Assembly: GCF_013408985.1 (NCBI RefSeq)
Contig: NZ_JACBZT010000001.1
Span: forward strand, 1,364,001 to 1,428,000
Source: Petropleomorpha daqingensis
GTDB lineage: Bacteria; Actinomycetota; Actinomycetes; Mycobacteriales; Geodermatophilaceae
Reading direction: 5' to 3'
DNA: 64,000 nucleotides
The notes below the pieces were generated by a model. The model worked only from the letters and a program-made list of their open reading frames with translations, had not been told where the DNA came from and did no database searches. The translations under genes and the position numbers were made by a program. This document shows, piece after piece, positions 1-64,000 of the stretch (within the stretch, counting starts at the first letter, position 1; every line of letters starts with the position of its first letter).

Positions 1-923
1 TCGCCGTACCAGGAGGACTTGATCGCCCCACCCCGACCGAAGATCTCGATCGCCGGGAGCTCGACCTTCATGTCCGGCGTCGGGACGCCGACCATCACCA
101 CCCGGCCGGCCAGGTCGCGGGCGTAGAAGGCCTGCTCGAAGACCTTGGGGTGGCCGACCGCGTCGATCGCGACATCGGCGCCGAACCCGCCGGTGAGCGC
201 CTTGACCGCCTCGACCGCGTCCTCGTTCGTCGAGTTGACCGTGTGGGTGGCGCCGAGCTTCCGGGCCCACTCCAGCTTCCGGTCGTCGATGTCGACGGCG
301 ACGATCGTCGTCGCGCCCGCGAGCTTGGCGCCCGCGATGGCCGCGTCACCCACGCCGCCGCAACCGAAGACGGCGACGCTCTCGCCACGCTTGACCGCGC
401 CGGTGTTGATCGCCGCGCCGACGCCGGCCATCACACCGCAGCCCAGCAGCCCCGCGGCGGTCGGCGGCGCGGCCGGGTCGACCTTCGTGCACTGGCCCGA
501 GTGCACCAGGGTCTTCTCCACGAACGCGCCGATCCCGAGGGCCGGGGACAGGACGGTGCCGTCCAGCAGCGTCATCTTCTGCGCGGCGTTGTGGGTGTTG
601 AAGCAGTACTGCGGCTCGCCCTTGAGACAGGCCCGGCACTGCCCGCACACCGCGCGCCAGTTGAGGATCACGTAGTCGCCGACCGCCACGTTGGTGACGC
701 CCTCGCCGACCGCCGAGACGACGCCCGCGGCCTCGTGCCCGAGCAGGAACGGGAAGTCGTCGTTGATCCCACCCTCGCGGTAGTGCAGGTCGGTGTGGCA
801 GACCCCGCAGGCCTGGACGTCGACGACGGCCTCACCCGGACCCGGGTCGGGCACCACGATCGTCTCGATGCTGACCGGCTGACCCTTCGCGCGGGCGACG
901 ACGCCCCGAACCTCGTACGGCAT
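1..923 (-). CDS. mscR: S-(hydroxymethyl)mycothiol dehydrogenase, 3' part cut by window edge
   Basis: Zinc-dependent medium-chain alcohol dehydrogenase. The first 307 residues are visible from an ATG at 923; the remaining C-terminus lies beyond the left edge, as the family is about 360 residues long. Visible features are the catalytic-zinc segment [11 protein letters not shown] (Cys42) with LGHE (His63), a structural-zinc lobe with Cys93, Cys96, Cys99 and Cys107, and the Rossmann motif FGCGGVG. The overall sequence, including the [11 protein letters not shown] stretch, is what I expect of the actinobacterial mycothiol-dependent formaldehyde dehydrogenase, which oxidises S-hydroxymethylmycothiol with NAD in formaldehyde detoxification. 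It is divergent from the MFS gene at 1073. A general alcohol dehydrogenase is the alternative; family assignment is fairly secure, substrate less so. Confidence 0.85.
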
Positions 924-1072
924 GGCCCGAGCCTAGAGCGGGCCGTCCCGACGTCACGGGGCCGTCTCGTTCAACGAGCAAGGATCCGGAAGCGGACGTA
1001 CCGTTTCCCCGCTTCCAGGCATCTCTCAGGCCGGACACAGGCGTCCGGTCGCCGCCGAGCGGAGGTCCTTTC

Positions 1073-2482
1073 GTGGCAGTGCCCGGATTTCTCGCACGTG
1101 AGCGCATCATCGCCAAACCCGGCTTCAACCGCTGGCTCATCCCACCGGCCGCCCTGGCCGTCCACCTGTGCATCGGCCAGGCGTACGCCACCAGCGTCTA
1201 CAAGACGGCGCTGGTCCAGCACTTCGACACCAGTCTGACCGCGATCGGGATCATCTTCTCGATCGCCATCGTCATGCTCGGGCTCTCCGCCGCGGTCTTC
1301 GGCACGTGGGTAGACCGCAACGGGCCCCGCGCGGCGATGTTCGTCGCGGCGATCTGCTGGTCGGTCGGCTTCCTGGTCGGCTCGCTCGGCATCGCCACCG
1401 GGCAGCTGTGGCTGCTCTACCTCGGCTACGGCGTCATCGGCGGGATCGGGCTGGGCATCGGCTACATCTCGCCGGTCAGCACGCTGATCAAGTGGTTCCC
1501 CGACCGGCCGGGGCTGGCCACCGGCCTGGCGATCATGGGCTTCGGCGGTGGTGCGCTCATCGCCTCGCCGCTGTCCAAGCAGCTCATGGACTGGTACGAC
1601 CCCGACTACACCGGCGCCGCCGACCAGGTGCCCGCCGGCTCCGCGGTCGCGCTGCTGTTCCTGACCCTGGGCCTGATCTACCTGGTCTACATGATGTTCG
1701 GCGCGTTCATCATCCGGGTGCCCGCCGACGACTGGAAGCCCGCCGGCTGGGACCCCTCGTCGGTCAAGCAGAAGTCCCTGGTCACCACCGAGAGCGTCTC
1801 GGCCGGCAACGCGATCAAGACGCCGCAGTTCTGGCTGCTGTGGGTCGTGCTGTTCTGCAACGTCACGGCCGGCATCGGGATCCTCGAGCAGGCCAGCCCG
1901 ATGATCCAGGACTTCTTCCGCGACGGCACCACCTCGACCGTGGCCGCGGCGGCCGCCGCCGGGTTCGTCGGGCTGCTCTCCCTGTTCAACATGGGCGGCC
2001 GGTTCGCCTGGTCGACGACGTCGGACTACATCGGCCGCAAGCCGATGTACATGATCTACCTCGGCGTCGGCCTGGTGCTCTACGTCCTGCTGGCCACCGT
2101 GGGCAGCAGCGCGACCTGGTTGTTCGTCCTGCTCGCCGCGCTGATCATCTCGTTCTACGGCGGCGGCTTCGCGACGGTCCCGGCCTACCTGCGTGACCTG
2201 TTCGGCACGTTCCAGGTCGGCGCCATCCACGGCCGGTTGCTCACCGCCTGGTCGGCAGCGGGGATCGCCGGTCCGCTGATCGTCAACGGCGTCCTGGACA
2301 CGCAGGGCACCCCGGGTGAGCTGGTCGCCGGCGACTACCGGCCGGCGCTTTTCATCATGGTCGGCCTGCTGGCCATCGGCTTCATCGCCAACCTGCTGAT
2401 CCGCCCGGTGGCGGCGAAGTGGCACGAGCCCCGGCGCGACGCCGTCGCCGCCCAGACCCACGAACGGAGCGCCGCCCGATGA
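1073..2482 (+). CDS. OFA-family MFS transporter (oxalate/formate antiporter-like)
   Basis: A 469-residue, twelve-helix major facilitator protein. It starts at GTG 1073, preceded by a good ribosome binding site (GGAGGTC at 1061-1067). Typical of the oxalate/formate antiporter (OFA) branch are the glycine-rich helix GIGLGIGYISPVSTLIKW followed by FPDRPGLATG, and the WVDRNGPR loop after helix 2. The substrate is probably a small carboxylate, but the sequence does not say which. Its stop codon overlaps the start of a 44-residue membrane protein (ATGA), so the two are translationally coupled and likely work together. Confidence 0.85.
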   Translation: MAVPGFLARERIIAKPGFNRWLIPPAALAVHLCIGQAYATSVYKTALVQHFDTSLTAIGIIFSIAIVMLGLSAAVFGTWVDRNGPRAAMFVAAICWSVGFLVGSLGIATGQLWLLYLGYGVIGGIGLGIGYISPVSTLIKWFPDRPGLATGLAIMGFGGGALIASPLSKQLMDWYDPDYTGAADQVPAGSAVALLFLTLGLIYLVYMMFGAFIIRVPADDWKPAGWDPSSVKQKSLVTTESVSAGNAIKTPQFWLLWVVLFCNVTAGIGILEQASPMIQDFFRDGTTSTVAAAAAAGFVGLLSLFNMGGRFAWSTTSDYIGRKPMYMIYLGVGLVLYVLLATVGSSATWLFVLLAALIISFYGGGFATVPAYLRDLFGTFQVGAIHGRLLTAWSAAGIAGPLIVNGVLDTQGTPGELVAGDYRPALFIMVGLLAIGFIANLLIRPVAAKWHEPRRDAVAAQTHERSAAR

Positions 2483-2613
2483 CCACGCCCAACCCGGAGC
2501 AGACGCACACCCCGGTCGCGATGATCGTGCTGGCCTGGGCCCTGGTCGGCATCCCGCTGCTCTACGGCCTGATCCAGACCATCCGGGCCGCGAGCACGCT
2601 GTTCACCGGATAG
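2479..2613 (+). CDS. small membrane protein coupled to OFA transporter (MFS small subunit-like)
   Basis: A 44-residue protein with a short polar N-terminus (about 12 residues), one hydrophobic helix (about residues 13-33) and a short tail. The ATG overlaps the transporter stop codon by four bases. Single-helix proteins placed directly after OFA-type carriers are annotated in actinobacteria as MFS transporter small subunits; I place this one there from position and topology, not from a signature motif. It ends 11 bases into the convergent SCP2-like gene's 3' end, so there is no room for another feature between them. Confidence 0.65.
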
Positions 2614-2986
2614 GCCGCAGGGGGAGGTGAGCGCTCAGGTCGGCGCGGTTGCCGCTGGCGCTCACCTTCCCGCCGGCCACGGCGTCGTCCCAGGTGAGGG
2701 CGCCGGTGGCCAGTCGCAGCCAGGTCGCCGCGTCGGTCTCGACCACGTTCGGCGGGGTCCCGCGCGTGTGCCGGGGTCCGGGCACCAGCTGGACGGCGAC
2801 GTGCGGCGGCACGCGCAGCTCCACCGAGCGCCCCGGCACCTGCTGGGCCAGCCAGCGGGCCGTCGTCTTCACCGCGGCACCGACGACGGCGCGCGCCGGC
2901 TGCTCGTCCTCCCCGGCCAGCCACGCCCGCACCGGCGCGACGGCGGCGACCAGCTCCTCGGCGGGGATCGGCTGCGAGGCCGCCAT
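2603..2986 (-). CDS. sterol-carrier-family (SCP2-like) protein downstream of purL
   Basis: A 127-residue soluble protein whose ATG overlaps the purL stop codon by one base (TGATG), so it is the last gene of the purS-purQ-purL unit. The C-terminal two thirds ([13 protein letters not shown] ... [29 protein letters not shown]) matches the form of small actinobacterial SCP2/MDMPI-C-like domains, with the TDAATWLRL and [10 protein letters not shown] segments. Such genes commonly follow purL in actinobacteria, but their role there is not established. It converges with the small membrane protein gene and shares its last 11 bases with it. Confidence 0.75.
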
Positions 2987-5244
2987 CAGCTCGCCTGGAC
3001 GGTCGCTTCCGGGGTCCCGAACAGTGCCGGGAGCGTCGCCGCCCAGACCGCCCGCAGCTCGGCCAGCGGCAGCTCGGCTCCGCCGTCGACGGCCAGCGAG
3101 TCGCCGCCCGTCGTCCCGAGCTCGGTGACCGGCACGCCGGCCCAGTCGGCCGTCGCCTTCACCGCACCCGGCTCGGTCGTGGTGACGACGACGCGGCCGG
3201 TGGACTCGCTGAACAGCGCGACGAACGGATCGCCACCCAGGCTCAGCCGCGCACCCACGCCGTAACGCAGGGCCGACTCGGCCAGCGCCTGCGCCAGGCC
3301 CCCGTCGGACAGGTCGTGCGCGGAGCTCAGCTGCCCCTCGCGGGACAGGGCGCCGAGCAGGTCGGCCAGCCTCCGCTCCGCCTCGAGGTCGAGCGCGGGC
3401 GGCCGGCCGCCCAGGTGGCCGTGCACGACCGAGGCCCACGCCGAGCCGCCGAGCTCCGGCTTCGTCGCGCCCAGCAGGAGCACGGTCTCGCCGGGCTTGC
3501 GCCAACCGGACGGCACCCGCTGCCGGACGTCGTCGTGCACGCCGAGCACGCCGATCACCGGCGTCGGGTTGATCGCGACATCGCCGGTCTGGTTGTAGAG
3601 GCTCACGTTGCCGCCGGTCACCGGCAGGCCGAGCACCCGGCAGGCGTCGGCCAGGCCGCGCACCGCCTCGGCGAACTGCCACATGACCTCGGGCTCCTCC
3701 GGGGAGCCGAAGTTCAGGCAGTTGGTGACCGCGAGCGGGCGCGCCCCGCTCACCGCGACGTTGCGGTAGGCCTCGGCCAGGTTCAGCTGCGCCCCGGCGT
3801 ACGGGTCGAGCCGGGAGAACCGGGCGTTGCCGTCGAGGGCCAGCGCGATGCCGCGGTGGCTCTCCTCGTCGATCCGCACGACACCGGCGTCCTCGGGCTG
3901 GGCGAGCACCGTGTTGCCGCGGACGTAGCGGTCGTACTGCTCGGTGACCCAGGTCTTGTCGGCGCCGTCCGGGCTGGCCAGCACCGCCAGCCAGTGCGCC
4001 TGCAGCTCCGCCGGGGTCGACGGCCGCGGCAGCCGCCCGGCGTCGTCGGCCTGCAGGTCGTCGAGGTCCTGCGGGCGGGTCATCGGCCGGTCGTAGACCG
4101 GGCCCTCGTGGGCGACGGTGCGTGGCGGGACGTCGACGATCCGCTCGCCGTGCCAGTCGACGGTGAGCCGGTCGCCGTCGGTCACCTCACCGATGACCGT
4201 GGCCAGCACGTCCCACTTCGCGCAGACGGCGAGGAACTGCTCGACCTTGGCCGGCTCGACGATCGCGCACATGCGCTCCTGCGACTCGCTCATCAGGATC
4301 TCGGCCGGGGTGAGCGTGGAGTCGCGCAGCGGGACGGTGTCGAGGTCGACGTGCATGCCGCCGGTGCCGGCGCTGGCCAGCTCCGACGTCGCGCAGGACA
4401 GCCCGGCGCCGCCGAGGTCCTGGATGCCGGTGACGAGGTCGGCGGCGAAGATCTCCAGGCACGCCTCGATGAGCAGCTTCTCGGTGAACGGGTCGCCGAC
4501 CTGCACGCTGGGCCGCTTGGCCGGGCCCTCGGCGTCGAAGGTCTCGCTCGCGAGCACGGACACCCCGCCGATGCCGTCGCCGCCGGTGCGCGCCCCGAAC
4601 AGGATCACCTTGTTGCCGACGCCCTCGGCCTTGGCCAGCCGGACGTCCTCGTGCTTCATCACGCCGACGCACAGCGCGTTGACCAGCGGGTTGCCGGCGT
4701 AGCAGTCGTCGAAGAGCAGCTCGCCGCCGATGTTGGGCAGGCCCAGGCAGTTGCCGTAGCCGCCGACGCCGGCGACCACGCCGGGCAGCACGCGCGCGGT
4801 GTCGGGGGCGTCGGCGCGACCGAAGCGCAGCGAGTCCATGACGGCGACCGGGCGGGCGCCCATCGTGAGGATGTCGCGCACGATGCCGCCGACGCCGGTC
4901 GCGGCGCCCTGGTAGGGCTCGACGTAGCTCGGGTGGTTGTGCGACTCGACCTTGAAGGTGACCGCGTAGCCGTCGCCGACGTCGACCACCCCGGCGTTCT
5001 CGCCGATGCCGACGAGGAGGGCCTCGCTGCGCGGCAGGTCGCCGAAGCGGCGCAGGTGCACCTTCGAGGACTTGTAGGAGCAGTGCTCGCTCCACATGAC
5101 GCTGTACATCGCGAGCTCGGCGGTGGTCGGCCGGCGGCCCAGGATGTCGCGGATGCGCAGGTACTCGTCGGACTTCAGCCCGAGCTCGGCCCAGGGCTGC
5201 TCGTCGTCCGGCGACTTCGCGGCGAGCTCGACGGTGTCGATCAT
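2986..5244 (-). CDS. purL: phosphoribosylformylglycinamidine synthase subunit PurL
   Basis: A 752-residue ATP-dependent subunit that converts FGAR and glutamine-derived ammonia to FGAM, the fourth step of purine synthesis. Length and architecture are those of the small (Bacillus-type) PurL, which needs PurS and PurQ. Seen directly are the N-terminal PurM-like segment with [13 protein letters not shown] and the KVESHNHPS motif, the [10 protein letters not shown] loop, [13 protein letters not shown], and the second repeat with [11 protein letters not shown] and [10 protein letters not shown]. The start ATG overlaps the purQ stop (ATGA) and the stop overlaps the SCP2-like gene, which indicates a tightly coupled operon. 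Confidence 0.97.
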
Positions 5245-5912
5245 GCGGTGACGACCGCCTTCAGCACGGAGGTGAAGAACCCGAGCCCGTCGGTCGAGGG
5301 CCCGGTGAGGTCCTCGATCGCGTGCTCGGGGTGCGGCATGAGCCCGACGACGCGGCCGTTCTCGCTGGTCACCCCGGCGATGTCGCGGAGGCTGCCGTTG
5401 GGGTTGCCGTCGACGTAGCGGAAGACGACGCGGTTCTCCGCTTCGAGCCGGTCGAGGTCGGCCGGGGCGGCGACGTAGCGGCCCTCGCCGTTCTTGACCG
5501 GGATCACGATCCGCTGGCCCTGCGCGTAGTCACCGGTCCACGACGTGTCGTCGCGCTCGACGCGGAGCACCTGGTCGCGGTTGCGGAAGTGCAGGTGGCT
5601 GTTGCGGGTCAGCGCGCCGGGCAGCAGCCCCGCCTCGCAGAGCACCTGGAAGCCGTTGCAGATGCCGAGCACCGGCAGCCCCTGCCGCGCCCTGGTGACG
5701 ACGTCCTGCATCAACGGCGCGCGGGCGGCGATCGCGCCGGCCCGCAGGTAGTCGCCGTAGGAGAAGCCGCCGGGCAGGACGACGGCGTCGACGTCCTTCA
5801 GGTCGTGGTCGGCGTGCCAGAGGGCGACGGGTTCACCGCCGGCCAGGCGCACCGCACGCGCGGCGTCGACGTCGTCCAGAGAGCCCGGGAAGGTGATGAC
5901 CCCGATGCGCAC
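5241..5912 (-). CDS. purQ: phosphoribosylformylglycinamidine synthase subunit PurQ (glutaminase)
   Basis: A 223-residue class I glutamine amidotransferase supplying ammonia to PurL. The nucleophile Cys85 sits in [10 protein letters not shown], the oxyanion region is [12 protein letters not shown], and the His/Glu pair is in [11 protein letters not shown] near the C-terminus. The start is GTG at 5912, with AAGGA about seven bases upstream, 11 bases after the purS stop. It overlaps purL by four bases. All catalytic residues are present. Confidence 0.97.
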
Positions 5913-5923
5913 AAGCAGGTCCT

Positions 5924-6163
5924 TCAGTCGGTCGGGAGGTGCAGCTCGACGTCCTCGATGACGGGGTTGGCCAGCAGGGTCTCGGCGATCTGCTTCAGCT
6001 CCGCCTCGTCGGGCGTGCCCTCGACGTCGAGGACGAAGTGCTTGCCCTGGCGCACGCTGCGCACGCCGTCGTGGCCGAGCCGGCCGAGTGCGCCGAGCAC
6101 CGCCTGACCCTGGGGGTCGGAGATCTCCGGCTTCAGGACGACGTCGACGACCACCCGCGGCAC
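5924..6163 (-). CDS. purS: phosphoribosylformylglycinamidine synthase subunit PurS
   Basis: A 79-residue structural subunit that joins PurQ and PurL. It shows the usual PurS pattern: [17 protein letters not shown], then [11 protein letters not shown], then a C-terminal [15 protein letters not shown]. It starts at GTG 6163 and is the first gene of the purS-purQ-purL-SCP2 unit; the 49 bases upstream to the neighbouring gene must hold its promoter unless it is read from further upstream. No riboswitch-like structure was seen there. Confidence 0.95.
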
Positions 6164-6212
6164 GCCGACGAGACTACCTGGCGTCCTCGAGGGCCCCGAG
6201 ATCTCACCGGGG

Positions 6213-6635
6213 TCAGCAGGTGATGGACGCGCTGGAGAGCGACTCGGCGGTCCAGCCGTAGGACGTGGTGGTGGTGACGGTGAAGACCGTGGACGCGCCG
6301 GTCAGCTTGTCGACCGTGGTCCTCAGGGCGGTGCTACCGGTCCCGGTCGTGCCCACCATGGTCACCTGACCGTCGCTGCGGTAGGCGGTGACGGCATACC
6401 CGTTGATCCGCGCGGAGGGGCTGGGCTGCCAGGAGATCGTGACGTCGATCCAGCGGGCGTTCGAGCAGGAGTTCTTCACGGCGGTGACACCGGTCGGGGC
6501 CGTGATCGCATTGGTGGTGATCGAGGTGCTGCCGCCCACCGATTCGGAGAACGACGCCTCGGCCGCGAGGCCGCCGGCCAGGACCGTGCTGACCGCCAGC
6601 ACGAGCACCAGGACGGCGCGGCGGGCGGTGGACAC
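6213..6635 (-). CDS. secreted protein with a single fibronectin-III-like domain
   Basis: A protein of about 140 residues with an N-terminal signal peptide: basic STARR, a hydrophobic core of VLVLVLAVSTVLAGG and a likely cleavage near AEA. The mature part, beginning with a Ser/Thr-rich stretch, carries a pattern typical of one immunoglobulin/fibronectin-III fold (APTGVTAV, ISWQPSPSARINGYAVTAYR, VFTVTTTTSYGWTAES). There are two cysteines (residue 57 and the last residue), possibly a disulfide. The start is uncertain: GTG 6635 is used, with GTG at 6644 or 6674 as alternatives, and no clear ribosome binding site is adjacent. It has no enzymatic motif; a surface or pilus-like role is only a guess. 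Confidence 0.6.
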   Translation of the reverse strand: MSTARRAVLVLVLAVSTVLAGGLAAEASFSESVGGSTSITTNAITAPTGVTAVKNSCSNARWIDVTISWQPSPSARINGYAVTAYRSDGQVTMVGTTGTGSTALRTTVDKLTGASTVFTVTTTTSYGWTAESLSSASITC

Positions 6636-6703
6636 GGTGGCCACTCTGGTGGCCGACGCGCGAGGTCCCCGCACGGGCGGCGCAAGGGATCCGCAAGAAC
6701 CTC

Positions 6704-7579
6704 CTACGCGAAGGACCGGCCGGTCAGCTGCTCGTAGGCCGTGACGTAGCGCTCGCGGGTCGCGGCGACGACGTCGTCCGGGAGCTCCGGCGGGGTCGAG
6801 GTGCGGTCCCAGCCCGACTCGTTCGTCAGCCAGTCGCGGACGTACTGCTTGTCGTACGAGGGCTGCGCCGCACCGGGCGACCAGGAGGAGGCCGGCCAGA
6901 AGCGGGAGGAGTCGGGCGTCAGCACCTCGTCGGCGAGCACGAGCTCGTCGCCGTCCAGACCGAACTCGAACTTCGTGTCGGCCAGGACGATCCCGGCCGC
7001 CTCGGCGATCTCGGCCCCCCGCGAGTACAGCGCCAGCGTGAGCTCGCGCAGCTCCTCCGCGCGGCCGGCGCCCACGGCGGACACGACGGCGGCGAAGTCG
7101 ATCGCCTCGTCGTGCTCCCCCACCTCCGCCTTGGTCGACGGCGTGAACACCGGTGCCGGCAGCCGTGAGCCCTCGACCAGCCCGGCCGGCAGCGCGACGT
7201 CGCGGATCGAGCCGGTCCGCGCGTACTCCTTGGTGCCCGAGCCGGACAGGTAGCCGCGGGCCACGCACTCGACCGGCAGCATCTCCAGCCGCCGCACCAG
7301 CATCGCCCGGCCGGCCACGTCGTCGGGCACGTCCGTCGCCGAGATCAGGTGGTGCGAGGCGCCGAAGGACTCCAGCACCGGCGTGAGCTGCTCGAACCAC
7401 CACACCGACAGCTGGGTCAGCACCCGCCCCTTGTCGGGGATCGGGGTCGGCAGGACGTGGTCGTAGGCGGAGATGCGGTCGGAGGCCACGAGCAGCAGGC
7501 GGTCGGGGGCGGCCGGGGTGGAGGCGTCGTAGATCTCGCGCACCTTGCCCCGCGCGAGGAGGGGCAGCTCGACGCTCAC
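6704..7579 (-). CDS. purC: phosphoribosylaminoimidazole-succinocarboxamide synthase (SAICAR synthetase)
   Basis: A 291-residue enzyme joining CAIR and aspartate with ATP. Seen are GKVREIYD (the purC N-terminal ATP-site motif), SDRISAYDH, the [15 protein letters not shown] segment, and ADTKFEFG followed by [13 protein letters not shown]. The start GTG at 7579 overlaps the purB stop (GTGA), so purB-purC are translationally coupled with purB first. The length is that of the monofunctional enzyme of eukaryotic/actinobacterial type, longer than the E. coli form. Confidence 0.96.
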
Positions 7580-8883
7580 CGCAGGGCCGCGACGCGCTCG
7601 AACAGCGGGCCGAGGTTCTGCACGTACCGCTCCGGCCGGCAGATCTCGTCCAGCCGCGCCTCGTCGAGCTCGACGCCGTCCGCCTTGGCGCGCGAGCGCA
7701 GCGTGGCGCGGAACGGCGTCCCGGTGTTCCACGTCTCCATCGCCGCCGACTGCACCAGCGCGTAGGCCTCCTCGCGGGACAGCCCGCCCTCGACCAGCTC
7801 CAGCAGCACCGACGAGGTGTAGATCAGGCCGCCGGTCGACTCCAGGTTGACCCGCATCCGGTCGGCGTCGACGACCAGGTTCTCCACCAGACCGGTGGTC
7901 AGGTGCAGCAGGTAGTCGGTGGTGATCGCCGCGTCGGGCAGGAACACGCGCTCGGTCGAGGAGTGCGAGATGTCCCGCTCGTGCCACAGCGGGATGCCCT
8001 CCATCACCGGCACGATCGCCGCCCGGACGACCCGCGCCAGCCCGGCGATGCGCTCGGAGCGGATGGGGTTCTTCTTGTGCGGCATCGCGCTGGAGCCCTT
8101 CTGGCCCGAGCCGAACGCCTCCGACAGCTCCCGCACCTCGGTCCGCTGCCCGTGCCGCACCTCGAGCGCGACCGTCTCGCAGACGGTGGCGATGATGGCC
8201 AGCGCGGACACCCACTCGCTGATCGAGTCGCGCAGCACCACCTGGGTGGACGCGTCGGCCGGCCGCAGGTCCAGGGCGCGCGCCACCTCGACCTCGACCG
8301 ACGGGTCGATCAGCGAGTACGTGCCGACCGCACCGGAGATCGCGACGACGCCGACGCGGTCGCGGGCGGCCCGCAGCCGGTCCCGCGAGCGGGCCATCGC
8401 GAACGCGATGTCGGCGACCCGGTGGCCCCAGACGTCGGGCTCGGCGTGCACGCCGTGCGTGCGCCCCACCTTGATGGTGTTCCGGTGCGCCAGCGCGTGG
8501 TCGCGCAGGGCGGCGACCAGCCGGTCGGCCTTGGCCAGCAGCAGGTCGGTCGCCTCGGTGAGCTGGACCGCGAGCGCGGTGTCGAGCAGGTCGGACGACG
8601 TCATCCCGTGGTGCACGTACGCGGCGGCCGACCGGGGCTCGGTGTTGTCGGCCCACGCGGTGAGGAAGGCGATGACGTCGTGCTGCGTCGTCTCCTCGAT
8701 CTCGGCCACCCGCTCCGGGGTCGGCGGCGGCGCGTTGCGCACCGGCTCGACGACGTCCGCGGGCACCCGGCCGGCGGCGGCGTGCGCCTCCAGGACGAGG
8801 GTCTCCACCCGGCACCAGAGCTCGTACTTGTGCTCGTCGCTCCAGACCCGTCCCATCTCCGGACGGGTGTACCTGTCGATCAT
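7576..8883 (-). CDS. purB: adenylosuccinate lyase
   Basis: A 435-residue fumarase/aspartase-superfamily enzyme that cleaves SAICAR and adenylosuccinate. The superfamily signature [15 protein letters not shown] is intact, as are the TSSDLLDTA and [12 protein letters not shown] regions that contribute catalytic histidines. The ATG at 8883 is the first codon of the open frame and gives the expected N-terminus ([20 protein letters not shown]). It is first in a two-gene unit with purC and is divergent from the AI-2E-family permease gene at 8987. Confidence 0.96.
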
Positions 8884-8986
8884 TCGGGTACCGCCTCGGG
8901 CCGCTCAGCTCGTCGCACCACGTCAACAGTCTTCCGCAGGGCTACCGTGATCGTTGACGGCCCCTACAGCCAGCCGGAGGTACCGA

Positions 8987-10432
8987 ATGCTGCGCCGGGC
9001 CAAACCGCTGGTCGAGAGGGCGAGGGAGCGCATCCGCGCCGCCGCCGAGCACGATCCGCACGCCTGGCCCGAGCGCCACGACGACGGGGCCGTCCTCGTC
9101 CACGACGAGGACGGGACCGAGCCCCACGCCGGACCTCCCGAGGCGACGGACGACGACCTGGACGCCGAGGGGGCGACCCAGCCGCCCCTGGGCAGCCCCG
9201 AGCCGGGCGCGCCCGACCTCGACGGCCCCCTCGCGCCGGGTGGGGTGAGCGGTCCGCCCCGCAACGGCGGCCGGCCGCACCGGCCCGGCGAGCGCACCAG
9301 CCGCCTGCTGCCCGGCCGGTCGGCGGCCTCCCCCGACGGCGGCGCCGTCCCGACCGGGCTGCGCACCGCGGCCGCCTGGTCGTGGCGGCTCATCGTCGTG
9401 GTGGTCGGGGTGTACGTGCTGCTGCGCGCGCTGGCGACCATCGCCGTCGTCGTCGTCCCGGTGATCGTGGCCCTGCTGCTGGCCGCGCTGCTCCAGCCCG
9501 GCGCCGCCGGGCTGGTCAAGCGCCGGTGGCCGCGCTCGCTGGCCGCGCTGGCGATGCTCCTCGTCGGGCTCGCCGTCGTCGCCGGGATCATCACGCTGGT
9601 GGTCGAGCGGTTCACCGCCGGCTTCTCCGACCTGGCCGCGCAGGTCAGCCAGGGCATCGGCCAGGTGCAGGACTTCATCGTCCGCACGTTCCCGGTCACC
9701 AAGAACCAGCTGGAGAACGCCGTCTCGCAGCTGCAGGACACCCTCGTCGCCAACAAGGGCGAGCTCGCCACCGGGGCCCTGACCACCGCGGCGACGGTGG
9801 GCGAGGTGGTCACCGGCTTCCTGCTCTCGCTGCTGACCCTGTTCTTCTTCCTCAAGGACGGCCGCTCGATCTGGCTGTGGCTGGTCGGCCTGTTTCCCAA
9901 GGACTCGCGCGCCTACCTCGACGAGGCCGCCCGCCGGGCCTGGCGCACGCTGATCTCCTACGTGCGCGCGACGGTCGTCGTCGCCCTGGTCGACGCGATC
10001 GGCATCGGCATCGGCCTGGCGATCCTGCGGGTACCGCTGGTGATCCCGCTGGCCGCACTGGTGTTCCTCGGCGCGTTCATCCCGATCCTCGGCTCGTTCC
10101 TCGCCGGCTCGGTCGCCGTGCTGGTCGCACTCGTGTCCCGGGGCCCGATCATCGCGCTGCTCACGCTGGGGGTCGTGCTGCTGGTCATGCAGCTGGAGGG
10201 GCACGTGCTGCAGCCGCTGCTGCTCGGCCGCGCGGTGCGGGTGCACCCGCTGGCGGTGGTGCTGTCGATCGCCGCCGGCCTGCTCATCGGCGGCATCTTC
10301 GGTGCGCTGATCGCCGTCCCGACGGTGGCGTGCGCGAACGTCGCCGGCACGTACCTGTCCCGCCGGCTCGAAGGACCACGACCACCCGAGCCGCGCCCCG
10401 AGCGCGCGAAACCGGTGGTCAGCGCGACATAG
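8987..10432 (+). CDS. AI-2E-family (PF01594-type) membrane transporter
   Basis: A 481-residue protein. The first roughly 115 residues are polar, acidic and proline-rich and look disordered. These are followed by a multi-helix membrane domain (about residues 130-455) with paired helices at each end and an amphipathic region between, as in the AI-2E/PerM family. The C-terminal helix pair ([21 protein letters not shown] and [17 protein letters not shown]) contains the family's GAFIPxxG and hydrophobic LEGHVLQP motifs. Despite the family name, most members have unknown substrates. The ATG at 8987 is chosen because GGAGG lies six bases upstream; an in-frame upstream codon exists but lacks one. The 3' end overlaps purD by 14 bases, tail to tail. 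Confidence 0.85.
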
Positions 10433-11687
10433 CGCCCTCGACCGCGGCCAGCGCGATGTCGGTGCGCCAGTGCGCTCCGGCCAGCCGGACGCCGGCCACC
10501 CGCTCGTAGGCGCGCTGCCGGGCCGCCGCCAGGTCGGGACCGACCGCGGTGACGGCGAGCACCCGTCCGCCCGCCGAGACCACGCCGCCGTCGGCCGCGG
10601 GCGCCGTGCCGGCGTGCAGCACGCCCTCGCCGTCGGCACCGCTGATCCGGTCGCTGGTGCGCGGCCGCTCGGGGTAGCCCTCGGCGGCGACGACGACGGT
10701 CACCGCGGCGCCGTCCCGCCAGCGCAGCGGCGGGTGCTCGGCGAGCCGGCCGGTCGCGGCCGCGTGCAGCAGCCCGCCCAGCGGCGTCTCCAGCAGCGGC
10801 AGCACGACCTGGGTCTCGGGGTCGCCGAAGCGGGCGTTGAACTCGACCACGCGCACGCCGCGGGAGGTGAGCGCGAGGCCGGCGTAGAGCAGCCCCGAGA
10901 ACGGCTCGCCGCGGCGGCGCATCTCGTCGACGGTCGGCTGCAGGACGGTGGCCAGGACCTCGTCGACCAGCCCGGACGGCGCCCACGGCAGCGGGGCGTA
11001 GGCGCCCATGCCGCCGGTGTTCGGGCCGCCGTCGCCGTCGTCGCGGCGCTTGAAGTCCTGCGCGGGCAGCAGCGGGAGCACCGTCGTCCCGTCGGTGACG
11101 GCGAACAGCGAGACCTCGGGGCCGTCGAGGTACTCCTCGATCAGCACCGAGTGCCCGGCGTCGAGCACGGCCCGGCCGTGGGCCAGCGCGGCGTCCCGGT
11201 CGGGGGTCACCAGCACGCCCTTGCCGGCGGCCAGCCCGTCGTCCTTGACCACGTACGGCATGCCCGCGGAGACGACGGCGACCTCGTCCAGCGCGGTCGC
11301 CAGCTCGGCGACGCCCCCGACCGGCCACGCGCGCGCCGTCGGGACGCCGGCCGCGGCCATCACGTGCTTGGCGAAGGACTTGCTGCCCTCCAGCTGCGCG
11401 GCCTGGGCCGACGGCCCGAAGCAGGCGATACCGGCCTCCCGGACGGCGTCGGCGGCACCGGCGACCAGCGGCACCTCGGGCCCGACGACGACGAGGTCCG
11501 CTCCCCACTCGCGGGCGACGGCGGCCACCGCGACCGGATCGGCCACGTCCACCGGCAGCGGCTCGGCGATCGCACGGGTGCCGGCGTTGCCGGGCGCGCA
11601 GGCCAGCGCCTCGACGTCCGGGTCGGAGGACAGAGCGACGCACAGGGCGTGCTCCCGGGCGCCGGAGCCGATCACGAGCACGCGCAC
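10419..11687 (-). CDS. purD: phosphoribosylamine-glycine ligase (GAR synthetase)
   Basis: A 422-residue ATP-grasp ligase for the second step of purine synthesis. Seen are the N-terminal [15 protein letters not shown], the SKSFAKHVM segment, the ATP-grasp glycine-rich loop [25 protein letters not shown] and the metal-binding [12 protein letters not shown]. It begins with GTG at 11687. It stands apart from the other purine genes, beside rsgA but with a 49-base gap, so it probably has its own promoter. Confidence 0.96.
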
Positions 11688-11736
11688 GGGAGGAACCTAC
11701 CGAGCAGGTCGCGGGGGCGACGGGGTGGGCGGACGA

Positions 11737-12771
11737 CTAGCGCACCCGGTTGGGCTGGTCGCGGATCGCACGGAAGAACGCCCGGGTCCTGGCCCGCTCC
11801 TCGGCCCGGGCGCGGGCGTCGACCCGCAGCAGCTGCCGGTGCGCCTCCCGCTGCAGCTTGCGCCAGGCCAGCAGCCGCCCGGGGTCGAGCGTGCCGTCGT
11901 CGATCGCGGCGGCCACCGCGCAGCCGGGCTCGGTGCGGTGCTCGCAGTCGCGGAACCTGCACTGCGCCGCGAGCCCGACGATGTCGGCGTAGGCGGTGTC
12001 GACCCCGTCGAGGTCGTCGTAGAGCGCCAGCTCGCGCATCCCCGGGGTGTCGACGAGCAGGCCGCCGCCGGGCAGCAGGTGCAGCTCGCGCGCGGTGGTG
12101 GTGTGCCGGCCGCGGCCGTCGCTCTCGCGAACCTGCCGGGTCGGCGCCACCGCCCGGCCGGCGAGGGCGTTCGCCAGGCTGGACTTCCCGACGCCGGAGG
12201 GGCCGACCATCGCCGCCGTTCGGCCGGGGCCGAGCACGGCGTGCACGGCGTCCAACCCCTCCCCGGTGACCGAGCTGACCGCGAGCACCTCGACGCCGAG
12301 CGCGTCCTCGGCGACCTCGGCCACGGCGGAGGCGACGTCGTCGCACAGGTCGGCCTTGGTCAGGACGACGACCGGCGTCGCGCCGCTGCTCCAGGCGACG
12401 GCCAGGTAGCGCTCGACGCGGCGCAGCCGGGTCTCCCCGGCGAGCGCGTCGACGACGAGCACCGCGTCGAGGTTGGCGGCGACCACCTGCGCCGTCGACG
12501 TCCGCCCGGAGACCGTGCGGGTGAACGCCGACCGGCGCGGCAGGACGGCGACGGCGAGCTCCCCGCGCAGCGCCACCCAGTCCCCGACCGCCGGGGACTC
12601 GACCCCCGCCTCGTCGTGGAGAGCCGCCGCGGGGTGCACCCGGCGCTCGCCGTCGGCGGTGAGCACCGTCAGCCGGCCGCGGTCGACCCGCGCGACGCGG
12701 GCTGCCTCGGTGCCGGCCGGCAGCTGCGCCTCGCGGTCCGGCGTCCAGCCGAGCGATGAGAGAAAGATCAC
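11737..12771 (-). CDS. rsgA: ribosome small subunit-dependent GTPase RsgA
   Basis: A 344-residue assembly factor for the 30S subunit. The GTPase is circularly permuted: the order is G4 (VVLTKADL), G5-like (AVSSVTGEG), G1 (VGPSGVGKSSLANAL), then G3 (VDTPGMREL). An OB-fold precedes it, and a C-terminal zinc-knuckle CRFRDCEHRTEPGC follows. This order is diagnostic of RsgA/YjeQ. It starts with GTG 12771. The tail is basic and helical, typical of the family. It is divergent from the glycerophosphodiesterase gene. Confidence 0.93.
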   Translation of the reverse strand: MIFLSSLGWTPDREAQLPAGTEAARVARVDRGRLTVLTADGERRVHPAAALHDEAGVESPAVGDWVALRGELAVAVLPRRSAFTRTVSGRTSTAQVVAANLDAVLVVDALAGETRLRRVERYLAVAWSSGATPVVVLTKADLCDDVASAVAEVAEDALGVEVLAVSSVTGEGLDAVHAVLGPGRTAAMVGPSGVGKSSLANALAGRAVAPTRQVRESDGRGRHTTTARELHLLPGGGLLVDTPGMRELALYDDLDGVDTAYADIVGLAAQCRFRDCEHRTEPGCAVAAAIDDGTLDPGRLLAWRKLQREAHRQLLRVDARARAEERARTRAFFRAIRDQPNRVR

Positions 12772-12878
12772 GGAAAGGACTCTGCCCTGCAGGTCATGAC
12801 GTTGTCGTCCGAATTAGGACGGGAAAACACCGCCCGCAATTCGCCGTCCATTCAGGTTGGTCAGGTGTTCTGACAGTC

Positions 12879-13898
12879 ATGTCCGCGCCCGCGGTTCCGA
12901 GTACGAGCTCGGGAACAGGTCTCCCCCGCGCCCTCGTCGTCGGTCACCGGGGCGCCTGCGCGTACCGCCCGGAGCACACGCTCGCCAGCTTCGAGCTCGC
13001 GCTCGACCTCGGCGCCGATCTCGTCGAGCCCGACGTCGTCGTCAGCCGTGACGGCGCCCTCGTCGTGCGGCACGAGAACGAGCTGTCCCGGTCGACCGAC
13101 GTCGCCGAGCGCCCCGAGTTCGCCGAGCGCCGCACCACCCGCCGGGTGGGCCGCGTCGAGCGCACCGGGTGGTTCACCGAGGACTTCGACCTCGACGAGC
13201 TGCGCACGCTGCGCGCCGTGGAGCGGATGCCGGCCCTGCGACCGCTGAACACCGCCTACGACGGGCAGTTCGGGATCCTGACCCTGGCCGACGTCGTGGC
13301 CCTGGTCCGCGACCGCTCGACCGCCGACCGCCAGGTGCGCGTGCTGGCCGAGCTGAAGAAGCCGACCTGGGCCGCCGAGCACGGCCTGCCGATGACCGAC
13401 CTGGTCGCCGCCGAGCTGCGCCGGCTCGACGCCGCCGGCGCCGAGGGCCCGGTCGTGCTGCAGTCGTTCGACGCACCGGCGCTGCGCCGCCTCCGGGAGG
13501 ACCTCGGCGACGACGGCCCGCAGATGCTGCAGCTGGTCGACGACGTCCCCGACGACGACGTCCTGGTCTCCCCCGCCGGCCTGCGCGAGATCTCCACGTA
13601 CGCCCAGGGGATCGCCCCCAGCCGGCACCGCATCCTGCGGCGCGACGCCGACCAGACGCTCGTGGGCATCTCCGGGCTGGTGCACGAGGCGCACCGCGCG
13701 GGTCTCTCGGTGCTGCCGTGGACGCTGCGCGCCGAGAACGCCTACCTGCCCCGCCACCTGCGCCGCGGCACCGACCCGGCGGCGCTCGGGGACGGCGAGG
13801 GCGAGGCGCGCCTGCTGCTGGCCCTCGGCGTCGACGGCGTGATCACCGACCAGCCCGACATCGCGCTCCGCGCCCGAGAAGAGCTCGTCGCCGCCTGA
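12879..13898 (+). CDS. glycerophosphodiester phosphodiesterase
   Basis: A 339-residue TIM-barrel enzyme that hydrolyses glycerophosphodiesters to glycerol-3-phosphate and an alcohol. The family signature GHRGACAYRPEHT is near residue 24, followed by metal ligands in DLVEPDVVVSRDGALVVRHE. The C-terminal barrel strand GVDGVITDQPDIA is also present. No signal peptide is evident, so it is probably cytoplasmic. ATG 12879 is used; the frame is open further upstream but that part looks like non-coding intergenic sequence. A strong hairpin follows directly. Confidence 0.92.
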   Translation: MSAPAVPSTSSGTGLPRALVVGHRGACAYRPEHTLASFELALDLGADLVEPDVVVSRDGALVVRHENELSRSTDVAERPEFAERRTTRRVGRVERTGWFTEDFDLDELRTLRAVERMPALRPLNTAYDGQFGILTLADVVALVRDRSTADRQVRVLAELKKPTWAAEHGLPMTDLVAAELRRLDAAGAEGPVVLQSFDAPALRRLREDLGDDGPQMLQLVDDVPDDDVLVSPAGLREISTYAQGIAPSRHRILRRDADQTLVGISGLVHEAHRAGLSVLPWTLRAENAYLPRHLRRGTDPAALGDGEGEARLLLALGVDGVITDQPDIALRAREELVAA

Positions 13899-13899
13899 T

Positions 13900-13942
13900 G
13901 CGGAGGCTGAGCGCGCAGGAAACCTGCGCGCTCAGCCTCCGC
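13900..13942. terminator. perfect 20-bp hairpin between convergent GDPD and purA genes
   Basis: The arms 13900-13919 and 13923-13942 are exact reverse complements, separated by AAA. The hairpin begins one base after the GDPD stop codon and ends one base before the purA stop codon, so it can serve as a bidirectional terminator. There is no T-tract, as is usual in high G+C actinobacteria. A closely related hairpin lies at 59821-59861. Confidence 0.8.
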
Positions 13943-13943
13943 T

Positions 13944-15242
<1,299 letters not shown>

Positions 15243-15300
15243 TCATCTCCTCGCGCGAGCTTCCCGGCCGGTCCCGGCTGGCAGGTGGCAGGGTAGCCGC

Positions 15301-15918
15301 ATGCCCCGCGTCGAGCTCGACCTGCGCGGTCTGGCGCCCGGGACAGCACCCGAGAAGGACGACGTCGCGGGGGTCGTCGACGCGGGATCGGTGCTGGTCC
15401 GCGGTCCGGTCCCCGCGCTCGCCGGCGTCCTCACGGCCCTGCTCAAGGCCGGCCGGACCGCCGACGTCCCGGTCGCCTGGGAACCCGCCGACGACACCGC
15501 CTCCGGGGCGCTCGCCCGCGCCCTGGAGATCGGCACGGGCAAGCAGCGATCGCTGAGCCTGGTGCGCGACGACCACGGCGGGGTGCTGCTGCACCACGGC
15601 CGGCTGGAGCCGTGGAGCGAGGATCCCCGCCGCGGGCTGGGCCGCCGGCTGGGGCTGCAGGCCTACCACGACGACATGAAGGTGGCCGACGGCCCGATCA
15701 CCCGGATCGACGTGCGCCCCGAGTGGACGGCGGTGGACACGATCGGCGTCTCGGTGATGACCATCCCGCTGCGGCCGGTCCGCCGGACGAAGGGCCGCGG
15801 GCTGCAGGTGGCCAGCGATCCCGCACGGATCACCCGCGACGGCGTGCCGTTCCCGCGCGCGGTGACCCGCTGGACGTGGTTCGCCGACGACCTCGTCCGC
15901 TGGTGCCTCACCCCCTGA
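15301..15918 (+). CDS. uncharacterised protein, about 205 residues
   Basis: I do not recognise a family. The ATG at 15301 opens with MPRVELDLRGLAPGTAPEKDD; the sequence is soluble, without signal peptide, helices or cysteine motifs. A region near LGRRLGLQAYHDDMKVADGPITRID and a later IPLRPVRRTKGRG segment are the most distinctive. It is the first gene on the plus strand after purA and could be co-transcribed with the ABC permease, whose start lies about 30 bases downstream. Codon use and third-position G+C are like its neighbours, which supports it as a true gene. Confidence 0.6.
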   Translation: MPRVELDLRGLAPGTAPEKDDVAGVVDAGSVLVRGPVPALAGVLTALLKAGRTADVPVAWEPADDTASGALARALEIGTGKQRSLSLVRDDHGGVLLHHGRLEPWSEDPRRGLGRRLGLQAYHDDMKVADGPITRIDVRPEWTAVDTIGVSVMTIPLRPVRRTKGRGLQVASDPARITRDGVPFPRAVTRWTWFADDLVRWCLTP

Positions 15919-15949
15919 CGCGCCCCTCGCCGCCGGGCACAGCGGGTTC

Positions 15950-17083
15950 GTGGACACTGGAGCCCTCCCGAGACTTCAGCATGGAGGTCCCGCTGCCCTC
16001 TCCCCCGACCTGCTCACCACGCCGGTGACGGCCGACCACCTGCCCGCGTTCGGCCCCGCCCGCGCGACCGTCCCGCCCGGCCGGCGACTGCTCGCCCGCG
16101 CGCTGGCCCGCCCCAGCCTCGCCGCCCTCGTCGGCCTCGTCGTCGTGCTGGTGTTCTTCGGCGTGCAGGCACCCGGGCTGCTCAGCGCCGGGGGACTGGC
16201 CAGCATCCTCGACATCGCCGCGCTCATCGGGATCGGCGCCGTGCCCGTGGCGCTGCTGCTCATCGCCGGGCAGTTCGACCTCTCGGTCGGCGTCGTGGCG
16301 GTGGCCAGCTCGCTGGTCACCGCGCTGCTCGTCGGGGAGGCCGGGTGGGGCATCTGGCCGGCGCTGGCCGTCTCGCTGCTCTGCGCGCTGGTGGTGGGTG
16401 TGTTCAACGGCCTGCTGGTCGTGTCCACGGGGCTGCCCAGCTTCCTCGTGACCCTGGCGACCTTCCTCGTGCTGGAGGGCACCACGCTCGCCGGCACGCA
16501 CCTCGTGGCGGGGTCGGCGCGGATCGAGGGCCTCGACGCGGCGAGCGGCTGGGACTCCGCCGTCGCCGTCTTCGGCTCGACGGTGCAGCTGGGCGCCGGG
16601 CGGTTCCGGGTCTCGGTGCTGTGGTGGGTCGCGGTGACCGCGCTCGCCGTCTGGGTGCTGTGGCGGACGCGGTTCGGCAACGCGATCTTCGCCACCGGCG
16701 GCGCCCGCCGCGCCGCCCGGGAGCTCGGCGTCCCGGTGGGGTGGACGACGGTGACGCTGTTCTGCGCCACCGCGACGGCCGGCTGGCTGCTCGGCACGCT
16801 GGGTCTGGTCCGGCTGGCCGGCGTCCAAGTCGCGCCGGGGCTGGGCAGCGAGATCGAGTTCATCGTCGTGGCCGTGATCGGCGGCTGCCTGCTCACCGGC
16901 GGCTACGGGTCGGCGATCGGCGCCGCGATCGGGGCACTGCTCTACGCCGTGGTGCGCCAGGGCATCGCGCTGGCCGGCTGGGACCAGCGCTGGTTCCAGG
17001 CCTTCCTCGGCGTCCTGCTGCTGGTCGCCCTGCTGGCCAGCGGCGTCGTCCGGCGGCGGCTCAAGGCGGTGCCCAGGTCGTGA
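15950..17083 (+). CDS. sugar-type ABC transporter permease (RbsC/XylH/FrcC family)
   Basis: A permease of about 377 residues with some ten hydrophobic helices. The GQFDLSVGVVAVASSL motif after the third helix is typical of the carbohydrate (CUT2, ribose/fructose/xylose) branch, as are GLPSFLVTLATFLVLEG and the C-terminal GGCLLTGGYGSAIGAAIGALLYAVV. The start is uncertain: GTG 15950 is the earliest, GTG 16025 is an alternative, and neither has a clear ribosome binding site. The stop overlaps the ATPase start (GTGA). No substrate-binding protein gene is adjacent on either side, so the ligand cannot be guessed beyond a simple sugar or related compound. Confidence 0.85.
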   Translation: MDTGALPRLQHGGPAALSPDLLTTPVTADHLPAFGPARATVPPGRRLLARALARPSLAALVGLVVVLVFFGVQAPGLLSAGGLASILDIAALIGIGAVPVALLLIAGQFDLSVGVVAVASSLVTALLVGEAGWGIWPALAVSLLCALVVGVFNGLLVVSTGLPSFLVTLATFLVLEGTTLAGTHLVAGSARIEGLDAASGWDSAVAVFGSTVQLGAGRFRVSVLWWVAVTALAVWVLWRTRFGNAIFATGGARRAARELGVPVGWTTVTLFCATATAGWLLGTLGLVRLAGVQVAPGLGSEIEFIVVAVIGGCLLTGGYGSAIGAAIGALLYAVVRQGIALAGWDQRWFQAFLGVLLLVALLASGVVRRRLKAVPRS

Positions 17084-17880
17084 CCGATCCCCCGGTGGTC
17101 GAGCTGCAGTCGCTGACCGTCCGCTACGGCAACGTGCCGGCGCTGGCGCGGCTGAGCCTGGCGCTGCGCGCCGGCGAGATCACCTGCGTCATGGGGGAGA
17201 ACGGCTCGGGCAAGTCGACGCTGGTCGCCGTCCTGTCGGGCCTGCGGCGGCACGACGAGGGCCGGCTGCTCGTGGCCGGCCGGCCGGTCCGCTTCCGGTC
17301 ACCGCGCCAGGCGCGCGCGGCCGGCATCGCCACGGTGTGGCAGGACCTCGCGGTGGCGCCGCTGCTGTCGGTCTGGCGCAACTTCTTCCTGGGCGCCGAG
17401 CCGACCCGGGGCGTGGGGCCGCTGCGCCGGCTGGACCTCGACGAGGCCCGCGCGACCACGGTGCGGGCCATGGCGCGGGTCGGCGTCACCGGTCTGGACC
17501 CCGACCAGCCGGCCAGCGCGCTGCAGGCCGGCGAGCGGCAGAGCCTCGCGGTCGCCCGGGCGATGCACTTCGGCGCCCGGGCGCTGGTCATCGACGAACC
17601 GACGGCACCGATGACCGTCGCGCAGAACACCCTGGTGCTGCAGTCGGTGGTGACCGCCCGCGCGCAGGGCATGGCCGTGGTCTTCGTGACCCACAACCCG
17701 CGCTACGCGCACCTCGTGGGCGACCGCTTCCTGCTGCTGGCCCGCGGCCAGGTGGCGGGCAGCCTCACCCGGGACGACGTCGACGCCGACGACCTGACCC
17801 GGCTGATGGCCGGCGGCGAGGAGCTGAGCTCGCTCACCGCGGCACTGACCGCCCTCCACCCGGAGCTGGGCCAACGGTGA
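17080..17880 (+). CDS. ABC transporter ATP-binding protein, single-domain sugar type
   Basis: A 266-residue nucleotide-binding subunit coupled to the permease by a GTGA overlap. Seen are Walker A GENGSGKST (residues 39-47), the Q-loop VWQDL (Gln88), Walker B ALVIDEP (Asp172, Glu173) and the H-loop VFVTHNP (His205). The ABC signature is unusual: LQAGE (residues 148-152) instead of LSGGQ. The single-domain form is like FrcA rather than the doubled RbsA. Its stop codon is immediately followed by the stop of the convergent small membrane gene. Confidence 0.88.
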   Translation: MTDPPVVELQSLTVRYGNVPALARLSLALRAGEITCVMGENGSGKSTLVAVLSGLRRHDEGRLLVAGRPVRFRSPRQARAAGIATVWQDLAVAPLLSVWRNFFLGAEPTRGVGPLRRLDLDEARATTVRAMARVGVTGLDPDQPASALQAGERQSLAVARAMHFGARALVIDEPTAPMTVAQNTLVLQSVVTARAQGMAVVFVTHNPRYAHLVGDRFLLLARGQVAGSLTRDDVDADDLTRLMAGGEELSSLTAALTALHPELGQR

Positions 17881-18024
17881 CTACGTGAAGATGCTGACCC
17901 CGCCCGGGCCGACGAGCAGGCCGACGACGATGAGGACGATGCCCCACAGCAGCTGACCTCGGATGATCGCGAAGATCCCCGCGATGACGAGGATGACCGC
18001 GATGATCCACAGAAGGGTGACCAT
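17881..18024 (-). CDS. GPGG-motif small membrane protein
   Basis: A 47-residue protein with two short hydrophobic helices (about residues 3-21 and 25-38) ending in VGPGGVSIFT. The GPGG turn after the second helix marks a family of tiny actinobacterial membrane proteins of unknown role. ATG 18024 is preceded by GGGAG at about six bases. Its stop codon directly abuts that of the convergent ABC ATPase gene with no intergenic base. It is too short for many gene callers. Confidence 0.7.
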   Translation of the reverse strand: MVTLLWIIAVILVIAGIFAIIRGQLLWGIVLIVVGLLVGPGGVSIFT

Positions 18025-18116
18025 GCTCGCTCCCTGGTGAGGTGTGCCCGGTGCCCCCGCTCCTGACGACGGGCTACTTTCCCAGGAAAGCGCTGGTCAA
18101 ACCTTTGCGGACCCTG

Positions 18117-18539
18117 TCAGGGCGCCAGCGACGGGTCGCAGTCGCGCAGCAACTGGGTGCAGCGCTCCTGCTCGTCGGTCTCCTCGATGGCCTCCGCCGC
18201 CCGCGCCAGCACCGTGACGCAGCGCAGGAACCCCCGGTTGGGCGCGTGCGACCACGGCACCGGGCCGTAGCCCTTCCAGCCGTTGCGGCGCAGCGCGTCG
18301 AGGCCGCGGTGGTAGCCGGTGCGGGCGTAGGCGTAGGCCTGGATGACGTCGCCCAGCTGCCGCTCGGGGTGGTCGATCGCGGCCTCGGCCAGCGCCGCCC
18401 AGGCCGCGCTGGAGGTCGGGTGGTGCGCCGCGACCTCGGCCGCCGGGATGCCCTGGGCGAGCTCCCGGTCGGCCTCCTCGTTGGCCGGCAGCAGCGTGGC
18501 CGGCGGCTCGCCGAGCAGGTTGCCGTGCGAGTGGGTCAT
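18117..18539 (-). CDS. DUF3151-like protein downstream of aldolase
   Basis: A 140-residue soluble protein overlapping the fbaA stop by one base (TGATG), so translated with it. The middle part (PTSSAAWAALAEAAID, QAYAYARTGYHRGLDALRRNGWKGYGPVPW and NRGFLRCV) is the conserved core I associate with actinobacterial DUF3151, often found next to fructose-bisphosphate aldolase. The helical, TPR-like pattern suggests a binding or scaffold role, which is not demonstrated. Confidence 0.75.
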   Translation of the reverse strand: MTHSHGNLLGEPPATLLPANEEADRELAQGIPAAEVAAHHPTSSAAWAALAEAAIDHPERQLGDVIQAYAYARTGYHRGLDALRRNGWKGYGPVPWSHAPNRGFLRCVTVLARAAEAIEETDEQERCTQLLRDCDPSLAP

Positions 18540-19573
18540 CAGGCCCCCTGCGACTGGCCGGCCGACAGCAGGTCCTCGCATGCCTCGACCACGCGCGCGG
18601 CCATGCCGGTCTCGGCGGCCTTGAGGTAGCTGCGGGGGTCGTAGGCCTTCTTGTTGCCGACCTCGCCGTCGATCTTCAGCACGCCGTCGTAGTTGCTGAA
18701 CATGTGCCCGGCGACCGGGCGGGTGAAGGCGTACTGGGTGTCGGTGTCGACGTTCATCTTCACCACGCCGTAGGACAGCGCCTCGCGGATCTCCGACTGC
18801 GCCGAGCCCGAGCCGCCGTGGAAGACGAAGTTGAACGGCTTGGCGCCGTCCCCCAGACCGAACTCCTGGGCGACGACCTCCTGACCGGTCTTGAGCACCT
18901 CCGGGCGCAGCTTGACGTTGCCCGGCTTGTAGACGCCGTGCACGTTGCCGAAGGTCGCGGCCAGGAGGTAGATGCCCCGCTCGCCGAGGCCCAGCGACTT
19001 GGCGGTGGCCACGAAGTCGCCGGGGGCGGTGTAGAGCTTCTCGTTGATCTCGTGCGCGACGCCGTCCTCCTCGCCGCCGACGACGCCGATCTCGAGCTCC
19101 AGCACGATCTTGGCGGCCGCGCACTTGTCGATCAGCTCCTCGGCGATCTGCAGGTTCTCCTGCAGGTCGATCGCCGAGCCGTCCCACATGTGCGACTGGA
19201 ACAGCGGCTCCTGGCCGGCGTCGACCCGGTCCTTGGACAGCGCGATGAGCGGCCGGACGTAGCCGTCGAGCTTGTCCTTGGGGCAGTGGTCGGTGTGCAG
19301 CGCGACGTTGACCGGGTACTTCTCGGCCACGACGTGCGCGAACTCGGCCAGCGCGACCGCGCCGGTGACCATGTCCTTCACCTTGGTGCCCGAGGCGAAC
19401 TCGGCCCCGCCGGTGGAGAACTGGATGATCCCGTCGCTGCCGGCGTCGGCGAACCCGCGCAGGGCGGCGTTCACCGTCTCCGACGAGGTGCAGTTGATCG
19501 CCGGGTAGGCGAACCCGCCCTCCTTCGCGCGGCGGATCATGTCGGCGTAGACCTCAGGGGTCGCGATGGGCAT
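18539..19573 (-). CDS. fbaA: class II fructose-bisphosphate aldolase
   Basis: A 344-residue zinc-dependent aldolase of glycolysis and gluconeogenesis. The zinc ligand motif is in VALHTDHCPKD, with further features in LELEIGVVGGEEDG, FVFHGGSGSA and VKMNVDTDTQYAF (phosphate and metal binding). ATG 19573 is chosen because AGGAG lies seven bases upstream; the frame opens three codons earlier at a GTG. The long, E. coli FbaA-like form is usual in actinobacteria. The DUF3151 gene follows in overlap. Confidence 0.96.
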   Translation of the reverse strand: MPIATPEVYADMIRRAKEGGFAYPAINCTSSETVNAALRGFADAGSDGIIQFSTGGAEFASGTKVKDMVTGAVALAEFAHVVAEKYPVNVALHTDHCPKDKLDGYVRPLIALSKDRVDAGQEPLFQSHMWDGSAIDLQENLQIAEELIDKCAAAKIVLELEIGVVGGEEDGVAHEINEKLYTAPGDFVATAKSLGLGERGIYLLAATFGNVHGVYKPGNVKLRPEVLKTGQEVVAQEFGLGDGAKPFNFVFHGGSGSAQSEIREALSYGVVKMNVDTDTQYAFTRPVAGHMFSNYDGVLKIDGEVGNKKAYDPRSYLKAAETGMAARVVEACEDLLSAGQSQGA

Positions 19574-19654
19574 CCGGGGCACTCCTCGCTCGGCGGAATC
19601 CGGGAACTCGCGGTCAGTATCCCGCGCGGGGTGAGCGCCGTGGCACTCCCCTGA

Positions 19655-20236
19655 TCAGCTCTCGACCTTCAGCCCCAGCGCGGTCACCAGGACGACGGCC
19701 TGCGCGATGTCGACGGTCGCCCCGCGCAGCGTCACGTCGCCCGGGTCGAGCGTGGACAGGTCGCTGCCGCGGAGGTCCGCGCCGGAGAGGTCGGCCTGGT
19801 GCAGTTCCGCGCCGGAGAGGTCGGCGTCGCGGAGCACCGCCTCGGCGCAGCGGGCGCCGGCCAGGTCGGCCTCGCGCAGGCGCACGCCCCGGAACCTGAC
19901 CTTCGACAGGTCCGCCCCGGCCAGGCCGACGAACGACCAGTCCCCGCCGGTGACGGTCAGCAGCCCGAAGGAGCACCGCTCGAACCGGCTGCCGACCAGC
20001 TTGCAGTTGTCGAACGCGGCCTCGAAGAACGAGCAGCCGGTGAACGTGCAGTTGAGGAAGGCGGCCTCGGTGTGCCGGGAGCCGTTGAACCGGCAGTCGT
20101 GGAACGTGCAGTCGGTGAAGACGGCGCCCTCGTCGGTGGTCTCGGACAGGTCGACCCCGCTGAACGCCGTCCCGGTGTACTCGCGGCCGGAGAGGTCCTC
20201 CCCGTACCAGTCGGCGCCCCGGACGTCGTCCGTCAC
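19655..20236 (-). CDS. pentapeptide-repeat protein
   Basis: A 193-residue protein made largely of A(D/N)LXX-type five-residue repeats, clear at about residues 38-95 (FTDCTFHDCRF, FLNCTFTGCSFFEAAFDNCKL) and 103-165 (LAGADLSKVRF, READLAGARC, DADLSGAELHQADLSGADLRGSDL). This predicts a right-handed quadrilateral beta-helix, as in MfpA/Qnr-type DNA mimics, although many members have unrelated or unknown roles. The start GTG overlaps the FAD oxidase stop (GTGA). The protein ends in a short hydrophobic helix, AQAVVLVTALGL. Confidence 0.85.
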   Translation of the reverse strand: MTDDVRGADWYGEDLSGREYTGTAFSGVDLSETTDEGAVFTDCTFHDCRFNGSRHTEAAFLNCTFTGCSFFEAAFDNCKLVGSRFERCSFGLLTVTGGDWSFVGLAGADLSKVRFRGVRLREADLAGARCAEAVLRDADLSGAELHQADLSGADLRGSDLSTLDPGDVTLRGATVDIAQAVVLVTALGLKVES

Positions 20237-21675
20237 GCGCGGCCGACCAGGGCGTCGGCGACGGCCAGGTCGCCGACGTGCGCCCGGCGCAGCACCTTGC
20301 CCGGGTTGAGCAGGCCCTGCGGGTCCAGCGCGTCCTTGATCGCGCGGTGCACCGACAGCGAGACCGGGCCGACCTCGCGCTCCAGCCAGTCGACCTTGAT
20401 CGAGCCGATGCCGTGCTCGCCGGTGACCGTGCCGCCCAGCGAGAGGCCGAGCTCGAGGATGTCGTCGAAGGCGCCGAACGCACGCGTCCGCTGGTCGGGA
20501 TCGGTGGGGTCGAAGCAGATGGTCGGGTGCATGTTGCCGTCGCCGGCGTGCCCGACCACGCCGATCGTCAGCTCGCGCGCAGCGGAGATGGCATCGCACC
20601 CGTCGAGGAAGGCGGCGATCCGCGAGCGGGGGACGGCGACGTCGTCGATGAGCGTGCTGCCCAGCTGCTCCAACGCCGGTAGGGCCATCCGCCGGGCGGC
20701 CAGCAGGAGGTCGCCCTCCGCGGGGTCGTCGGTGGTGTGCACCAGGTCGGCGCCGGCCGCGCGGCACAGCTCGGCGAGCGCCTCGATCTCGCGGACGGCC
20801 GCCTCCCCGCCGGCGTCGGACTGCGCCACCAGCAGCGCGTGCGCATCGCGGTCGAGGTCGGCGTGCAGCAGGTCGTCGACCACGCAGATGCAGGTGTTGT
20901 CCATGACCTCGAGCAGGCTGGGCACGAGGCCACCGGTGACCACGTTCTCGACGACCTGGCCGGTCTGCGCAGTGGTGGCGAACGTGGCGACCAGGGTGAC
21001 CGGCGGCTGCGGGGCCGGGCGCAGCGCGAGCGTCGCCTCGGTGATGATCCCGAGCGTGCCCTCCGAGCCGACGAACAGCCGGGCCAGGTCGTAGCCGGCC
21101 ACGCCCTTGACCGTGCGGCGTCCGGTCCGCAGCACCCGCCCGTCGGCGAGCACGACCTCCAGGCCGAGCACGTAGTCGGTGGTGACGCCGTACTTGACGC
21201 AGCACAGCCCGCCGGAGTTCTGCGAGAGGTTGCCGCCGATGGTGCACCAGTCGTAGCTGGAGGGGTCCGGCGGGTAGAACAGCCCGGCACCGGCGACGGC
21301 GTCGCGCAACGCCTTGTTCACCACGCCGGGCTGGACGACGGCCAGCCGGTCGGCGGGGGAGACCTCGAGGACGGCGTCCATGCGGGTCATCACCAGCGTG
21401 ATCGCGCCGTCGACGGCGTTGCTCGCCCCGGCCAGGCCCGACCCCGCGCCACGCGGGACCACCGGCACCCCGTGCCGGGAGGCGATCTGCATCACCGCCA
21501 CCACGTCGGCGGTGGAGCGGGCGAACACGACCGTGGCCGGCGTGCCGGCCTCGGCCAGCATCGCCTGGTCCCGGGCGTAGGACGCGGTCACGTCCGGATC
21601 GGTGAGGACGTTCTGCTCGCCCAGCGCCGCCGACAACTCGGCGGCCCACGTCGACGTCGTCGTGGTCACAGCCAT
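20233..21675 (-). CDS. FAD-linked oxidase, glycolate oxidase GlcD / D-lactate dehydrogenase type
   Basis: A 480-residue flavoprotein of the VAO/PCMH fold. The N-terminal FAD domain shows VPVVPRGAGSGLAGASNAVDG, followed by PDPSSYDWCTIGGNLSQNSGG and GSEGTLGIITEATL. The C-terminal substrate domain shows VVGHAGDGNMHPTI and the metal/histidine motif GTVTGEHGIGSIK. It probably oxidises a 2-hydroxy acid such as glycolate or D-lactate; the electron acceptor cannot be read from sequence, and no GlcE/GlcF-type partner is adjacent. It is coupled to the pentapeptide-repeat gene and divergent from DedA. Confidence 0.88.
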   Translation of the reverse strand: MAVTTTTSTWAAELSAALGEQNVLTDPDVTASYARDQAMLAEAGTPATVVFARSTADVVAVMQIASRHGVPVVPRGAGSGLAGASNAVDGAITLVMTRMDAVLEVSPADRLAVVQPGVVNKALRDAVAGAGLFYPPDPSSYDWCTIGGNLSQNSGGLCCVKYGVTTDYVLGLEVVLADGRVLRTGRRTVKGVAGYDLARLFVGSEGTLGIITEATLALRPAPQPPVTLVATFATTAQTGQVVENVVTGGLVPSLLEVMDNTCICVVDDLLHADLDRDAHALLVAQSDAGGEAAVREIEALAELCRAAGADLVHTTDDPAEGDLLLAARRMALPALEQLGSTLIDDVAVPRSRIAAFLDGCDAISAARELTIGVVGHAGDGNMHPTICFDPTDPDQRTRAFGAFDDILELGLSLGGTVTGEHGIGSIKVDWLEREVGPVSLSVHRAIKDALDPQGLLNPGKVLRRAHVGDLAVADALVGRA

Positions 21676-21743
21676 ACCGTACGACTCAGGACGGGCGATT
21701 CGTCTCAGGCCATGGACAGGATCGGTCCGTACCGTGGGTCCTC

Positions 21744-22385
21744 GTGGGCTCTTTCCTCGATCCGCAGCACCTGATCACCACCTTCGGGCTGATCGGCCTG
21801 CTCGCGATCATCTTCGCCGAGTGCGGGCTGCTGATCGGCTTCTTCCTGCCCGGTGACTCGCTGCTGTTCGTGGCGGGCCTGGTGGCCGCCGGCGGCCTGG
21901 CCAACGTGTCGTTCGTGCCGCTGTGGGTGCTGCTGGCCCTCGTCCCGGTGTTCGCCATCGCGGGCAACCTGGTCGGCTACTGGATCGGCTTCCGCGCCGG
22001 GCCGGCGATCTTCAACAAGCCGGACTCGCGGCTGTTCAAGGCCGAGTACGTGGAGAAGGCCCACGGCTTCTTCGACAAGTACGGCGCTCGCACGATCGTG
22101 CTGGCCCGGTTCGTGCCCATCGTGCGCACGTTCGCCACGGTCATGGCCGGCGCCTCGAAGATGAACTTCCGCGTCTACGCCTTCTACTCGGTGATCGGCG
22201 GCATCCTGTGGGGCGCCGGCGTCGTGGCCCTCGGCTACTGGCTGGGCCAGGTCGAGTGGATCAAGAACAACATCGAGCTGCTCGCGATCGGGATCGTCGT
22301 GGTCTCCGTCGTCCCGATCGCGATCGAGCTGCTCCGTGGCCGGCGCCGCGCCGCCCGCGCGCAGACGACCGCCGACCGCGCCTAG
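21744..22385 (+). CDS. DedA-family membrane protein
   Basis: A 213-residue protein with about five hydrophobic segments. Family motifs include FLPGDSLLFVAG in the first re-entrant region, the KYGARTIVLARFVPIVRTFATVMAGASKM stretch (read in two parts, with its conserved arginines and prolines), and a GILWGAGVVALGYWLG helix. DedA proteins are linked to undecaprenyl-phosphate or phospholipid flipping and membrane homeostasis. The start is GTG 21744. Its TAG stop interlocks with the pyrE stop codon on the other strand (CTAG). Confidence 0.9.
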   Translation: MGSFLDPQHLITTFGLIGLLAIIFAECGLLIGFFLPGDSLLFVAGLVAAGGLANVSFVPLWVLLALVPVFAIAGNLVGYWIGFRAGPAIFNKPDSRLFKAEYVEKAHGFFDKYGARTIVLARFVPIVRTFATVMAGASKMNFRVYAFYSVIGGILWGAGVVALGYWLGQVEWIKNNIELLAIGIVVVSVVPIAIELLRGRRRAARAQTTADRA

Positions 22386-22930
22386 CTCAGGCCCAGATCG
22401 GCCAGCTCGTAGGCGGCCCGGTACTCGAAGCCGGCCTGCTCGACGGCGGCCCGCCCGCCGCGGTCGACGATCACGGCCACGCCGATGACCTCGGCGCCGG
22501 CCTCCTGGAGCGCCTCGGCGGCGGTCAGCGGGCTGCCGCCGGTGGTCGAGACGTCCTCGACGACCAGGACGGCGCGGCCCTCGACGTCCGGGCCCTCGAT
22601 CCGCCGCTGCAAGCCGTGCGCCTTGCCCGCCTTGCGGACGACGCAGGCATCGAGGAAGCCCTCCCCGTCGGCGGCGGCGTGCAGCATCGCCGTGGCGACG
22701 GGGTCGGCCCCGAGGGTCAGCCCACCGACGACGTCGTAGCGCAGGTCACGGGTGAGCTGCCGCATCACGCGGCCGACCAGCGGCGCGCCCTCGTGGTGCA
22801 GGGTCAGCCGGCGCATGTCGATGTACCAGTCGGCCTCGCGCCCGGAGGACAGCGTCACCTTCCCGTGCACCACTGCCAGCTCGACGATCAGCTCGAGCAG
22901 GCGGTCACGGTCGGGTGCGAAGGGGGCCAT
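22382..22930 (-). CDS. pyrE: orotate phosphoribosyltransferase
   Basis: A 182-residue enzyme of pyrimidine synthesis that makes OMP from orotate and PRPP. The PRPP-binding loop AVLVVEDVSTTGGSP is intact, along with FSSGREADWYID-like VTLSSGREADWYIDMR near the N-terminus and the VVRKAGKAHG flexible loop. ATG 22930. It is the single pyrimidine synthesis gene here apart from dcd. Confidence 0.94.
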   Translation of the reverse strand: MAPFAPDRDRLLELIVELAVVHGKVTLSSGREADWYIDMRRLTLHHEGAPLVGRVMRQLTRDLRYDVVGGLTLGADPVATAMLHAAADGEGFLDACVVRKAGKAHGLQRRIEGPDVEGRAVLVVEDVSTTGGSPLTAAEALQEAGAEVIGVAVIVDRGGRAAVEQAGFEYRAAYELADLGLS

Positions 22931-22954
22931 GGCTCCCGACCCTACTGAGCCCGC

Positions 22955-23587
22955 TCAGCTCTGCGGCTTGAGCACCTGGTCGATGACGTAGACCGTCGCG
23001 TTGGCCGTCGGCACGTTGCCGCAGATGACCGTCGCCGGCTGCCCGGTCACGGTCTGGTCGCCGGAGATCGTGAAGTTCTCCCCCGAGCCCTCGATCGTCA
23101 CCGTGTCGTTGTTCAGCGTCGTCTGCTGGCCGGCGAGCTGGTCGGGCGCGAGCCGGCCCTGGATGACGTGGTGGGTCAGGATCGAGGTCAGCTGGGGGAC
23201 GTCGGCCAGGACGGCGTTGAGCGTGTCGGCCGGCACCGCCTGGAACGCCGCGTCCGCGGGTGCGAGAACGGTGATGTCCTGCTGGCTGTTGAGCGAGTCG
23301 ACGAGGTTGGCGGTGGTGACCGCCCGGACCAGCGTCGTCAGCACGGGGTTGCTCGCGGCCGCGGTCGCGACCGGCGCGGTGGCCATGCCCGCGAAGCTCT
23401 CGGCGGGGATCTGCGCGCACCCCGCGCCGAACGGCTGGTCCGAGGCCGCGCTGGTCGAGGAGGCGGAGCCGTCGGCCGCCGAGCTGGTGCTCGATCCGGA
23501 GGCGCTGCTCGAGCCGTTGTCCGAGGTGCAGGCGGTCAGCGCCGCGGCGACCGCCACCGGCAGGACGGCGCGGGGGATGCGCTTCAC
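22955..23587 (-). CDS. fasciclin-domain lipoprotein
   Basis: A 210-residue exported lipoprotein: a hydrophobic signal with lipobox LTAC (Cys20), a Ser/Ala-rich linker (about residues 21-50) and one fasciclin (FAS1) domain (about 75-208). The FAS1 motifs are NLVDSLNSQQDITVLAPADAAF (H1) and LTSILTHHVI, with TVYVIDQVL (H2) at the C-terminus. FAS1 domains mediate adhesion or redox-partner binding. It starts at GTG 23587, 32 bases after the molybdopterin oxidoreductase gene, so the two are probably one operon, a pairing seen in other actinobacteria. Confidence 0.88.
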   Translation of the reverse strand: MKRIPRAVLPVAVAAALTACTSDNGSSSASGSSTSSAADGSASSTSAASDQPFGAGCAQIPAESFAGMATAPVATAAASNPVLTTLVRAVTTANLVDSLNSQQDITVLAPADAAFQAVPADTLNAVLADVPQLTSILTHHVIQGRLAPDQLAGQQTTLNNDTVTIEGSGENFTISGDQTVTGQPATVICGNVPTANATVYVIDQVLKPQS

Positions 23588-23619
23588 GGTCGGGTGTGCT
23601 CCTTGTCGGGTCCGGGCGA

Positions 23620-25278
23620 TCAGCTGACCAGCACCTGCAGCGAGTGCCAGCCGCTGGCGCCGTCGGGATAGGGGTCGACGCGGTCCTGGGTCTGCAGCTG
23701 CCCGGTGCCGTCGGTGGCCCGGACGGTGATCCGGTGCATGCCGCGCTGCAGGTCCACCGGCAGCATCCACTGCCGCCAGATGTCGGCCTCGGACTCCGGG
23801 GAGAGCTGGGCCTCCTGCCACTCCCCGCCGTCCACCTGCACCTCGACCTTGGAGATGCCGCGGCCCTGGGCCCACGCGACGCCGGCGACCGCGCGGCGCC
23901 CGGCCTTGACCGGCCGAAGCGCGGCCGGGGTGTCGATCCGCGCCGCCGTCTTGATCGGGCCCTGGGGGGCCCAGCCGCGCTGGACCCAGTAGGCGTCGAA
24001 GGCGTCGAAGGTGCTCGCCTCGATCTGGGTCAGCCACTTGCAGGCGGAGACGTAGCCGTAGAGACCGGGGACGACCATCCGCACCGGGAAGCCGTGCTCC
24101 ACCGGCAGCGGCTCGCCGTTCATGCCGAAGGCCAGCATGGCGTCGGGGGTCTCGAGCGCCGCCCGGGTGGGCGTGCCGATGGTCATGCCGTCCGACGAGC
24201 GGCAGATCAGCTGCGAGGAGCCCGACCGGACGCCGTTCTCGCGCAGGAAGGCGCCCAGCGGCACGCCGAGCCAGCGGGCGGTGCCGGCGAGGTTGCCACC
24301 CACCTCGTTGGACACGCAGGTGAGGGTGACGTCGCGCTCGATGAGGTCGCCGCGGTTGAACAGGTCGTCGAGCGTGTAGGTGTGCGGGGCGTCGAACATG
24401 CCGGTCAGCGACAGCCGGTACTGCGCCGGCCGCAACTGCGGCACCGTGATCGCGGTGTCGACGCGGTAGAAGTCGCGGTTGGGGGTGAACAGCGGGGTCA
24501 GGCCGTCGACCTGCGTGGAGAGGTCGGCGCCCTGCGGCAGCCGGGGCGCCGGGGACGACGGCGTGGGCAGCCGGATCTCCCCGCGGGCGTCGGCGACGTC
24601 GAAGCGCCGGCGCAGCAGCTGCCCACCGCCCGCGGTCACCGCGGCGACGCCGAGCGCCACCCCGCCGAGCACGAAGAACCGGCGGCGGTCGAGCCCCGCG
24701 CCCTTGCGGTCGGTCGAGGTGAGGACGCCGCGCAGCCGCTCCATCACGGCCTCGTCGTCGGTGGGCTCGGCCGGGGCGGCGGCCGGGGTGAGGGGCCGGA
24801 GCAGGGCGAGCAGCGTGACGGCCGCCGCGACCGCCCCGACGACCGAGGGCAGGGCGTCCCAGGCGCTTCCGGCCGGCCGGGTCAGCGCCGCGACGACCCC
24901 GACCGCCCCGAAGAGCACGACCCCCAGGACCCCGAGCCGCCGCGAGCGCAGCCCGACGAGGCCGACCAGCAGCGAGTACAGCGCGAGCAGGATCAGCGTG
25001 CCGATGACCAGGGCGTTCTTGTCGTTCTGGCCGAACGTCCGGATGGCGAAGCTCTTCACCGGCTCCGGCGTCATGGTGATGACGGCGTCGCCGACGGCGA
25101 CCACCGGACCGGCCGCCGGGCGGATGAAGCCCGAGACGAGCTGGCCCACGCCGAGGCCGACCGCGGCCGCGAGCAGCCCGGCGAGCGCCGCGAGCAGCCG
25201 CCGCTGCCACCGCCGGGTCGGGCCGGCCGGAGCCGGGACCCCGGCCGGCGCCGCCGGGGTCTGCTCGGTGGTGGTCAC
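23620..25278 (-). CDS. membrane-anchored molybdopterin-dependent oxidoreductase (sulfite-oxidase fold)
   Basis: A 552-residue protein. Residues 1-170 hold four predicted membrane helices (about 27-49, 89-110, 117-133, 145-162). A twin-arginine-like motif DRRRFFVLGG (residues 197-206) precedes a fifth helix. The C-terminal part (about 245-552) has the sulfite-oxidase-type molybdopterin domain: the presumed Mo ligand is Cys321 in DVTLTCVSNEVGGN, with a dimerisation domain ending in VDPYPDGASGWHSL. The catalytic part should lie outside the membrane. The substrate is unknown. Start GTG 25278. The fasciclin lipoprotein follows and may be its partner. Confidence 0.88.
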   Translation of the reverse strand: MTTTEQTPAAPAGVPAPAGPTRRWQRRLLAALAGLLAAAVGLGVGQLVSGFIRPAAGPVVAVGDAVITMTPEPVKSFAIRTFGQNDKNALVIGTLILLALYSLLVGLVGLRSRRLGVLGVVLFGAVGVVAALTRPAGSAWDALPSVVGAVAAAVTLLALLRPLTPAAAPAEPTDDEAVMERLRGVLTSTDRKGAGLDRRRFFVLGGVALGVAAVTAGGGQLLRRRFDVADARGEIRLPTPSSPAPRLPQGADLSTQVDGLTPLFTPNRDFYRVDTAITVPQLRPAQYRLSLTGMFDAPHTYTLDDLFNRGDLIERDVTLTCVSNEVGGNLAGTARWLGVPLGAFLRENGVRSGSSQLICRSSDGMTIGTPTRAALETPDAMLAFGMNGEPLPVEHGFPVRMVVPGLYGYVSACKWLTQIEASTFDAFDAYWVQRGWAPQGPIKTAARIDTPAALRPVKAGRRAVAGVAWAQGRGISKVEVQVDGGEWQEAQLSPESEADIWRQWMLPVDLQRGMHRITVRATDGTGQLQTQDRVDPYPDGASGWHSLQVLVS

Positions 25279-25312
25279 GTCGGAGATTCGCGCGTCACGC
25301 GCATTCGGATGC

Positions 25313-26011
25313 TCAGTGGGTCTGCCCCGTGTCCCGCAGCCACCGCCGGTAGCGGTACCACTCGTTGGACGGCGCCAGGGCCAGCAGGATCACCCCGCCC
25401 AGGACCAGCAGGAACTGGATGATGCTCAGCGCCTCGAGGAAGCCCGATGAGGTCGCGCCGCCGCCGAAGACGGTGAACAGCCCGCTGATGATCCCGAAGC
25501 CGCCGATCACCCAGAGCACGATCCGCGCCCAGTTGCGGCCGTTCCAGGCGAACCAGACGAACATGGCCTCCAGGCCGAGGATCACCAGACCGACGATCGA
25601 ACCGACCAGGATCACGGCGCGGACGGTGTCGTGCGTGAGGGTGTCGGGGACGGTCTGCCCCTGGGCCCGGGCCGCCGCCAGCGCCTGGTTGATGAGGTCG
25701 TCGAGCTGCGTGAAGGTGACGATCGCGCCGATGACGCCCAGGATGAGGTTCGCCATGAACGCGCCGATCCCCGCGCGGACGGTGACCGGCCGGTCGACCG
25801 GCCGCGGCGCGGCGCCACCCCACTGCGCGGCGCCGGGAGCCGGCGGATAGGACGGCGGCGCGGCCGGAGGAGCCGCGGGGTACGCCGGCGGGGCGGCCGG
25901 GTACGACGGCGGCTGCTGCGACGGGGGCTCATTCCAGCCCTGACCGCCGTCCTGCCCCTGCTGGCCGGGCCCCGTCGGCTCCTGCTCGGAGCCACCCTGC
26001 CCTGAAGTCAT
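25313..26011 (-). CDS. four-helix membrane protein with proline-rich N-terminus
   Basis: A 232-residue protein with a Gly/Gln-rich then Pro/Ala/Tyr-rich cytoplasmic N-terminus (about residues 1-70, with repeated YPAAPP units) and four hydrophobic helices. A WFAWNGRNWARIVLW motif lies between helices 2 and 3. This layout is common among actinobacterial proteins of unknown function and I do not assign a role. ATG 26011 is chosen because GGGGAG lies five to six bases upstream; a GTG two codons earlier is possible. It precedes the Mo-oxidoreductase gene by 34 bases and could be co-transcribed. Confidence 0.72.
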   Translation of the reverse strand: MTSGQGGSEQEPTGPGQQGQDGGQGWNEPPSQQPPSYPAAPPAYPAAPPAAPPSYPPAPGAAQWGGAAPRPVDRPVTVRAGIGAFMANLILGVIGAIVTFTQLDDLINQALAAARAQGQTVPDTLTHDTVRAVILVGSIVGLVILGLEAMFVWFAWNGRNWARIVLWVIGGFGIISGLFTVFGGGATSSGFLEALSIIQFLLVLGGVILLALAPSNEWYRYRRWLRDTGQTH

Positions 26012-26110
26012 GTCCACTCCCCTGGTCCGTTCCTAGCCCGGGATCATGGTGGACCCGCGCGGCCGTGGGCCACACCGCCCCCTGCGTGTCGGCGGGGGCA
26101 GACGCGACGA

Positions 26111-26142
26111 GGCCGCCGGATCCTCGTCAGGATCCGGCGGCC
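26111..26142. terminator. 14-bp hairpin downstream of clpB
   Basis: Exact inverted repeat with arms 26111-26124 and 26129-26142 and the four-base loop CGTC. It lies 12 bases beyond the clpB stop codon and about 100 bases upstream of the four-helix membrane protein gene, so it fits a terminator for clpB. Confidence 0.75.
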
Positions 26143-26153
26143 CCGGTGGGTGC

Positions 26154-28742
26154 TCAGGCGCGGCGGACGGTCAGGCCCGGCTCGCCGGTGAAGTCCTCCG
26201 CGGCGTCGACGAGCACCTCGTCGCCGTCCCGGATCTCACCGGCCAGCAGCGCCTTCGCCAGCTGGTCACCGATCGCCGACTGCACCAGCCGGCGCAGCGG
26301 GCGGGCGCCGTAGACGGGGTCGAACCCGTTGAGCGCGAGCCACTCGCGGGCGGCGTCGGTGACCGTGAGGGTCAGCCGGCGGGCGGCCAGGCGACGGCCC
26401 AGGACGCCGATCTGGATGTCGACGATCCCGGCCAGCTCGTCGCTGCCCAGCGCGGAGAACACCACGACGTCGTCGAGCCGGTTGAGGAACTCCGGCTTGA
26501 AGTGCGACCGGACGACCTCGAGCACCGCCTGCCGGCGCTTGTCCTCCGGCACCGACTGGTCGGCGATCAGCTGCGAGCCCAGGTTCGACGTCAGGATCAG
26601 GATGGTGTTGCGGAAGTCCACCGTCCGCCCCTGACCGTCGGTGAGCCGGCCGTCGTCGAGCACCTGGAGCAGCACGTCGAACACGTCCGGGTGCGCCTTC
26701 TCGACCTCGTCGAGCAGGACGACGGTGTACGGACGGCGCCGCACCGCCTCGGTGAGCTGGCCGCCGGCCTCGTAGCCGACGTAACCCGGAGGGGCGCCGA
26801 CCAGCCGGGCCACCGAGTGCTTCTCGGAGTACTCGCTCATGTCGATGCGGACCATCGCCCGCTCGTCGTCGAACAGGAACTCCGCCAGCGCCTTGGCCAG
26901 CTCGGTCTTGCCGACACCGGTCGGGCCGAGGAACAGGAACGAGCCGGTGGGCCGGTCGGGGTCGGCGACACCGGAGCGCGCCCGGCGCACGGCATCGGAG
27001 ACGGCGCGGACGGCGTCGGGCTGGCCGACGACCCGCTTGCCGAGCTCCTCCTCCATCCGCAGCAGCTTCTGCGTCTCGCCCTCGAGCAGCCGGCCGGCCG
27101 GGATGCCGGTCCAGGCCTGCACGACGTCGGCGATGTCGTCCGGGCCGACCTCCTCCTTGAGCATGGAGGCCTGCTCAGCGGCCGACTCCGCCTCGGTGAG
27201 CGCCTTCTCCAGCTGCGGCAGGCGGCCGTAGCGGAGCTCGGCCACGTGGGCGAGGTCGCCGTCGCGCTCGGCCCGCTCGGCCTCGGAGCGGATCCGCTCC
27301 AGCTCCTCCTTGATCTGCTGGATGCGGGTGATCGCGCTCTTGTCCTGCTGCCAGCGGGCGGTCAGCTCGTCGAGCTGCTGGCGCCGGTCGGCGAGGTCGC
27401 TGCGGAGGGCGGCCAGCCGCTCGAGGGAGGACGGGTCGTCCTCCTTGGCCAGCGCCATCTCCTCGATCTCCATCCGGCGGACGGCGCGCTCGATCTCGTC
27501 GACCTCGACCGGGCGGCTGTCGATCTCCATGCGCAGCCGGCTGGCGGCCTCGTCGACCAGGTCGATCGCCTTGTCGGGCAGGAACCGCGCGGTCACGTAG
27601 CGGTCGGAGAGCGTCGCGGCGGCGACGATCGCGGCGTCGGTGATCCGGACGCCGTGGTGCACCTCGTAGCGCTCCTTGAGCCCGCGCAGGATGCCGATGG
27701 TGTCCTCGACGCTCGGCTCGCCCACGAAGACCTGCTGGAAGCGGCGCTCCAGGGCCGGGTCCTTCTCGATCCGCTCGCGGTACTCGTCGAGCGTGGTCGC
27801 GCCGACCATCCGCAGCTCACCGCGGGCCAGCATCGGCTTGATCATGTTGCCGGCGTCCATCGCGGAGTCACCGGCCGCACCGGCACCGACGATCGTGTGC
27901 AGCTCGTCGATGAAGGTGATGACCTGCCCCTCGGCCTCGGTGATCTCCTGGAGCACGGCCTTGAGCCGCTCCTCGAACTCACCGCGGTACTTGGCCCCGG
28001 CGACCATCGCGCCGAGGTCGAGCGCCATCAGCCGCTTGCCCTTGAGGCTCTCCGGCACGTCGCCGGCGACGATCCGCTGGGCCAGGCCCTCGACGATCGC
28101 CGTCTTGCCGACGCCGGGCTCGCCGATGAGCACCGGGTTGTTCTTGGTGCGGCGCGACAGCACCTGCACCACGCGGCGGATCTCGGTGTCGCGGCCGATG
28201 ACCGGGTCGATCTTGCCCTCGCGGGCGCGCTCGGTCAGGTCGACGGCGTACTTCTCCAGCGCCTGGAAGGTGCTCTCCGGGTCGGGGCTGGTGACCTTGC
28301 GGGTGCCGCGCACGGTGCGGAAGGCGGCGAGGAGCCCGTCGCGGGTGGCCCCCGAGCTCTTCAGCACCGTGCCGGCCTCGCCCTCGGAGTCGGCCAGGCC
28401 GACCAGGAGGTGCTCGGTGGAGACGTACTCGTCGCCCAGCGCGCCGGCCTGCTCCGAGGCCAGGTTCAGCACGCGGAGCAGTTCGCGGGACGGCGATGGC
28501 GCCGGCACGGTCGCGCCGGTGACGCTGGGCAGGCGCTTGAGCGCCGCCTCGGTCTTGGCGCGGACGTCGGCCGGCTCGGCCCCGACGGCCTTGAGCAGCG
28601 GGGCGGCGATGCCGTCGGACTGCTCCAGCAGCGCCGACAGCAGGTGCAGGGGCTGCAGGTCTGCCTGGCCGCGCTCGACGGCGAGCCGCTGGGCGGCGGT
28701 GACGGCCTCCTGCGAACGGGTGGTGAGCTTGCTCTGTGCCAT
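26154..28742 (-). CDS. clpB: ATP-dependent disaggregase ClpB
   Basis: An 862-residue Hsp100 chaperone that works with DnaK to resolve protein aggregates. It carries an N-terminal Clp repeat domain (residues 1-145), AAA-1 with Walker A GEPGVGKT and arginine region near 200-330, a long coiled-coil middle domain (about 400-520, [14 protein letters not shown] to [15 protein letters not shown]) and AAA-2 with [12 protein letters not shown] and the pore motif GYVGYEAGG. The length is that of full ClpB. ATG 28742 has no gene-start competitor, although the frame is open upstream. A HAIR-type inverted repeat lies at 28803-28823, so HspR regulation is likely. Confidence 0.97.
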
Positions 28743-28802
28743 GGCCTCTGGCTGTGTCCTCTCCAGGACGGCGGGACTGTCACGCTTTCCAACGACGGCA
28801 AG

Positions 28803-28823
28803 GTTGAGTCTGTTCCACTCAAG
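28803..28823 (-). promoter_or_regulatory. HAIR operator (HspR-binding inverted repeat) upstream of clpB
   Basis: The repeat GTTGAGT-N7-ACTCAAG matches the known HAIR consensus CTTGAGT-N7-ACTCAAG at 13 of 14 positions. It lies 61-81 bases upstream of the clpB ATG. HspR is encoded in this window at 32658-33110. Inference: HspR represses clpB at normal temperature. The divergent ohrR-like gene begins at 28884 and could also be affected. Confidence 0.85.
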
Positions 28824-28883
28824 TCTAGGTCTCTGGCATGCGAGGTGATAACGCACCACGGACCGGGCCGTACCATCGGCGGC

Positions 28884-29339
28884 ATGAACCGGCTGCCGGC
28901 CCCGAGCGTGGTCCTCGACGACCAGCTGTGCTTCGCGCTCTACGCCGCCTCCCGTGCGGTGACCGCCCGCTACCGGCCGATGCTCGACGAGCTGGGACTC
29001 ACCTATCCGCAGTACCTGGTCATGATGCTGCTCTGGGAAGAGGACAACCAGACCGTCGGCCAGCTCGGCACGAAGCTGGCCCTCGACAGCGGCACGCTCT
29101 CGCCGCTGCTCAAGCGGCTCACCGCGGCGGGCCTGGTCACCCGGCACCGGCGGATCGAGGACGAGCGCTCGGTGAGCATCTCGCTCACCGACGAGGGCCG
29201 GGCGCTGCACGATCGCGCGCTGCCCATCTCCGAGACGATGATCGGGGCGATCGGCTTCGACACCGCCGAGTTCGACGACCTGAAGCAGCGGCTGCGGCTG
29301 CTGGTCGACCGGGTCAACGGCGGCGAAGCGGTCTGCTGA
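28884..29339 (+). CDS. MarR-family transcriptional regulator, OhrR-like
   Basis: A 151-residue winged-helix regulator. The N-terminal [20 protein letters not shown] carries Cys16 in the position of the peroxide-sensing cysteine of OhrR, and the wing segment [19 protein letters not shown] is typical. It is followed after 23 bases by an OsmC-type peroxidase gene, the arrangement expected of an organic-hydroperoxide repressor and its target. ATG 28884. It has only one cysteine near the N-terminus plus one at the C-terminal residue, so either 1-Cys or 2-Cys sensing is possible. Confidence 0.88.
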
Positions 29340-29362
29340 CCCGACGTCACTAGGAGGCACCC

Positions 29363-29800
29363 ATGCCTACCCGCACCGCTCGCACCGCCTGGAACGGCAC
29401 GCTGCAGGAGGGATCCGGCCAGGTCGAGCTGACCAGCTCGAAGGTCGGCACGTTCGAGGTGAACTTCCCGAAGCGTGCCGCCGACGAGGCCGGCGGCACG
29501 ACCAGCCCCGAAGAGCTCATCGCCGCCGCGCACTCCGCCTGCTTCGCGATGTCGCTGTCCAACGAGATCGGCAAGGCCGGTGGCACCCCGCAGGCGCTCG
29601 ACGTCAGCGCCGAGGTCACCCTCGGCCAGAACGACACCGGCTTGTCCATCACCCGCATCGCGCTGACCGTGCGCGCCGAGGTCGAGGGCATGGACGCCGA
29701 CGCCTTCCAGCAGGCGGCCCGGACGGCCAAGGACGGCTGCCCGGTGAGCAAGGCGCTGGCCGCCGTCCCCATCACCCTCGACGCGGCCCTCGAGAGCTGA
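29363..29800 (+). CDS. OsmC/Ohr-family peroxiredoxin
   Basis: A 145-residue thiol peroxidase that reduces organic hydroperoxides. The two catalytic cysteines are Cys60 ([10 protein letters not shown]) and Cys126 ([11 protein letters not shown]), and the catalytic arginine region is in NFPKRAA. The N-terminal [12 protein letters not shown] and GGTTSPEEL point to the OsmC rather than the Ohr subgroup. The start ATG 29363 has AGGAGG seven bases upstream. It is in an operon with the OhrR-like regulator and ends at a strong hairpin. Confidence 0.9.
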
Positions 29801-29804
29801 CCGA

Positions 29805-29853
29805 ACAGCAGAAAGCGCGACTCCTGCCGGGCAGGAGTCGCGCTTTCTGCTGT
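29805..29853. terminator. perfect 23-bp hairpin between convergent osmC and MFS genes
   Basis: Arms 29805-29827 and 29831-29853 are exact reverse complements around a three-base loop. The element fills the gap between the two stop codons (29800 and 29855), consistent with a bidirectional terminator. Confidence 0.85.
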
Positions 29854-29854
29854 G

Positions 29855-31501
29855 TCAGGCGCGGGTCGGGGCGACCTCGGCGACCTCGGCCTCCAGGGCG
29901 GCCAGCTCGGCGTCGACGTCGTCGGCCGGCGTGCGCTCGGTCTGCAGCCGCTGCTCGCCGCTCTGGGTGCGCAGCGCCACCTCGCGGATGAAGACGACCG
30001 CGACGACGGCGACCACCGCGACCAGCGACGAGATCAGGAAGATCCGGCCGGTGGCGTCGCCGTAGGAGACCTGGATCAGCGCCCGCAGCGCCGGGGGCGC
30101 CTCGTTGAAGTCGGCCAGCCCCACGCTGCCCGAGCCGGACGACGCCGCGGCGGCGTACGGGGTGCCGGCCAGGCCCTCCCGGATCAGCTCGGTGACGTGG
30201 CTGGACAGCACCGCGCCGAGCACCGAGACGCCGATCGTGCCGCCCAGGCTCCGGAAGAAGGCGACCGCCGAGCTCGCCGCCCCCAGGTCGGCCGCCGCGA
30301 CGGTGTTCTGCACGGCGAGCACCAGGTTCTGCATGGTCATGCCGATGCCGACGCCCAGGATGAACAGGAAGACGCCCAGCAGCACCATCGGGGTGCGGTG
30401 GTCGAGCGCCGAGAGCAGCGCGAAGCCGCCGACGACCAGGATCGACCCGGACAGCAGGTACCGCTTCCACCGCCCGTAGCGCGAGATGAGGATGCCGGAG
30501 ATCGTCGAGGAGACCAGCATCCCGCCGACCATCGGGACGGTCAGCAGACCGGCCGCCGTGGGCGAGTAGCCGCGGGAGATCTGCAGGTACTGCCCGAGGA
30601 AGACCGACGAGCCGAACATCGCGACACCGACCGCGACGCTGGCGATCACGGCGAGGGTCGTCGTCCGTTCGCGGAACAGCCGCAGCGGGACGATCGGCTC
30701 GGCCGCGCGCGTCTCGGTGATCACGAAGGCGATCAGGGCGAGCACGCTGCCGCCGACGAACCAGAGGGTCTCGGCCGAGACCCAGCCGAAGCTGCTGCCG
30801 GCCAGGGTGACCCAGATGAGCAGGCCGGTGACACCGGCGGTGAGGAAGGAGGCGCCGAGGTAGTCGATGGAGACCTTCCGCTTGGTGACCGGCAGGTGCA
30901 GCGTGCGCTGCAGCAGGACCAGGGCGATCGCGGCGAACGGGACGCCGACGTAGAAGCACCAGCGCCAGCCGAGCCAGCTGGTGTCGACCAGCAGGCCACC
31001 GATCAGCGGGCCGCCGACCGTGGCCACGGCCATGGTGCTGCCGAGGAAGCCGGAGTACCGGCCGCGCTCGCGGGGGCTGATCATCGCGGCCATCGCGATC
31101 TGGACGAGGGCCTGCAACCCGCCGAGGCCGAGCCCCTGCAGGACGCGGAACATGATCAGGCCGTTCGGCGAGTGCGCCTGGCCGGCGAGCATCGAGCCGA
31201 CGATGAAGACGACGATCGCCAGCTGCAGCAGCAGCTTCTTGCTGAACAGGTCGGCGAACTTGCCCCAGATCGGGGTCGAGACGGTCGAGGCCAGCAGCGT
31301 GGCGGCGACCACCCACGTGTACTGGCTTTGAGTGCCGTGCAGGTCGGTGATGATGGTGGGAAGGGCGTTCGAGACGACGGTCGAGGACAGGAACGCCACG
31401 AACATCGCCAGCATCATCCCGGAGAGTGCCTCCAGGATCTGGCGGTGCGTCATGCGCCCCTGCTGCTCGACGGGCGCCTCCGCGGCCACGGTGGTGCTCA
31501 A
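29855..31501 (-). CDS. DHA2-family MFS multidrug efflux transporter
   Basis: A 548-residue, fourteen-helix drug/proton antiporter of the EmrB/QacA type. Motifs include VVSNALPTIITDL in helix 1, WVVAATLLASTVSTPIWGKFADLF and the motif C-like VGGPLIGGLL after helix 5. The start is TTG 31501, with GGAG about five bases upstream; no ATG or GTG nearby gives a complete first helix. It follows a MarR-family gene by 46 bases on the same strand, which suggests a regulator-pump operon. The C-terminal tail is charged and cytoplasmic. Confidence 0.92.
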   Translation of the reverse strand: MSTTVAAEAPVEQQGRMTHRQILEALSGMMLAMFVAFLSSTVVSNALPTIITDLHGTQSQYTWVVAATLLASTVSTPIWGKFADLFSKKLLLQLAIVVFIVGSMLAGQAHSPNGLIMFRVLQGLGLGGLQALVQIAMAAMISPRERGRYSGFLGSTMAVATVGGPLIGGLLVDTSWLGWRWCFYVGVPFAAIALVLLQRTLHLPVTKRKVSIDYLGASFLTAGVTGLLIWVTLAGSSFGWVSAETLWFVGGSVLALIAFVITETRAAEPIVPLRLFRERTTTLAVIASVAVGVAMFGSSVFLGQYLQISRGYSPTAAGLLTVPMVGGMLVSSTISGILISRYGRWKRYLLSGSILVVGGFALLSALDHRTPMVLLGVFLFILGVGIGMTMQNLVLAVQNTVAAADLGAASSAVAFFRSLGGTIGVSVLGAVLSSHVTELIREGLAGTPYAAAASSGSGSVGLADFNEAPPALRALIQVSYGDATGRIFLISSLVAVVAVVAVVFIREVALRTQSGEQRLQTERTPADDVDAELAALEAEVAEVAPTRA

Positions 31502-31547
31502 GTGTTCTCCAGTTTCTTCGGTGGGTTCGTGCGTGCGGTGTCGCAGG

Positions 31548-32009
31548 TCAGCCGGCGGCGCTCACGGGCGTCGCCTCGAGGTCGGCGAGGAGCCGGTCGA
31601 GCAGCTCGCCGAGCCGCTCGGCGTCCTGCTCGTCCCAGTCGGCGAGGGCGGCGGCGGCCCAGTGCGCGCGCTCGGCGCGGGTCGCGGCCAGCGCCGCCGA
31701 ACCGGCCGCGGTGAGGGAGAAGAGGCTGGCGCGCCCGTCGCTGGGGTCGGGGCGGCGCGCGACGTAACCGGCCCGCTCCAGGGCCGCGACCTGGCGGCTC
31801 GCCACGGACACGTCGACGCCGGCGCGGGCGGCGAGGGCGCTGCAGCGCTGCTCGCCGTCGCGCTCGAGCGGCAGGAGGAGGGTCCACCCGAAGGACGGCA
31901 GGTCGCCGTAGATCTGCGCGGCCGCCCGGGCGCTGATGTGCCGGCCGGCACGGACCAACCGCGACAGGGTCGAGGTGATCCGGACACAGGTCTCGGGGGT
32001 CACGGGCAT
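31548..32009 (-). CDS. MarR-family regulator of the adjacent efflux pump
   Basis: A 153-residue winged-helix protein. The recognition-helix region ARAGVDVSVASRQVAALERAGYV and wing DPSDGRASLFSLTAAG are typical. ATG 32009 is preceded by GAGGA at eight bases; earlier in-frame starts would overlap the operator-like repeats upstream. It is first in the two-gene unit with the DHA2 transporter and probably autoregulates through the palindromes at 32032-32073. Confidence 0.88.
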   Translation of the reverse strand: MPVTPETCVRITSTLSRLVRAGRHISARAAAQIYGDLPSFGWTLLLPLERDGEQRCSALAARAGVDVSVASRQVAALERAGYVARRPDPSDGRASLFSLTAAGSAALAATRAERAHWAAAALADWDEQDAERLGELLDRLLADLEATPVSAAG

Positions 32010-32031
32010 GGCGGGCGTCCTCGGGGGAGAT

Positions 32032-32073
32032 GTTTGCTCTGGGCAACCATACGCTTTTGTTGTCCTAAGCAAC
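32032..32073 (-). promoter_or_regulatory. two palindromic operator-like sites upstream of marR/efflux operon
   Basis: Two related palindromes, GTTTGCTCTGGGCAAC at 32032-32047 and GTTGTCCTAAGCAAC at 32059-32073, share the form GTTGN5-6CAAC with centres about 26 bases apart. This A+T-richer patch lies just upstream of the MarR start. The spacing and dyad symmetry fit tandem MarR dimers. Inference only; no binding data. Confidence 0.6.
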
Positions 32074-32121
32074 CAGATCTCGGCCCGGTGTGTTCCCCCA
32101 CAGATGTGACGCCGCAGACGA

Positions 32122-32155
32122 CGACGCCCGGACCGCGGGTGCGGTCCGGGCGTCG
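32122..32155. terminator. 15-bp hairpin downstream of hspR-linked marR gene
   Basis: Arms 32122-32136 and 32141-32155 pair exactly around GGGT. It lies 18 bases beyond the stop of the MarR gene at 32173 and would end the dnaK-grpE-dnaJ-hspR-marR transcript before the divergent-facing operator region of the next unit. Confidence 0.75.
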
Positions 32156-32172
32156 GGGTGGTGTGCCTCCGG

Positions 32173-32661
32173 TCAGGGTTGGGGCTGTACCTGCCCTTGT
32201 GTCTGTCGTTGCGCCTCGCGGGCCTCGCCGAGCCGGTTGAGCCGGCCGAGCAGTTCGCCCAGCGTCGCGACGTCGCTGGCCGGCCAGTCGGAGAGGTCCT
32301 CCTCCCAGCGGGCGCGGCGGGCCTCGCGGATGCGGGCCAGCCGGGCGGCGCCCTCGGCGGACGGCGTCAGCACCTGCGCGCGACCGTCCTCGGGGTCGGC
32401 TGCGCGATCGATGAGACCCAGCGCGGCGAGGCTGGCGACCTGCCGGCTCACCGTGCTCTTGTCCAGCCCCAGCCGGCCGACGAGGTCACTGGCCCGCAGA
32501 GGACCGGCGTCCTGGAGCAGCGCGAGCAGCCCGTAGGAGGCGCCGTCCAGCTCGGGGTGCAGCTCACCGGCCAGCCGGGTCTGGATCGCGCGGGAGCGGC
32601 GCAGCAGCAGCCCGATCTCTCGTTCCAGCCGGACGTAGGCCTCGTGCGACTCGGTGCTCAC
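32173..32661 (-). CDS. MarR-family regulator translationally coupled to hspR
   Basis: A 162-residue winged-helix regulator with DLVGRLGLDKSTVSRQVASLAALGLIDR as recognition region (read in parts) and wing DPEDGRAQVLTPSAEG. The GTG start at 32661 overlaps the hspR stop (GTGA), placing it as the fifth gene of the dnaK operon. This position is unusual for a MarR gene. Its C-terminus is Gln-rich (EAQRQTQGQVQPQP). The ligand and targets are unknown; no MarR-type palindrome is obvious inside the operon. Confidence 0.87.
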   Translation of the reverse strand: MSTESHEAYVRLEREIGLLLRRSRAIQTRLAGELHPELDGASYGLLALLQDAGPLRASDLVGRLGLDKSTVSRQVASLAALGLIDRAADPEDGRAQVLTPSAEGAARLARIREARRARWEEDLSDWPASDVATLGELLGRLNRLGEAREAQRQTQGQVQPQP

Positions 32662-33110
32662 CGCTCACTCCTCGGACGCCAGACCACGAGCGCCGACGTC
32701 GACGGCCGCAGCGGGACGAGGTCGCCGCCGTAGCCGTAGCCGGCCGCGAGGGCGGACTCGGCCGCCATCCGGCGCTGCTCGGCGATCTCGAGGTCCTCGA
32801 GCAGTTCGTGCACGCGGGCCTGCAGCGCCTCCACCCGCGACTCGAGGTCGATGATCCGCTTGATCCCGGCGAGGTTGACGCCGTCCTCCTGCGAGAGCCG
32901 CTGCACCTCGCGGAGCAGGGCGACGTCCCGCGGGCTGTACCGGCGGCCGCCGCCGGGCGTGCGCCCGGGGCGGACCAGGCCGAGCCGGTCGTACTGGCGC
33001 AGCGTCTGCGCGTGCATCCCCGCGAGCTCGGCGGCCACCGAGATCACGAAGACGGGGGCGTCGTCGGCCACCGCTCGGGTGGCGTCGGGCACCTCGGACG
33101 GGGAGCTCAC
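32658..33110 (-). CDS. hspR: MerR-family heat-shock repressor HspR
   Basis: A 150-residue repressor. The MerR helix-turn-helix ([26 protein letters not shown], in parts) and wing [15 protein letters not shown] are followed by a helical region with [19 protein letters not shown]. The [14 protein letters not shown] and [11 protein letters not shown] motifs identify HspR among MerR proteins. It starts at GTG 33110, overlapping the dnaJ stop. HspR is known to bind HAIR sites together with DnaK as co-repressor; candidate sites lie upstream of both dnaK and clpB here. Confidence 0.95.
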
Positions 33111-34327
33111 CGGGCACCTCCGTTCTTGACCGCGGCGGTGATCTGCGGTCGCGGGTCCTCGTCGAGTTCGGCGGCCAGCGACTCGAGCGCGGTGCGCTGT
33201 GCCGAGGTCAGTGTGGCCGGAACTGCCACCTCGACGGTGACCAGGAGGTCACCATGACGCCCCTTCGAGGGAACGCCGCGGCCGCGGACCCGCAGCGTCC
33301 GGCCGCTCGTGGTGCCGGCCGGCACCTTGAGCGAGACGCTGCCGTCGAGGGTCGGCACGGTGAGCGTGGTGCCCAGCGCCGCCTCGGGGAAGCTGACCGG
33401 CACGGTCAGGGTCAGGTCGTTGCCCTTGCGCCCGAACAGCTGGTGGTCGGTCACGTGGACGACGACGAACAGGTCGCCCGCCGGGCCGCCGCGGCGACCC
33501 GGTGCGCCCTTGCCGGCCAGCCGGATGCGCTGGCCGTCCTTGACCCCGGCCGGGATCCGGACGGTGATGGTGCGCGTCTGGTTGGTGATCCCGCTGCCGG
33601 CGCAGGTGGGGCACGGGTCGTCGATCACCTGGCCGGTGCCGCGGCAGTTGCGGCACGGCTCGGAGAACGCGAACGCGCCCTGGCTGCGGCTGGTCACCCC
33701 GGCGCCCTGGCACACCGGGCAGGTGTGCGCGGACGTGCCGGGCCTGGCGCCGGTGCCCGAGCAGGTCGGGCAGGCGCCCGGGCTCTGCATGCGCAGCGGC
33801 ACGGTCACCCCGAGGACGGCCTCCTCGAAGGAGAGCGTCGCCTCGGTCTCGACGTCCTGCCCCCGGGCGGGACCGGACGCCGCCTGGCTGCGGGCGCGGG
33901 CGCTGCCCGCTCCCCCACCGCCGCCGCCGAACAGCCCGCCGAACAGGTCGCCGAGGCCGCCGGCCCGCCCGCCACCCGCGCCGGTCTGGCCGAGCAGGTC
34001 GCCCAGGTCGAAGGTGCTGGTGCCACCTCCGCCGGGGAACCCGCCCCCGCCGCCGAAGCCGCCGGGGAAACCCCCGGTCCGGCCGCCGGCCCCGAAGAGC
34101 CGGCGCGCCTCGTCGTACTCCGACCGGCGCTTCTCGTCGGAGAGCACGTCGTAGGCCTCGGAGACCTCCTTGAAGCGCTCCTCGGCCTCGGCGTTGTTCG
34201 GGTTCTTGTCCGGGTGCAGGTCGCGGGCGAGCTTGCGGTAAGCCTTCTTGATCGCCGCGGCGTCGGCGTCCTTCGGGACGCCCAGCTCGGCGTAGTAGTC
34301 CTTCTCGATGAAGTCCCGGGTGCTCAT
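33107..34327 (-). CDS. dnaJ: chaperone protein DnaJ
   Basis: A 406-residue type I J-protein. The J domain has HPD in [10 protein letters not shown], followed by a long Gly/Phe-rich region (about residues 80-150) and four CXXCXGXG zinc motifs ([32 protein letters not shown]), then the two C-terminal substrate-binding domains. It stimulates DnaK ATPase and delivers substrates. It lies 18 bases after grpE and overlaps hspR by four bases. Confidence 0.97.
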
Positions 34328-34345
34328 CGGACGCCCCCTCTCTGG

Positions 34346-34996
34346 TTACTCGGATGCAGGAGCGTCCGCCTCGCCGGTCGGCGCGGCTGGTCCTGCAGGG
34401 TCGGTCACGGCGACCATCGCCGTCCGCAGGACGCGGTCGCCGCGCCGGTAGCCCTGGCGCAGCACGGTGGTCACCATCGGGTAGTCGACCTCGGGCGAGG
34501 TGTCGTGCATGACGGCCTCGTGCAGCGACGGGTCGAACGGGTCGCCGTTCGTGCCGAACGCCGCCGCGCCGAGGCCCTCCAGCAGGCCGAGCACGCGGTC
34601 GGCGACGACCTTGAACGCGCCGGTCAGGTCGCCGTGGTCGCGGGCCCGCTCGATGTCGTCGACGATCGGGAACAGCTGGGCGGCGAAGCGCTCGGCTGCC
34701 TGGTCGGCCACCAGCGACCGGTCGCGGTCGACGCGGCGCCGGTAGTTGGCGTACTCCGCGCTGACCCGCTGGAGGTCCTCGGTGCGCTCGGCCAGCTGCC
34801 TGGCGAGGTCGCCGTCGCCGGTCCCCGTGGGGGCCTGGGTGGTCTGCTGCTCGGTCATCTGCTCCCCTCGTTCGCCCGGCGGGGCGCCGGCCGGCTGCTC
34901 GCCGGCCGGCGCCCGCACCTCGCCGCTGGTCGGGTCGATGCGCCGCTTGTCACGGATGACGACGCGGGGCTCTTCGCCTCCCTGCGGTCCGGTCAT
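34346..34996 (-). CDS. grpE: nucleotide exchange factor GrpE
   Basis: A 216-residue protein with a long disordered N-terminus (about 60 residues), a coiled coil ([29 protein letters not shown], in parts) and the C-terminal beta domain with [36 protein letters not shown]. It releases ADP from DnaK. The ATG overlaps the dnaK stop (ATGA). Confidence 0.95.
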
Positions 34997-36864
34997 CGGC
35001 GATCGGTGTCCTCGTCGTCCACGATCTCGGCGTCGACGACGTCGTCGTCACTGCTCGTCGTGGTACCCGACGTGCTGTCGGCACCGGGGGTTCCCGCGTC
35101 GGGACCCGGGGCGCTCGCCTCGGCCTGCTGGGCGTAGAGCGCCCCGCCGACCTCCTGCGAGACCCGCGCGACCTTCTCCTGCGCGGCCTTGATGGCGTCG
35201 ATGTCCGAGCCACCGAGGGCCGAGCGCAGCTCGGTCAGCGCCTCGCCGAGCTCCTCCTTCTTGTCGGCGGGGATCTTCTCGCCGTTCTCCGCGAGGAACT
35301 TCTCGGTCTGGTACTGCAGCGACTCGGCCAGGTTGCGGGTCTCCGCCTCCTCGCGCCGCTTGCGGTCCTCCTCGGCGTGGGCCTCGGCGTCCTTCATCAT
35401 CCGCTCGATGTCGTCCTTGGGCAGGGCCGAGCCGCCGGTGATGGTCATCGACTGCTCCTTGCCCGTCCCGAGGTCCTTGGCGGTGACGTGCACGATGCCG
35501 TTGGCGTCGATGTCGAAGGCGACCTCGATCTGCGGGACGCCGCGCGGCGCCGGCGGCAGACCGGTCAGCTCGAACATGCCGAGCTTCTTGTTGTAGGCCG
35601 CCATCTCGCGCTCGCCCTGGAACACCTGGATCTGCACGGACGGCTGGTTGTCGTCGGCCGTCGTGAAGATCTCCGACCGCTTGGTCGGGATCGTGGTGTT
35701 GCGCTCGATGAGCTTGGTCATGATCCCGCCCTTGGTCTCGATGCCGAGGGACAGCGGGGTGACGTCGAGCAGCAGGACGTCCTTGACCTCGCCCTTGAGG
35801 ACGCCGGCCTGCAGCGCGGCGCCGACGGCGACGACCTCGTCGGGGTTGACGCCCTTGTTGGGCTCCTTGCCCCCGGTCAGCTCGCGCACCAGGTCGGTGA
35901 CGGCGGGCATGCGGGTCGAGCCGCCCACGAGGACGACGTGGTCGATCTGGCCGACGGAGATGCCGGCGTCGCGGATGACCTGGTTGAACGGCGCACGGGT
36001 GCGCTCGAGCAGGTCCTGGGTCAGCCGCTGGAACTCGGCGCGCGTGATGGTCACGTCGAGGTGCAGCGGACCCTCGGCGCCGGCGGTGATGTAGGGCAGG
36101 TTGACGTTGGTCGACTGCGCGCCGGACAGCTCGATCTTGGCCTTCTCCGCGGACTCGCGCAGGCGCTGCATGGCCAGCTTGTCCTTGGACAGGTCAATGC
36201 CGTTGGCGGCGTTGAACGTCTTCACCAGGTGGGTGACGATCCGCTCGTCCCAGTCGTCGCCACCGAGGTGGTTGTCACCGGCGGTGGCCTTGACCTCGAT
36301 GACGCCCTCGCCGATCTCCAGCAGGGAGACGTCGAAGGTGCCGCCGCCGAGGTCGAAGACGAGGATCGTCTGCTCGGTCTCGCCCTTGTCCAGGCCGTAG
36401 GCCAGCGCGGCCGCGGTGGGCTCGTTGACGATGCGCAGGACGTTGAGGCCCGCGATCTCACCGGCCTCCTTGGTGGCCTGGCGCTGGGCGTCCTCGAAGT
36501 AGGCGGGGACGGTGATGACGGCGTCGGTGACGGTCTCGCCCAGGTAGGTCTCGGCGTCCCGCTTCAGCTTCTGCAGGATGCGGGCGGAGATCTCCTGCGG
36601 GGTGTACCGCTTGCCGTCGATCTCGGGGGTCTTCCAGTCGGTGCCCATGTGCCGCTTGACGCTGCGGATGGTGCGGTCGACGTTGGTGACCGCCTGGTTC
36701 TTGGCCGACTGGCCGACGAGGACCTCGCCGTTCTTGGCGAAGGCCACGACCGAGGGAGTGGTGCGCGATCCCTCGGAGTTCGCGATGACCGTCGGCTCTC
36801 CGCCTTCGAGGACGGTGACGACGGAGTTGGTGGTGCCGAGGTCGATACCGACCGCTCGAGCCAT
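34993..36864 (-). CDS. dnaK: chaperone protein DnaK (Hsp70)
   Basis: A 623-residue Hsp70. Signatures are [11 protein letters not shown] at the N-terminus, [17 protein letters not shown] and [13 protein letters not shown] in the ATPase domain, the interdomain linker [12 protein letters not shown], and a substrate domain ending in an acidic [11 protein letters not shown]-like tail. The nucleotide-binding domain lacks the insert found in Gram-negative DnaK, as usual in Gram-positives. It heads the heat-shock operon with grpE, dnaJ, hspR and marR, and has a degenerate HAIR about 70 bases upstream of its ATG. Confidence 0.98.
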
Positions 36865-37175
36865 GGAGCTGGCCTCACTTTCCGTGTACGGGGTGGTGCT
36901 GTGCAGGTCCGGTAGCCGGCGTCCGCGATCTTGCGTCGGGTCCGCTCAACTTTCCTGCCCAGCCTAACGGCACCCCCGCGCCCCGTGTTCCCCACCCCGC
37001 CATGAATTTCTCCGAGGGGTCTCCGTCACCCTCGCGGTGTCGTCGCCACCCGCGCGGTACGGCGCGAGGGCGGCGACGACGGGACGAGGGTCGCTGCCCG
37101 TCCACACCCGCCCCGCGAGTCCACAGATGACCGGAGACCGGCTCTCGTGCCGCGGTCGGCCCGCAGCCTGACCGG
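36865..37175. other. intergenic region between dnaK and the AbiEi-like gene
   Basis: This 311-base stretch holds no gene that I can support. It contains the dnaK control region with a HAIR-like repeat (36930-36950), and an imperfect long inverted repeat around 37025-37080 whose words CCCTCGCGG and GCGCGAGGG recur downstream of the AbiEi-like gene. The remainder, to 37175, would carry the promoter of that gene. Confidence 0.7.
36930..36950 (-). promoter_or_regulatory. degenerate HAIR operator upstream of dnaK
   Basis: CTTGCGT-N7-GCTCAAC matches the HAIR consensus CTTGAGT-N7-ACTCAAG at 11 of 14 positions with the exact seven-base spacer. It lies 66-86 bases upstream of the dnaK ATG, similar to the clpB site. 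Because hspR is in the same operon, this would give autoregulation. The reduced match may reflect weaker binding. Confidence 0.75.
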
Positions 37176-38174
37176 ATGCACCCCTCGTTGCGAGCACTGG
37201 CCGATCGGCAATTGGGCGCCTTCTCCGCGGTGGACGCCCAGCGCGCCGGCTACGGGCATCCTGAGATCCGCCACCTCCTCTCGTCCGGCCGATGGGTGCG
37301 GCTGCGCCGCGGCATCTACGTGACGGCCGACGACCTGACGACGGCGTCGGCCACCCCGGCTCAGCGGCACCGCCTCGACTGCATGGCGGCACTCCTGGCA
37401 CTTCGTCGGCCGTCCGCCGTCGTCAGCCACACCTCGGCTGCCCGGCTGTGGGGCCTCCCCGTTCACCGCGACGCCCCGCGCGTGGTCCGGCTGACGGACG
37501 CGGGGCAGTGGCGCAAGGGGAACGGTTTCGTCGTCGTCCCGGCGCCGCTCGGGCCGGACGAGCGCTGCCGATCGGGCCCCGTCCCGATCACGTCGGCCGC
37601 CCGGACGTTGACCGACTGCGCCAGGGAGTGGCCGCTCGACGACGCCGTGATCGCGATGGACGCCGCACTGCTCGCCGAGCGGACCACGTCCAGGGAGCTG
37701 CGCTCCGCCGCGAGCGCGGCCACCGGATGGCCCGGCGCGCGCCGGGCGGCGCGCGCAGCCCAGCTCGCCGACGGCCGGGCCGAGTCCCCGCTGGAGACCC
37801 GCGGCCGACTGCGCATCGCCGGCTCCGGCTTCGACGTCCCGGCACTGCAGGTCGAGATCCACGCCGGCGCCGGCATGCTCGGCGTCGTCGATGCCTGGTT
37901 CGACGAGGCGGCGGTCGCGGTCGAGTTCGACGGGCAGGTGAAGTACACGGCGCCCTGGCGCGGACGCACCCCGGAACGGGTGCTCTGGGACGAGAAGCTG
38001 CGCGAGGACGAGATGCGGGCACTCGGCATCCGCTTCCTGCGGGTGGTCGATGCCGATCTCCGCCGTTGGCCGGTGATCGAGGAGCGGCTGCGCCGACTGC
38101 TCGCGGAACCGGGGCCGACGCAGCGCCTGTTCCGCGCCGTTCCTCGCCTGCGCGGCGTCCAGCGAGCGGCCTGA
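37176..38174 (+). CDS. AbiEi-antitoxin-like / DUF559-type protein
   Basis: A 332-residue protein. The N-terminal 60 residues form a helix-turn-helix of the type IV toxin-antitoxin AbiEi kind (LADRQLGAFSAVDAQRAGYGHPEIRHLLSSGRWVRLRRGIYV, in parts). The middle shows SHTSAARLWGLPV, and the C-terminal part (about 205-300) resembles a Vsr/DUF559 restriction-nuclease-like fold with AESPLETRGRLRI, VDAWFDEAAVAVEFDGQVKY and ALGIRFLRVVDADL. Acidic residues in this segment could form a nuclease site. No AbiEii-like toxin is adjacent, so it is not an AbiE system. Many such solitary genes occur in this order of bacteria; function unknown. Confidence 0.75.
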   Translation: MHPSLRALADRQLGAFSAVDAQRAGYGHPEIRHLLSSGRWVRLRRGIYVTADDLTTASATPAQRHRLDCMAALLALRRPSAVVSHTSAARLWGLPVHRDAPRVVRLTDAGQWRKGNGFVVVPAPLGPDERCRSGPVPITSAARTLTDCAREWPLDDAVIAMDAALLAERTTSRELRSAASAATGWPGARRAARAAQLADGRAESPLETRGRLRIAGSGFDVPALQVEIHAGAGMLGVVDAWFDEAAVAVEFDGQVKYTAPWRGRTPERVLWDEKLREDEMRALGIRFLRVVDADLRRWPVIEERLRRLLAEPGPTQRLFRAVPRLRGVQRAA

Positions 38175-38195
38175 GCGCGTCGGCCTCAGGCTGTG

Positions 38196-38231
38196 GTCGT
38201 GACCCTCGCGGCACAGCGCGAGGGTCACGAC
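38196..38231. terminator. 15-bp hairpin after the AbiEi-like gene
   Basis: Arms 38196-38210 and 38217-38231 pair exactly around GCACAG, 22 bases after the stop codon. It can act as a terminator. Its core words CCCTCGCGG and GCGCGAGGG also occur in the imperfect inverted repeat at 37025-37080 on the other side of the gene. Confidence 0.7.
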
Positions 38232-38383
38232 GACGCCGCGAGGGCGACCCGCCGACGGCGGCGAGAGCGTGCTCGGGAGGCCCGCCAAGTTACCGGCGAG
38301 TAGCGTCACCGGCGGCCAGCTATCGTGCGGCTGGGGGCGGACAGGGGAGTCCGCCCCGCATTCGCGGGGGAGTAGGGAGAACC

Positions 38384-40687
38384 ATGACCGGCCCGCTGCA
38401 GGTCGTCCTCGGGACGATCAGCGTCGTCTTCCTGATCGTGGCGGTCGTGCTCGCCACGCGCGCCGTGCGGGCGATGATCAGGATCATCCGGACCGGCCAG
38501 CCGGACGGCTCGCGCAGGGGCCCGTTCGCCGAGCGGATCAAGGCCATGCTCATCGAGAGCCTCGGCCACACGCGGATGCTCAAGTGGTCGACGATCGGCG
38601 TCGCGCACTGGTTCGTCTTCGTCGGCTTCTACGGCCTGTTCCTCACGCTGGTCCAGGCGTTCGGCGAGATCTGGAACCCCGGCTACGAGCTGCCGATCCT
38701 CGGCAACTTCTTCCTGTGGAACTGGTTCGTCGACCTCATCGGCGCGCTGACCGTGGTCGGCATCCTCTACCTGATCTACCGCCGCCAGAAGGACCGCCGG
38801 GGCGGGCGCAGCAGCCGCTTCGCCGGCTCCAACGAGGGCCGCGGCTACTTCGTCGAGGCCGTCGTCCTCATCATCGGCATCTGCATCCTGAGCATCCGGG
38901 CCGCGGCGATCGCCAGCGGGCTGGACGAGAACCCGGCCTGGTACCACCCGATCTCCAGCGGGCTGTCCCACCTCTTCCCGAGCAACCCCGACCTGGTCAG
39001 CGTCATCGCCTTCGTCAAGGTGGTCGTCTCGCTGATCTGGCTCGTGGTCATCGCCCGGATCCTCAACATGGGCGTCGCCTGGCACCGGTTCAGCGCGTTC
39101 TTCAACATCTACTTCAAGCGCGACCCGCGCAACGACGCCCCGGCGCTGGGCCCGCTGCAGCCGATGATGAGCAACGGCGAGCCGATCGACTTCGAGGATC
39201 CCGGCGAGGACGACGTCTTCGGCCGCGGCAAGATCGAGGACTTCACCTGGAAGGGGATGCTCGACTTCACCACCTGCACCGAGTGCGGGCGGTGCCAGAG
39301 CCAGTGCCCGGCCTGGAACACGGGCAAGCCGCTCAGCCCGAAGATGGTGATCATGGACCTCCGCGATCACCTCTACGCGAAGGCCCCGTACCTGACCGGC
39401 GTGAAGAAGGCGTCCGACGACGCCCCCGACTTCTCCGAGTACTCGGTCCTCGAGCCCAGCGACGAGCAGGTCTGGACCTCCGGCTACGCCCGGATCCCCG
39501 GCACCAACGACGCCCAGTTCCACCGCCCGCTGGTCGGCACCTTCGAGGAGGGCGGGGTCATCGACCCCGACGTCCTGTGGAGCTGCACCAACTGCGGCGC
39601 CTGCGTCGAGCAGTGCCCGGTCGACATCGAGCACATCGACCACATCGACGACATGCGCCGCTACCAGGTGCTCATCGAGTCCAGCTTCCCGTCCGAGGCC
39701 GGCGTGATGCTGCGCAACCTCGAGAACCGCGGCAACCCGTGGGGCGTGCAGGCCAGCGTCCGCAACGACTGGATGAAGGAGCTCGACTTCGAGGTCACCG
39801 TCGCCGACGGCCCGCTGGACTACGACATCGAGTACCTGTTCTGGGTCGGGTGCGCCGGTGCGATCGACGACCGCGCCAAGCGGACGACGAAGGCGGTCGC
39901 CGAGCTGCTGCACATCGCCGGCGTGGAGTTCGCCGTCCTCGGTGACGGCGAGACCTGCTCGGGTGACCCGGCCCGCCGCATGGGCAACGAGTTCGTCTTC
40001 CAGATGCTCGCCCAGGAGAACGTCGAGACCCTCAACGGCGTCTTCGAGGGCCGCGTCCCGGGCATGCGCAAGATCGTCACGACCTGCCCGCACTGCTTCA
40101 ACGCGCTGGGCCGCGAGTACCCGCAGGTCGGCGGCGAGTACGAGGTCGTGCACCACACGCAGCTGCTCAACCAGCTGGTGGAGGAGGGCCGGCTCGTGCC
40201 GGTCACGCCGGTCGACCGCAAGGTCACCTACCACGACCCGTGCTTCCTCGGCCGGCACAACAAGGTCTACACGCCGCCGCGGGAGATCCTCGGCGCCGTG
40301 GAGGGCCTGTCCACCCAGGAGATGCACCGCTGCAAGGACCGCGGCTTCTGCTGCGGCGCCGGCGGGGCGCGCATGTGGATGGAGGAGAAGATCGGCAAGC
40401 GGATCAACGCCGAGCGCACCGAGGAGGCGCTCGCGCTGGATCCCGACGTCATCTCCACCGCCTGCCCGTTCTGCATCACGATGCTGTCCGACGCGCTGAA
40501 CACCAAGAAGCAGGACGGCGAGGCCGGCGAGCACGTCGAGGTGCTCGACGTCAGCCAGATCCTGCTGCGCTCGATGGCGAAGGTCGGCGCGCCGGGCACC
40601 GAGGAGGGCGCCGAGCCGGGCGACGCGGCCGACGACGTCGCCGGCACGCAGTCGGCCGGGACGGCGCACGGCGGCCCGCAGGCCTGA
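38384..40687 (+). CDS. membrane-bound Fe-S reductase (HdrD/GlpC-like with cytochrome-b-type domain)
   Basis: A 767-residue protein. The first roughly 240 residues have about six hydrophobic helices resembling the NarI/HdrE haem-b subunit. Two 4Fe-4S motifs follow: CTECGRCQSQCP (from Cys298) and CTNCGACVEQCP (from Cys401). Two CCG-type domains complete it, with VGCAGAID, TCPHCF, and the full CCGAGGARMW (Cys656-Cys657). This architecture matches the mycobacterial Rv0338c-type iron-sulfur-binding reductase. It would pass electrons between the membrane quinone pool and an unknown partner. ATG 38384 has a GGGAG-type site upstream; the frame is open far upstream but that overlaps the previous gene. 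Confidence 0.87.
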   Translation: MTGPLQVVLGTISVVFLIVAVVLATRAVRAMIRIIRTGQPDGSRRGPFAERIKAMLIESLGHTRMLKWSTIGVAHWFVFVGFYGLFLTLVQAFGEIWNPGYELPILGNFFLWNWFVDLIGALTVVGILYLIYRRQKDRRGGRSSRFAGSNEGRGYFVEAVVLIIGICILSIRAAAIASGLDENPAWYHPISSGLSHLFPSNPDLVSVIAFVKVVVSLIWLVVIARILNMGVAWHRFSAFFNIYFKRDPRNDAPALGPLQPMMSNGEPIDFEDPGEDDVFGRGKIEDFTWKGMLDFTTCTECGRCQSQCPAWNTGKPLSPKMVIMDLRDHLYAKAPYLTGVKKASDDAPDFSEYSVLEPSDEQVWTSGYARIPGTNDAQFHRPLVGTFEEGGVIDPDVLWSCTNCGACVEQCPVDIEHIDHIDDMRRYQVLIESSFPSEAGVMLRNLENRGNPWGVQASVRNDWMKELDFEVTVADGPLDYDIEYLFWVGCAGAIDDRAKRTTKAVAELLHIAGVEFAVLGDGETCSGDPARRMGNEFVFQMLAQENVETLNGVFEGRVPGMRKIVTTCPHCFNALGREYPQVGGEYEVVHHTQLLNQLVEEGRLVPVTPVDRKVTYHDPCFLGRHNKVYTPPREILGAVEGLSTQEMHRCKDRGFCCGAGGARMWMEEKIGKRINAERTEEALALDPDVISTACPFCITMLSDALNTKKQDGEAGEHVEVLDVSQILLRSMAKVGAPGTEEGAEPGDAADDVAGTQSAGTAHGGPQA

Positions 40688-40733
40688 GCCGCGGGCACAA
40701 TGAGCGCATGACCCGCCCGGACGCCGCCGCGCG

Positions 40734-41300
40734 ATGAGCTTCATCTTCGGCGGCGTCCGTGGCCGGACGGACCCGGAACTGGAGGCGGCCAACCGCCGTC
40801 ACCGCCTCCGGATGGCCCGGGACATCAACGACGTCCGGACGCTCAACGACCCCGACGCCGGCGTCCCCCGCCGCAAGCGCGGCCGGCACTGGCTGCTGCT
40901 CGCGATCGTCGCGGCGGTGCTCGGCGTGCTCGCCTTCGTGGGCGGCCGCGGGGAGGACGTGCCGATCACCGCCAGCTGCGCGACGCCGGACATCGCGGTG
41001 GCCTCCAGCCAGGTCGAGGCAGGCCAGCCCCTGCAGTACAAGCTCACCGGCCCGGACGACGTCCGCTACGTCGTCACCGTGGACGGCGACCCGGTCCAGG
41101 GCGACGCCGGCGGCACGGTGAGCTACACCCAGACGCCCGCGGGACCGGCGCTCGAGCTGCAGCAGTGCGTCTCGCCGACCCTGGTGGTCGCGGCGCCTGC
41201 CGGCGACGGGCAGCACGAGCTCGCGCTCCTGCAGCTCGCCGACGACGGCACCGCGCGGCAGGTCGCCGCCGTCACGCTGACGGTGAGCGGCACCCGGTAG
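40734..41300 (+). CDS. single-pass membrane protein, uncharacterised
   Basis: A 188-residue protein with a basic cytoplasmic N-terminus of about 55 residues (ending RRKRGRH), one membrane helix (WLLLAIVAAVLGVLAFVGG, about 56-74) and an extracellular beta-rich domain with two cysteines (residues 83 and about 144). The topology is clear; I do not recognise the domain. It lies 46 bases after the Fe-S reductase gene and nine bases before the DUF389 gene, so these three may be one transcript. Confidence 0.7.
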   Translation: MSFIFGGVRGRTDPELEAANRRHRLRMARDINDVRTLNDPDAGVPRRKRGRHWLLLAIVAAVLGVLAFVGGRGEDVPITASCATPDIAVASSQVEAGQPLQYKLTGPDDVRYVVTVDGDPVQGDAGGTVSYTQTPAGPALELQQCVSPTLVVAAPAGDGQHELALLQLADDGTARQVAAVTLTVSGTR

Positions 41301-41309
41301 AAAGCCTGG

Positions 41310-42275
41310 GTGCTCCTGCATCTGCGCGTCACCGTTCCGCCGGACCGCACCGACGCCGTCCGCGAGGTCTTCGCGCGATCCCCCGGGACGGCGCACGTCG
41401 CCGTCCTCCCCGGGGCGTGCCAGCACCCGATCGGTGACCTGGTCCTCGCCGACGTCGCCCGCGAGTCCGCCGACGCGATCGTCGCCGCGCTGCGCGAGCT
41501 GGAGGTCGACCGGGACGGCGGCATCAGCATGGAGTCCGTCGACGCGGCGGTCTCCCGTGCCGCGGAGGAGGCCGAGGCGGCCGCACCCGGCGACGGCTCG
41601 GACGCCGTGGTCTGGGAGCAGGTGGTCCGCACGACCGCCGCGGACTCGACCCTCTCGATCTCGTTCCTGGCCTTCCTGACCATCGCCACGATGCTGGCCG
41701 CCATCGCGATCATCAACGACTCGGCGATCCTCACGGTCGGCGCGATGGTGCTCGGCCCCGAGTTCGGCCCGCTCGCGGCCCTGGCCGTCGCGATCGTGCA
41801 CGGCCGGCGCGCCGTCGGGCGGGCGGCGGCGATCACGCTCGTGGTCGGCTTCGTCGTCGCGATCGCGCTCACCGCCCTGGCCGCGCTGGTGGGCCGGGCG
41901 CTCGACTGGTTCGGGCCCGAGGCGCTGACCGGCGACCGGCCGCAGACCGGCTTCATCACCGCGCCGGACCGCTGGTCGCTGGTGGTGGCGGTGCTGGCCG
42001 GGATCGCCGGCGTCCTCTCCCTGACCAGCGCCAAGAGCGGCGCGCTGGTCGGCGTCTTCATCTCGGTGACGACGGTGCCGGCCGCCGGCGCGATCTCGCT
42101 GGGCCTGGCCCTCGGGGAGCCCTCCGAGATCGGCGAGGCCGCGACGCAGCTGGGCATCAACCTGGCCGGCATCCTCGTCGCCGCGCTCGCCACGCTGCTC
42201 GTGCAGAAGACGCTGTGGCGGCAGGTGCCGCGCTCCGTGCCGAATCTCGCACGGGTGGTCCGCGGGCAGGGCTGA
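41310..42275 (+). CDS. DUF389-family membrane protein
   Basis: A 321-residue protein: an N-terminal soluble ferredoxin-like domain of about 90 residues (LLHLRVTVPPDRTDAVREVF) and six or so membrane helices carrying the DUF389/TIGR00341 signatures STLSISFLAFLTIATMLAAIAIINDS (in parts) and GAMVLGPEFGPLAALAVAIVHGR. The LLVGVFISVTTVPA-like GALVGVFISVTTVPAAG is also typical. The family function is unknown. The start is GTG 41310. Confidence 0.87.
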   Translation: MLLHLRVTVPPDRTDAVREVFARSPGTAHVAVLPGACQHPIGDLVLADVARESADAIVAALRELEVDRDGGISMESVDAAVSRAAEEAEAAAPGDGSDAVVWEQVVRTTAADSTLSISFLAFLTIATMLAAIAIINDSAILTVGAMVLGPEFGPLAALAVAIVHGRRAVGRAAAITLVVGFVVAIALTALAALVGRALDWFGPEALTGDRPQTGFITAPDRWSLVVAVLAGIAGVLSLTSAKSGALVGVFISVTTVPAAGAISLGLALGEPSEIGEAATQLGINLAGILVAALATLLVQKTLWRQVPRSVPNLARVVRGQG

Positions 42276-42297
42276 TCCCCGGAGGACAATCGGTTCA

Positions 42298-43617
42298 GTG
42301 AGCGCTCAAGCACCGTCCCCCGCCGACCAGCCCCGCAAGCTGCTGCTGGTCGGGGTCGCCATCGTCCTCACCGCGCTCAACCTGCGGACGGCGGTGACCA
42401 GCGTCGGGCCGGTGCTGGAGGAGCTGCAGGCCGGGCTCGGGCTCTCGAGCGGCCAGGCGGGCCTGGTCACCACCATGCCGGTCATCTGCTTCGCGCTGAT
42501 CGGCTTCGCCGCCACGCCGCTGACGGCCCGGTTCCGCGACGGGCACGTCCTGGCCGGCGCGCTGCTGGCGATGGCCGTCGGGCTCGTCGGACGGGCGCTG
42601 GCCGGCTCCTTCTGGCTGTTCCTGGTCGGCACCGCGGTGGCGATGGTGGGCGGCGCGCTGGGCAACGTGATGCTGCCGTCGCTGGTCAAGAAGTGGTTCC
42701 CGCGGCGCACCGGCCTGCTGGTCGGCGCCTACAGCGCCGCGCTGAGCCTGGGCGGCGCGGTCGCGGCCGCGTCGGCGGCACCCATCGAGGCCGCAGTGGG
42801 CGGGGACGACGGCTGGCGGTGGGCGCTCGGCGTGTGGGCGGTCCTCGCCCTGGTCTCGGCGCTGCCCTGGCTCGGCGTCCCGGCGTTCTCGACCGCGCAG
42901 CCCGGCACCCGGCCCGGCGTGAGGCTGCGCACCTACGCCCGCAGCTCGCTCGCGATCGCGCTGGCGGTGTTCTTCGGCCTGCAGTCGCTCGAGGCGTACG
43001 TCGTCATCGGCTGGTCGGCGCAGTACCTGCGCGACTCCGGCCTGTCGGCGGCCACCGCCGGCCTGCTGCTGGCGATCAACTCGTTCGGCGTCATCCCGCT
43101 CAACGCCGTCATCGCGCCGCTGACCGTGCGGCCGCGCGCACAGCGCCCGCTGCTGGTCGCGTTCGTCGTCTGCTACGTCGCCGGCTGGCTGGGCCTGTGG
43201 TTCGCGCCGACCACCGTGCCGTGGCTGTGGATGGTGCTCCTGGCCGTGGGGATGGGCAGCTTCCCGATGGTGCTGGCCCTGATCGGCATGCGGGCCCGCA
43301 CGCCCGAGACGACGGCGGGGCTGTCCACCGTGGCCCAGGGCTGGGGCTACCTGCTCGCGGCGGCCGGGCCGCTGCTGGTCGGCGTCCTGCACGGGGCGAC
43401 CGGCGGCTACGACGCGATGTTCGTCCTCGTGCTGGCCGGCGTGGCCGGCCTCGCGGTCAGCGGCTGGCTGATCACCCGCGACCGGTTCGTGGACGACGAG
43501 CTGCACCTCACCGCGCCCGCCCACCGGGACGCGGAGGACCTCATCGAGGTGGCCGGCGCCGACGCCCCGGTCGCGGTGCACCTCAAGGAGTCGGACGACG
43601 TGTCTCCGCGCGGGTGA
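42298..43617 (+). CDS. CynX/NimT-family MFS transporter
   Basis: A 439-residue, twelve-helix protein. The N-terminal [24 protein letters not shown] (in parts), then [19 protein letters not shown] and [21 protein letters not shown], are typical of the cyanate/2-nitroimidazole permease branch. The natural substrate is not known from the sequence. The start is GTG 42298 with GGAGG about 12 bases upstream. The 3' end overlaps dcd by 35 bases, tail to tail. Confidence 0.87.
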
Positions 43618-44173
43618 AGTTGCGGAACGACCGGGACGGCGTGGGCCCGCGCTGGTCCTGGTAGCGGGAGCCGTAGATCGGCGACCCGTAGGGGTGCGTG
43701 GCCGGCGTGGTGAGCCGGAACAGGCACAGCTGGCCGATCTTCATGCCCGGCCAGAGCGTGATCGGCAGGTTCGCCACGTTCGACAGCTCGAGCGTGATGT
43801 GCCCGGAGAACCCGGGGTCGACGAAGCCCGCCGTCGAATGGGTGAGCAGCCCGAGCCGGCCCAGCGAGCTCTTGCCCTCCAGCCTCGCTGCGAGGTCGTC
43901 GGGGATGCTCACGACCTCGAGCGTGGACCCCAGCACGAACTCGCCCGGGTGCAGCACGAACGGCTCGTCGCCCTCCGGCTCGACCGGCGTGGTCAGGTCG
44001 TCCTGCTGCAGCGCCGGGTCGATGTGGGTGTAGCGGGCGTTGTTGAACACCCGGAAGAAGCGGTCCAGCCGGACGTCGATGCTCGACGGCTGCACCATCG
44101 CCTCGTCGTAGGGATCGATGCCGAGCCGGCCCTCGGCGATCGCGGCGGTGATGTCGCGGTCGGACAGCAGCAT
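43583..44173 (-). CDS. dcd: dCTP deaminase (probably the dUMP-forming bifunctional type)
   Basis: A 196-residue enzyme. The motifs [30 protein letters not shown], the catalytic [26 protein letters not shown] (in parts) with its Glu, and [12 protein letters not shown] near the C-terminus are those of Dcd. Actinobacterial Dcd proteins can carry out both deamination and dUTP hydrolysis to dUMP; the close match of the [11 protein letters not shown] region to the mycobacterial enzyme favours this, by inference. ATG 44173. Confidence 0.95.
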
Positions 44174-44323
44174 GGCGCGGAGTCTGTCACGAGCCCACCG
44201 GAGCCCTTCCCGGCCGTCTCACCTGAAGGGGCGAATCGGCACGTCAGGTCCTCAACCAGGGGCTTGCGGCTGCCGTTGCGACCTCGTTGACGTGCGGACG
44301 GCGCGCGTCCGGGAGGGAGCTCG

Positions 44324-47065
44324 ATGTTCGGCACGCGCGGCAAGGCCGTCGTCCTCGTGGCGGCGGCGGTGGCGGGGTACGCCGGAGCCGCGGCGTTCTC
44401 GGCCCTGGCGCTGCCGTCGGTCGAGATCGCCTCGGACTACGGCCCGGGCGACGGCCTGACCCGCTACGTCGTCACGGCCTCCGCCGACGCGGTGACCGGC
44501 CTCGATGGGCTGCCCGGCGTCGTCAACTCCCAGCGGCTCTCCGACGGCCGCACGCTGGTCGCCACCGACGGGCTCACCCCCGCGGAGCTGCAGCGCGTCC
44601 CCGGCGTCTCGGCCGTCGAGGTGTCGCCGTCCGTGCCGGTCATGGCCTCCGTGACGGACCCGTACTGGCCGAACTACGGCTGGAACCTCGACAACACCGG
44701 CACGAACGCCTACTCGCAGACCGCCGTCGCCGACGCCGACACCGACGCGCCCGACGCGTGGCCGACCAGCACCGGCTCCCCCGTGGTCGTCGCCGTCGTC
44801 GACACCGGCTACTACACCGCCCACCCCGACCTGCAGGGCGCGCTGTGGACCAACCCCGACTGCGCCACCGACGCCGACGGCGGCGGGCGGGTCGGCGACT
44901 GCCACGGCTGGAACTTCACCACCGACTCCCCCGACGTCGACAACGGCAGCTACGGCACCCACGGGACCAGCGTCGCGGGCGTGATCGCCGCGCGGGCGGG
45001 CAACGGTGAGGGCTCGGCCGGCGTCGCGCCGGGCGTGCAGATCATGCCGCTGGTCGTCGGCAGCGGGGAGAGCGTCGACGTCTACCTGGGCGCCGAGGCG
45101 ATCCGCTACGCCGCCGACCACGGCGCGTCGGTGATCAACGCCTCGTGGGGCGGCGCGTTCAGCGGCCCGGCGCTCGACACGCTGAAGTCGGCGGTCGCCT
45201 ACGCGGCCGCCAAGGGCGTGCTGGTCGTCGCGGCCGCCGGCAACGACTCGGCCAACCGCGACACCTCGATCGTCTACCCGGCGAGCCTGACCGACCCGAA
45301 CCTGATCACCGTGGGCGCCGCCACCGCCGGCGACACGGTGAGCGACTTCAGCGCCTACGGCGCGTCCTCGGTCGACCTGTTCGCGCCGGGCACGCTGGTC
45401 TTCACCACCTGGAACGACGGCGGCTACCGCCTGGTCTCGGGCACCTCGATCGCCGCGCCGCAGGTCGCCGCGGCGCTGGCGCTCTACCGCGCGGTCGACC
45501 CCTCGGCGACCACCGCGCAGCTGCGCGACCGGCTGCTGGCCGACGTCGACCCGGTGCCGGCGTTCGTCGGCAAGTCGGTGACCGGCGGGCGCCTGTCCCT
45601 GACCCACCTCGGCGACAGCAACGACGCCGTGAGGTACGCCTTCACGTCCATGACGTCGCCCGCCGGCACGGTGTCGCCGCACGTGGCCGCCACCGACCCG
45701 GACGCCGGGGTCGGCGCCTACTCAGTCGAGCTCGGCATCGGCATGGAGTACGGCCGCGAGGTCATGGCGCTCTCCGGCGCCGTCGTCACCCTCGGCGGCA
45801 CGTCCGCCACCACGGACGACGACGGCCTGGTCCACTTCGACCTCGGCTCGCTGTCCGGTCTGGACGGCGTCGACATCGCGCCCTCGGTCGACCTGGAGGA
45901 CGGCCGGTACGTGCTGACCGCGCAGGTCTACCGCGACGGCTCACCGCTGGGCCGGGCGCACGCCGCCCCGCTGCTGGTCGGCTCGTCGGTCGTCACCCCG
46001 GGCGGGACGACGGGCGGCTCGGGCTCGGGCGGCTCTGCGCCGGGCGGCTCGACGGGCGACTCGACCGGTTCCTCCGGTGACTCCGCCTCCGGCGGCTCCC
46101 CGACCGGCGACTCGACCACGGGTGGCGCGGATCCGGGCTCGGCGGGCTCGGGCTCAGGCTCTGGCCCGGCCGGGTCCGGCGGCTCCGGCGGCTCCACGGG
46201 TGACCCGGGCGCGGGTCCGGCGCCCGGCAGCTCCGGCGGCAGCACGCCCGGGGACAGCCCGTCCGGCAGCGGGTCGGTGCCCGAGGAGCCGACCGGTTCC
46301 GCCCCGGATGCCACCGGCGGCTCGACGCCTCCGGCCGGCGGCGGGTCCCCCATCGGCTCGGGCACGGGCAGCTCGGGGTCCGGCAGCTCCGGCTCCGGCC
46401 CGGGGTCGGCCGGATCCGGCGACGGCGGTTCGGCGGCTCCGGGCGCCGGGCCGGTGCCCGAGGAGGGCGGCACGGTCGAGTTCCCCGCCGTCGGCAGCTT
46501 CCGGATCACCTCGCTGAGCCCCGCGCGGGTCAGCACCGACGGCGGCACGCTGGTGATCATCGTCGGTGAGGCGCTGCCCAGCGGCGCCAGGGTCCTGGTG
46601 GGCACGTCGGCGTCCGCGACGGTGACCCGGTCCAGCGCCACCGAGGTGGTGTTCCGGGCACCGGCCCGCGTCGCCGGGACCTACACGGTGACGGTCTTCG
46701 CGCCGGACGGCCGCAGCACCGCGCTCGACAGCGCGCTCGAGTACGTCGACGCCACCGCCTCCGGCGGCGCGGGATCGGGCGGCAGCGGTTCGGCCGGGTC
46801 CGGTGGGTCCGGCGGCGCCGGCGGCTCCGACGGCACGGCGCCCGGCGGATCGGGCACCGGTGGATCCGACGCCGGCGGCGCCGGTGGGTCCGGCGGCAGC
46901 GGCTCGGCCGGTTCCGGCGGGTCGGGCGGCTCGGGCGGCACGACCGATCCGGTGGTCCGGCGCGGCCCGCACGGCGAGCGCCTGGTGCAGTCGGCCCACT
47001 TCGCGGGGCTGTCGTCCATCTGGTCGCTGGACTGCTCGGCCGCCTGCGCCGGCGTCGCGATCTAG
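44324..47065 (+). CDS. secreted subtilisin-like (S8) serine protease with TIG domain and Gly/Ser-rich linkers
   Basis: A 913-residue exported protease. It has a signal peptide (1-30), an I9-like propeptide (about 44-108) and an S8 catalytic domain (about 115-430). The triad is intact: Asp160 (VVAVVDTGYY), His213 (YGTHGTSVAG), Ser375 (VSGTSIAAPQ), with oxyanion Asn307 (AAAGN). After a beta domain (about 455-553) come a Gly/Ser/Pro linker (555-715), an IPT/TIG domain (about 725-808), a second Gly/Ser linker (812-873) and a 40-residue tail with two cysteines. The start ATG has GGGAGGGAG upstream. The low-complexity linkers suggest a cell-wall-spanning or multi-domain extracellular enzyme. Confidence 0.93.
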   Translation: MFGTRGKAVVLVAAAVAGYAGAAAFSALALPSVEIASDYGPGDGLTRYVVTASADAVTGLDGLPGVVNSQRLSDGRTLVATDGLTPAELQRVPGVSAVEVSPSVPVMASVTDPYWPNYGWNLDNTGTNAYSQTAVADADTDAPDAWPTSTGSPVVVAVVDTGYYTAHPDLQGALWTNPDCATDADGGGRVGDCHGWNFTTDSPDVDNGSYGTHGTSVAGVIAARAGNGEGSAGVAPGVQIMPLVVGSGESVDVYLGAEAIRYAADHGASVINASWGGAFSGPALDTLKSAVAYAAAKGVLVVAAAGNDSANRDTSIVYPASLTDPNLITVGAATAGDTVSDFSAYGASSVDLFAPGTLVFTTWNDGGYRLVSGTSIAAPQVAAALALYRAVDPSATTAQLRDRLLADVDPVPAFVGKSVTGGRLSLTHLGDSNDAVRYAFTSMTSPAGTVSPHVAATDPDAGVGAYSVELGIGMEYGREVMALSGAVVTLGGTSATTDDDGLVHFDLGSLSGLDGVDIAPSVDLEDGRYVLTAQVYRDGSPLGRAHAAPLLVGSSVVTPGGTTGGSGSGGSAPGGSTGDSTGSSGDSASGGSPTGDSTTGGADPGSAGSGSGSGPAGSGGSGGSTGDPGAGPAPGSSGGSTPGDSPSGSGSVPEEPTGSAPDATGGSTPPAGGGSPIGSGTGSSGSGSSGSGPGSAGSGDGGSAAPGAGPVPEEGGTVEFPAVGSFRITSLSPARVSTDGGTLVIIVGEALPSGARVLVGTSASATVTRSSATEVVFRAPARVAGTYTVTVFAPDGRSTALDSALEYVDATASGGAGSGGSGSAGSGGSGGAGGSDGTAPGGSGTGGSDAGGAGGSGGSGSAGSGGSGGSGGTTDPVVRRGPHGERLVQSAHFAGLSSIWSLDCSAACAGVAI

Positions 47066-47069
47066 GCAC

Positions 47070-47101
47070 GGTGGCCGGGCGGCTGCCGTCGCCCGGCCAC
47101 C
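47070..47101. terminator. 12-bp hairpin after the S8 protease gene
   Basis: Arms 47070-47081 and 47090-47101 pair exactly around an eight-base loop, five bases after the protease stop codon and 23 bases before the tRNA gene. It fits a terminator that separates the two. Confidence 0.75.
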
Positions 47102-47124
47102 ACCAGGTAGTCTCAGCGGCACCC

Positions 47125-47198
47125 GCGGGTGTAGTTCAATGGCAGAACATCAGCTTCCCAAGCTGACAGTGGGGGTTCGATTCCCCTCACCCGCTCCA
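47125..47198 (+). tRNA. tRNA-Gly (anticodon CCC)
   Basis: A full cloverleaf can be folded. The acceptor arms are GCGGGTG and CACCCGC, the D-arm is TAGTTCAATGGCAGA-like, the anticodon stem is TCAGC/GCTGA with loop TTCCCAA (anticodon CCC), and the T-arm is GGGGGTTCGATTCCCCT. The discriminator base T is followed by an encoded CCA (47196-47198). CCC reads the GGG glycine codon. No other tRNA is adjacent. Confidence 0.95.
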
Positions 47199-47216
47199 CA
47201 CGCCACGCTCGTGGCC

Positions 47217-47915
47217 ATGCCCTCACCAGCGGACCCCGGCGCCGGTCTCCTCGACGGTCTGGCCGCACGGTTGCTGGCCGCCTCGCCCTACCGGTTCACC
47301 GTCGCGGACGGCCCGGACGACCGCTCGACGGCGTACCGGATCCGTGCGACCGCGAGCATCGAGGCCGGCTGGGCGGCACCGGACGCGTTCCCGGACGGGA
47401 TGGAACGCGACGGGTTCGACGCCGCCGCCGTCCACGTCCTGGGCTGGGACGGCGCCGACCCGGTCTGCACCGGGCGCCTGGTCCTGCCGCCCGGTCCGCT
47501 GCCGACCGAGGTGGCGACCGGGCTGGTCGTGGAGCCGCAGGGGCGGGTCGTCGACGTGGGCCGGATGGCGGTGCTGCGCTCCCACCAGACGTTCGGCCAC
47601 GGGGTCTTCCTCGTCCTGCTGTGCCGGCTCTACCGCGAGGCGCGGGCGGCCGGCTTCGAGTTCGCCTGCGGCATGATGGCGCCCCCTGCCCGCTCGCTGG
47701 TCGACCGGCTCGGCCTGCGGCTGGAGCAGCTGGGGCCCGAGCGGGTGCACCACGGCCAGCTCCGGGCGCCGGTGCGCTTCGTCCTCGCGTCGAACGTCGC
47801 GCCGCTCGTGGACCGGTGGGGCGGCGCGGATCACGGCGGCCGGGATCAGGGCGGCGGCCCCAGCACCAGGCAGGCGTTGACGCCGCCGAACCCGAAGGAG
47901 TTCGACAGCCCGTAG
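47217..47915 (+). CDS. GNAT-like N-acyltransferase (N-acyl amino acid synthase-like)
   Basis: A 232-residue protein with no signal peptide. The central part (RIRATASIEAGW, DPVCTGRLVLP, GRVVDVGRMAVLRSHQ, GHGVFLVLLCRLYREARAAGF) follows the GNAT fold in the version seen in FeeM-type N-acyl amino acid synthases and autoinducer-synthase-like proteins, which use acyl-ACP donors. ATG 47217, 18 bases after the tRNA. It runs into the ketosynthase gene on the other strand and overlaps it by 70 bases. An ACP is encoded 3.7 kb away in the same locus. The acyl acceptor is unknown, and a plain acetyltransferase is possible. Confidence 0.6.
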   Translation: MPSPADPGAGLLDGLAARLLAASPYRFTVADGPDDRSTAYRIRATASIEAGWAAPDAFPDGMERDGFDAAAVHVLGWDGADPVCTGRLVLPPGPLPTEVATGLVVEPQGRVVDVGRMAVLRSHQTFGHGVFLVLLCRLYREARAAGFEFACGMMAPPARSLVDRLGLRLEQLGPERVHHGQLRAPVRFVLASNVAPLVDRWGGADHGGRDQGGGPSTRQALTPPNPKEFDSP

Positions 47916-49075
47916 CCGGCGTCGACCGGGCGGGGGCGGCCGAGGACGACGTCCAGGTCGAGCTCGGGGTCGACCCGCCGGGTGCCGGCCACCGGCGGGA
48001 CGATCCGCGAGCGCACCGCGCGCAGCGTCATGATCGCCTCGACGGCGCCTGAACCGCCGATCATGTGCCCCGTCGTCCCCTTCACCGCCGTCACGGGCGG
48101 CGAACCTCCCGGGAACAGGGCCGAGAGCGCGATCGCCTCGGCCCGGTCCCCCGCCGGCGTGCTCGTGCCGTGCGCGTTCACGTGCTGCACGTCCGCGGGG
48201 CCCAGTCCGGCGTCGGCGAGCGCCAGCCGCATGCAGCGCAGCGCGCCGGCGCCCTCCGGATCCGGTGCGACGAGGTGGTGCGCGTCCGCGCAGGAGCCGT
48301 AGCCGGCGACCGTGCCGAGCACCTCCCCGGCGTCCGGGGCGTCGGACAGCCGCCGGAGGACGACGAAGCCGGCTCCCTCGGCGAGCAGGAAGCCGTCCCG
48401 GTCCGCGTCGAAGGGCCGCGAGGCGAGCTCCGGGTCGGTGACCGTGCGGGTCATCGCGTCGAGCCGCAGGAACGAGCAGACGACGCTGTAGGTCAGCAGT
48501 GCATCGACCCCGCCGGCCAGCACCAGGTCCGCGGCCCCGCGGCGGAGCAGCGCGGCGCCTTCGCCGATGGCGTCGGCCCCGGAGGCGCACGCCGTGGACA
48601 GGGTCAGCACCGGCCCGCGGAATCCGAACTGCAGGGAGAGGAGCGCGGCCGGGCTGCTGGGCATGACGACGGGGATGGTCAGCGGGTTCAGCCGGCGCAG
48701 GCCGTTCGCCAGCAGCTCCTCGTGCTGCTGCTCGTGGTACCCGTTGGCACCGAGCCCGACGCCGCAGACGACGGCGCAGCGTTCCGGGGGAGGCAGCGGG
48801 CCGGCCAGCCCGCTGAGCGCGTCGTGGGCGGCCGCGACGGCGAGATGGTGGCAGCGGTCGAACCGTCGGACCTGCACGGGCGGGAGGTAGCCGCCGGGGT
48901 CCAGGCCGGTCACGCGCGCGACCACGACCCGGACCTCCGGCGGCAGGCGGGGATCGTCGTACGGCTCGGCGAACGACCGCGCGTCGCACAGCGAGGCCCA
49001 GAGCTCGTCGGCGGTCAGCCCGCCCGGCGCCTTGACCCCGGCGCCGACGACGACCACGGGGTCGGGGGAGGTCAT
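47846..49075 (-). CDS. beta-ketoacyl-ACP synthase (KAS I/II type)
   Basis: A 409-residue condensing enzyme. The catalytic set is complete: Cys163 (STACASGADA), His302 (NAHGTSTPAGD), Lys332 and His337 (VKGTTGHMIGG), and the C-terminal NSFGFGGVNACLV loop. It is most like FabF and the ketosynthases of specialised lipid or polyketide clusters rather than a housekeeping FabF, since it has no fatty acid synthesis neighbours and the N-terminus is short (VVVVGAGVKAPGGLTADELW). It lies six bases after the Tat-exported protein gene and is last in the ACP-methyltransferase-Tat-KAS unit. Confidence 0.88.
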   Translation of the reverse strand: MTSPDPVVVVGAGVKAPGGLTADELWASLCDARSFAEPYDDPRLPPEVRVVVARVTGLDPGGYLPPVQVRRFDRCHHLAVAAAHDALSGLAGPLPPPERCAVVCGVGLGANGYHEQQHEELLANGLRRLNPLTIPVVMPSSPAALLSLQFGFRGPVLTLSTACASGADAIGEGAALLRRGAADLVLAGGVDALLTYSVVCSFLRLDAMTRTVTDPELASRPFDADRDGFLLAEGAGFVVLRRLSDAPDAGEVLGTVAGYGSCADAHHLVAPDPEGAGALRCMRLALADAGLGPADVQHVNAHGTSTPAGDRAEAIALSALFPGGSPPVTAVKGTTGHMIGGSGAVEAIMTLRAVRSRIVPPVAGTRRVDPELDLDVVLGRPRPVDAGYGLSNSFGFGGVNACLVLGPPP

Positions 49076-49081
49076 CGGCGG

Positions 49082-49774
49082 CTACTCGACCGACCAGTTG
49101 CCGGCGACCTCCAGCTGGGCGTTGAGCGTCACCGGGTCGACCAGCTGACCGATGCCCGTGGCCAGCATGCGCAGCCGCTGCCCCCCGATGCCGAAGCGCT
49201 GACCCGCCAGGCCCCCGTGCAGCACGCCGGCCTGGGTCTGCGTCATGTCGCCGGTGAGCGTCGGCAGTCCCTGCGCGGCCGCGAAGACGGTCAGCACGTC
49301 CTGGAGGGCCAGGTCGAACCGGGCGACGCGCGTGCCCTGGGAGAAGGACGCGGGACGGTCGAATCGCGCGCCACCGTGCGGCCGCTGGTACACCGACAGC
49401 TCGCCGCCGATGTCCAGCGCGTGCACGGACTGGTCGAGGACGCGCCGCACCAGCGAGCCGTCGGCCGTCACCGTGAACAGCGCGTTCCCGATCGTGGTGC
49501 CCGGTCCTTCGAACAGGTCGGAGAGCTGCGCGCCGGCCAGGGCGGTCAGGATCCCGAGGGCCGCGAAGTCCTGCCCCGTCGAGCCCGATTGCGTGATGCG
49601 GCCGCGGAACTCCACCGCCGTCGCCCCCTGCGGGGCGCGGGCGACCCCCGACCCGGTCGCCTCGGCAACCCCTGGTGCGCCCGCGACGGTCGCGGCGACT
49701 CCTCCGGCGATGGCCAGTCCCGCGCCGGTGAGCACGCCGCGGCGGGTGGGGCGGTAGGGCTCGGAGCCTGTCAT
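49082..49774 (-). CDS. Tat-exported protein of unknown function in the ACP/KAS locus
   Basis: A 230-residue protein with a twin-arginine signal: polar MTGSEPYRPTRRGVLTG (Arg11-Arg12) then a hydrophobic core and probable cleavage near residue 40 (VAEATGSG). The mature part (about 50-230) is beta-rich with regular alternation (AVEFRGRITQSG, GNALFTVTADGSLVRRVLDQ, GGELSVYQR, GTRVARFDLALQDVLTVF, LEVAGNWSVE). This suggests a barrel, loosely reminiscent of lipocalin or allene-oxide-cyclase-like folds, but no family motif is recognised. It has no cysteines. ATG 49774. It lies between the methyltransferase and KAS genes, so an export step in the pathway is possible. Confidence 0.65.
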   Translation of the reverse strand: MTGSEPYRPTRRGVLTGAGLAIAGGVAATVAGAPGVAEATGSGVARAPQGATAVEFRGRITQSGSTGQDFAALGILTALAGAQLSDLFEGPGTTIGNALFTVTADGSLVRRVLDQSVHALDIGGELSVYQRPHGGARFDRPASFSQGTRVARFDLALQDVLTVFAAAQGLPTLTGDMTQTQAGVLHGGLAGQRFGIGGQRLRMLATGIGQLVDPVTLNAQLEVAGNWSVE

Positions 49775-49821
49775 CTCGGTACCCCTCTGACGAGTGTCGA
49801 GCGGTGGACGGGTGCGGGAGG

Positions 49822-51654
49822 TCAGCGCTTGACGCGTGCTCGGCGACGGAGCACGAGCCGGTAGTTGGTCAGGGTGCCGTCGCGGAACTGCCACTCCGAG
49901 GCGGCGAGGTAGCGGCGGAACCGCCGGACCGTCGCGGGATCGGTCGCCCGCGCGGCTGCCTCGTCCGCGGCCCGGAGCCGCAGCTGCCAGTGCCGGAACG
50001 TCCTGGCGAAGTCCCCGGCGTCCGACCGCAGCAGCTCGACCTCGAACCACGGCTCGAAGCCGAGCACGAGCTCGCTCAGGTGCGGGCAGATCGATTCGGG
50101 GAAGAGCTCGAGGACGCAGTCGCCGAGCGGGCCCCGGCCCTTCGCCGCGGCGGTGTCCGGGGCGTCGTCGTGCGCGATGGTCTCGAGGCCGAGGCGCGCC
50201 CCGTCGGCCGTCCAGTCGAAGCAGCGCGCGAAGAAGGACCGGTAGGTGGCGATCCGCTCCGGCCCCGTCGTCCCGTCGCGGGCGAAGTGCTCGAAGGCAC
50301 CGAAGGAGGTGATCGCGTCGTACGGCCGGTCCGGCGCGTGCTCGGCCCAGCTCTCCAGCCGGACGTCGCGTCCCGGCAGCGGCCGGGCGCGCGCCCAGCG
50401 GTGCTGGGCCTCGCTGACCGTGAGCCCCACCGCCGTCCCGGCACCGTGGTGCTGCAGGAGTCGGGACAGCGTGCCGCCCCAGCCGCAGCCGACGTCCAGC
50501 ACGCGGCTGCCCGGGCCGGCGCGGATGCGCTCGGCGAAGAAGTCGTTCTTGCGGTCGAGGGCCGCCTCCAGGTCCGGCGGGTCCCCCGCCTTCCACAGGC
50601 CCGAGGTGTACATCATCGTGGGACCGAGCCACGTGGCGTAGAAGTCGTCGGAGAGGTCGTAGTGGGCCCGGACCGCGGCCGCCGAGGCGCCGGGTCCCGT
50701 CGCGGACGGCCGACCAGCGGTCGCGAGGTCGCTCGGCCGCACCCGCACCGCCCACCTCTTCGGCTCCGGCCGCTTGGTGAGGACCACCCGGTACAGCGCG
50801 TGCTCGCGCAGCCGGAAGCAGACCTCCCCCGCCGCCAGGTACCGGTCGAACCGCCGGGCCACCTCCGGGCCCACCAGCCGCTCGGCCTCGTCCCGGCGAC
50901 GGCGGTAGGCCAGCGCCCAGGCGCGGAAGGTGCGCACGTAGTCGGCGGTGGCGTCGCAGAACCGGGTCAGCCGGAAGTCGGTCTCCCAGCCCAGCACCAT
51001 CTCCGCGAGCGACGCGGGCATCGACTCCGGGAAGACCTCGCGACCGATCAGATCGCCGACCGCGGTCCGGCCCAGCCGGCTCGTCTGCTCGCCGACGCCG
51101 TCCAGGCAGATCAGCTGCAGCCCCACGCGGCCGCCCGGGCGCAGCCAGGAGGCGGCAGCCGCGAAGAACTCGCGGTAGACGTCGACCTTCGTGTCGGAGT
51201 CGCAGGTGTCCGAGGCGAAGTGCTCGGTCGACTCGATCGCCGTGAGGACGTCGTACGGACGGGCCGGACGGTGGTCCGCCCAGCTCTGCAGCAGGTAGGA
51301 GGTCCCGGGCACGTCCCGCGCGGCTGCGGACCGGACCTGGTTCGCGCTCAGCGTCAGGCCCACCCCCGACCGGGTGCCGTGCCGGGAGCGCATCCGGTCC
51401 AGCAGGGCTCCCCAGCCGCATCCCACGTCGAGGACGTCCGCCCCGTCCACCTGCAACCACTCGGCGAACCAGTCGATCTTGCGGTGCTGGGCGGAGGCCA
51501 GGCTGTCGTGCTGCCCGTCCGGCAGCCACAGCGCGCAGGAGTAGACCAGCTCCTCCCCGAGCCAGCACCGGAAGAAGTCGTCCGAGAGGTCGTAGTGATG
51601 CGCGATCGCCGCGGCGGACGTGCCCGCCCGCCGGACGTCCGCCGTGGTCGTCAT
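49822..51654 (-). CDS. tandem (fused) cyclopropane-fatty-acid-synthase-type methyltransferase
   Basis: A 610-residue polypeptide containing two complete SAM-dependent methyltransferase domains of the CFAS / mycolic-acid methyltransferase family: about residues 15-295 and 325-605. Each has the entry motif HYDLSDDF (20-27 and 331-338), SAM motif I LDVGCGWG (75-82 and 386-393), and the later FPES and (L/F)E(S/H)F-type regions (ESTEHF; GAFEHF). They are joined by a short charged linker. The ATG at 51654 overlaps the ACP stop (ATGA), which suggests that the ACP carries the substrate. The known family adds a methylene bridge or methyl group to unsaturated acyl chains. The internal fusion is unusual; no frameshift or stop lies between the halves. 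Confidence 0.87.
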   Translation of the reverse strand: MTTTADVRRAGTSAAAIAHHYDLSDDFFRCWLGEELVYSCALWLPDGQHDSLASAQHRKIDWFAEWLQVDGADVLDVGCGWGALLDRMRSRHGTRSGVGLTLSANQVRSAAARDVPGTSYLLQSWADHRPARPYDVLTAIESTEHFASDTCDSDTKVDVYREFFAAAASWLRPGGRVGLQLICLDGVGEQTSRLGRTAVGDLIGREVFPESMPASLAEMVLGWETDFRLTRFCDATADYVRTFRAWALAYRRRRDEAERLVGPEVARRFDRYLAAGEVCFRLREHALYRVVLTKRPEPKRWAVRVRPSDLATAGRPSATGPGASAAAVRAHYDLSDDFYATWLGPTMMYTSGLWKAGDPPDLEAALDRKNDFFAERIRAGPGSRVLDVGCGWGGTLSRLLQHHGAGTAVGLTVSEAQHRWARARPLPGRDVRLESWAEHAPDRPYDAITSFGAFEHFARDGTTGPERIATYRSFFARCFDWTADGARLGLETIAHDDAPDTAAAKGRGPLGDCVLELFPESICPHLSELVLGFEPWFEVELLRSDAGDFARTFRHWQLRLRAADEAAARATDPATVRRFRRYLAASEWQFRDGTLTNYRLVLRRRARVKR

Positions 51655-51902
51655 CCGGGGGACCGGGCCAGCTCGTCCTGCAGCAGCGCCACGACGTCGC
51701 CCACGGTGCGGGAGACGGTCAGCCGCCGCAGGCCGTCGACGGGCAGCTCCCTGCCCAGGCGGATCTCGAGGTCGGTGAGCACCTCCGCCGCGGCGAGGGA
51801 GTCGAAGCCGAGCGAGTCGAGGGTCGCCTCGTCCGTGATGGACTCCGCGGGCACGTCGCAGATCCGGCTGATCGAAGTCCGCAGCTCCGCCGCCACGTCC
51901 AT
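51651..51902 (-). CDS. acyl carrier protein
   Basis: An 83-residue ACP with the phosphopantetheine attachment motif LGFDSLAAAE (Ser35). The acidic four-helix pattern and length are typical. It is not with fabD/fabH/fabF and so is probably dedicated to the adjacent methyltransferase and ketosynthase. ATG 51902 begins the unit, 97 bases after the stop of the GGDEF-EAL gene on the same strand; this gap must hold any promoter. Confidence 0.9.
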   Translation of the reverse strand: MDVAAELRTSISRICDVPAESITDEATLDSLGFDSLAAAEVLTDLEIRLGRELPVDGLRRLTVSRTVGDVVALLQDELARSPG

Positions 51903-51999
51903 CTCGCCTCACCGCCGACGCACCCGGGGGAAGAGATCGGCGGGATCTTCCAGCCTCGCCGGGAGCCCGGTCAATGGAACCGACCGCGCCTCGGGTGGC

Positions 52000-54048
52000 T
52001 CAGCGCGCGGTCGGCATCCCGGCGGCGGGCACGGGCAGGATCGCCACGCGGTCCAGCAGCGGGCCGATCTCGTCGCTCGGCATCGGCCGGGCGAAGTGGA
52101 AGCCCTGCGCGATGTCGCAGCCGAGGTCCTGCAGCGCGGCCACGTGCTCGGCACCCTCGACGCCCTCCGCCACCACGGTCAGGCCCAGGTTGTGGCCCAG
52201 GTCGATCGCGGTGCGCACCAGGACGGCGTCCTGCTGGGTGTCGGTCATGCCCATGACGAACGAGCGGTCGATCTTCAGCTCGTCGACCGGCAGCTGCCGC
52301 AGGTAGGCCATCGAGCTGTAGCCGGTGCCGAAGTCGTCGATCGACAGGTGCACGCCCAGGTCGTGCAGCCGCTGGAGCACGTCCAGGCAGCGTGCGGCGT
52401 CGCCCATGACGGCGCTCTCGGTGACCTCCAGGCGCAGCAGGCGGGCCGGCACGCCGTGCTGGGCCAGCAGGGTGGCGACCAGCTCGGGGAGGTCGTCGTC
52501 CATGAGGCAGCGCGTGGAGAGGTTGACCGCCACGGGCACGGGGTGGCCCGTGTCCAGCCAGCGGCGCATCTGGGTCAGCGCCAGGCCGAGCACGCGCTCG
52601 GTCAGCCGCAGGATGATGCCGGTGCCCTCGGCGACCGGGATGAACTCGGCCGGCGGGACCATGCCGCGCTCGGGGTGCCGCCAGCGCAGCAGCGCCTCCA
52701 GCCCCTCGATGTGCCGGCCGTCGAGGGTGAACTTCGGCTGGTAGTGCAGGAGCAGCTCGCCGTCGGTGTCCAGCGCACGGCGCAGGTCACCGAGCACGTT
52801 GAGCCGGGACGGCGCGGTCACGTGCTCCGTGGGCTCGAAGACGACGGCGCCGGCCTTGACCTCCTTCGCCACGTACATGGCGATGTCGGCGTTGCGCAGC
52901 AGCTCCTCGGCGTCCGCCCCGTGCATCGGCGAGACCGCGATGCCGACGCTGACCTCGACGTCCAGCGCGACCCCGTCGACGTCGAAGCGGTGGTGCAGCG
53001 CCTCCCGCAGCCGCTCGGCCACGATCCGCGCCTCGGCGACGCCGTCGACGGCCGGCAGCAGGACGGCGAACTCGTCGCCGCCGAGCCGGGCGACGACGTC
53101 CTGCTCCCGCAGGATCGAGCGCAGCCGGGGGCCGACCTGGCGCAGCAGCGCGTCGCCGTAGCTGTGGCCGAGGCTGTCGTTGATCTCCTTGAACCGGTCC
53201 AGGTCGATGAGCAGCACCGCGACCAGGTCGCCGGTGGTGGCCGACGTCGCGAGCGCGTGCTCCATCCGGTCGCGCAGCTGCACGCGGTTGGCCAGCCCGG
53301 TGAGCGAGTCGTGGGTCGCCTGGTGCCGGTTGCTCTCGACCGAGGACCGCAGGTCCTCGTTCTGCCGGCGCATCCGTCGGGCCACGCCGGCCATGAAGCG
53401 GAACATCACCGCCCAGAAGACCGCGAGGCTGATCGCCAGCGTGATGACCAGCGTCCGGACGCCGTCGGCGATCTCCGCGGCCACCGGCGCGTAGGGCAGG
53501 TAGAGCTCCATGACGCCCTCGGGCGCATCGGCGTCGGAGAACTGCATCGGCACGTAGACCTCGAGCAGCCGCCGCCGGCCGTCGTCCCGGCCCGAGTCGT
53601 CGGCCGAGGACGCGAAGCCCGAGACGACGTGGCCGCGCAGCGCCTCCGGGAGCTCGTCGGAGCTCGAGTGCGTGCCGATCAGGTCGTGGTCGTCGGAGTA
53701 CACGATCGTGCCGGCCAGGTTCATGATGTTCAGCCGCACCGGGTCGAGGTCGCTGACCGCGGAGGAGCGGTGCTGCAGCTCGCTCTGCGCGGACCGCACG
53801 GCCGCCTCGACGGTCGCCAGCCGGGTCGGGTCGAAGCCGTTGGCCAGGTCGGCGCGGGAGAGCTGGGACTGCACGCCCAGGCGCAGCGTCACCGTGGCCG
53901 TCCACTCGGCCTGCTCACGGGCGCGCTGCGCGATCGCGTGGCTGAGCACCTGGGACACGACGAGACCCACCGCGACCGTCAGCACGGCGCTGATCACCGC
54001 GAAGCGGGCGAGCAGCCCGCTGCCGCGGATACGGCGGATCCTCTCCAT
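52000..54048 (-). CDS. membrane GGDEF-EAL protein (c-di-GMP cyclase/phosphodiesterase)
   Basis: A 682-residue protein. An N-terminal helix (13-34) and second helix (about 198-220) enclose an extracytoplasmic sensor domain. The GGDEF domain has an intact active site GGDEF at 323-327 and an inhibitory I-site RXXD (314-317). The EAL domain has EAL at 451-453 and DDFGTG at 571-576, with VTESA and KIDRSF; all key residues are present, so both activities are possible. The start ATG 54048 is the Met directly before the basic stretch and first helix; the frame extends upstream without coding character. It is divergent from the universal stress gene. Confidence 0.92.
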   Translation of the reverse strand: MERIRRIRGSGLLARFAVISAVLTVAVGLVVSQVLSHAIAQRAREQAEWTATVTLRLGVQSQLSRADLANGFDPTRLATVEAAVRSAQSELQHRSSAVSDLDPVRLNIMNLAGTIVYSDDHDLIGTHSSSDELPEALRGHVVSGFASSADDSGRDDGRRRLLEVYVPMQFSDADAPEGVMELYLPYAPVAAEIADGVRTLVITLAISLAVFWAVMFRFMAGVARRMRRQNEDLRSSVESNRHQATHDSLTGLANRVQLRDRMEHALATSATTGDLVAVLLIDLDRFKEINDSLGHSYGDALLRQVGPRLRSILREQDVVARLGGDEFAVLLPAVDGVAEARIVAERLREALHHRFDVDGVALDVEVSVGIAVSPMHGADAEELLRNADIAMYVAKEVKAGAVVFEPTEHVTAPSRLNVLGDLRRALDTDGELLLHYQPKFTLDGRHIEGLEALLRWRHPERGMVPPAEFIPVAEGTGIILRLTERVLGLALTQMRRWLDTGHPVPVAVNLSTRCLMDDDLPELVATLLAQHGVPARLLRLEVTESAVMGDAARCLDVLQRLHDLGVHLSIDDFGTGYSSMAYLRQLPVDELKIDRSFVMGMTDTQQDAVLVRTAIDLGHNLGLTVVAEGVEGAEHVAALQDLGCDIAQGFHFARPMPSDEIGPLLDRVAILPVPAAGMPTAR

Positions 54049-54185
54049 GCCGGGTCGATCGGGTGGTGCACGCTCTTTCTGAAGCGCGACCGGGGCCGAT
54101 GCCCCCTTCGGGGGAGATGGCGGCGGCGGGGCCGGGACCGTCACGAAGGGTGAGGACGCGCCACTGAAAGGGTCCAATCCGTTCC

Positions 54186-54231
54186 GGTGACAGGGACCTC
54201 CGCCCCTGCTGGGCCCTTGGTCCCTGTCACC
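54186..54231. promoter_or_regulatory. inverted repeat with two DosR-box-like sites between GGDEF-EAL and usp genes
   Basis: The 13-base arms 54186-54198 and 54219-54231 pair exactly. Inside are two dyads, GGGACCTCCGCCCC (54193-54206) and GGGCCCTTGGTCCC (54211-54224). These have the 6-2-6 geometry of the known DosR/DevR core GGGACTTTAGTCCC and match it at 10 and 11 of 14 positions. The element is 24 bases upstream of the usp-like gene and about 140 upstream of the GGDEF-EAL gene. A DevR-like regulator is encoded nearby (56476-57132). Regulation is inference. Confidence 0.55.
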
Positions 54232-54254
54232 TGCGCATTCGCGCCGCGACGATC

Positions 54255-54776
54255 ATGGGCATGAGCGAGGACGGTCCGCTCCCGGCCGACCACACACCGA
54301 CACCCTCCGCATCCGACGCCGCCCCGACCCAGGCCCCCCGCGGTGCCGTCGAGCCGCTGCGGCTGCGCCCGCTCGTCCCCCGCCGCCCCGCTCCCCACCT
54401 GCTCGTGGAGGTCGACGGTTCGGCGGCCGGTTCCGGCGCGCTGGTCTGGGCGCTGCGCGAGGCCGCGCGCCGCGAGGGCACCGTGGTCGCCATCGCCGTC
54501 CTCGACGACCCGGACGACGTCCCGCTCGGTGCGCGACCCACCCTCCGCGACGCCAACGCCCTGCTCGAGCGGGTGGAGGCCCAGGTGCTGCGCGCCATCG
54601 CCGAGACCGGCGTGCACGGCCGGACCCGCACCTGCGTCCTCGACCGCGCCGTGTTCGAGGCGCTGTCGGCCGCCTCCCACGGGGCCGACCTCGTCGTCGT
54701 CGGCCCCGAGGGCAAGACGCTGCTGCGCCCCGCCGTCCCCCGTCCACCCGGTCGCCGCCTGGCCCGAGGCGCCTGA
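54255..54776 (+). CDS. universal stress protein-like (Usp) single-domain protein
   Basis: A 173-residue protein with a disordered Pro/Ala-rich N-terminus (about 45 residues) and one Usp fold: HLLVEVDGSAAGSGALVWALREAARREGTVV (in parts), AVLDDPDD and [13 protein letters not shown]. The ATP-binding tail of the family (GXXG then about nine residues then GS/T) is only half present: GPEG is followed by a basic, proline-rich end instead of the usual GSVS. It may therefore not bind ATP normally. The start is ATG 54255 or 54261, without a clear ribosome binding site, which would fit a short or leaderless mRNA. The histidine kinase gene follows by 40 bases. Confidence 0.75.
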   Translation: MGMSEDGPLPADHTPTPSASDAAPTQAPRGAVEPLRLRPLVPRRPAPHLLVEVDGSAAGSGALVWALREAARREGTVVAIAVLDDPDDVPLGARPTLRDANALLERVEAQVLRAIAETGVHGRTRTCVLDRAVFEALSAASHGADLVVVGPEGKTLLRPAVPRPPGRRLARGA

Positions 54777-54816
54777 CCCGCTTCCCGATACCGCCTGGGA
54801 CTCCTACCGTCGGGCC

Positions 54817-56466
54817 GTGACCCCGCCCGACGTCCCGGAACCCCGCCCCGGGTCGGACGCCCCGGTGCTGCCGGCCGCCGTCGTCACCACCGCGACGTCC
54901 GGGCACCTCGAGACGACGCTGCACGAGGTCGTGCGCGCCGCGGTCGACCAGGTGGGCGCTGTGTTCGGCGCGCTCGGCGTGCTCAGCGACGGCGGCCGCC
55001 GGCTCGACCGGCTGGTCGTCGTCGGCGCCGACGCGGCCGAGGCCGCACGGATCTCGGCCCTGGCGGACCGGCAGACCGTGCACCAGTTCGTGTCCGCGCC
55101 GGCCGTGCTGCGCTGGGACCAGATGGACATCGACCCCGAGCGGTTCGGCTTCCCGCCGGGGCACCCGGCACGCGGGCCGTTCCTCGCCGTCCCCGTCCGG
55201 GTCGGCGGGGCGCTGTTCGGCAACCTGTACCTGACCCAGAAGGACGCCGCGCAGCCGTTCACCTCGGCCGACGTGGAGGTGGTCCAGGCGCTGGCCGGCG
55301 TGGCCGGGCTCGCCATCGGCAACGCGCGAGCGGCCGAGCAGGCGGAGCGGGGCCGCCGGCAGTTCCAGGCCGGGACCGAGATCGTCACCAGCCTGCTCTC
55401 GGGCGCCGGCGAGGAGGACGTGATGCGGGCCATGGCCGACCGCGTCCTCGAACTCGCCGAGGCCGATCTCGCCGGGGTGCTGTGCCCGACCGACGACGAC
55501 GGCGTCCTGGTCGTCGCCGCCGCGGCGGGCGAGGACGCGGCCGACATCGAGGGCGTCCGCATCCCGCTGGAGGCCACGCACGTGGGCAACGTCCACCGCT
55601 CGCGCCGCCCGACGGTGATCGACGACGTCGGCGCCGACCCGGTGCTCGGCCGGCACGCCGAGGTGGCGGTGGAGATCACCCGCCACCTCGGGCCCGGGCT
55701 GATGATCCCGTTCGAGCAGCCCCCGACGAAGGGCATGGTCGTGGCGATGCGCCGCCGCGGCCGGGAGCCGTTCGAGGTGGGCCCGCACCACCCGCTGGTC
55801 GCCTTCGTCACCAGGACGGCGCTGGCCCTGGAGCTCGCCCGCAGCCAGGCCCGGGAGCGGCGGCTGCAACGGCAGGCCGACCGCGACCGCATCGCCCGCG
55901 ACCTGCACGACCACGTCGTCCAGCGGATCTTCGCCACCGTGCTCTCGCTGGACCGGCTCAGCCGCTCGCTCGAGGCCGGCCAGCCCAGCATCGCCTCCCG
56001 GCTCGGCCGCACCATCGACGAGCTCGAGGCGACCATCGCCGAGATCCGGTCGGCGATCTTCGAGCTGCACGAGGACGACGTCACCGCCCCCTCGGTGCGC
56101 GGCCGGCTCTCCGACGTCGTCCGGATGGTGACCGAGGGCTCCCCGCTGCGCCGCGACCTGCGGCTGCGCGGCGCGCTCGACGACCTGCCGCGCGAGATCG
56201 TGCCCGATCTCGTGGCCGTGGTGCGCGAGCTGGTGAGCAACGTGGTGCGGCACGCGGCCGCGAAGCGGGTGACCGTGTCGGTCGACGTGGACGACGAGGT
56301 GCGGGTGACCGTGACCGACGACGGCACCGGGCTGCCCGAGGTGCACGCCCGCAGCGGCCTGGCCAACCTGGCCGACCGGGCCGAGCGCCGCGGCGGCCGG
56401 CTGGTGGTCTCCTCGGGCCCGGACGGCACGGAGGTGCGCTGGACGGTGCCCCGCCCGCGCCGCTGA
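54817..56466 (+). CDS. GAF-GAF sensor histidine kinase, DevS/DosS-like
   Basis: A 549-residue soluble kinase with two GAF domains (about residues 28-190 and 195-345), HisKA_3 dimerisation with phospho-acceptor His364 (ARDLHDHVVQRIF) and a HATPase_c domain with DDGTG and SGLANLADRAERRGG. The order is that of DevS/DosT, whose first GAF binds haem; whether this one does cannot be decided by eye, although the domain has a His-containing segment (QTVHQFV). Start GTG 54817. A NarL-type regulator converges on it from the other strand. Likely signal: oxygen, NO or redox state, by analogy. Confidence 0.85.
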   Translation: MTPPDVPEPRPGSDAPVLPAAVVTTATSGHLETTLHEVVRAAVDQVGAVFGALGVLSDGGRRLDRLVVVGADAAEAARISALADRQTVHQFVSAPAVLRWDQMDIDPERFGFPPGHPARGPFLAVPVRVGGALFGNLYLTQKDAAQPFTSADVEVVQALAGVAGLAIGNARAAEQAERGRRQFQAGTEIVTSLLSGAGEEDVMRAMADRVLELAEADLAGVLCPTDDDGVLVVAAAAGEDAADIEGVRIPLEATHVGNVHRSRRPTVIDDVGADPVLGRHAEVAVEITRHLGPGLMIPFEQPPTKGMVVAMRRRGREPFEVGPHHPLVAFVTRTALALELARSQARERRLQRQADRDRIARDLHDHVVQRIFATVLSLDRLSRSLEAGQPSIASRLGRTIDELEATIAEIRSAIFELHEDDVTAPSVRGRLSDVVRMVTEGSPLRRDLRLRGALDDLPREIVPDLVAVVRELVSNVVRHAAAKRVTVSVDVDDEVRVTVTDDGTGLPEVHARSGLANLADRAERRGGRLVVSSGPDGTEVRWTVPRPRR

Positions 56467-56475
56467 CGCGACGGG

Positions 56476-57132
56476 TCAGCCCGGCGGCCGGTCGCGGAGC
56501 TCCGTGGCGAGGATCGCCGCCTGGGTCCGCCGCTCCAGCCCCAGCTTGGCCAGCAGGTGGCTGGTGTAGTTCTTGACCGTCTTCTCGGCCAGGCCCATCC
56601 GCCCGCCGATCTGCCGGTTGGTCAGCCCCTCGCCGATGAGCCGCAGGACGGTGCGCTCCTGGTCGGTGAGCTGGGCCAGCCGGTTGTCCCCGTTGACCGG
56701 CCGGCGGCCGGCCGAGGGGCGCGGGCCGGCCTCGGGGTCGAAGAGCGTGCCGCCCGCCGCGACGGTGCGCACGGCCGAGACCAGCGCCGGACCGCGGACC
56801 TGCTTGAGCACGTACCCGGAGGCTCCGGCCCGGACCGCGGCGGCCACGGCGTCGGGATCGGCGTAGCTGGTCAGCACCAGGGTCCGCACGCCCGGCACCC
56901 GGGCGCGCAGCTGCCGGCAGACCTCCGCGCCGTTGCCGTCGGGCAGCCGCATGTCCACGACGACGACGTCCGGGCGGACGGCGGGCACCCTGGCCATCGC
57001 CTCCGCCACCGAGCCGGCCTCGCCGGCGACGGTGATCCCGGGGTCCTCCTCGAGCACCTCTGCCACACCGCGCCGGACGATCTCGTGATCGTCGACGAGG
57101 AAGACCCGCACCGGGGTCGCGCTCCGTTGCAC
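56476..57132 (-). CDS. NarL/LuxR-type response regulator, DevR/DosR-like
   Basis: A 218-residue regulator. The receiver domain has acidic residues DD at 14-15, phospho-acceptor Asp60 ([11 protein letters not shown]) and Lys in [11 protein letters not shown] linker of about 30 residues precedes the LuxR-type HTH ([53 protein letters not shown], in parts). [14 protein letters not shown] with a conserved Lys/Asn recognition helix is what DevR proteins show. It converges on the kinase gene with nine bases between stops, so kinase and regulator are neighbours but not co-transcribed. A DosR-box-like dyad lies 70-83 bases upstream. Confidence 0.88.
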
Positions 57133-57201
57133 GTGCCCCGCCCCCCTCCGGCCGAGACGGGAACTTCAGGGTTGAAGCGTAGGGCGAGAGCCGGGCGAAT
57201 G

Positions 57202-57215
57202 GGGCCTTTCGACCC
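57202..57215. promoter_or_regulatory. DosR-box-like dyad upstream of the devR-like gene
   Basis: GGGCCTTTCGACCC matches the DosR core GGGACTTTAGTCCC at 11 of 14 positions with identical geometry. It lies 70 bases upstream of the regulator's start and four bases past the type III PKS stop. It could mediate autoregulation. The site is short and the background is rich in G and C, so a chance match is not excluded. Confidence 0.4.
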
Positions 57216-57218
57216 GCC

Positions 57219-58247
57219 TCAGGCGGGGAGAAGCAGCGCGGCGTAGAGCGTGAGGCCGGGCCCGAACGCCATCGCGACGACCGGGCCGTCGACGTCTGCC
57301 AGCTCGTCGAGCACGAGCAGCACCGTGGCCGAGGAGCAGTTGCCGTGCTCGGCGAGCACCTGCCGCGAGGCGGCCATGTCGCTCTCGGCGAGGCCGAGCT
57401 GGTCGCGGACCACGTCGAGGATGCGGGGGCCGCCGGGGTGCACCGCCCAGCCGGCGACGTCCTCGACCCGCAGGCCCGCCCCGGTGAGCAGCTCGTCGAC
57501 CACGCCGCCGACGTGCCGGGCGAGGACGTCGGGCACCCGCGGCGACAGGCCCATCCGGAAACCGAGATCGGTGACGTCCCAGGTCATGTGGTCGGCGGTG
57601 GACGGGTCGGTGCGCGCCACGACGCCGGCCAGCCGGCGGCCGCGGCCGGCGCCGGGCTCGAGGACCACGGCAGCGGCGGCGTCGGAGAACAGCGCGTGCG
57701 CGACCACCTGGTCCAGCGCGGTCCGCGCCGGCTGGACGTGCAGGCTGGTCAGCTCGCAGCAGAGCAGGACGGCGGGCCGGCCGCGGGCGGCCACGTAGTC
57801 CCCCGCGGCAGACAGCCCCGGGATCGCGGCGTAGCAGCCCATGTGCCCGACGAGCAGCCGCTCCAGCCCGGCCGGCATGCCGAGGTCGCTGGCCAGCCGG
57901 ATGTCCAGCCCGGGGGTGGCGTAGCCGGTGCAGGTGGCGACGGCGAACAACCCGACGTCCCCGGGCGCGAGACCGGCCGCGTCGAGCGCACCGGCGACGG
58001 CCTGCTTGCCCAGGGGCAGCGCTTCCTCGATGTATCGGGCCATCCGCGCGCCGGTCCCCCAGCCGGTGAGGTCCTCGTCGGCCGGGTTGGCGACCGCGTG
58101 CCGGGTGCGCACGCCGGAGCCGGTGAAGATCCGGCGGGCGGCCCGGACGCCGGCGTAGTGCTGGGCGAAGAAGCCCTCCCAGACCGCGTCCTGGTCGAAC
58201 GTGGCCGGCAGTGCCGAGCCGGCGCCGGTCAGCACCGCCGCGGTCAC
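57219..58247 (-). CDS. type III polyketide synthase (chalcone/stilbene synthase family)
   Basis: A 342-residue thiolase-fold enzyme. The catalytic triad is Cys138 (VGHMGCYAAIPGL), His270 (GWAVHPGGP) and Asn303 (AEHGNCSSAT), and the C-terminal GPGLT loop is present. It is slightly shorter than plant-like enzymes and probably makes an alkylpyrone or alkylresorcinol-type product from acyl-CoA and malonyl-CoA. The GTG start overlaps the methyltransferase stop (GTGA), so the methyltransferase likely modifies its product. Confidence 0.92.
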   Translation of the reverse strand: MTAAVLTGAGSALPATFDQDAVWEGFFAQHYAGVRAARRIFTGSGVRTRHAVANPADEDLTGWGTGARMARYIEEALPLGKQAVAGALDAAGLAPGDVGLFAVATCTGYATPGLDIRLASDLGMPAGLERLLVGHMGCYAAIPGLSAAGDYVAARGRPAVLLCCELTSLHVQPARTALDQVVAHALFSDAAAAVVLEPGAGRGRRLAGVVARTDPSTADHMTWDVTDLGFRMGLSPRVPDVLARHVGGVVDELLTGAGLRVEDVAGWAVHPGGPRILDVVRDQLGLAESDMAASRQVLAEHGNCSSATVLLVLDELADVDGPVVAMAFGPGLTLYAALLLPA

Positions 58248-59002
58248 CCCTGGCCTCCGGTCATGCCCCGACGGTACGTGCGGTTTCCCGGCGCCGCCTC
58301 AGCCCGTTTGCGTCCGTAACCTGCGAAGACGACGGCGGTCGACCGGATGGGGCGGAACCGGACGCCCTCCCGGCGCCCGAGCCGCCACGCGATCGCGTCC
58401 CGGAACGACGGCCGCAGGCCCACGAGCCTCAGCTCCAGACCCAGCTCGTCGGCCGCCGCGAGCAGACGCGATCGATCGACGAAGAGGGCGGGGTCGTGCA
58501 GCCCCGGGGGCGGGCCGCCGGGCACGTGCTCGAGCAGCCGCACCATCACGAACCGGCTGAGCGCGGTGTCGGCCAGGGCGTCGAGTACGAGGGTGCCGCC
58601 CGGGCGCAGCAGGCGGGCGCACTCGGCCAGGACGGCGACGTCGTCGTCCACGTGCTCGAGCACCTCACCGGCGACGACGACGTCGGCGCACCCGTCGGCC
58701 AGCGGGACCTCGAGCACCGAGCCGCGGACCGGCAGGACGCCGTGCCCGCGCGCGAGCTCGAGACCCGGGAGCCCGATGTCGACGCCGACGTGCCGGTAGC
58801 CGAGCCGTGCGACGTGCGGCGCCATCAGGCCGCCCCCGCAGGCCAGGTCGACCAGCAGCGCGCCGGGACCGGGCGCCGGCGGGATGTGCTCGGCCCGCGA
58901 CGCGGCCAGCCAGTGCAGCGCGGCGAACATGCCGGAGGGCCGCCACCACTGGTCGGCCAGCTCGTCGTACTGGGCCGGGTCGTTCCGGCGGAGCGGGGTC
59001 AC
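58244..59002 (-). CDS. class I SAM-dependent methyltransferase coupled to type III PKS
   Basis: A 252-residue UbiG-like methyltransferase. SAM motif I is LVDLACGGGLMAPHVARLG, followed by GVDIGLPGLELA, VVAGEVLEHVDDD and LLRPGGTLVLDAL. The N-terminal DPAQYDELADQWWRP is typical of UbiG-type O-methyltransferases. The GTG start at 59002 is chosen because it overlaps the stop of the DUF3140-like gene (GTGA); an ATG at 59050 would overlap that gene by a further 48 bases. It could O-methylate a phenolic lipid made by the PKS. Confidence 0.85.
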   Translation of the reverse strand: MTPLRRNDPAQYDELADQWWRPSGMFAALHWLAASRAEHIPPAPGPGALLVDLACGGGLMAPHVARLGYRHVGVDIGLPGLELARGHGVLPVRGSVLEVPLADGCADVVVAGEVLEHVDDDVAVLAECARLLRPGGTLVLDALADTALSRFVMVRLLEHVPGGPPPGLHDPALFVDRSRLLAAADELGLELRLVGLRPSFRDAIAWRLGRREGVRFRPIRSTAVVFAGYGRKRAEAAPGNRTYRRGMTGGQG

Positions 59003-59190
59003 GCCCCCTTCAACGGATCGTGGCCCCAGTTCATCAACGAGTACCGCCACTTCGACGTCTCGACGTCCTCCTTGCCCGGCTCCTGGGCGAGGTGGCCCTG
59101 AACGTACCCGTGGACCTTCCGCATGTGCGCCAGGTCGACTCGCCCGAGCCGTCCTTCTGCCCGACGGCCGTCGGCGTCGTTCTGCGCCAT
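58999..59190 (-). CDS. short DUF3140-like protein
   Basis: A 63-residue basic protein ending in SKWRYSLMNWGHDPLKGA, after AHMRKVHGYVQGHLAQEP. These segments match the conserved C-terminal half of the DUF3140 family as I know it; the N-terminal half of that family is missing. The ATG at 59190 has GGGAG five to seven bases upstream, and the frame further upstream does not encode the missing part, so this is a genuinely short form or a trimmed relic that is still translated. It leads the operon with the methyltransferase and type III PKS. Confidence 0.65.
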   Translation of the reverse strand: MAQNDADGRRAEGRLGRVDLAHMRKVHGYVQGHLAQEPGKEDVETSKWRYSLMNWGHDPLKGA

Positions 59191-59268
59191 GAGGACTCCC
59201 GGGTGTCGACGGCGGCCCTCGGCGGGTACCTCTGCGGCGTGGGTGGGAAACCGCTGGCCCACACGGGG

Positions 59269-59808
59269 GTGGGTCGCTACGACGCCGCGGCCGCGCAGCA
59301 GACGGCGCGCAGCCGCGGCGAGTCGGTGCAGCAGGTGCTCGACCGGAACCTCGCCGAGCTGCTGCAGGAGGTGCGGGTCGCGATCACCGGCGTGCAGGTC
59401 CTGTTCGCCTTCCTGCTCGCGCTGGCCTTCACCCAGCGCTTCCGCGAGCTGGACGCGTTCAAGCTGACGGTGTACACCGTCGCGGTCCTGGCCACCGCGC
59501 TGGCCACGCTGGTGCTCATCGCCCCGGTCTCCTTCCACCGGCTGGTGTTCCGGCGGCGGCAGAAGGCCGCCCTGGTCGCCGTCGCCGACCGGTTGCTGCT
59601 CATCGGGCTGGGGCTGCTCGTCGTCGCCATCACCAGCTCGGTCCTGCTCATCCTGGACGTCGCGCTCGGTCTGTGGCAGGGCCTGGTCGGCGGCGGGTTC
59701 ATCGCCCTCGCCGGACTGCTCACCTGGTACGTGCTGCCGGTGTGGGTCCGCCGGGAGGGGCTGGGCGTGGCCCCCGATCCGGACGAGGACGACGACCAGC
59801 AAGGATGA
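59269..59808 (+). CDS. DUF6328-like four-helix membrane protein
   Basis: About 179 residues: a polar N-terminus, the conserved LDRNLAELLQEVRVAITGVQVLFAFLLALAF (in parts) leading into helix 1, then FRELDAFKLTVYTVAVLATALATLVLIAP, FHRLVFRRRQK, and two further helices, with an acidic tail. The NLAELLQELRVA-like motif followed by FAFLL is characteristic of this actinobacterial family of unknown function. GTG 59269 is a best guess; no strong ribosome binding site is seen. It is divergent from the DUF3140-like gene. Confidence 0.75.
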   Translation: MGRYDAAAAQQTARSRGESVQQVLDRNLAELLQEVRVAITGVQVLFAFLLALAFTQRFRELDAFKLTVYTVAVLATALATLVLIAPVSFHRLVFRRRQKAALVAVADRLLLIGLGLLVVAITSSVLLILDVALGLWQGLVGGGFIALAGLLTWYVLPVWVRREGLGVAPDPDEDDDQQG

Positions 59809-59820
59809 CCGGGCCCGTAC

Positions 59821-59861
59821 CGGAGGCTGACGTGCGAGGAAACCTCGCCCGTGAGCCTCCG
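59821..59861. terminator. 19-bp near-perfect hairpin before ribokinase gene, related to 13900-13942
   Basis: Arms 59821-59839 and 59843-59861 pair with two mismatches around an AAA loop. The stem ends CGGAGGCT and AGCCTCCG and the loop context GAGGAAACCT echo the hairpin at 13900-13942. It follows the membrane protein's stop by 12 bases, consistent with termination. Confidence 0.7.
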
Positions 59862-59884
59862 CTCCCGAGCCCGGAGGTCCCCGC

Positions 59885-60811
59885 GTGTCCGTCACCGTCG
59901 TCGGCAGCCTGAACGAGGACGTGCTCGTGCGCGTCGGCCGCCTGCCCGGCCGCGGCGAGACGGTGATCGGCGAGGGGACAACGCTGGCGCCGGGCGGCAA
60001 GGGCGCCAACCAGGCTGCCGCCGCGGGCCGGCTCGCCCCCGGCGTGCACATGATCGGGCGGGTGGGCGACGACCCGGCGGGCGACCGGCAGCTGGCCGCG
60101 CTCGCCGATTCGCGGGTCAACGTCAGCCGGGTGCACCGCACGCCCGGCGTGCCGACCGGCAGCGCCACGATCCCGGTCGAGCAGGGCAGCGGGGAGAACC
60201 TGATCGTCGTCGTCCCGGGGGCGAACGCCGAGCTCACCCCGGACGACGCCGTCGCCGACCCGGTCCGCCGCGCCGACGTCGTGCTGCTGCAGCTCGAGGT
60301 GCCCCTGGCGACCGTGCGCGCCGCCGCGGAGGCAGCCGGCGGCACCGTCGTCCTCACCCCGGCACCGCCCCGGCCGCTGCCGGCCGAGCTGCTCGAGCGG
60401 GTCGACGTCCTGGTCCCCAACGAGCACGAGCTCGCCGCGCTGGCCGGTGCCGGGCCGGGCGAGCGGGAGCCGGCCGAGCTGGTGCGGCTGGCGCGGGCGG
60501 TGACCGCCTCGGCCGTCGTCGTCACCCTGGGCTCCCGCGGCGCGCTCCTGGTGCCGGACGGCGACGGTCCGGCGCTGCTGCAGCCGCCCCTGCCGGTGAC
60601 CCCGGTCGACACCACCGGCGCCGGGGACTGCTTCTGCGGCGCGCTCGCCGCCGCGCTCGCCGCCGGCACGCCGCTGGCCGGGGCGGTCCGCTACGCGGTC
60701 GCCGCGGCCGCGCTGTCGACGACCGGGCCGGGTGCCCGCGGTGCGCTGCCCGACGACGACGCCGTCCGCGCGGCCCTGGCCCGTGTCCCGGAGGCGGTCC
60801 CCGTCGGCTGA
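59885..60811 (+). CDS. rbsK: ribokinase (PfkB family)
   Basis: A 308-residue sugar kinase phosphorylating D-ribose. Seen are the N-terminal VVGSLNEDVLVRVGRLPGRGET, PGGKGANQAAAAGRL, the second PfkB signature DTTGAGDCFCGALAAAL with catalytic Asp, and VPNEHELAAL. The start GTG 59885 has GGAGG eight bases upstream. No ribose transporter is next to it; the orphan CUT2-type permease/ATPase pair at 15950-17880 is far away. Confidence 0.9.
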   Translation: MSVTVVGSLNEDVLVRVGRLPGRGETVIGEGTTLAPGGKGANQAAAAGRLAPGVHMIGRVGDDPAGDRQLAALADSRVNVSRVHRTPGVPTGSATIPVEQGSGENLIVVVPGANAELTPDDAVADPVRRADVVLLQLEVPLATVRAAAEAAGGTVVLTPAPPRPLPAELLERVDVLVPNEHELAALAGAGPGEREPAELVRLARAVTASAVVVTLGSRGALLVPDGDGPALLQPPLPVTPVDTTGAGDCFCGALAAALAAGTPLAGAVRYAVAAAALSTTGPGARGALPDDDAVRAALARVPEAVPVG

Positions 60812-60855
60812 ATCGTGGCTGTTTCACGTGGGACAAGGGGGGCAGGAGAGCGCGC

Positions 60856-61005
60856 ATGAGCGAGCCCGGACGCACCCCGCACAGCAGCGAGCCGGCCGAG
60901 GGCGACGAGGCCCCTGGCCGTCAGGTCGACTCCCGCACCCCGCACCCGCAGCAGCCGGCCGAGGGCCCCGACGACGAGGGCGCCGACCAGCCGGACAGCG
61001 ACTGA
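60856..61005 (+). CDS. small acidic disordered protein with an internal duplication
   Basis: A 49-residue protein rich in Pro, Glu, Asp and Gly, with no hydrophobic segment. It contains two similar units, GRTPHSSEPAEGDEA and SRTPHPQQPAEGPDDE. ATG 60856 is preceded by GGAGAG at about six bases, which supports translation. It converges with the acyl-CoA synthetase gene, with one base between the stops. I recognise no family. Confidence 0.55.
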   Translation: MSEPGRTPHSSEPAEGDEAPGRQVDSRTPHPQQPAEGPDDEGADQPDSD

Positions 61006-61006
61006 G

Positions 61007-62590
61007 TCACGCCTGGCCGGCGGCCTCCCGCTCCTTCGCCCGCAGCTCGCGGCGCAGGATCTTGCCGCTGGCCGCCTTGGGCACCGCGTCGATGAACTCC
61101 ACGCGGCGGACCCGCTTGTAGGGCGCCGTGTGCTCGGCGACGTAGGCCAGGACGTCGTCCTCGGTCGCGGCGCTGCCCGGCGCGCGGACGACGAACGCCT
61201 TGGGCACCTCGTCGCCCCTCTCGTCGTAGACACCGATGACCGCGGCGTCGGCGACGTCCGGGCTGCCCAGGAGCACGGCCTCCAGCTCGGCGGGGGCGAC
61301 CTGGTAGCCCTTGTACTTGATCAGCTCCTTGACCCGGTCGACGACGAACCACCAGCCGTCGTCGTCGACCGTGCCGATGTCGCCGGTGTGCAGCCACCCG
61401 TCGGCGTCGATCAGGGTGTCGGTCTCCTCGGGCCGGCCGAAGTAGCCCTTCATCCGCTGCGGGCCGCGGATCCAGATCTCGCCCTCCTCGCCCGGGCCGG
61501 CGTCCTCGCCGGTCTCGACCGACACCAGCCGGGCCTCGGTGGAGGGGAACAGCTTGCCGACGGTCCCGGGAGGCGCCGAGCGGGCGGTGCCGTCGGGGAC
61601 GAGGTGCGTGCCGGGGGAGAGCTCGGTCATGCCGTAGGCCTGGCCGATCTCGACGCCCAGCCGGTCGGCGCAGACCTGCGCGAGCTCGGCGTCCAGCGGC
61701 GCGGCGGCGGACAGGATGAAGCTGAGCGCGGAGAAGTCGCGCCCGTCGACGGCCGGGTGCTTGGCCAGGGCCAGCACGACCGGCGGCGCGACGTAGGCCC
61801 GCGTGATCCGGTGCTGCTCGAGGACGTCGAGGAACTGCAGCAGGTCGAAGCGCGGCAGGACGACGACCGTGGCGCCCTTGCGCAGCGCGACGTTCATCAG
61901 CACGGTCATGCCGTAGATGTGGAAGAACGGCAGGACGGCGACGATCCGGTCCTCCGGCCCCATCGTGTGCAGCACGTCGATCTGCGCCAGGTTCACCCCG
62001 ATGCTGGCGTGGGTGAGCATCACGCCCTTAGGCAGCGCAGTCGTGCCGGAGGAGTAGGGGAGGACGGCGACGTCCTCGGCCGGGTCGACCGCGACGTCGG
62101 GGGCCGGGCCGTCGGCGGCGAGCAGGTCCTGCACGCTCGGGTGCCCCTCGACCCGGTCGCAGGTCCAGACCGGCCGCTCGCCGGCGGCCTCCAGCGCGAC
62201 CGGCAGCAGCGCGCCGACCGTGACGACCAGCGTGGCGCCGGAGTCGGCGAGCTGGCCGGCCATGTCCTTGGCGGTGGCCAGGGCGGACAGCGTCGTCACC
62301 GTGGCCCCGGCGCGGCTGGCGGCGTAGAAGACCACCGGGTAGAGCACGGTGTTCGGGCTGTGCAGCGCGACGACGTCGCCGGGCTTGACGCCGATCCCGG
62401 CGAACCCGGCCGCCATGCGCTCGACCATGTGCGCCAGCTGCGCGTAGCTGATCGTCTGGCCGGTGATGCCGTCGACCAGTGCCGGGGCGTCCCCGCGGGC
62501 GGCGGCGTCGGCGAGCACGAACTGCCAGATCGGCGTCGTCGGCGTCTCGACCGCCGGGTACTCACTGCTGTAGATGCGCGGCTCGGCCAC
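61007..62590 (-). CDS. acyl-CoA synthetase, 4-coumarate-CoA ligase type
   Basis: A 527-residue ANL-superfamily ligase. Core motifs are VLPYSSGTTALPKGVMLTH (A3), QAYGMTELSPGTH (A5), GWLHTGDIGTVDDDGW (A7), VDRVKELIKYKGYQVAP (A8) and PKAASGKILRREL (A10, catalytic Lys). The substrate is an aromatic or medium-chain carboxylic acid. Start GTG 62590. It is preceded by an acyl-CoA dehydrogenase on the same strand, suggesting acid degradation, although a perfect palindrome separates them. Confidence 0.92.
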   Translation of the reverse strand: MAEPRIYSSEYPAVETPTTPIWQFVLADAAARGDAPALVDGITGQTISYAQLAHMVERMAAGFAGIGVKPGDVVALHSPNTVLYPVVFYAASRAGATVTTLSALATAKDMAGQLADSGATLVVTVGALLPVALEAAGERPVWTCDRVEGHPSVQDLLAADGPAPDVAVDPAEDVAVLPYSSGTTALPKGVMLTHASIGVNLAQIDVLHTMGPEDRIVAVLPFFHIYGMTVLMNVALRKGATVVVLPRFDLLQFLDVLEQHRITRAYVAPPVVLALAKHPAVDGRDFSALSFILSAAAPLDAELAQVCADRLGVEIGQAYGMTELSPGTHLVPDGTARSAPPGTVGKLFPSTEARLVSVETGEDAGPGEEGEIWIRGPQRMKGYFGRPEETDTLIDADGWLHTGDIGTVDDDGWWFVVDRVKELIKYKGYQVAPAELEAVLLGSPDVADAAVIGVYDERGDEVPKAFVVRAPGSAATEDDVLAYVAEHTAPYKRVRRVEFIDAVPKAASGKILRRELRAKEREAAGQA

Positions 62591-62609
62591 GTCGTCCTCC
62601 GGGTCTTCT

Positions 62610-62655
62610 GTGGTTTCGCGCGCTTAACCGCGCGCGGTTAAGCGCGCGAAACCAC
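62610..62655. repeat. 46-bp perfect palindrome between acyl-CoA dehydrogenase and ligase genes
   Basis: The halves 62610-62632 and 62633-62655 are exact reverse complements with no spacer base. It starts one base after the dehydrogenase stop codon and ends 20 bases before the ligase start. It may work as a terminator, an mRNA-stabilising hairpin or a protein-binding site. Its centre TTAACCGCG/CGCGGTTAA is unusual here. Confidence 0.8.
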
Positions 62656-63813
62656 CTAGTAGGAGCGGGGGAGTTGCAGGTCGTGCTGGGCCACGAAGCT
62701 GAGGATCATCTCGCGGCTGACCGGCGCGATCCGGCTGACGCGGGACATCGCCAGGAGCGCGGCGACGCCGTACTCCTGGGACAGGCCGTTGCCGCCGTGG
62801 GTCTGGATCGCCTGGTCGACGGTGCGCGCCGCGGCCTCGGCGGCGGCGTACTTCGCGCTGTTCGCGGCGCTGCCGGCCTCCCGGCCGGTGTCGATCAGCC
62901 ACGCAGCCTTCTGCGTCATCAGCCGGGCCAGCTCGATCTCCACCTGGCAGGCGGCCAGCGGGTGCGCCAGGCCCTGGTGCGCGCCGATCGGCGTCCCCCA
63001 CACCTCCCGCTCGCGGGCGTAGGCGGTCGCCTTGCGCATCGCCAGCCGCGCGACGCCGAGGGAGTAGGCCGCGGCCATCACACGCTCGGGGTTCAGGCCG
63101 GCGAACAGCTGCGCGATGCCCTGGTCGGGGTGGCCGACCAGCGCGTCGGCGGGCAGCCGGACGTCGTCCAGGAACAGCGAGAACTGCCGCTCCGGGCTCA
63201 CGATCTCCATCGGGATCGGGTGCGCGGTCAGCCCGGGGGCACCGGTCGGGACGACGAACAGCGCCGGCCGCAGCGTCCCGGGCGGCCCGTCGGCGAGCCG
63301 CCCGACCACGAGCAGCGCGTCGGCCTGGTCGACGCCGCTGATCCACACCTTGCGGCCGGACAGCACCCACTCCTCGCCGTCCCGGCGGGCGATGGTGCTG
63401 ATCTCGTGGGAGTTCGAGCCGGCATCGGGCTCGGTGATGGCGAAGGCCATCGTCACCGAGCCGTCGGCGATCCCCGGCAGCCAGCGGTCCTTCTGCTCCG
63501 GCGTGCCGTAGCGGGTGATCACGGTGCCGCAGATCGCCGGCGACACGACCATCATCAGCAGCGGGCAACCGGCGGCGCCGAGCTCCTCCAGCACGATCGA
63601 GAGCTCCAGCAGCCCGCGGCCTCCCCCGCCGTGCTCCTCGGGGATGTTCACGCCGAGGAACCCGGCCTTGCCGACCTCCGACCACAGCGCGTCGGTGCGC
63701 CCGCCCGAGCGCGCCTGCGCGAGGAAGTACTCCTGCCCGTAGCGGGAGCCGAGGTCGGCGACGGCCGCCCGCAGCGCTCGCAGCTCGTCGCCCTCGTCGA
63801 AGTCCAGCGTCAC
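62656..63813 (-). CDS. acyl-CoA dehydrogenase
   Basis: A 385-residue flavoenzyme. Signatures are GFLGVNIPEEHGGGG, FAITEPDAGSNSHEI (FAD/substrate), LSGRKVWISGVDQAD, and the C-terminal QTHGGNGLSQEYGVAALLAMSRVSRI with the family's GG(N/A)G motif. The start GTG 63813 gives the usual N-terminus (DFDEGDELRALRAAV); the open frame extends upstream to 63918 without likeness to the family. It is divergent from the partial gene at 63921. Confidence 0.92.
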   Translation of the reverse strand: MTLDFDEGDELRALRAAVADLGSRYGQEYFLAQARSGGRTDALWSEVGKAGFLGVNIPEEHGGGGRGLLELSIVLEELGAAGCPLLMMVVSPAICGTVITRYGTPEQKDRWLPGIADGSVTMAFAITEPDAGSNSHEISTIARRDGEEWVLSGRKVWISGVDQADALLVVGRLADGPPGTLRPALFVVPTGAPGLTAHPIPMEIVSPERQFSLFLDDVRLPADALVGHPDQGIAQLFAGLNPERVMAAAYSLGVARLAMRKATAYAREREVWGTPIGAHQGLAHPLAACQVEIELARLMTQKAAWLIDTGREAGSAANSAKYAAAEAAARTVDQAIQTHGGNGLSQEYGVAALLAMSRVSRIAPVSREMILSFVAQHDLQLPRSY

Positions 63814-63920
63814 GGGGCGAGCCCACCACGGCTGCGGCTCCGGCCACAACCGCCTGCTCGACGGACGGACCGGTCCCCCGCGCTGGTCAGCGCGGCATCC
63901 GTCCGGCAGGCTCGCCAACC

Positions 63921-64000
63921 GTGCTCCTCGACGCCGCGCTGCTGTCCACCGGGATGGATGACGTCCCCGCCACCGCCCGGGAGCTGGAGGCCCGCGGGTA
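63921..64000 (+). CDS. probable LLM-class F420-dependent oxidoreductase, 5' end only
   Basis: Only 26 codons are visible: a GTG followed by LLDAALLSTGMDDVPATARELEARG. This opening, a short beta strand followed by a helix with ARELEARGY, is that of luciferase-like F420-dependent oxidoreductases of the TIGR03617-like group. Too little is present to be sure. It is divergent from the acyl-CoA dehydrogenase gene with a 107-base gap that could hold both promoters. Confidence 0.5.
   Translation, partial: MLLDAALLSTGMDDVPATARELEARG

Follow-up and report, generated by a model that had tools for sequence, protein, structure and literature searches.

The locus described here lies in a window of 64,000 nucleotides of the genome of Petropleomorpha daqingensis, the window being the whole stretch of DNA that was analysed, and consists of a block of five open reading frames, all beginning with ATG, which together occupy less than 5 kb. 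Four of the genes are on the minus strand. The first encodes an ACP of 83 amino acids (51651-51902) with the phosphopantetheine motif LGFDSL, which matches PF00550 at 45.7 bits against a cut-off of 20.8 and has the DSL serine, and it overlaps by 4 nt (ATGA) the gene for a fused double CMAS-type methyltransferase (MT; 49822-51654, PF02353). The first domain of the MT, D1 (amino acids 1-310; 50725-51654, minus strand), is assigned from PF02353 and alignment columns and carries the SAM motif DVGCGWG; the second, D2 (amino acids 311-610; 49822-50724, minus strand), is assigned from the two stretches matched by PF02353 and retains the SAM motif. A gap of 47 nt separates the MT gene from that of a putative Tat-signal protein of 230 amino acids (49082-49774), so labelled from a reading of its N-terminus, where TRRGVLTG is followed by a hydrophobic stretch, and a gap of 6 nt separates the latter from a ketosynthase (KS) gene (47846-49075) with ketoacyl-synt N and C domains (PF00109/PF02801) and, by eye, the Cys-His-His triad motifs TACASG, NAHGTST and KGTTGH. 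The fifth gene, on the plus strand (47217-47915), encodes a GNAT-fold acyltransferase, assigned from a below-cut-off match to TIGR03694 and an AlphaFold2 model, and it converges on the KS gene with a 70-nt overlap of the 3' ends. The coordinates of the reading frames bear out the tight minus-strand packing, with its ATGA overlap and six-base gap, and the 70-base convergent overlap that had been described in a sequence-only reading of the window.

The reading frames of all five genes are intact, and GC3 is 0.93-0.96 throughout, so that G+C is distributed over the codon positions as in real genes. The ACP serine, the KS triad and both SAM motifs of the MT are likewise intact by reading. The block itself contains no desaturase, reductase, dehydratase, ligase or thioesterase. 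ARAGORN calls a tRNA-Thr(CGT) within the KS coding sequence (48032-48124, minus strand), which is probably a false positive.

The MT matches PF02353 (CMAS/CFAS) at 317.8 bits, in two stretches, against a cut-off of 27, and so belongs to this family; it falls below the NCBIfam equivalog cut-offs (232.8 of 400 bits for PRK11705 and 212.7 of 390 bits for mycolic_MTase). The two domains are 44% identical in alignment and are sisters in the MT tree described below, with support of 96/95 and a long-branch warning, a position which suggests that they arose by internal duplication. The best solved relatives of D2 by sequence are CmaA2 and UmaA. No match row spans both domains in 58 relatives or 393 genomes of the class, so that the fusion is known from the window only and its function could have drifted; two genomes (G039 and G050) have two separate CFAS-type matches side by side, in different frames by their coordinates. 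Among 34 relatives of the same family there is no MT match better than 3.6e-32. A plasmid search with the MT returned 255 records, every one below 60% identity; of the ten that were listed, each is either a single CFAS-type gene or lacks annotation.

The wider distribution of the MT was evaluated by a search of 393 other genomes of the class, with three MT candidates scored per genome, which gave matches with E 1e-32 or better in 25 genomes. Wide neighbourhoods were taken for 26 of the 27 non-own MT rows (L095 was left out), and these 26 loci, referred to as clade loci, were compared with 28 control CFAS loci of relatives (L013-L040), whose flanks of at most 1.5 kb are sufficient for a test of the adjacent 200 nt. 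Using an ACP profile built from four sequences, none of them from MT loci, an ACP was found on the same strand within 200 nt upstream of the MT in 17 of the 26 clade loci (L096, L098-L111, L146 and L147; weakest ACP E 0.003) and in 0 of the 28 controls. An ACP is further away or on the opposite strand in three clade loci (L097, L137 and L138) and is missing altogether from six (L112-L115, L144 and L145). The 17 loci are not independent, because 16 of them represent a single homologous cluster type composed of desaturase, ACP, MT and P450, and the independent architectures with an ACP directly upstream therefore number only about three: the window, L096 and this cluster type. The 4-nt overlap of ACP and MT genes recurs in L096, L098 and L099 according to the gene caller.

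In a tree of 25 of the 26 clade MTs (L109, whose frame is too short, was omitted), the 28 controls, D1 and D2, the clade is split from the control CFAS with support of 100/98, in a sample where clade members were preselected by score and a long-branch warning attaches to D1, D2 and L097. The window MT, being grouped apart from the lipid CFAS and adjacent to an ACP, fits this ACP-partnered clade, and the earlier suggestion of a dedicated ACP partnered with a CFAS-type MT is supported by the adjacency found in 17/26 clade loci and 0/28 controls. The MT clade beyond the window may matter more than the single locus.

The chemistry of the clade can be approached through the residues of the CFA bicarbonate site, which in CmaA1 are C35, E140, H167 and Y232. 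The available part of PMC9821293 also names E140. At the four corresponding columns D1 has C, E, Q and Y, matching three of the four residues, and D2, which departs most, has S, E, E and F. A Gln occupies the bicarbonate-site column in 22 of 25 clade MTs, and a His in 24 of 28 controls; in addition, EHF is found in all 25 aligned clade MTs and in both window domains, the controls having EHV, EHI or EA. As neither domain has the full residue set, plain cyclopropanation by the window MT appears doubtful from these alignments, most of all for D2, and with it the cyclopropanated product that the sequence-only reading had entertained; the site residues would instead favour methyl branching or another outcome. 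The two equivalog cut-offs that the MT falls below are likewise those for a cyclopropane synthase proper.

The neighbourhoods of the clade loci were surveyed by tblastn at E 1e-5; the gene caller was home-made, and most neighbour names, as well as the actinobacterial affiliation of the compared genomes, were assigned by reading. A relative of the membrane desaturase was found in 17 of the 26 loci, a P450 in 16, a FAAL-type ligase relative in 20 (one of them weak, L137) and a KS relative of any kind, distant PKS-like pieces counted, in 10. Relatives of the window GNAT and of the Tat-signal protein were found in 0/26. The five-gene set as a whole was not found in the 58 relatives and the 393 class genomes, which are overlapping samples, in class searches for the Tat and GNAT proteins that scored at most seven first-look candidates per genome, absence in a given genome therefore not being proof. 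Conservation of the set is not borne out.

Several recurring gene combinations can be recognized around the clade MTs. The 16-locus type (L098-L111, L146 and L147) is a conserved gene cluster that combines a membrane desaturase, an ACP, a CMAS-type MT and a P450, often with a FAAL-type ligase and in some loci with a thioesterase. In L097 an ACP, a KS, a ferritin-like desaturase and the MT follow one another on the same strand, and an MmpL-like gene lies further along. The clusters of L137, L138 with L139, and L115, read by eye, contain an alpha-oxoamine synthase, a KS, a MaoC-like protein and the clade MT together with a flavin monooxygenase and a Tat-signal FAD oxidase, and those of L137 and L139 also include tryptophan-pathway-like genes.

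The association of the KS with such MTs is seen from the KS side as well. In a class search which scored at most four first-look candidates per genome, so that absence in a genome is not proof, each of the three best non-own matches to the window KS (G386, G048 and G432; 45-47% identity) comes from one of the 25 genomes in which a clade MT was found. A single contig carries both KS and MT, at most 6 kb apart, in G048 and again in G432. G386 has them on two contigs, which match adjacent parts of the G432 cluster with 81-88% DNA identity; the remaining 17 non-own KS genomes are absent from the clade-MT list. KS thus accompanies clade MTs in several clusters. In a KS tree, with rows picked by score, the window KS groups with the KS of the MT clusters L115, L137 and L139 at modest support (80/83), in a group that also contains KS of loci without a visible MT; the L097 KS belongs neither to this group nor to the 11-row group that includes the genome's own FabF (support 100/100). 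The window KS is outside the FabF group too, is 43% identical to the own FabF, and scores 359.7 of 493.75 bits with the fabF model, all FabF models giving scores below cut-off. The own genome, one contig of 5.38 Mb, carries a separate FAS II operon (L171) that reads, with names assigned by eye, fabD, fabH, acpP and fabF plus a carboxylase gene; the AcpP at C1:3752434 is the best PF00550 match of the genome and is distinct from the block ACP. Given this operon elsewhere in the genome, the block ACP and KS are, judged by sequence, not housekeeping fatty acid synthesis proteins, an identity that the sequence-only reading had named as counting against its own proposal.

The genomic site gives information about the extent of the block. 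To its left lies a tRNA-Gly(CCC) (47125-47198, plus strand), absent from the sequence-only reading, which ends 18 nt before the GNAT start, and to its right a GGDEF/EAL-type gene (52000-54048, minus strand; domain name by reading), which serves as a border marker and is outside the proposed pathway. The GGDEF/EAL gene has near full-length relatives of 65-71% identity in 14 genomes of the same family, and the universal-stress or kinase gene next to it is retained in 12 of these. Eight of the 14 have a tRNA-Gly(CCC) on the opposite strand, no more than about 550 nt beyond the 3' end of the GGDEF/EAL gene (in L176 the called EAL frame overruns the tRNA, the sequence match stopping before it), and the 1.5 kb flanks of the other six contain no tRNA. 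In the window, 4.8 kb with all five genes separates these two markers. Because they adjoin in 8/14 relatives, the most likely history is acquisition of the block, with its GNAT gene, at a site that varies, possibly as one unit. The 3' end of the tRNA has no second copy (att repeat) in the window, and the block contains no integrase. Three of the relatives without a tRNA-Gly near the EAL gene (L175, L177 and L183) have a different gene of about 1 kb there, which suggests a variable site. Directly before the tRNA-Gly is a subtilase-like gene with a long Gly/Ser-rich tail (44324-47065, plus strand), whose first 420 amino acids have no relative in the loci of the GGDEF/EAL relatives, so that the other side of the tRNA also varies.

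The reading of the block that we consider probable, with a clear reservation, is that of a small specialised fatty-acyl pathway in which a chain bound to the ACP is lengthened by the KS and C-methylated by the tandem MT; the block is real, intact and non-housekeeping, and acyl-ACP tailoring is the best reading of it. As we infer its substrate, step order and chemistry, the phosphopantetheinylated ACP would hold an acyl chain drawn from the genome's own FAS II, the KS would extend or condense this chain, and the fused double MT would add one or two methyl groups to it, the site most likely being a C=C bond that one of the genome's desaturases introduces in trans. The product would be a methyl-branched chain or, less likely, a cyclopropanated one; the GNAT would be the best candidate for releasing it as an amide, and the Tat-signal orphan may act on or bind the product outside the cell. 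Both types of desaturase are encoded elsewhere in the own genome, with 52% identity to that of L097 and 50% to that of L104, and an unsaturated chain could thus come in trans. Within 20 kb of these own desaturases there is no PF00550 or MT match, and around the two that were inspected none of the cluster partners on the seed list is present. Against the proposed pathway stand the lack of a desaturase and of the other missing enzymes in the block, the lack of clade-locus relatives of the GNAT and Tat proteins, the altered bicarbonate site of both MT domains, the modest support for the grouping of the window KS with those of MT clusters, the restriction of the fusion to the window among the genomes searched, and the six of 26 loci without an ACP. 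A bolder version, which we regard as speculative and rather less probable than not, is that the block is the smallest member of an unnamed ACP-specific CFAS-type class, in which the two diverged CMAS domains of a single fused enzyme would perform two different methylations on one dedicated acyl-ACP, the KS would set the chain length, the GNAT would release an N-acyl amide and the Tat protein would handle the product outside.

The part of the proposed pathway most open to challenge is the GNAT, which could be an unrelated small-molecule acetyltransferase, the pathway then consisting of the four minus-strand genes; this is a strong contender, to which we give somewhat less than an even chance, and it is compatible with the best reading of those four genes. 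The AlphaFold2 model of the protein (ten-row alignment, pLDDT 75) has the GNAT fold, and its top structure match is SACOL1063, solved with CoA, at Z 18.0, followed by YjcF (16.3), TofI (16.2), LasI (15.6) and FeeM (2G0B; 15.5), where rows within Z 1 are counted as tied and the ranking may be tilted by an alignment rich in small acetyltransferases. TofI, LasI and FeeM, however, match the model over longer stretches. The GNAT fold is in line with the earlier assignment, while a small acetyltransferase matches the model at least as well as FeeM or the LuxI-type LasI does. A Q-x-x-G-x-G loop can be read in the sequence (QTFGHG), which also fits an unrelated acetyltransferase.

The family models point in the other direction, though weakly: TIGR03694 is matched at E 1.1e-12, with 47.9 of the 111.95 bits of its cut-off, and PF13444 at 17.8 bits, below its cut-off of 22.4. 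In a TIGR03694 survey of 117 genomes, 21 besides the own genome have matches, none above cut-off and many better than that of the window GNAT, which is not set apart within the family. By its name, TIGR03694 is presumably also the family of a protein annotated as a PEP-CTERM-associated N-acyl amino acid synthase. That protein made N-acyl amides in E. coli, according to the available part of PMC9762135. Weak matches to the window GNAT were found in 1 other genome of the 58 relatives and 13 others of the 393 class genomes; the nine distinct proteins that were read, seven of 147-177 and two of 229-255 amino acids, are ElaA-like and OlsB-like by eye, and the regions around the matches (wide in ten genomes, and short) contain no KS, MT or ACP relative at E 0.01. 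A plasmid search with the GNAT found no named relative, and neither did two genome-contig scans, which reach close relatives only. That the GNAT gene lies inside the same tRNA-Gly-to-EAL block speaks for its participation in the pathway; that none of the 26 clade loci has a relative of it does not.

The Tat-signal protein is similarly without a counterpart. It belongs to no Pfam or NCBIfam family, its single-sequence AlphaFold2 model has a pLDDT of 33, and apart from chance matches it has no relative in the 58 relatives or the 393 class genomes (overlapping samples). Four matches (in G019, G337, G258 and G113) were judged on inspection to be due to chance: one lies antisense to a transporter ATPase gene, two are in frames of genes reading as an epimerase and a polynucleotide phosphorylase, and one runs beyond the end of a protease gene and across stop codons. 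An allene-oxide-cyclase-like barrel was also considered for this protein and found no support in the Pfam and NCBIfam searches. By tblastn it is also unrelated to the Tat-signal FAD oxidases of L115 and L137, which by eye are two genes away from the MT, and an exported partner may therefore be a recurring theme and not a shared gene.

The next alternative concerns the chemistry of the MT, which could be a polyketide-type C-methyltransferase that acts on the alpha-carbon of a short beta-ketoacyl chain on the ACP, with no alkene, to give a branched polyketide-like unit. The proximity of KS and MT in the window, L097, L115 and L137, the lack of a desaturase in the block and of either desaturase type in L115 and L137, and the altered bicarbonate-site residues of the window MT are all consistent with such an enzyme. 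Enzymes of PF02353 are generally known to act on alkenes, however, and a membrane-desaturase relative is present in 17 of the 26 clade loci and three of the four bicarbonate-site residues are retained in D1, and the alternative is on these grounds unlikely. It has a possible precedent in AmxMT1 of anammox bacteria, a SAM methyltransferase that binds AmxACP3, is described as having no CFA bicarbonate site, is likened to PKS C-methyltransferases and is proposed to carry out alpha-methylation (all from the available part of PMC9821293); its likeness to the window is the pairing of MT and ACP, compared by description only.

That the block is what is left of a once larger biosynthetic cluster, broken and no longer making a product, would account for so small a set, without the desaturase, ligase or P450 of most clade loci and absent from the overlapping samples of relatives and class genomes, but the five intact frames with their normal codon pattern, tight packing and preserved catalytic motifs make this improbable. 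CFA synthases, by the textbook account, act on finished phospholipids, and that the MT methylates membrane lipids in this ordinary way, the ACP and KS serving another purpose, is very improbable in spite of its membership of PF02353 and the relationship of D2 to CmaA2 and UmaA, given its separation from the 28 control CFAS, the ACP genes beside the clade MTs and the ATGA overlap of the window MT gene with that of the block ACP.

Fatty-acyl tailoring on the ACP, the reading retained here, has its closest known parallel in the mycolic acid system of MmaA/CmaA/PcaA with KasA/KasB and AcpM, in which a CMAS-family MT likewise acts beside a KS in an ACP-dependent system; yeast two-hybrid interactions of the mycolic-acid methyltransferases with KasA and KasB are reported in the available part of PMC3245277. 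In the window, by contrast, one block contains a dedicated ACP as well as a dedicated KS, the MT is a fused double enzyme with Gln or Glu in place of the bicarbonate-site His, and the block is without mycolate genes. The desaturase-ACP-CMAS MT-P450-(TE)-FAAL clusters (L099, L104 and homologues) share with it an MT of the same clade and an ACP immediately upstream, but their MT is single, they have no relative of the GNAT or the orphan Tat protein, and KS occurs in them only as distant PKS-like pieces in L098, L108, L109 and L147. The L097 row and the clusters of L115, L137 and L138 with L139 share the combination of KS and clade MT, with an ACP in L097, L137, L138 and L139 and none in L115; they differ in their other partner enzymes, in lacking a relative of the window Tat protein and, for L097, in a KS placed elsewhere in the tree. 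FeeM and the PEP-CTERM-associated N-acyl amino acid synthases resemble the window GNAT in fold and in a weak TIGR03694 match, but the window protein is below the family cut-offs and a small acetyltransferase matches its model better.

In agreement with the sequence-only reading, which knew of no described pathway with this gene set, none was found among the open-access papers listed, which include 20 of 327 and 10 of 28 matches and from which most subscription papers are missing, and the main text of a review of fatty acyl-AMP ligases (PMC11837247), in the part available, contains no word beginning with cyclopropan-. What is new is the fused double MT and its unusual company; CMAS-family enzymes working with ACP-dependent chain building are known. 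If the ACP-coupled clade is what it appears to be, then methylation of fatty chains would often take place on the carrier, before release, in pathways to unknown lipids or natural products, and the block would be a very small version of such a pathway that can be expressed as one unit, in which the fused double MT allows its two domains to be compared directly. About 5 kb from the block ACP, a type III PKS-like gene overlaps by 4 nt a small methyltransferase gene (57219-59002, minus strand; names by eye), and this pair may be a separate small pathway.
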